Source: Clostridia bacterium (lineage in GTDB: Bacteria; Bacillota_A; Clostridia; Christensenellales; Aristaeellaceae). From it: DNA of 10,522 nt. Positions within the stretch are counted from its first letter, which is position 1; every line of letters begins with the position of its first letter. A program made the translations under genes and the position numbers. The stretch covers positions 1-10,522 of the forward strand of contig JAFQOY010000091.1 in NCBI GenBank assembly GCA_017412025.1. Direction: 5' to 3'. Shown here one piece after another: positions 1 through 10,522 of this stretch. The notes under the pieces are model-generated. The model did not search any database. It was not told where the DNA came from and saw nothing but the letters and a program-made list of their open reading frames with translations.

Positions 1-261
1 ATTCTCCACATACACCGCGCAGACGTTGGGCGCCAGATCCTTGCGCTGATGGAAATCATTCTCGATCACGCCCAGACCGCCGACGATCGTTTCGCCGTCA
101 AGCGCGACAAGCCAGCACGGAACGGCTTCGCTTTCAAGGCTGCCGCGCATGCTCTTTTCATACGCCGCTCTGGGAATGCCCCATTTTGCATGAAACCAAT
201 CCGCCGCGCGCTCCAGCAGTTGAGGTCGCTGCGCGATGCTCACAATGCTCACTTTGCTCAT
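1..261 (-). CDS. GNAT-family N-acetyltransferase, N-terminal part (runs off the left edge)
   Basis: The reading frame starts at ATG 261 and stays open to base 1, giving 87 residues without a stop. The protein starts MSKVSIVSIAQRPQ and contains a WFHAKWGIP segment and then CWLVALDGETIVGGLGVIEN, the usual first helices and the strand 2 to 4 pattern of Gcn5-related acetyltransferases. The acetyl-CoA loop (motif A) would lie beyond the edge, so it cannot be checked. The family moves an acetyl group from acetyl-CoA to an amine; the substrate is not predictable here. Its ATG overlaps the TGA of the upstream CD3324-family gene (ATGA, 258-261), so the two are probably translationally coupled. It could be an antibiotic, polyamine or protein acetyltransferase. 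Confidence 0.8.
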   Translation of the reverse strand, partial: MSKVSIVSIAQRPQLLERAADWFHAKWGIPRAAYEKSMRGSLESEAVPCWLVALDGETIVGGLGVIENDFHQRKDLAPNVCAVYVEN

Positions 262-560
262 GGCTCTTCCTCCCCGGGCGCTTCGCCCGTCATTTTCCTC
301 TGCTGCGCAATCACGCGCTGTATGCTCTTGCACGACAGGTAGTATTCCTGCGCCAGTTCCTGCACGCTCTTTCCGGACAGATGATCCTGAAAAATGCAGA
401 TGTTCCTCACCTGCAGCATCAATCGGGCATTGGTCGTCTCGCCCCAGCTGCGCTTGTTTTCCGTTTTTCTTGGAATGTACAGATATACGCCGTCAGCGTA
501 GCGCTGGATTTCCTGAATCAGCGTCTGCGGCAGCACCTGCGCCGCGTTCTTATAGCCCAT
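258..560 (-). CDS. CD3324-family protein (small helix-turn-helix, Mor-like)
   Basis: This 100-residue protein starts MGYKNAAQVLPQTLIQEIQ, has the GVYLYIPRK segment and the WGE motif near residue 40, and has a helix-turn-helix-like stretch at residues 62-85 (SVQELAQEYYLSCKSIQRVI). I recognise this layout from the Clostridia/Bacilli family called CD3324, which resembles the C-terminal part of Mor transcription activators. I chose ATG 560 because AGAAGGAG stands six bases upstream and family members start at this MxYKNA point; the frame is open upstream to 608 but that start has no clear ribosome-binding site. The acidic tail GEAPGEEEP is ordinary. DNA binding is inferred from the family; no target is known. 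It is the first gene of a two-gene unit with the acetyltransferase. Confidence 0.75.
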   Translation of the reverse strand: MGYKNAAQVLPQTLIQEIQRYADGVYLYIPRKTENKRSWGETTNARLMLQVRNICIFQDHLSGKSVQELAQEYYLSCKSIQRVIAQQRKMTGEAPGEEEP

Positions 561-637
561 AGCTTGCTCCTTCTGATGGTTGTTCTCAGAAACAGCAGAG
601 GCCATCACGGTTATTCTTTTGTCTGCGACAGCCCTGC

Positions 638-664
638 TCAGACTTCGCGCTCGGGTTCAGTCAT
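638..664 (-). CDS. Possible 8-codon leader ORF upstream of the CD3324-family gene
   Basis: ATG 664 follows AAGGAGG (679-673) at an ideal eight-base gap and encodes MTEPEREV then TGA. It lies in the apparent 5' leader of the CD3324-family gene, 78 bases before that start and in another frame. The strong ribosome-binding site is the only evidence. It may be a regulatory leader peptide or the remnant of a lost gene start. Confidence 0.25.
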   Translation of the reverse strand: MTEPEREV

Positions 665-697
665 CCTATACGCCTCCTTGTTTGCGTCTATAAACCC

Positions 698-706
698 ATC
701 ATACCA
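698..706 (-). promoter_or_regulatory. Extended -10 promoter for the CD3324/acetyltransferase pair
   Basis: On the minus strand TGGTATGAT matches the extended -10 consensus TGnTATAAT with one mismatch. No good -35 hexamer is seen 16-18 bases upstream. It sits in the gap after the transporter gene, where no terminator is visible, so read-through from that gene may also supply transcripts. Confidence 0.4.
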
Positions 707-762
707 GATTTAAGTGCCGTTTCCCACCTCAACTTTGGTTATGAAGCATTCTCGCCCCCATC

Positions 763-1854
763 TTACATCTGCGCAAAGAGCAGCCCTGCCAGAGGCGAGA
801 GCGCTACCATCACCAGCGAAAAGCAGAGCGAGGATACGGAAACCAGCGTCGAGCGCTGCGCCGAGGGAAACATATCGTTGAGCTTTGCGTCCGTGCGCAC
901 CTGCAGCAGATCATCCATCGCAGAGGCCAGAAAGCCGCCCGCGCACATGCAATACGGCCTGCCGGAGGCCACCAGCAGGCAGCCAAGCGCCGTGCCGCAC
1001 ATACACAGTGCACCGAGCGTCCGATACCGCATACCCGCAAGGCGAACCGCCAGACGCGCGCCCGCCACGCCGCCCAGGCCCATCACAAACAGCGCAGGCC
1101 CCAGAAACGCCTGCGGCAGCCCGGTGCGCGGCAGCTGCGCCTGCATGAAAAACGCAATCAGGATCGACACCGCGCCGCCCAGCGCATTGAAGAGCATGAT
1201 CCTGCGCGCACGTCCCTCGCGCAGCACAAAGGCAAGCGCGGAGGCAAAGCATGTCCTGATCCGCACCGCCGTGCGTTCCCTGGTCTGCATCTGGTCAAGC
1301 GTCACCTCGCGCAGGCGCAGCGCAAGCACCAGGGCCGCCAGCGCAAAGGCCGCATCCAGCAGGTTCGCCCTTCTGTAACCAAGCCAGAGCGTGAAGCCTG
1401 CCAACAGCGTCGCCGCCGCGCTGCACACGCGGTATATGGACATTTCCAAAGCGCTGTAGCGCAGATAGTATTCATGTTTTCCTTCGCTTTTCAGGCTGTC
1501 ATACGCCAGCGCCTCGCGTGCGCCGGAGGCAAAATTATAGCTGAATGCGCTGAAAACGAGCGCCGCGCACACGCCGTAAAACGAACGGGAGGCAACCATC
1601 AGCAGGGAAGAGACGATCGAGGCCATCTGGCTGAGCGCCATGGAACGCCGCCTGCCAAAGACGTCGGAGATCACGCCGGACGGAATCTCAAAAAGCAGGC
1701 TGGCGATGTGAAACACGCCCTCTGCAATCCCGATCTGCACCATGGAAAACCCGCGGGCATACAGCAGCGCCACCCATGCCGCACCGCCCAGCTGCGCGCT
1801 GCTCAGGGCAGAGATGCCCAGCAGGCGCATCATTTGCTTTCTTAATATCATCAT
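763..1854 (-). CDS. Major facilitator superfamily (MFS) efflux-type transporter
   Basis: The product is 363 residues from ATG 1854, almost entirely hydrophobic helices, consistent with about 12 membrane spans. After the second helix comes the MFS motif A, GVISDVFGRRR at residues 60-70, preceded by FEIPSG, a variant common in drug-efflux-like MFS proteins of Clostridia. A second conserved patch, REALAYDSL, lies in the first half. The role is proton-driven export or uptake of a small molecule at the cytoplasmic membrane; the substrate is not readable, though the attenuator-type leader upstream suggests an inducible drug exporter. Start choice: AAAGGGAG lies ten bases before ATG 1854. The frame is also open to ATG 1920, which has no ribosome-binding site of its own but lies two bases after a leader ORF stop. 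It is not close to Mef by eye. Confidence 0.85.
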   Translation of the reverse strand: MMILRKQMMRLLGISALSSAQLGGAAWVALLYARGFSMVQIGIAEGVFHIASLLFEIPSGVISDVFGRRRSMALSQMASIVSSLLMVASRSFYGVCAALVFSAFSYNFASGAREALAYDSLKSEGKHEYYLRYSALEMSIYRVCSAAATLLAGFTLWLGYRRANLLDAAFALAALVLALRLREVTLDQMQTRERTAVRIRTCFASALAFVLREGRARRIMLFNALGGAVSILIAFFMQAQLPRTGLPQAFLGPALFVMGLGGVAGARLAVRLAGMRYRTLGALCMCGTALGCLLVASGRPYCMCAGGFLASAMDDLLQVRTDAKLNDMFPSAQRSTLVSVSSLCFSLVMVALSPLAGLLFAQM

Positions 1855-1858
1855 AATG

Positions 1859-1898
1859 AAAAAACTCCCTTTCAAATCGTGATGGACTTGAACGGGAG
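1859..1898 (-). terminator. Attenuator terminator in the transporter leader
   Basis: The minus-strand RNA folds CTCCCGTTCAAGTC (1898-1885), loop CATCAC, GATTTGAAAGGGAG (1878-1865): 13 of 14 positions pair (one G·A mismatch, one G·U), followed at once by six Ts (1864-1859). It has the form of an intrinsic terminator, lies upstream of the start codon at 1854, and its 3' arm contains the transporter's ribosome-binding site, so it could block transcription, translation or both. Confidence 0.75.
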
Positions 1899-1922
1899 AA
1901 GCGTATTTCTGCTCAGCCATGA

Positions 1923-2012
1923 TCAGATTTGCGCCAAAACGGGCGCACTTCTCCCGTCACAGGCAGAATACGCTCCTTTTTGGATGCGGATCATTCTCAT
2001 TTTCCAGCCCAT
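1923..2012 (-). CDS. Leader peptide (29 codons) of the transporter attenuator
   Basis: ATG 2012 lies eight bases after GGAGG (2025-2021, within GAAAGGAGG) and starts MGWKMRMIRIQKGAYSACDG, ending in LAQI and TGA two bases before the upstream transporter ATG at 1920. The ORF passes through segments A and B and the small GC hairpin, so ribosomes on it must remodel the attenuator. Residues 4-6 are Lys-Met-Arg, which fits the (R/K)-x-(R/K) motif known to stall macrolide-bound ribosomes. A competing start, ATG 2016, gives a 19-codon peptide MHGLENENDPHPKRSVFCL ending at 1957. The 2012 start has the better spacing (eight bases against four). Confidence 0.5.
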   Translation of the reverse strand: MGWKMRMIRIQKGAYSACDGRSAPVLAQI

Positions 2013-2042
2013 GCATGCGCCCTCCTTTCACTCGTTTGATTC

Positions 2043-2071
2043 ATTATATCACCGCAGCGCCGACAGATCAA
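2043..2071 (-). promoter_or_regulatory. Promoter of the transporter leader (TTGATC-17-TATAAT)
   Basis: On the minus strand TTGATC (2071-2066) and a perfect TATAAT (2048-2043) are separated by 17 bases. The start of transcription would be near 2036, a few bases before the leader-peptide ribosome-binding site. The promoter overlaps the 3' end and stop codon of the upstream acetyltransferase gene. Confidence 0.8.
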
Positions 2072-2606
2072 GCTTCATCAGGACAAGATCCGCATAGCTG
2101 CCGTCACGGTATTTCATGCCGCGTTCAAGCAGCCCGTAGCGCTCAAAGCCGAATTTCTGATACAGCGCAATCGCCCTTTCGTTGGTGCTGACCACATCAA
2201 GGCCGATCATCTCCACATCCGTCTTCAGCATCGCGTCAATCAGCGCGCGCATCATCGCGCCGCCCGCGCCCTTCCCCCAGTGCTTTCCGGCGATCATGAC
2301 GCCCATCTCCGCGCGATGGCGATAGCGCTCGTTCGGCGCGACAGGCCGCGCATTGCACAGGCCGATGAGCTCTTCCCCGATAAACGCGCCGAGCATCACG
2401 CCGTTTTCTTCCGCATTCGCATTCTCGATGAATGCAGCCTCCTGCTCCGCCGTCATGCGAACCTCATCGGGGTACCGCGCCATGAACAGCGTCTCGCCCA
2501 TGCACTGATGCATGATCCACAGCGCCTGAGGCGCATCTTCGCGCGTCAGGCTGCGCAGCGTCAGCCTCTCTCCGCTTTTCAGTTCCGCTTCCGCATGATA
2601 TTTCAA
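2049..2606 (-). CDS. GNAT-family N-acetyltransferase (TTG start)
   Basis: This complete 185-residue acetyltransferase is of normal family length. The acetyl-CoA pyrophosphate-binding loop is HWGKGAGGAMMRAL (residues 109-122), and the C-terminal hallmark NERAIALYQKFGFE follows at 142-155. The N-terminal half (GERLTLRSLTREDAPQALW) resembles the RimJ/RimL-like branch, so ribosomal protein or other N-terminal acetylation is possible, but the substrate is not determined. The start is TTG 2606 with GGGGAGG seven bases upstream; the first in-frame ATG would cut into the conserved N-terminus. The gene has its own promoter at 2639-2667. The promoter of the next gene overlaps its stop codon and no terminator is seen after it, so it may also feed the transporter leader. 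Confidence 0.85.
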   Translation of the reverse strand: MKYHAEAELKSGERLTLRSLTREDAPQALWIMHQCMGETLFMARYPDEVRMTAEQEAAFIENANAEENGVMLGAFIGEELIGLCNARPVAPNERYRHRAEMGVMIAGKHWGKGAGGAMMRALIDAMLKTDVEMIGLDVVSTNERAIALYQKFGFERYGLLERGMKYRDGSYADLVLMKLDLSALR

Positions 2607-2638
2607 GCCTCTTCCTCCCCCATAAGGATGATTGCCCC

Positions 2639-2667
2639 ATTATACGCGATGCACAGGCAAAAAACAA
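2639..2667 (-). promoter_or_regulatory. Promoter of the second acetyltransferase (TTGTTT-17-TATAAT)
   Basis: On the minus strand TTGTTT (2667-2662) lies 17 bases before a perfect TATAAT (2644-2639). The -35 hexamer falls inside the T-tract of the terminator of the preceding ANTAR gene, so the two signals share bases. Confidence 0.7.
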
Positions 2668-2690
2668 CCCCGCTTCCATCAGGAAACGGG
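2659..2690 (-). terminator. Intrinsic terminator after the ANTAR regulator gene
   Basis: The minus-strand RNA CCCGTTTCC-TGAT-GGAAGCGGG forms a nine-pair stem (one G·U) with a tetraloop and is followed by GTTGTTTTTT. It begins 20 bases after the ANTAR stop codon. Confidence 0.85.
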
Positions 2691-2709
2691 ATCGTCTGTT
2701 CACGGTCTG

Positions 2710-3282
2710 TCAAATGGCGGCGGCCTCTTCGCTCTCAAGGATTTCCCGGGCGATATCGGCAATCCGCTTGCCGGTGTCCATGCTCTTTTTCTGGATATGA
2801 TAGTGCGCCTCCGACTCGCTCAGATGCAGCAGCTCCATCAGCCTGCCCTTTGCGCGCTCGATCACCTTGCGGTCCTCCAGCATCCGCGCAAGCTTCTCCG
2901 CCTTTTTGCGCAGCGCCTGCAGGCGGCCGTCGCAATGGCACGTCGCGCGCACGGCGGACACCAGCGCGTCCGGGCTGAGCGGATTGCGCAGCAGCAGCAC
3001 GTTGCCATGCTTCGCCGGCTCGATTTCCTCGCCCTGCGGCACGATCATCATCACGCTGACCGACTCGCCTGCCTGCTCCGCCAGCTCTGCGCCCGTCATG
3101 TCCTCCAGACGCCAGGTCGTCAGCAGCACGGCATTCTCCTGCTTCAGAAGCTCAAGCGCCTGTGCGCCGCTGTGGCACACGGCGTCCGGCGCGATCCCTG
3201 CAGGCGCGAGCAGCTGCGACAGCTTATCGCAGACGGCCTGCGGCGCGGCAATCATCAGACGGCTTCCACGGAGCTCGGTCAT
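2710..3282 (-). CDS. ANTAR-domain RNA-binding antitermination regulator with degenerate receiver
   Basis: The C-terminal third (residues about 127-182; KVIERAKGRLMELLHLSESE, then a KKSMDTGKRIADIAREIL stretch) is a clear ANTAR domain, which binds paired hairpins in nascent RNA and prevents termination. Before it lies a short coiled-coil-like linker (120-140). Residues 1-110 have the shape of a response-regulator receiver but lack its chemistry: the acidic pair is replaced (LMIAAPQ), the phosphate-accepting Asp position reads TTWRLEDMTG with Thr, and the conserved Lys region reads LLLRNPLS. Regulation is therefore probably not by standard phosphorylation. I chose ATG 3282 because AGGAG is nine bases upstream; the ATG at 3291 abuts it with no gap. 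The gene has its own promoter and terminator. I found no convincing ANTAR target hairpin pair in this window. Confidence 0.85.
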   Translation of the reverse strand: MTELRGSRLMIAAPQAVCDKLSQLLAPAGIAPDAVCHSGAQALELLKQENAVLLTTWRLEDMTGAELAEQAGESVSVMMIVPQGEEIEPAKHGNVLLLRNPLSPDALVSAVRATCHCDGRLQALRKKAEKLARMLEDRKVIERAKGRLMELLHLSESEAHYHIQKKSMDTGKRIADIAREILESEEAAAI

Positions 3283-3306
3283 CTTCTTCATCTCCTATCG
3301 GATCAG

Positions 3307-3322
3307 TCCGCCGGTCGGCGGA
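3307..3322 (-). other. GC hairpin in the 5' leader of the ANTAR gene
   Basis: TCCGCC-GACC-GGCGGA forms a perfect six-pair stem with a tetraloop just upstream of the ribosome-binding site; the flanking GGA/TCC can extend it. Its loop does not have the A-x-x-G hexaloop of ANTAR targets. It may only stabilise the messenger. Confidence 0.4.
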
Positions 3323-3347
3323 TTCCTTATGTGGTGTGTACGTTGTT

Positions 3348-3376
3348 ATTATACCATCCGTTTCCTCATTTTGCAA
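3348..3376 (-). promoter_or_regulatory. Promoter of the ANTAR gene (TTGCAA-17-TATAAT, extended -10)
   Basis: On the minus strand TTGCAA (3376-3371), a 17-base spacer and TGGTATAAT (3356-3348) form a strong promoter with an extended -10. An imperfectly explained palindrome, ATTTATGTATAAAT (3391-3404), lies 14 bases upstream of the -35 and could be an operator or simply AT-rich sequence. Confidence 0.75.
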
Positions 3377-3484
3377 GAAAATACTGAAGCATTTATGTAT
3401 AAATCCTGCACTTTTTGCCCAATTATACACAAATTCAACGCATTTCCGGCATTTTTGTTCGTCTGTAGCCAGATTGATGCATAA

Positions 3485-4603
3485 TCATTGCATTCTCGCG
3501 ACAAGATCTGCAAGCCTGCGCATATCCGCCTCCGTGTTTTCAGGCCCCGGGCTCACGCGCACCGCGCCCGTATCCAGCGTACCCAGAAAGCGATGCACAC
3601 CCGGCGCGCAGTGCAGCCCTCCCCGGACGGCAATCCCCTTCGCGTCAAGGAGCGTAGAAATCTCCTGCGAACCGACGCCCTGCACATTGAAGCTTACCAA
3701 AGACGCGCCCTGCGGCGTATACACCCGCACGCCTTGCAGCTCAAGAAGCATATGGCGCAGCATGCGGCACTGGGAAACAATCCGCTCATGCGTTTCCCGC
3801 ATCACAGGCAGCGCATGGCGCAGCCCCGCAAGGAGGCCTGCGATCCCCGGCAGATTCAGCGTGCCGGACTCCAGGCTGTCCGGCATCATCCCCGGCTGAA
3901 ACATGCTCTCCGACGCCGAGCCCGTTCCCCCCTGCCGAAGCGGCGCAACGCGAACGCCCGGCGCAGCCCAGAGCACGCCGGTTCCATGCGGACCGAGCAG
4001 CCCCTTGTGCCCCGGCATGGCCAGCAGCGAGCATCCCCATTCCTTCGGGTGCAGCGGCACATGCCCTGCCGTCTGCGCACAGTCGAGCAAAAACAGCACG
4101 CCCCTGCGCCTGCACAGCGCGCCCACGGCCTTAGCATCCTGCAAAACGCCCAGCACATTGGACATATGCGTCATCGCCACCAGGCGCGTGCGCGGCGTCA
4201 TGGCCGCTTCAATGTCCGCCGCGCATATTCTGCCCTGTGCGTCCGGCGCCACAAGCGAAAGCGTAATCACGCCTGCGCGCGAAAGCGCCGACAGCGGACG
4301 GAGCACAGAGTTATGCTCAAGCAGCGTGGAGATCACATGATCGCCCGCATGCAGTACGCCGTGAATCGCCATGTTGAGCGCATCCGTCGCATTGAGCGCA
4401 AAGACCACGCGCGAGGGATCCGCTTCGCCGAGCATGCGGGCAAGCTCTTCCCGGCATTCCTCCACGATCCGGCCTGCCCGAAGTGAGAGCGAATGCCCGG
4501 AACGCCCCGGATTTGCGCCGCAGGTTTCCAGCGCCTGCGTCATCGCACGGATCACGCAGTCCGGCTTGGGCCAGCTTGTCGCCGCATTGTCCAGATAGAT
4601 CAT
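3485..4603 (-). CDS. Cysteine desulfurase-family PLP enzyme (EF2568-like, class V aminotransferase fold)
   Basis: The 372-residue protein starts MIYLDNAATSWPKP, the standard start of this subfamily, so ATG 4603 is preferred over the longer frame to 4666. Hallmarks in order: GANPGRSGH (29-37), NATDALN (71-77), EHNSVLRPL (96-104), LLDCAQTAG with Asp174 and Gln177 contacting the cofactor, GHKGLLGPHGTG with the PLP lysine Lys200, and GLHCAP with the presumed catalytic Cys332. Enzymes of this type take sulfur or selenium from (seleno)cysteine to form a persulfide or selenide for transfer. I place it in the EF2568-like branch (TIGR01977 as I recall it), not IscS or SufS. No iron-sulfur scaffold gene is nearby; the divergent DUF3343 gene is a likely partner. 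No terminator is visible after its stop. Confidence 0.88.
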   Translation of the reverse strand: MIYLDNAATSWPKPDCVIRAMTQALETCGANPGRSGHSLSLRAGRIVEECREELARMLGEADPSRVVFALNATDALNMAIHGVLHAGDHVISTLLEHNSVLRPLSALSRAGVITLSLVAPDAQGRICAADIEAAMTPRTRLVAMTHMSNVLGVLQDAKAVGALCRRRGVLFLLDCAQTAGHVPLHPKEWGCSLLAMPGHKGLLGPHGTGVLWAAPGVRVAPLRQGGTGSASESMFQPGMMPDSLESGTLNLPGIAGLLAGLRHALPVMRETHERIVSQCRMLRHMLLELQGVRVYTPQGASLVSFNVQGVGSQEISTLLDAKGIAVRGGLHCAPGVHRFLGTLDTGAVRVSPGPENTEADMRRLADLVARMQ

Positions 4604-4682
4604 ATTCTTCCCACCCTGTCCGTTCTCACCAAAACCCGGCTGTGACGTCGGCGCCGCAAAGGGCATACGCTACAGTATATGA

Positions 4683-4702
4683 GGTCTGCCATGCGGTAGA
4701 CC
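4683..4702. repeat. Inverted repeat in the divergent desulfurase/DUF3343 intergenic region
   Basis: GGTCTGCC-ATGC-GGTAGACC forms an eight-pair stem (one G·U) with a tetraloop, one base before the GGGAGGG ribosome-binding site of the DUF3343 gene. It could be an operator between the divergent genes or a messenger hairpin. No convincing promoter pair could be assigned on either strand here; a minus-strand TATACT (4679-4674) is a possible -10 for the desulfurase gene. Confidence 0.5.
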
Positions 4703-4717
4703 CGGGAGGGATCGATC

Positions 4718-4993
4718 ATGCAATCATCATTCGGCATCGCTTCATTCCGCTCGCGAACGCATGTGCTGCACTTTGAGGACGCCCTGCGCCGCGCAGGCCT
4801 TTCCGCCGGCGTCGTCGCCACCCCGCGCGAGGTGGCCATGGGCTGCGGTCTGTCCGTTCGCTTCGACCTGAATCAGACGCCGCAGGTCATGGCCGTCAGC
4901 AGAAGGCTCCATCCTTCCACGCTGATCGGGTTTTACCGTGTGGACGGATACGGCGCCCGGCAGATGCGCCTTACGCCTCTTGGCATGCGTTAG
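4718..4993 (+). CDS. DUF3343 (putative Se/S carrier-like) protein
   Basis: This complete 91-residue cytoplasmic protein fits the small DUF3343 family, whose Pfam entry (PF11823) is named putative Se/S carrier protein-like. Seen in the sequence: an N-terminal strand and helix (FRSRTHVLHFEDALRRAGL), then the family core TPREVAMGCGLSVRF (35-49) with Cys43 as the only cysteine and so the likely sulfur- or selenium-carrying residue. The usual 'V/T-P-R-x-x-x-x-G-C-G' arrangement is intact. ATG 4718 follows GGGAGGG at seven bases. Divergent placement next to a cysteine desulfurase of the EF2568 type supports a role in sulfur or selenium relay; that is inference. The endonuclease III promoter overlaps its stop codon. 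Confidence 0.75.
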   Translation: MQSSFGIASFRSRTHVLHFEDALRRAGLSAGVVATPREVAMGCGLSVRFDLNQTPQVMAVSRRLHPSTLIGFYRVDGYGARQMRLTPLGMR

Positions 4994-4996
4994 CGC

Positions 4997-5025
4997 TTGC
5001 CTTTTCCCCGGCGCAGGCATATAAT
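4997..5025 (+). promoter_or_regulatory. Promoter of endonuclease III (TTGCCT-17-TATAAT)
   Basis: TTGCCT (4997-5002), a 17-base spacer and a perfect TATAAT (5020-5025) begin four bases after the DUF3343 stop codon. The predicted start site leaves a leader of about 25 bases. Confidence 0.7.
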
Positions 5026-5056
5026 AAATACAGCATATTTCACGGAGGACGCCCGC

Positions 5057-5704
5057 ATGACCAGAGAAGAACGCTTCGCGCTGATCCTTGAGGAGCTTGA
5101 GCGCCTGTATCCCGACGCAAAGCCTGCGCTGCACTTTGCCAATCCCTATCAGCTGCTTGTCGCCGTCATCCTCTCTGCACAGTGCACGGACGTCAAGGTG
5201 AACATGGTTACGCCCGCGCTCTTTGAGCGCTATCCCGATGCAGCCGCGCTCTCTCAGGCGCAGATCGGCGACGTGGAGCAGCTGATCAAAACCTGTGGCC
5301 TGTACCACAACAAGGCAAAAAACCTCGTTGAAACAGCGAAAATCCTCGTCAGCAGCTACGGCGGCGAGGTGCCCGCCGATCACGAAAAGCTGACGCAGCT
5401 GCCGGGCGTGGGGCGAAAGACAGCCAACGTCGTCATGAGCTGCGCATTCGGCATGGACGCCATCGCCGTGGATACGCACGTCTTCCGCGTGTCCAATCGT
5501 CTTGGCCTCGCGGACGCAGGCGACGTGCTCAAAACCGAGCGGCAGCTGATGGTGAATATTCCAAAGGAGAAGTGGAGCCGTGCGCACCACTTTATCATCT
5601 TCCACGGCCGGCGCGTCTGTGCGGCGCGCAAGCCCGCCTGCGAAAGCTGTACGCTGAGCGCCCTGTGCGAATACGCAAACGGCAACCCGAAGGGGAAAAA
5701 ATAA
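5057..5704 (+). CDS. nth: Endonuclease III (bifunctional DNA glycosylase/AP lyase)
   Basis: The 215-residue protein matches the family's length and layout. It removes oxidised pyrimidines from DNA and cuts the abasic site in base excision repair. The helix-hairpin-helix LPGVGRKTANVV (115-126) holds the catalytic Lys121, and VDTHVFRVSNRLGL (138-151) holds the catalytic Asp139, one residue offset from E. coli Lys120 and Asp138. The C-terminal 4Fe-4S motif C-x6-C-x2-C-x5-C is complete at Cys188, 195, 198 and 204. The start is ATG 5057, with GGAGG eight bases upstream; the frame is open further upstream but homologues start here. It is a single-gene unit with its own promoter and terminator. Nothing suggests damage. 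Confidence 0.96.
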   Translation: MTREERFALILEELERLYPDAKPALHFANPYQLLVAVILSAQCTDVKVNMVTPALFERYPDAAALSQAQIGDVEQLIKTCGLYHNKAKNLVETAKILVSSYGGEVPADHEKLTQLPGVGRKTANVVMSCAFGMDAIAVDTHVFRVSNRLGLADAGDVLKTERQLMVNIPKEKWSRAHHFIIFHGRRVCAARKPACESCTLSALCEYANGNPKGKK

Positions 5705-5717
5705 CGCCATATCCGGT

Positions 5718-5749
5718 CTTTCCGTCCGCCGGACGGAAAGGCTTTTTTT
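5718..5749 (+). terminator. Intrinsic terminator of nth
   Basis: CTTTCCGTCC-GCC-GGACGGAAAG is a perfect ten-pair stem with a three-base loop, followed by GC and seven Ts, 13 bases after the nth stop codon. Confidence 0.95.
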
Positions 5750-6012
5750 CTTCCCGCAGGCCGCCGGCCTCATCTTCATGCAGGTTCGCCGCGTTCGTTC
5801 AGCGTTTGTGTTTTTTCCATATCCTCCGTGACGCCTTCAGGCTGTTTCCTGCATTTCCAATCTCATTTTGCAGCTTACATGCAACCATTCAGGTTCATTT
5901 ATGCAGATTTTGCCCCTGAAACGCAGTGTCCGGCCACATGGATGCATGTTTTTGAAAGCCTAAAGTTTTCTTTGTATTTTAAGAAAAAACGGTATACTTC
6001 CTGTCTTTTCCA
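5750..6012. other. About 260 bases with no recognised gene
   Basis: This stretch between the nth terminator and the next promoter is lower in GC than its surroundings. It contains several TGCAT/ATGCA words but no ordered repeat, no strong hairpin and no long ORF with a ribosome-binding site. A 14-codon minus-strand ORF (5820-5776) follows GGAGG by only two bases and is not convincing. I see no riboswitch or small RNA that I could name. Confidence 0.5.
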
Positions 6013-6021
6013 TGCTATAAT
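6013..6021 (+). promoter_or_regulatory. Extended -10 promoter of the 49-codon membrane protein gene
   Basis: TGCTATAAT is a perfect extended -10. No good -35 lies 16-18 bases upstream, as is usual for extended -10 promoters. The leader to the start codon would be about 70 bases. Confidence 0.5.
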
Positions 6022-6099
6022 ATCCTCAGAAAGAGGGATTTGCGACCGACCTGTCGTCCCTTCACCATATTGCAGATTTCATGAAAGTGAGGCATCTCT

Positions 6100-6249
6100 A
6101 TGCTGACTGTTCTTTTCGTTATGGCTCTCCTGCTCGCCTTTGGCAGCCTTCTCTCCGTGCTGGATCATCAGCGCATCTCCTCCTCCGACGTCGCCAGCGG
6201 CCTGCATGCGGAGTACCGCATGAACGCCATGCAACTGCGCAACATCTGA
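6100..6249 (+). CDS. Small single-span membrane protein (49 residues), unknown function
   Basis: ATG 6100 follows GTGAGG (GAGG 6089-6092) at seven bases. The product starts MLTVLFVMALLLAFGSLLSV, one membrane helix filling residues 1-21, then a short polar, probably cytoplasmic or external tail (DHQRISSSDVASGLHAEYRM, ending QLRNI). I do not recognise a family. Support for it being real: an extended -10 promoter upstream, a good ribosome-binding site, and a terminator 17 bases after its stop, so the transcription unit fits this ORF and little else. An overlapping longer frame from 6081 runs antisense into rpmA and lacks such support. It could alternatively be a small RNA with a chance ORF. Confidence 0.6.
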   Translation: MLTVLFVMALLLAFGSLLSVLDHQRISSSDVASGLHAEYRMNAMQLRNI

Positions 6250-6266
6250 TTCAAACGCATTTGACC

Positions 6267-6292
6267 GGACGGCCTTTGGCCGTTCTTTTTTT
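6267..6292 (+). terminator. Intrinsic terminator of the small membrane protein gene
   Basis: GGACGGCC-TTT-GGCCGTTC forms an eight-pair stem (one G·U), directly followed by seven Ts. It faces the rpmA terminator on the other strand. Confidence 0.88.
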
Positions 6293-6310
6293 GTGCGGCT
6301 TTTATGCAAC

Positions 6311-6342
6311 AAAAAACAGAGCACCGAATTCTCGATGCTCTG
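6311..6342 (-). terminator. Intrinsic terminator of the rplU-prp-rpmA operon
   Basis: The minus-strand RNA CAGAGCATCGA-GAAT-TCGGTGCTCTG forms 11 pairs (one G·U) with a tetraloop, then six Ts, starting 14 bases after the rpmA stop codon. It shows that no further gene, such as obgE, belongs to this operon. Confidence 0.93.
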
Positions 6343-6355
6343 TACTTTCCGCATG

Positions 6356-6640
6356 TTACTGCGCGACCGGGTACACGCTGCACTGGGTCTTCTTCTTGCC
6401 CTTGCGCTCGAAGCGAACCACGCCGTCCACCAGGGCGAAGAGGGTGTCGTCGCCGCCGATGCCGCAGTTGGTGCCGGGATGAATGTGGGTACCGCGCTGA
6501 CGGTAGAGGATGTTGCCCGCCAGAACGAACTGGCCATCCGCGCGCTTGGCGCCAAGGCGCTTGGACTCGCTGTCACGGCCGTTGTGGGAAGAACCGGTGC
6601 CCTTCTTATGCGCGAAGAGCTGAAGATTCATCGTAAGCAT
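6356..6640 (-). CDS. rpmA: Large ribosomal subunit protein bL27
   Basis: The 94-residue protein is the 50S ribosomal protein near the peptidyl transferase centre. It starts [18 protein letters not shown] and carries the conserved [22 protein letters not shown] and GGDDTLFAL segments. The first nine residues form the Firmicutes-type extension (M-L-x-x-N-L-Q-x-F followed by A-H-K-K-G) that the protease Prp removes between Phe9 and Ala10, exposing the functional N-terminus. The gene overlaps the 3' end of prp by 35 bases in another frame; its ribosome-binding site GGAGG lies inside prp. It is the last gene of the operon. Confidence 0.97.
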
Positions 6641-6983
6641 CTGTTTGCCTCCATTCTACTTGCTGTATCCGAATTTTCTTCGGATTGGTTTTTTCGATGT
6701 CTTTCAGTCCCTGAAGGACTGTCTGAAAAATGATCTGCGCCTTATTCTGTTCCTCGCTCCCAATTCCTTCCGGAAGCATGCAGCGAAGATAACCGTCGTG
6801 AATATCGACTTCAGGCACAACGCCTGCCACCGCCTCCAGCGCATTGACGCAGGTCTGCGTCAGCACGGAAACCGCACAGCAGATCAGATCATTTCTCCGG
6901 GACTGCGCATTGCCGGCATGCCCGCCGGCCTCAAAGCCGCGAACCTCGCCCAATGCCGTCCCGTAAACCTTAATGGTGGTCAT
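6606..6983 (-). CDS. prp: Ribosomal-processing cysteine protease Prp
   Basis: The 125-residue protein (YsxB family) cleaves the N-terminal extension of bL27. The catalytic pair is visible as GGHAGNA with His22 and [10 protein letters not shown] with Cys35 (by alignment to D-I-V-C-A-G in S. aureus Prp); Cys36 is an extra neighbour. It is slightly longer than typical Prp (about 105-115) because the C-terminus ([15 protein letters not shown]) runs into rpmA. The ATG at 6983 is nine bases after the rplU stop and has no strong ribosome-binding site, so translation is probably coupled to rplU. Its place between rplU and rpmA is the standard Firmicutes order and makes the call secure. Confidence 0.93.
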
Positions 6984-6992
6984 TGCCGGTCA

Positions 6993-7298
6993 TTAGCCGA
7001 TCTTGGTGATTTCCACCTTGGTGTACGGCTGACGATGGCCCTGCTTACGGCGATAGTTCTTCTTGGACTTGTACTTGAAGACGATGATCTTCTCGCCACG
7101 GATCTGGCCGACGACCTTGCCCTCAACCTTCACACCCTCGACAACCGGGGTGCCGACCTTGACGTCGCCGTCGTTGCCGACGAGAAGAACGTCAAAAGAG
7201 ACAGTGGAGTCAACCTCGGCATCGATCTTCTCGATGTAGAGAACGTCGCCCTCACTTACACGGTACTGCTTGCCACCAGTCGCAATAATAGCGTACAT
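6993..7298 (-). CDS. rplU: Large ribosomal subunit protein bL21
   Basis: The 101-residue protein starts [18 protein letters not shown] and ends with the RNA-binding segment [18 protein letters not shown] and VEITKIG, all hallmarks of bL21, a 23S rRNA-binding structural protein. AGGAGG stands nine bases before ATG 7298. Codon choice is strongly biased, as expected for a highly expressed gene. It leads the operon with prp and rpmA. The leader RNA of about 85 bases may correspond to the Firmicutes L21 leader, but I cannot confirm the fold. Confidence 0.97.
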
Positions 7299-7392
7299 TT
7301 GGTGACACCTCCTAATGATTTACTCGCCGGGTTTAGGTAGCGCTTATTTCAAGGCATTTCAACAAAACCAGCCCCGAGCGGCTTGCCTTCCT

Positions 7393-7421
7393 ATGATACC
7401 AGCTTTTTACGTGCCTGTCAA
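7393..7421 (-). promoter_or_regulatory. Strong ribosomal-protein promoter (TTGACA-17-TATCAT) with A-tracts
   Basis: On the minus strand a perfect TTGACA (7421-7416), a 17-base spacer and TGGTATCAT (7401-7393) form the promoter. Just upstream of the -35 are two six-A tracts spaced about ten bases apart (AAAAAACAGCAAAAAAC), which looks like an UP element. No terminator with a T-tract separates it from deoC; only an AT-rich hairpin TTTTCCTG/CAGGAAAA (7458-7436) is present. Confidence 0.85.
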
Positions 7422-7466
7422 CGTTTTTTGCTGTTTTTTCCTGTCAATTTCAGGAAAACCTGTTTC

Positions 7467-8141
7467 TCAATATCCGCTCGCCGCTTCGTTTTTGACGATC
7501 TTGACGATGCGGCTGGTGCCAAGGCGCGTCGCGCCCAGCTCAATAAACCTTTCCGCGTCGTCAAGGCTGGCGATGCCGCCCGCCGCCTTGATGCCCTTGC
7601 CGGGAGCCATGTGCGCTTTCATCAGCGCCACGTCCTCAAACGTCGCGCCGGCGGTGGAAAAGCCCGTGCTCGTCTTGATGAAATCCGCGTCGGACTTTGA
7701 GACGATGGCGCACATGCGGATCTTCTCATCCTCCGTCAGCAGGCAGGTCTCGATGATGACCTTGAGCGGCTTGCCCGCGCAGGCAGCTTTGATCGCGTTG
7801 ATCTCCGCGAGCACCTCGTCGTCGCGGCCGTCCTTGAGCATGCCGATGTTGATCACCATGTCGATTTCGTCCGCGCCGTTCTTGACCGCATCCGCAGCCT
7901 CAAAGACCTTCGCCGCCGTGGTGGAATAGCCCGTGGGGAAGCCGATCACCGTGCACACGCCCACGCCGTTTTCATGCGCGTCCATGTACGCGCGGCATCT
8001 GGCCACGTAGCTCGCCGGAATGCAGACCGTCGCCGTCCTGTATTTCATCGCGTCGTCGCAGATCTGCTGAATCTGCGCCCAGGTGGATTCGGGCTTGAGC
8101 AGCGTATGATCGACCATAGAGAGAATGGTAGAGAGTTCCAT
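7467..8141 (-). CDS. deoC: Deoxyribose-phosphate aldolase
   Basis: The 224-residue protein is a class I aldolase that splits 2-deoxyribose 5-phosphate into glyceraldehyde 3-phosphate and acetaldehyde, the last step in deoxynucleoside breakdown, in the cytoplasm. Key segments: [10 protein letters not shown] (11-20), [33 protein letters not shown] with Asp94, [10 protein letters not shown] with the Schiff-base Lys156, and GIKAAGGI with Lys185. Length and motifs are complete. ATG 8141 follows AAGGAGG at seven bases. It is not next to nucleoside phosphorylase or deoB genes here, so it stands alone, with its own promoter and a structured leader. Confidence 0.96.
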
Positions 8142-8183
8142 GCAAATTCCTCCTTACAGAGTCTTGTTGTGCGCTTTCTTCCG

Positions 8184-8226
8184 CCAGACGCCTTCTCTTC
8201 CTCCTGCAGAGCAGGGCGGGCGCTGG
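8184..8226 (-). other. Structured 5' leader of deoC
   Basis: In the minus-strand leader, CCAGCGCC (8226-8219) pairs with GGCG-T-CTGG (8192-8184) over eight pairs with one bulged T, and encloses CCTGC-TCT-GCAGG (8215-8203), a perfect five-pair hairpin. It lies between the predicted transcript start near 8235 and the ribosome-binding site. No known riboswitch class is recognised. Confidence 0.4.
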
Positions 8227-8241
8227 TTTTTTATATTCTTT

Positions 8242-8270
8242 ATTATACAGCAAACGCAGGCACGCCGCAA
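8242..8270 (-). promoter_or_regulatory. Promoter of deoC (TTGCGG-17-TATAAT)
   Basis: On the minus strand TTGCGG (8270-8265), a 17-base spacer and a perfect TATAAT (8247-8242) are seen. The -35 is weak; the -10 and spacing are ideal. The leader to the deoC start is about 95 bases. Confidence 0.6.
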
Positions 8271-8286
8271 CCAATGCGGATTTTTT
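8265..8286 (+). terminator. Weak terminator-like hairpin between the divergent genes
   Basis: On the plus strand CCGCA-ACCAA-TGCGG forms only five pairs but is followed by A and six Ts. No plus-strand gene precedes it; it could stop antisense transcripts from across deoC before the next promoter, or be chance. Confidence 0.3.
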
Positions 8287-8288
8287 CC

Positions 8289-8317
8289 TTTTCATCATGC
8301 GCAGAATGTCGTATACT
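8289..8317 (+). promoter_or_regulatory. Promoter of the TIM-barrel/MmcQ pair (TTTTCA-17-TATACT)
   Basis: TTTTCA (8289-8294) and TATACT (8312-8317) are 17 bases apart, each close to consensus. The leader to ATG 8366 would be about 42 bases. Confidence 0.5.
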
Positions 8318-8365
8318 GTCACTATACCCGTATCCCGAACGCACACGAACAGGGAGGTTATTCAG

Positions 8366-9187
8366 ATGATCATCGGCATGAGGGGGCACGACTTCGGGCG
8401 CATGGAACCCGAAGCGCTGGCAGCAAAAATCGCAGCCCACGGCTACCGCGCCACACAATTGGCCTTCGGCAAGGCTTTTCCCAGGCCTGCGCAGGAATAC
8501 ATGACGCGCGACGCGCTGCTTTCCATCCGCTCTGCGTTTGCCGCGCAGGACGTCCGCGTGCCGGTCATGGGCTGCTATGTCAGCGCCAGCGACCGCGACG
8601 AGGCTGTGCGCCAGAGCGCCAAGGAAAAGTTTGCCGACGCACTGCGCGCCAGCGTGATCCTCGGCGCCGGCTGCGTGGGCACGGAGACCACGCACTTCAC
8701 GTTTGAGGAATCCGAGCGCGAAGCCGCTTATGCGCGCCTGCTCGACTTCATGCGCCACGTCGTCCCCGTGGCTGAGGCATGCGGCGCGATCGTTGGCGTC
8801 GAGCCCGTGGCCTATCACACCCTCGCCACGCCCGAAATGACCGCGCAGCTGCTCCGGGATGTGCCCAGCCGCCATGTGCGCGTGATCCTTGACATGGCCA
8901 ACCTCGTGCCGCCCGGCGTGAGCGACGCCGCCGTGCAGAAGGAACTGCTTGAGCGCGCGCTTCATTGCTTCGGCGGGAGGATCTGCGTGCTGCACGTCAA
9001 GGACGGCGTATGGAACGGCGAAAACAAATGGGAAAACAGGCCGCTGGGCGAAGGGATCATGGACTTTAAGACGCTGCTGCCGCTGCTGCGTGCGCACGAC
9101 GACAGCCTCTGCGCGCTGCGCGAGGGCGTATGGCCGGGCATGGCAGATGAAGAATACGCCGTCATGCGCCGCTGGGCGCAGCTGTGA
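8366..9187 (+). CDS. Sugar phosphate isomerase/epimerase-like TIM-barrel protein
   Basis: The 273-residue protein has the fold of the xylose isomerase-like/AP-endonuclease-2 superfamily (PF01261). Metal-ligand-like residues stand at the ends of successive strands: Glu107 (GCVGTETTH), Glu146 (VGVEPVAYH), Asp176 (VILDMANL), His210 (CVLHVKD) and Glu253 (ALREGVWPG). Family enzymes isomerise or epimerise sugars, inositols or their phosphates using a divalent metal; the substrate is not readable. The start is ATG 8366, with AGGGAGG eight bases upstream; an upstream in-frame ATG at 8297 lies before the promoter's -10 and is rejected. The stop overlaps the next gene's start by one base, suggesting coupled translation with the MmcQ-like protein. 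An AP-endonuclease role is less likely. Confidence 0.85.
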   Translation: MIIGMRGHDFGRMEPEALAAKIAAHGYRATQLAFGKAFPRPAQEYMTRDALLSIRSAFAAQDVRVPVMGCYVSASDRDEAVRQSAKEKFADALRASVILGAGCVGTETTHFTFEESEREAAYARLLDFMRHVVPVAEACGAIVGVEPVAYHTLATPEMTAQLLRDVPSRHVRVILDMANLVPPGVSDAAVQKELLERALHCFGGRICVLHVKDGVWNGENKWENRPLGEGIMDFKTLLPLLRAHDDSLCALREGVWPGMADEEYAVMRRWAQL

Positions 9188-9555
9188 TGCGCACCGTACG
9201 CGAGGCGATCGACGCCTGCCTCACATTGCCGGACGCCTATGAGGATTATCCCTTCGGCCTTGACAGCTGGGCTGTGATGCGCCACCGGACGAACAAGAAG
9301 ATGTTTGCTTCCGTCTATGAGCGCGAGGGAAAGACATGGATCAACGTCAAGACCGATCCCGGCTGGGGCGATTTTTTCCGCAGCGTCTATCCTGCCGTTG
9401 TGCCGGCCTATCATATGAACAAGCTTCACTGGATTTCGATCATTCTGGACGGCAGCATGGAAGATGCAGAAATCCTTCATCTGATTGACAGCAGCTATCG
9501 CCTGACCGCGCCCAAACCGCGCAAAGCGCCGAAGAAAACGCCCGATAACCCTTGA
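9187..9555 (+). CDS. MmcQ/YjbR-family protein
   Basis: The 122-residue protein has the complete YjbR fold signature: DAYEDYPFG (16-24), KKMFASVYEREGKTWINVK (37-55), and the diagnostic YHMNKLHWISIILDG (75-89) followed by LIDSSYRL (99-106). Structures of this family resemble a double-wing DNA-binding fold, but no function is established. Its ATG overlaps the upstream TGA (TGATG, 9185-9189) and no independent ribosome-binding site is evident beyond upstream coding sequence, so it depends on translation of the TIM-barrel gene. The tail KPRKAPKKTPDNP is basic and probably disordered. The promoter of the next gene overlaps its stop. Confidence 0.9.
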   Translation: MRTVREAIDACLTLPDAYEDYPFGLDSWAVMRHRTNKKMFASVYEREGKTWINVKTDPGWGDFFRSVYPAVVPAYHMNKLHWISIILDGSMEDAEILHLIDSSYRLTAPKPRKAPKKTPDNP

Positions 9556-9580
9556 CGCGGCATGCAGAATGCGATATTCT
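9552..9580 (+). promoter_or_regulatory. Promoter of the exported split-barrel protein gene (TTGACG-17-TATTCT)
   Basis: TTGACG (9552-9557) and TATTCT (9575-9580) are separated by 17 bases; the -35 overlaps the stop codon of the MmcQ-family gene. Confidence 0.6.
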
Positions 9581-9622
9581 CAATGAAGACAAAAGCTATC
9601 ATACAGAAAGGATGATTCTCCC

Positions 9623-10108
9623 ATGAAGAAGCTCGTTATCGCGCTGCTCGTCGCCCTGTCCCTGTTTGGCGCTTCTGCGCTGGCCGAGGACGCCGTCTCT
9701 TCCGCCTCTGTGAGCGATTCCTTCGCCCAGTTCGCGCTGACCGGCGATGACCTGATGAACGCCATCAACACCTTCTCCGGCACCTACGTCGTCACCACCG
9801 TCAACCCCGACGGCACCCCCAACGCCGCGTACTTCATCTTCTCAATGGTCAAGCACGAGGGCGAATACTATCTGCAGCTGGGTCTGGCCGAGAACCAGTC
9901 CAAGGCCAACCTGACCGCCGGCAGCAAGGGCGTAGCAGTCTACGCCGCCAACCCCACCGGCGCTGAAGGCGCTCCGGCCTACAGCGTTTCCGGTGCCCGC
10001 ATCTGGTTTGAGGCGCTCGAGGACGAAGCCCTTGCCGCGCAGCTGGCCGCCAACGCCCGACCCGGCGCGATGTTCTTCAAGATCACCGCGATCCGTTCTC
10101 TGGGCTGA
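9623..10108 (+). CDS. Exported pyridoxamine-phosphate-oxidase-like (FMN-binding split barrel) protein
   Basis: The 161-residue protein begins with a Sec signal peptide: MKKLVIALLVALSLFGASAL then A-E-D, with probable signal peptidase I cleavage after Ala21 (ALA|ED). There is no lipobox cysteine. The mature part fits a split barrel of the pyridoxamine 5'-phosphate oxidase-like family: GTYVVTTVNPDGTPNAAYF (53-71), EYYLQLGLAENQSKANL (81-97), KGVAVYAANPT (102-112), and the late strand SVSGARIWFEALED (121-134). Such domains usually bind FMN or other flavins in the cytoplasm; an exported copy is unusual. AGAAAGGA lies ten bases before ATG 9623. Codons end in C or G far more than in neighbouring genes (runs of AAC, ACC, CCC, GTC), suggesting high expression. 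It is a single-gene unit with its own promoter and terminator. Confidence 0.78.
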   Translation: MKKLVIALLVALSLFGASALAEDAVSSASVSDSFAQFALTGDDLMNAINTFSGTYVVTTVNPDGTPNAAYFIFSMVKHEGEYYLQLGLAENQSKANLTAGSKGVAVYAANPTGAEGAPAYSVSGARIWFEALEDEALAAQLAANARPGAMFFKITAIRSLG

Positions 10109-10131
10109 TTCTTTTCCCGTTTCGCATCAAG

Positions 10132-10157
10132 CCGCAGGCAGCCGCCTGCGGTTTTTT
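10132..10157 (+). terminator. Intrinsic terminator of the exported split-barrel gene
   Basis: CCGCAGGC-AGCC-GCCTGCGG is a perfect eight-pair stem with a tetraloop, followed by six Ts, 24 bases after the stop codon. Confidence 0.95.
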
Positions 10158-10223
10158 GCATGTATAAGCGAATCGTTCCCCGCCGCGGCGGCGTAGAGAT
10201 TCACGCAGTTTTCTATGGCACGG

Positions 10224-10266
10224 AAAAAAGCGGCGGACGTCCCCTTGCCGGGATACCGTCCGCCGC
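10224..10266 (-). terminator. Intrinsic terminator of the right-edge minus-strand gene
   Basis: The minus-strand RNA has a perfect ten-pair outer stem, GCGGCGGACG/CGTCCGCCGC, and an inner TCCC/GGGA stem with a three-base bulge, then six Ts (10229-10224). It faces the terminator of the exported-protein gene; the 66 bases between hold nothing recognisable. Confidence 0.93.
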
Positions 10267-10283
10267 TTCTGGTTTGCGCCTTT

Positions 10284-10303
10284 CTGAGCGGCTTTCCGCT
10301 CAG
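10284..10303 (-). repeat. Perfect inverted repeat overlapping the stop codon of the right-edge gene
   Basis: CTGAGCGG-AAAG-CCGCTCAG is a perfect eight-pair hairpin on the minus-strand RNA whose first bases include the TGA stop codon. No T-tract follows it, so it is not itself a terminator; the true terminator lies 18 bases further on. Confidence 0.7.
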
Positions 10304-10522
10304 CATTCCAGAAAGAAATTGCTGTCCACAAGACTCAGTCCATTTGCCAGAAGGCTTTTGCCCATGGTCAGAACGACATCTGCCTCTGCGGGGTTATCTA
10401 CGCGCTGCACGCCCTGTCCTTCCATCACGCAGTTCAGATACGCCTCAAGCGAGAAGATGTTCTGCTCGGATTCGATGGACGGACGCGCCTCCCATACCGA
10501 CCGGTTTTCCTGACCGACGAAC
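10300..10522 (-). CDS. C-terminal end of an unrecognised protein (runs off the right edge)
   Basis: From the right edge the minus-strand frame is open for 73 residues to TGA 10302-10300. The visible part reads FVGQENRSVWEARPSIESEQ at its start, then an AYLNCVMEGQGVQRVDNPAE stretch, and ends DSNFFLEC. It is mixed alpha/beta in character, soluble looking, with no membrane helix. I do not recognise the family. The frame choice is supported by the absence of stops, by ordinary codon use and by the strong minus-strand terminator placed just after its stop. The start and most of the gene lie outside the window. Confidence 0.65.
   Translation of the reverse strand, partial: FVGQENRSVWEARPSIESEQNIFSLEAYLNCVMEGQGVQRVDNPAEADVVLTMGKSLLANGLSLVDSNFFLEC

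Follow-up and report, generated by a model that had tools for sequence, protein, structure and literature searches.

The region in front of an MFS transporter gene in the window, by which we mean the whole stretch of 10,522 nucleotides of clostridial DNA that was analysed, raises the question of how a short leader might decide whether that transporter is made. The transporter (363 aa, PF07690, E 3.8e-18) is encoded at 763..1854 on the minus strand, as are all other window features described here. A first-pass annotation had proposed an attenuator with crossing A:A' and B:B' pairings for this region, and the promoter, the segments A, A', B and B' and the terminator that it named were all recovered on the minus strand. 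The promoter (TTGATC-17-TATAAT, 2043..2071) has 10 of 12 consensus bases with a TG preceding the -10 element, overlaps the end of a GNAT gene and lies in the same place in four related loci (L001-L004). A GGAGG (2021..2025) forms the ribosome-binding site of a leader ORF of 29 aa (MGWKMRMIRIQKGAYSACDGRSAPVLAQI and a stop codon, 1923..2012), in which codons 1-13 (1974..2012) encode the conserved part of the peptide (M-x-W-K...K-G) and codons 2-13 are under peptide-level selection. Segment B (ACGGGAGAAG, 1948..1957) lies within this ORF and forms the 5' arm of the predicted antiterminator. Its partner B' (CTTCTCCCGT, 1892..1901), to which it is joined by the ten perfect pairs claimed earlier (1957-1948 with 1901-1892), can also act as the 5' arm of an intrinsic terminator (1859..1898) that ends in six T (1864-1859). 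The 3' arm of this terminator (C) contains GGGAG (1865..1869), the ribosome-binding site of the transporter, 10 bases before the ATG at 1854. Segment A (GAGCGTATTCTGC, 1963..1975) pairs via bulges with A' (GCAGAAATACGCTTC, 1898..1912), and 2% of shuffles match the strength of this pairing (p 0.02). A candidate helix P has its 5' arm (GGGCGCA, 2016..2022) between the leader ribosome-binding site and the start codon and its 3' arm (TGCGCCC, 1941..1947) within the leader ORF.

The leader ORF led by a GGAGG was present as annotated, and its start was corrected, the conserved frame being that of the second of two ATGs (2012-1923). A start at the first ATG (2016), giving a peptide MHGLEN... that stops immediately upstream of B, was rejected because L001-L004 lack a counterpart of that frame. 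Likewise, an in-frame extension of the transporter from an ATG at 1920 was rejected because the aligned homologues begin at 1854, a few of them with one extra residue and one with a 29-residue extension. The fold of the window's leader is better than that of shuffled controls (z -3.74 and -4.81, 0 of 200 shuffles in each case), and the B:B' hairpin alone reaches -32.9 kcal/mol (z -4.22, with 0 of 200 shuffles as good).

The leader is not a peculiarity of the window. A single scan of contigs representing one genome per species, with the family alignment as query, kept 80 of 85 loci under titles that include Butyrivibrio, Pseudobutyrivibrio, Blautia, Lachnospiraceae, Fournierella, Faecalibacterium and uncultured Clostridia, among others. 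The window and 77 of these loci were analysed, leaving out L077, which has a leader, and the partial matches L078 and L079. A gap-free leader from start codon to B was found before the same MFS family in 69 of the 78 sequences (the window and 68 of the 77 loci), so that the leader is conserved in homologous loci, where a lack of conservation had been named as evidence against the proposal. In these 69 the GGG of a core, ACGGGGATAGTGCGCTCTTTTTT (ACGGGAGAAGTGCGCCC in the window), follows the start codon at a distance of exactly 19 codons. Of the nine other sequences, L061 and L063 are described below; the peptide survives in L071 beside a diverged core, core and terminator survive in L019 and the terminator in L066, and L041, L067, L074 and L075 have no leader within 900 bases. 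Altogether 90 distinct leaders were collected. The 22 outside the model set depend on a model of the first 69, with which they were found; L077 and L137 (the latter being the L071 locus) came from the first scan and the other 20 from searches of whole genomes.

The whole-genome counts come from a sequence-only model (R1), whose searches over 40 genomes used strict filters and shared genomes between them. In the family of G009, R1 gave a match at E<=0.01 in 44 of 250 genomes. Fifteen of these reached E<=2e-11; the same MFS gene follows in 14 of them, and a broken start of it in the other (L095). Inspection of the weaker matches in this family covered those with a locus (L109-L123), among which L109, L110 and L116 have an MFS and the remainder appeared to be chance matches or lone cores. 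The order of G003 gave 3 of 200 genomes and that of G010 gave 2 of 197, each count including the centre itself; L125, L126 and L128 have the MFS, and L124 and L127 are by genome and position the L003 and L048 loci. At the level of the class, 17 of 391 genomes matched at E<=0.001 and 11 at E<=7e-7, ten of the latter with the MFS and one (L130) without, and L139 (1.7e-4) also has it. The exact core pattern occurs in 8 of the 391 genomes: as leader plus MFS in L088, L089 and the centre, as a leader alone in L086 and as a lone core in four. R1 matches at E<=7e-7 lie upstream of this MFS family or where the MFS is broken or missing. Leader and terminator are complete in L086/L130, where the transporter is missing, and in L095, where it breaks off after the first codons. 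Members whose transporters share as little as about 41% identity still have the spacing, the peptide and both alternative pairings.

The leader peptides follow the pattern M-x-W-K-x-x-N-[ILV]-x-L-x-K-G. Among the 90 distinct leaders, Trp3 is present in 90 (partly by construction, TGG having been used to place the leaders), Lys4 in 79, Asn7 in 66, Leu10 in 77, Lys12 in 78 and Gly13 in 89. The distance from start to B is 57 bases in 86 of the 90 leaders and 58 in the other 4. In 65 distinct ORFs of the model set, taken as pairs less than 35% different, pN/pS over codons 2-13 was 0.30 in frame versus 1.14 and 1.68 in the other frames, and over codons 20-26 the synonymous sites appear frozen, since pS there (0.107) compares with a pN of 0.167. 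This contrast indicates that the first half of the leader is selected as peptide and the second half as RNA, a split that fits the leaders whose stop codon falls just before B (L100, L104, L107, L131 and four more); the stop lies before B in 8 of 90 leaders and after B in 82. The leader ORF is thus selected as coding and carries a ribosome-binding site, as expected of ribosome-mediated transcription attenuation, and the conserved residues suggest that ribosomes would stall at Lys12-Gly13 or close by. The conserved peptide and the candidate helix P had both escaped the first-pass annotation.

The alternative pairings were compared in the 69 gap-free leaders. As proposed, B:B' and the terminator are mutually exclusive, because B' pairs with either B or C, and one predicted hairpin holds both the terminator and the ribosome-binding site of the transporter, whose GGAG is paired in 69 of 69 leaders (median -16.0 kcal/mol). 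An intrinsic terminator is present between leader ORF and gene, with L108, L061 and L063 lacking the T tract. The median energies of the other pairings are -16.7 kcal/mol for B:B', -14.5 kcal/mol for helix P, which would join codons 22-25 to the ribosome-binding site of the leader, and -11.6 kcal/mol for A:A'. When arms were given the partners of other leaders, in swaps that ignore relatedness, none of 200 reached the own pairs of B:B', either over all 69 leaders or over 25 variant B arms. For helix P the swaps gave 0 of 200 (69 leaders), 1 of 200 (17 variant arms) and 0 of 200 (11 arms with CCC). For A:A' they gave 0 of 200 over all 69 and 0 for seven loci of the Fournierella/Faecalibacterium type, 8 of 200 for the window clade and 9 of 200 for twelve Butyrivibrio-type loci.

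Covariation across the aligned leaders, which had been suggested as a check, gave a divided answer. Changes on both sides were seen in 5 of 10 columns of B:B', 5 of 12 of helix P and 3 of 9 of the terminator. The share of paired cells (90.8 vs 84.8% for B:B', 85.8 vs 83.5% for helix P and 82.3 vs 76.0% for the terminator) exceeded that of 500 out of 500 partner shuffles, in a register that had been chosen for pairing. In a stricter pair count, 7 of 31 cases for B were better, 12 equal and 12 worse, and for helix P 6 of 44 were better, 28 equal and 10 worse, with no gain from co-change; this count left out 8 leaders with no GGAG within 45 bases of the assigned start, all of which except L108 have the GGAG-T tract elsewhere in the sequence. 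On a tree of 94 transporters (leaving out L072, which has a short frame), the B type changed 5 times, with B' changed the same way in 2-3 independent pairs and the opposite way in none, a number too small to support a test. The antiterminator is exclusive with the terminator and conserved by complementarity and partner swaps, with compensatory change weakly shown; it is conserved complementarity together with energy, more than proven covariation, that forms the basis of the antiterminator claim.

A:A' had been put forward as the trap of B, and this did not extend to the whole family. Where chance would give about 3.5 leaders, 22 of 69 reached p<=0.05 against shuffles, 2 of the 5 in the window's clade (the window and L004) among them. 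A:A' is clear in some lineages only; we rejected it as a family-wide competitor and kept it as a lineage-specific one. Helix P, in which the leader ribosome-binding site would pair with the end of the leader, is from its sequence a candidate second competitor. Its pairing weakens in distant members, with L099-L106 retaining 7 to 10 of 12 pairs, and the helix is not formed in the free fold of the window, where a local hairpin, GTGCGCCCGTTTTGGCGC, takes its place.

Taken with the peptide, these pairings make it likely that the leader is a ribosome-mediated attenuator of an MFS exporter, in which a ribosome stopped early in the leader would keep B available. We infer stalling and termination themselves from sequence. 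When no inducer is present, the ribosome would reach codons 16-27 and cover B, or it would depart and B would be trapped by A:A' and perhaps by helix P. B' would then pair with C, transcription would end at T6, and in any read-through RNA the ribosome-binding site of the transporter would stay hidden. A ribosome held early in the leader would leave B free, so that B:B' could form before C is made and the transporter would be transcribed and translated. The inducer is probably a translation inhibitor or another compound that the pump exports.

The effect of ribosome position was modelled by cutting each leader before the 3' arm of the terminator and masking a ribosome footprint codon by codon, with an assumed footprint of -14 to +15 around the P-site. 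Without a ribosome the mean B:B' value over the 69 leaders was 0.40. Masking raised it to 0.88 for codon 1, 0.79 for codon 8 and 0.84 for codon 14, and lowered it to 0.19 for codon 16, 0.00 across codons 17-25 and 0.09 for codon 27. B:B' exceeded 0.5 at some codon of 2-15 in all 69 leaders, at codons 17-25 in none and at codon 27 in 4. The best masking codon was 14 in 21 of the 69 leaders, 7 in 13 and 2 in 11. In the window, B:B' was 0.50 without a ribosome, 0.96-1.00 at codons 9-14, at most 0.23 at codons 3-8 and at most 0.05 at codons 16-27; codons 28-29 of its slightly longer ORF gave 1.0, which implies that a ribosome lingering at the stop codon would also cause antitermination. At full length, the equilibrium fold favours the terminator on average whichever codon is masked (mean >=0.76). 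The model thus agrees with a choice of fold by ribosome position for the nascent RNA and not at full-length equilibrium, so that timing would have to decide.

In this model a stall directly after Lys12-Gly13 would work well, and a stall at initiation would work equally well, since with codon 1 masked B:B' is free to form in 91% of leaders, the same share of the 69 that exceeds 0.5 at codon 14. The model therefore singles out no stall site, and it lends some weight to an initiation sensor, in which compounds would hold the ribosome at the leader start, as with vmlR, and the peptide would be conserved for another reason; vmlR operates with a three-codon uORF (PMC9226507). We consider this explanation unlikely though deserving attention, as it leaves unexplained both the selection on the peptide through codon 13 and the retention of the peptide in L061 and L063. 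Improbable to a greater degree is an amino-acid attenuator of the trp type, with a ribosome awaiting scarce charged tRNA at Trp3 or the Lys codons: masking codon 3 does give a mean B:B' of 0.63, and Trp3 is found throughout, partly by construction, but the leader has a single Trp codon and no amino-acid run, Asn7, Leu10 and Gly13 are kept as well, the gene is an exporter-type MFS and neither a biosynthetic nor an aminoacyl-tRNA gene, and codon 3 in the window gives a B:B' of only 0.05. We likewise give very little credence to an untranslated small-molecule riboswitch or protein-bound leader with an incidental ORF. Codons 20-26 are indeed strongly conserved as RNA and the free RNA already adopts the exclusive folds, yet such a leader would show neither peptide-level selection nor a fixed start-to-B spacing, and Rfam gave no match in the window at the gathering score; at E<=5, over the window and five loci, none fell on the leader strand, and L010 had a chance-level match on the opposite strand (E 3.6). 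Least probable of all is an unregulated, constitutive terminator or insulator between the GNAT gene and the transporter, which would suit the dominance of the terminator in the full-length equilibrium fold but not the spacing, peptide and pairings retained in distant members.

Two Pseudobutyrivibrio loci (L061 and L063, 4880-5000) bear on the ribosome-mediated attenuator from another side. Here the leader, MTWKTVN[LI]HLMKGNVL[SA]PYSL followed by a stop, continues directly into the B' arm with B and the linker deleted, and other sequence stands in place of the T tract (GGAGATCAAAATG, GGAGATTAAAATG). The peptide is thus kept without its RNA half. The remaining hairpin, which 11 and 12 of 200 shuffles equal in folding, hides just the ribosome-binding site of the transporter; with its 5' arm in the leader ORF and no terminator, this is the layout of ermC/cat. 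A T tract is likewise absent from the distant member L108 (34% identity). A second kind of leader, MNGLGY[TI]P[VI]CSSSS..., with a core-like end GGGATTACTGCG[CT]YCTTTTTT, precedes a related MFS (tblastn) in L110 (about 1430-1690), L116 (minus strand) and L144 (1500-1850), and its pattern occurs in 3 of 250 genomes. We tentatively entertain, as a possibility that we hold to be less than even, a new arrest peptide that is read at or after Lys12-Gly13 and senses a specific compound that this MFS family exports across Clostridia. Its output would have switched between transcription and translation in L061, L063 and perhaps L108, and the second leader type would hint that the sensing half is exchangeable and the RNA half stays.

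The transporter family comprises at least 874 detected proteins and the window's member resembles the models for Tet(40) (E 3e-6) and TetA(P) (E 9e-7) only remotely, with scores well short of their cut-offs; no solved structure matched the MFS profile. Directly upstream of the leader in the window lies the GNAT acetyltransferase gene (2049-2606) and farther upstream a gene for an ANTAR-domain regulator (2710-3291). Both recur near the leader in L001-L004 (45-58% protein identity), with the GNAT gene directly before it, and a promoter-like sequence lies at the GNAT gene end in all five loci. In an uncontrolled count, promoter-like sequences were found before 60 of 69 leaders. Downstream of the transporter, a small protein with a Mor transcription activator domain is encoded (258-608, PF08765, E 8.4e-9). 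A lone core-like sequence (e.g. GGGGGTAGTGCGCCCTTTTTT) with no W-K leader occurs in L090, L091 (around 1500), L111, L113 and L120, in surroundings that by eye resemble mobile elements. The viral contigs searched held no relative, 49 plasmid records gave distant partial MFS matches of which none covered 80%, and plasmid searches with one leader (L010) and one lone core (L091) gave no match.

The analogy to established leader-peptide attenuation holds, the present leaders probably belonging to the same mechanism class as bmrB, vmlR and mef(E)L. In Bacillus subtilis, the bmrB leader of bmrCD, which is induced by ribosome-targeting antibiotics, likewise places a leader peptide before a drug transporter and combines a terminator, an antiterminator and a predicted anti-antiterminator; unlike here, it has a 53-residue leader, an ABC transporter, a terminator inside the leader ORF and tested induction (PMC4191407), whereas our terminator follows the leader stop and the gene is an MFS. 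At vmlR of the same species, stalling on a short uORF blocks an anti-antiterminator and both termination and the ribosome-binding site are controlled, but that system (PMC9226507) has an ORF of three codons, one hairpin for the terminator and another for the ribosome-binding site, and an ABC-F gene. The mef(E)/mel operon of streptococci shares an attenuated MFS efflux gene, a leader peptide and a Rho-independent terminator, and differs in its peptide MTASMRLR, its leader structure and its known macrolide inducer (PMC4335068); none of the 90 leader peptides has the MTxSMRLR of the mef(E)L / erm(K)L group. MsrDL and tlrB/yxjB also control a resistance gene by drug-induced stalling on a leader peptide, with other genes and peptides and with known inducers (PMC10314930 and PMC6851288). 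The hairpin of L061 and L063 resembles translation attenuation of ermC/cat in hiding the ribosome-binding site of the gene (PMC4191407), and the window and most relatives differ from it in having a true terminator and a different peptide. Searches of the literature with peptide and core strings and by topic found no such leader in Clostridia, so that within the literature searched the earlier impression of an undescribed attenuator is borne out. The mechanism class is known, and the leader-peptide attenuator family is apparently undescribed.

The leader therefore appears to represent an undescribed, widespread peptide-sensing switch in commensal-type Clostridia that is tied to a single transporter family. 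The conservation of its peptide raises two questions, namely what would hold a ribosome on W-K...K-G and what the pump exports, and the natural deletions suggest a route by which a transcription attenuator may become a translation attenuator.
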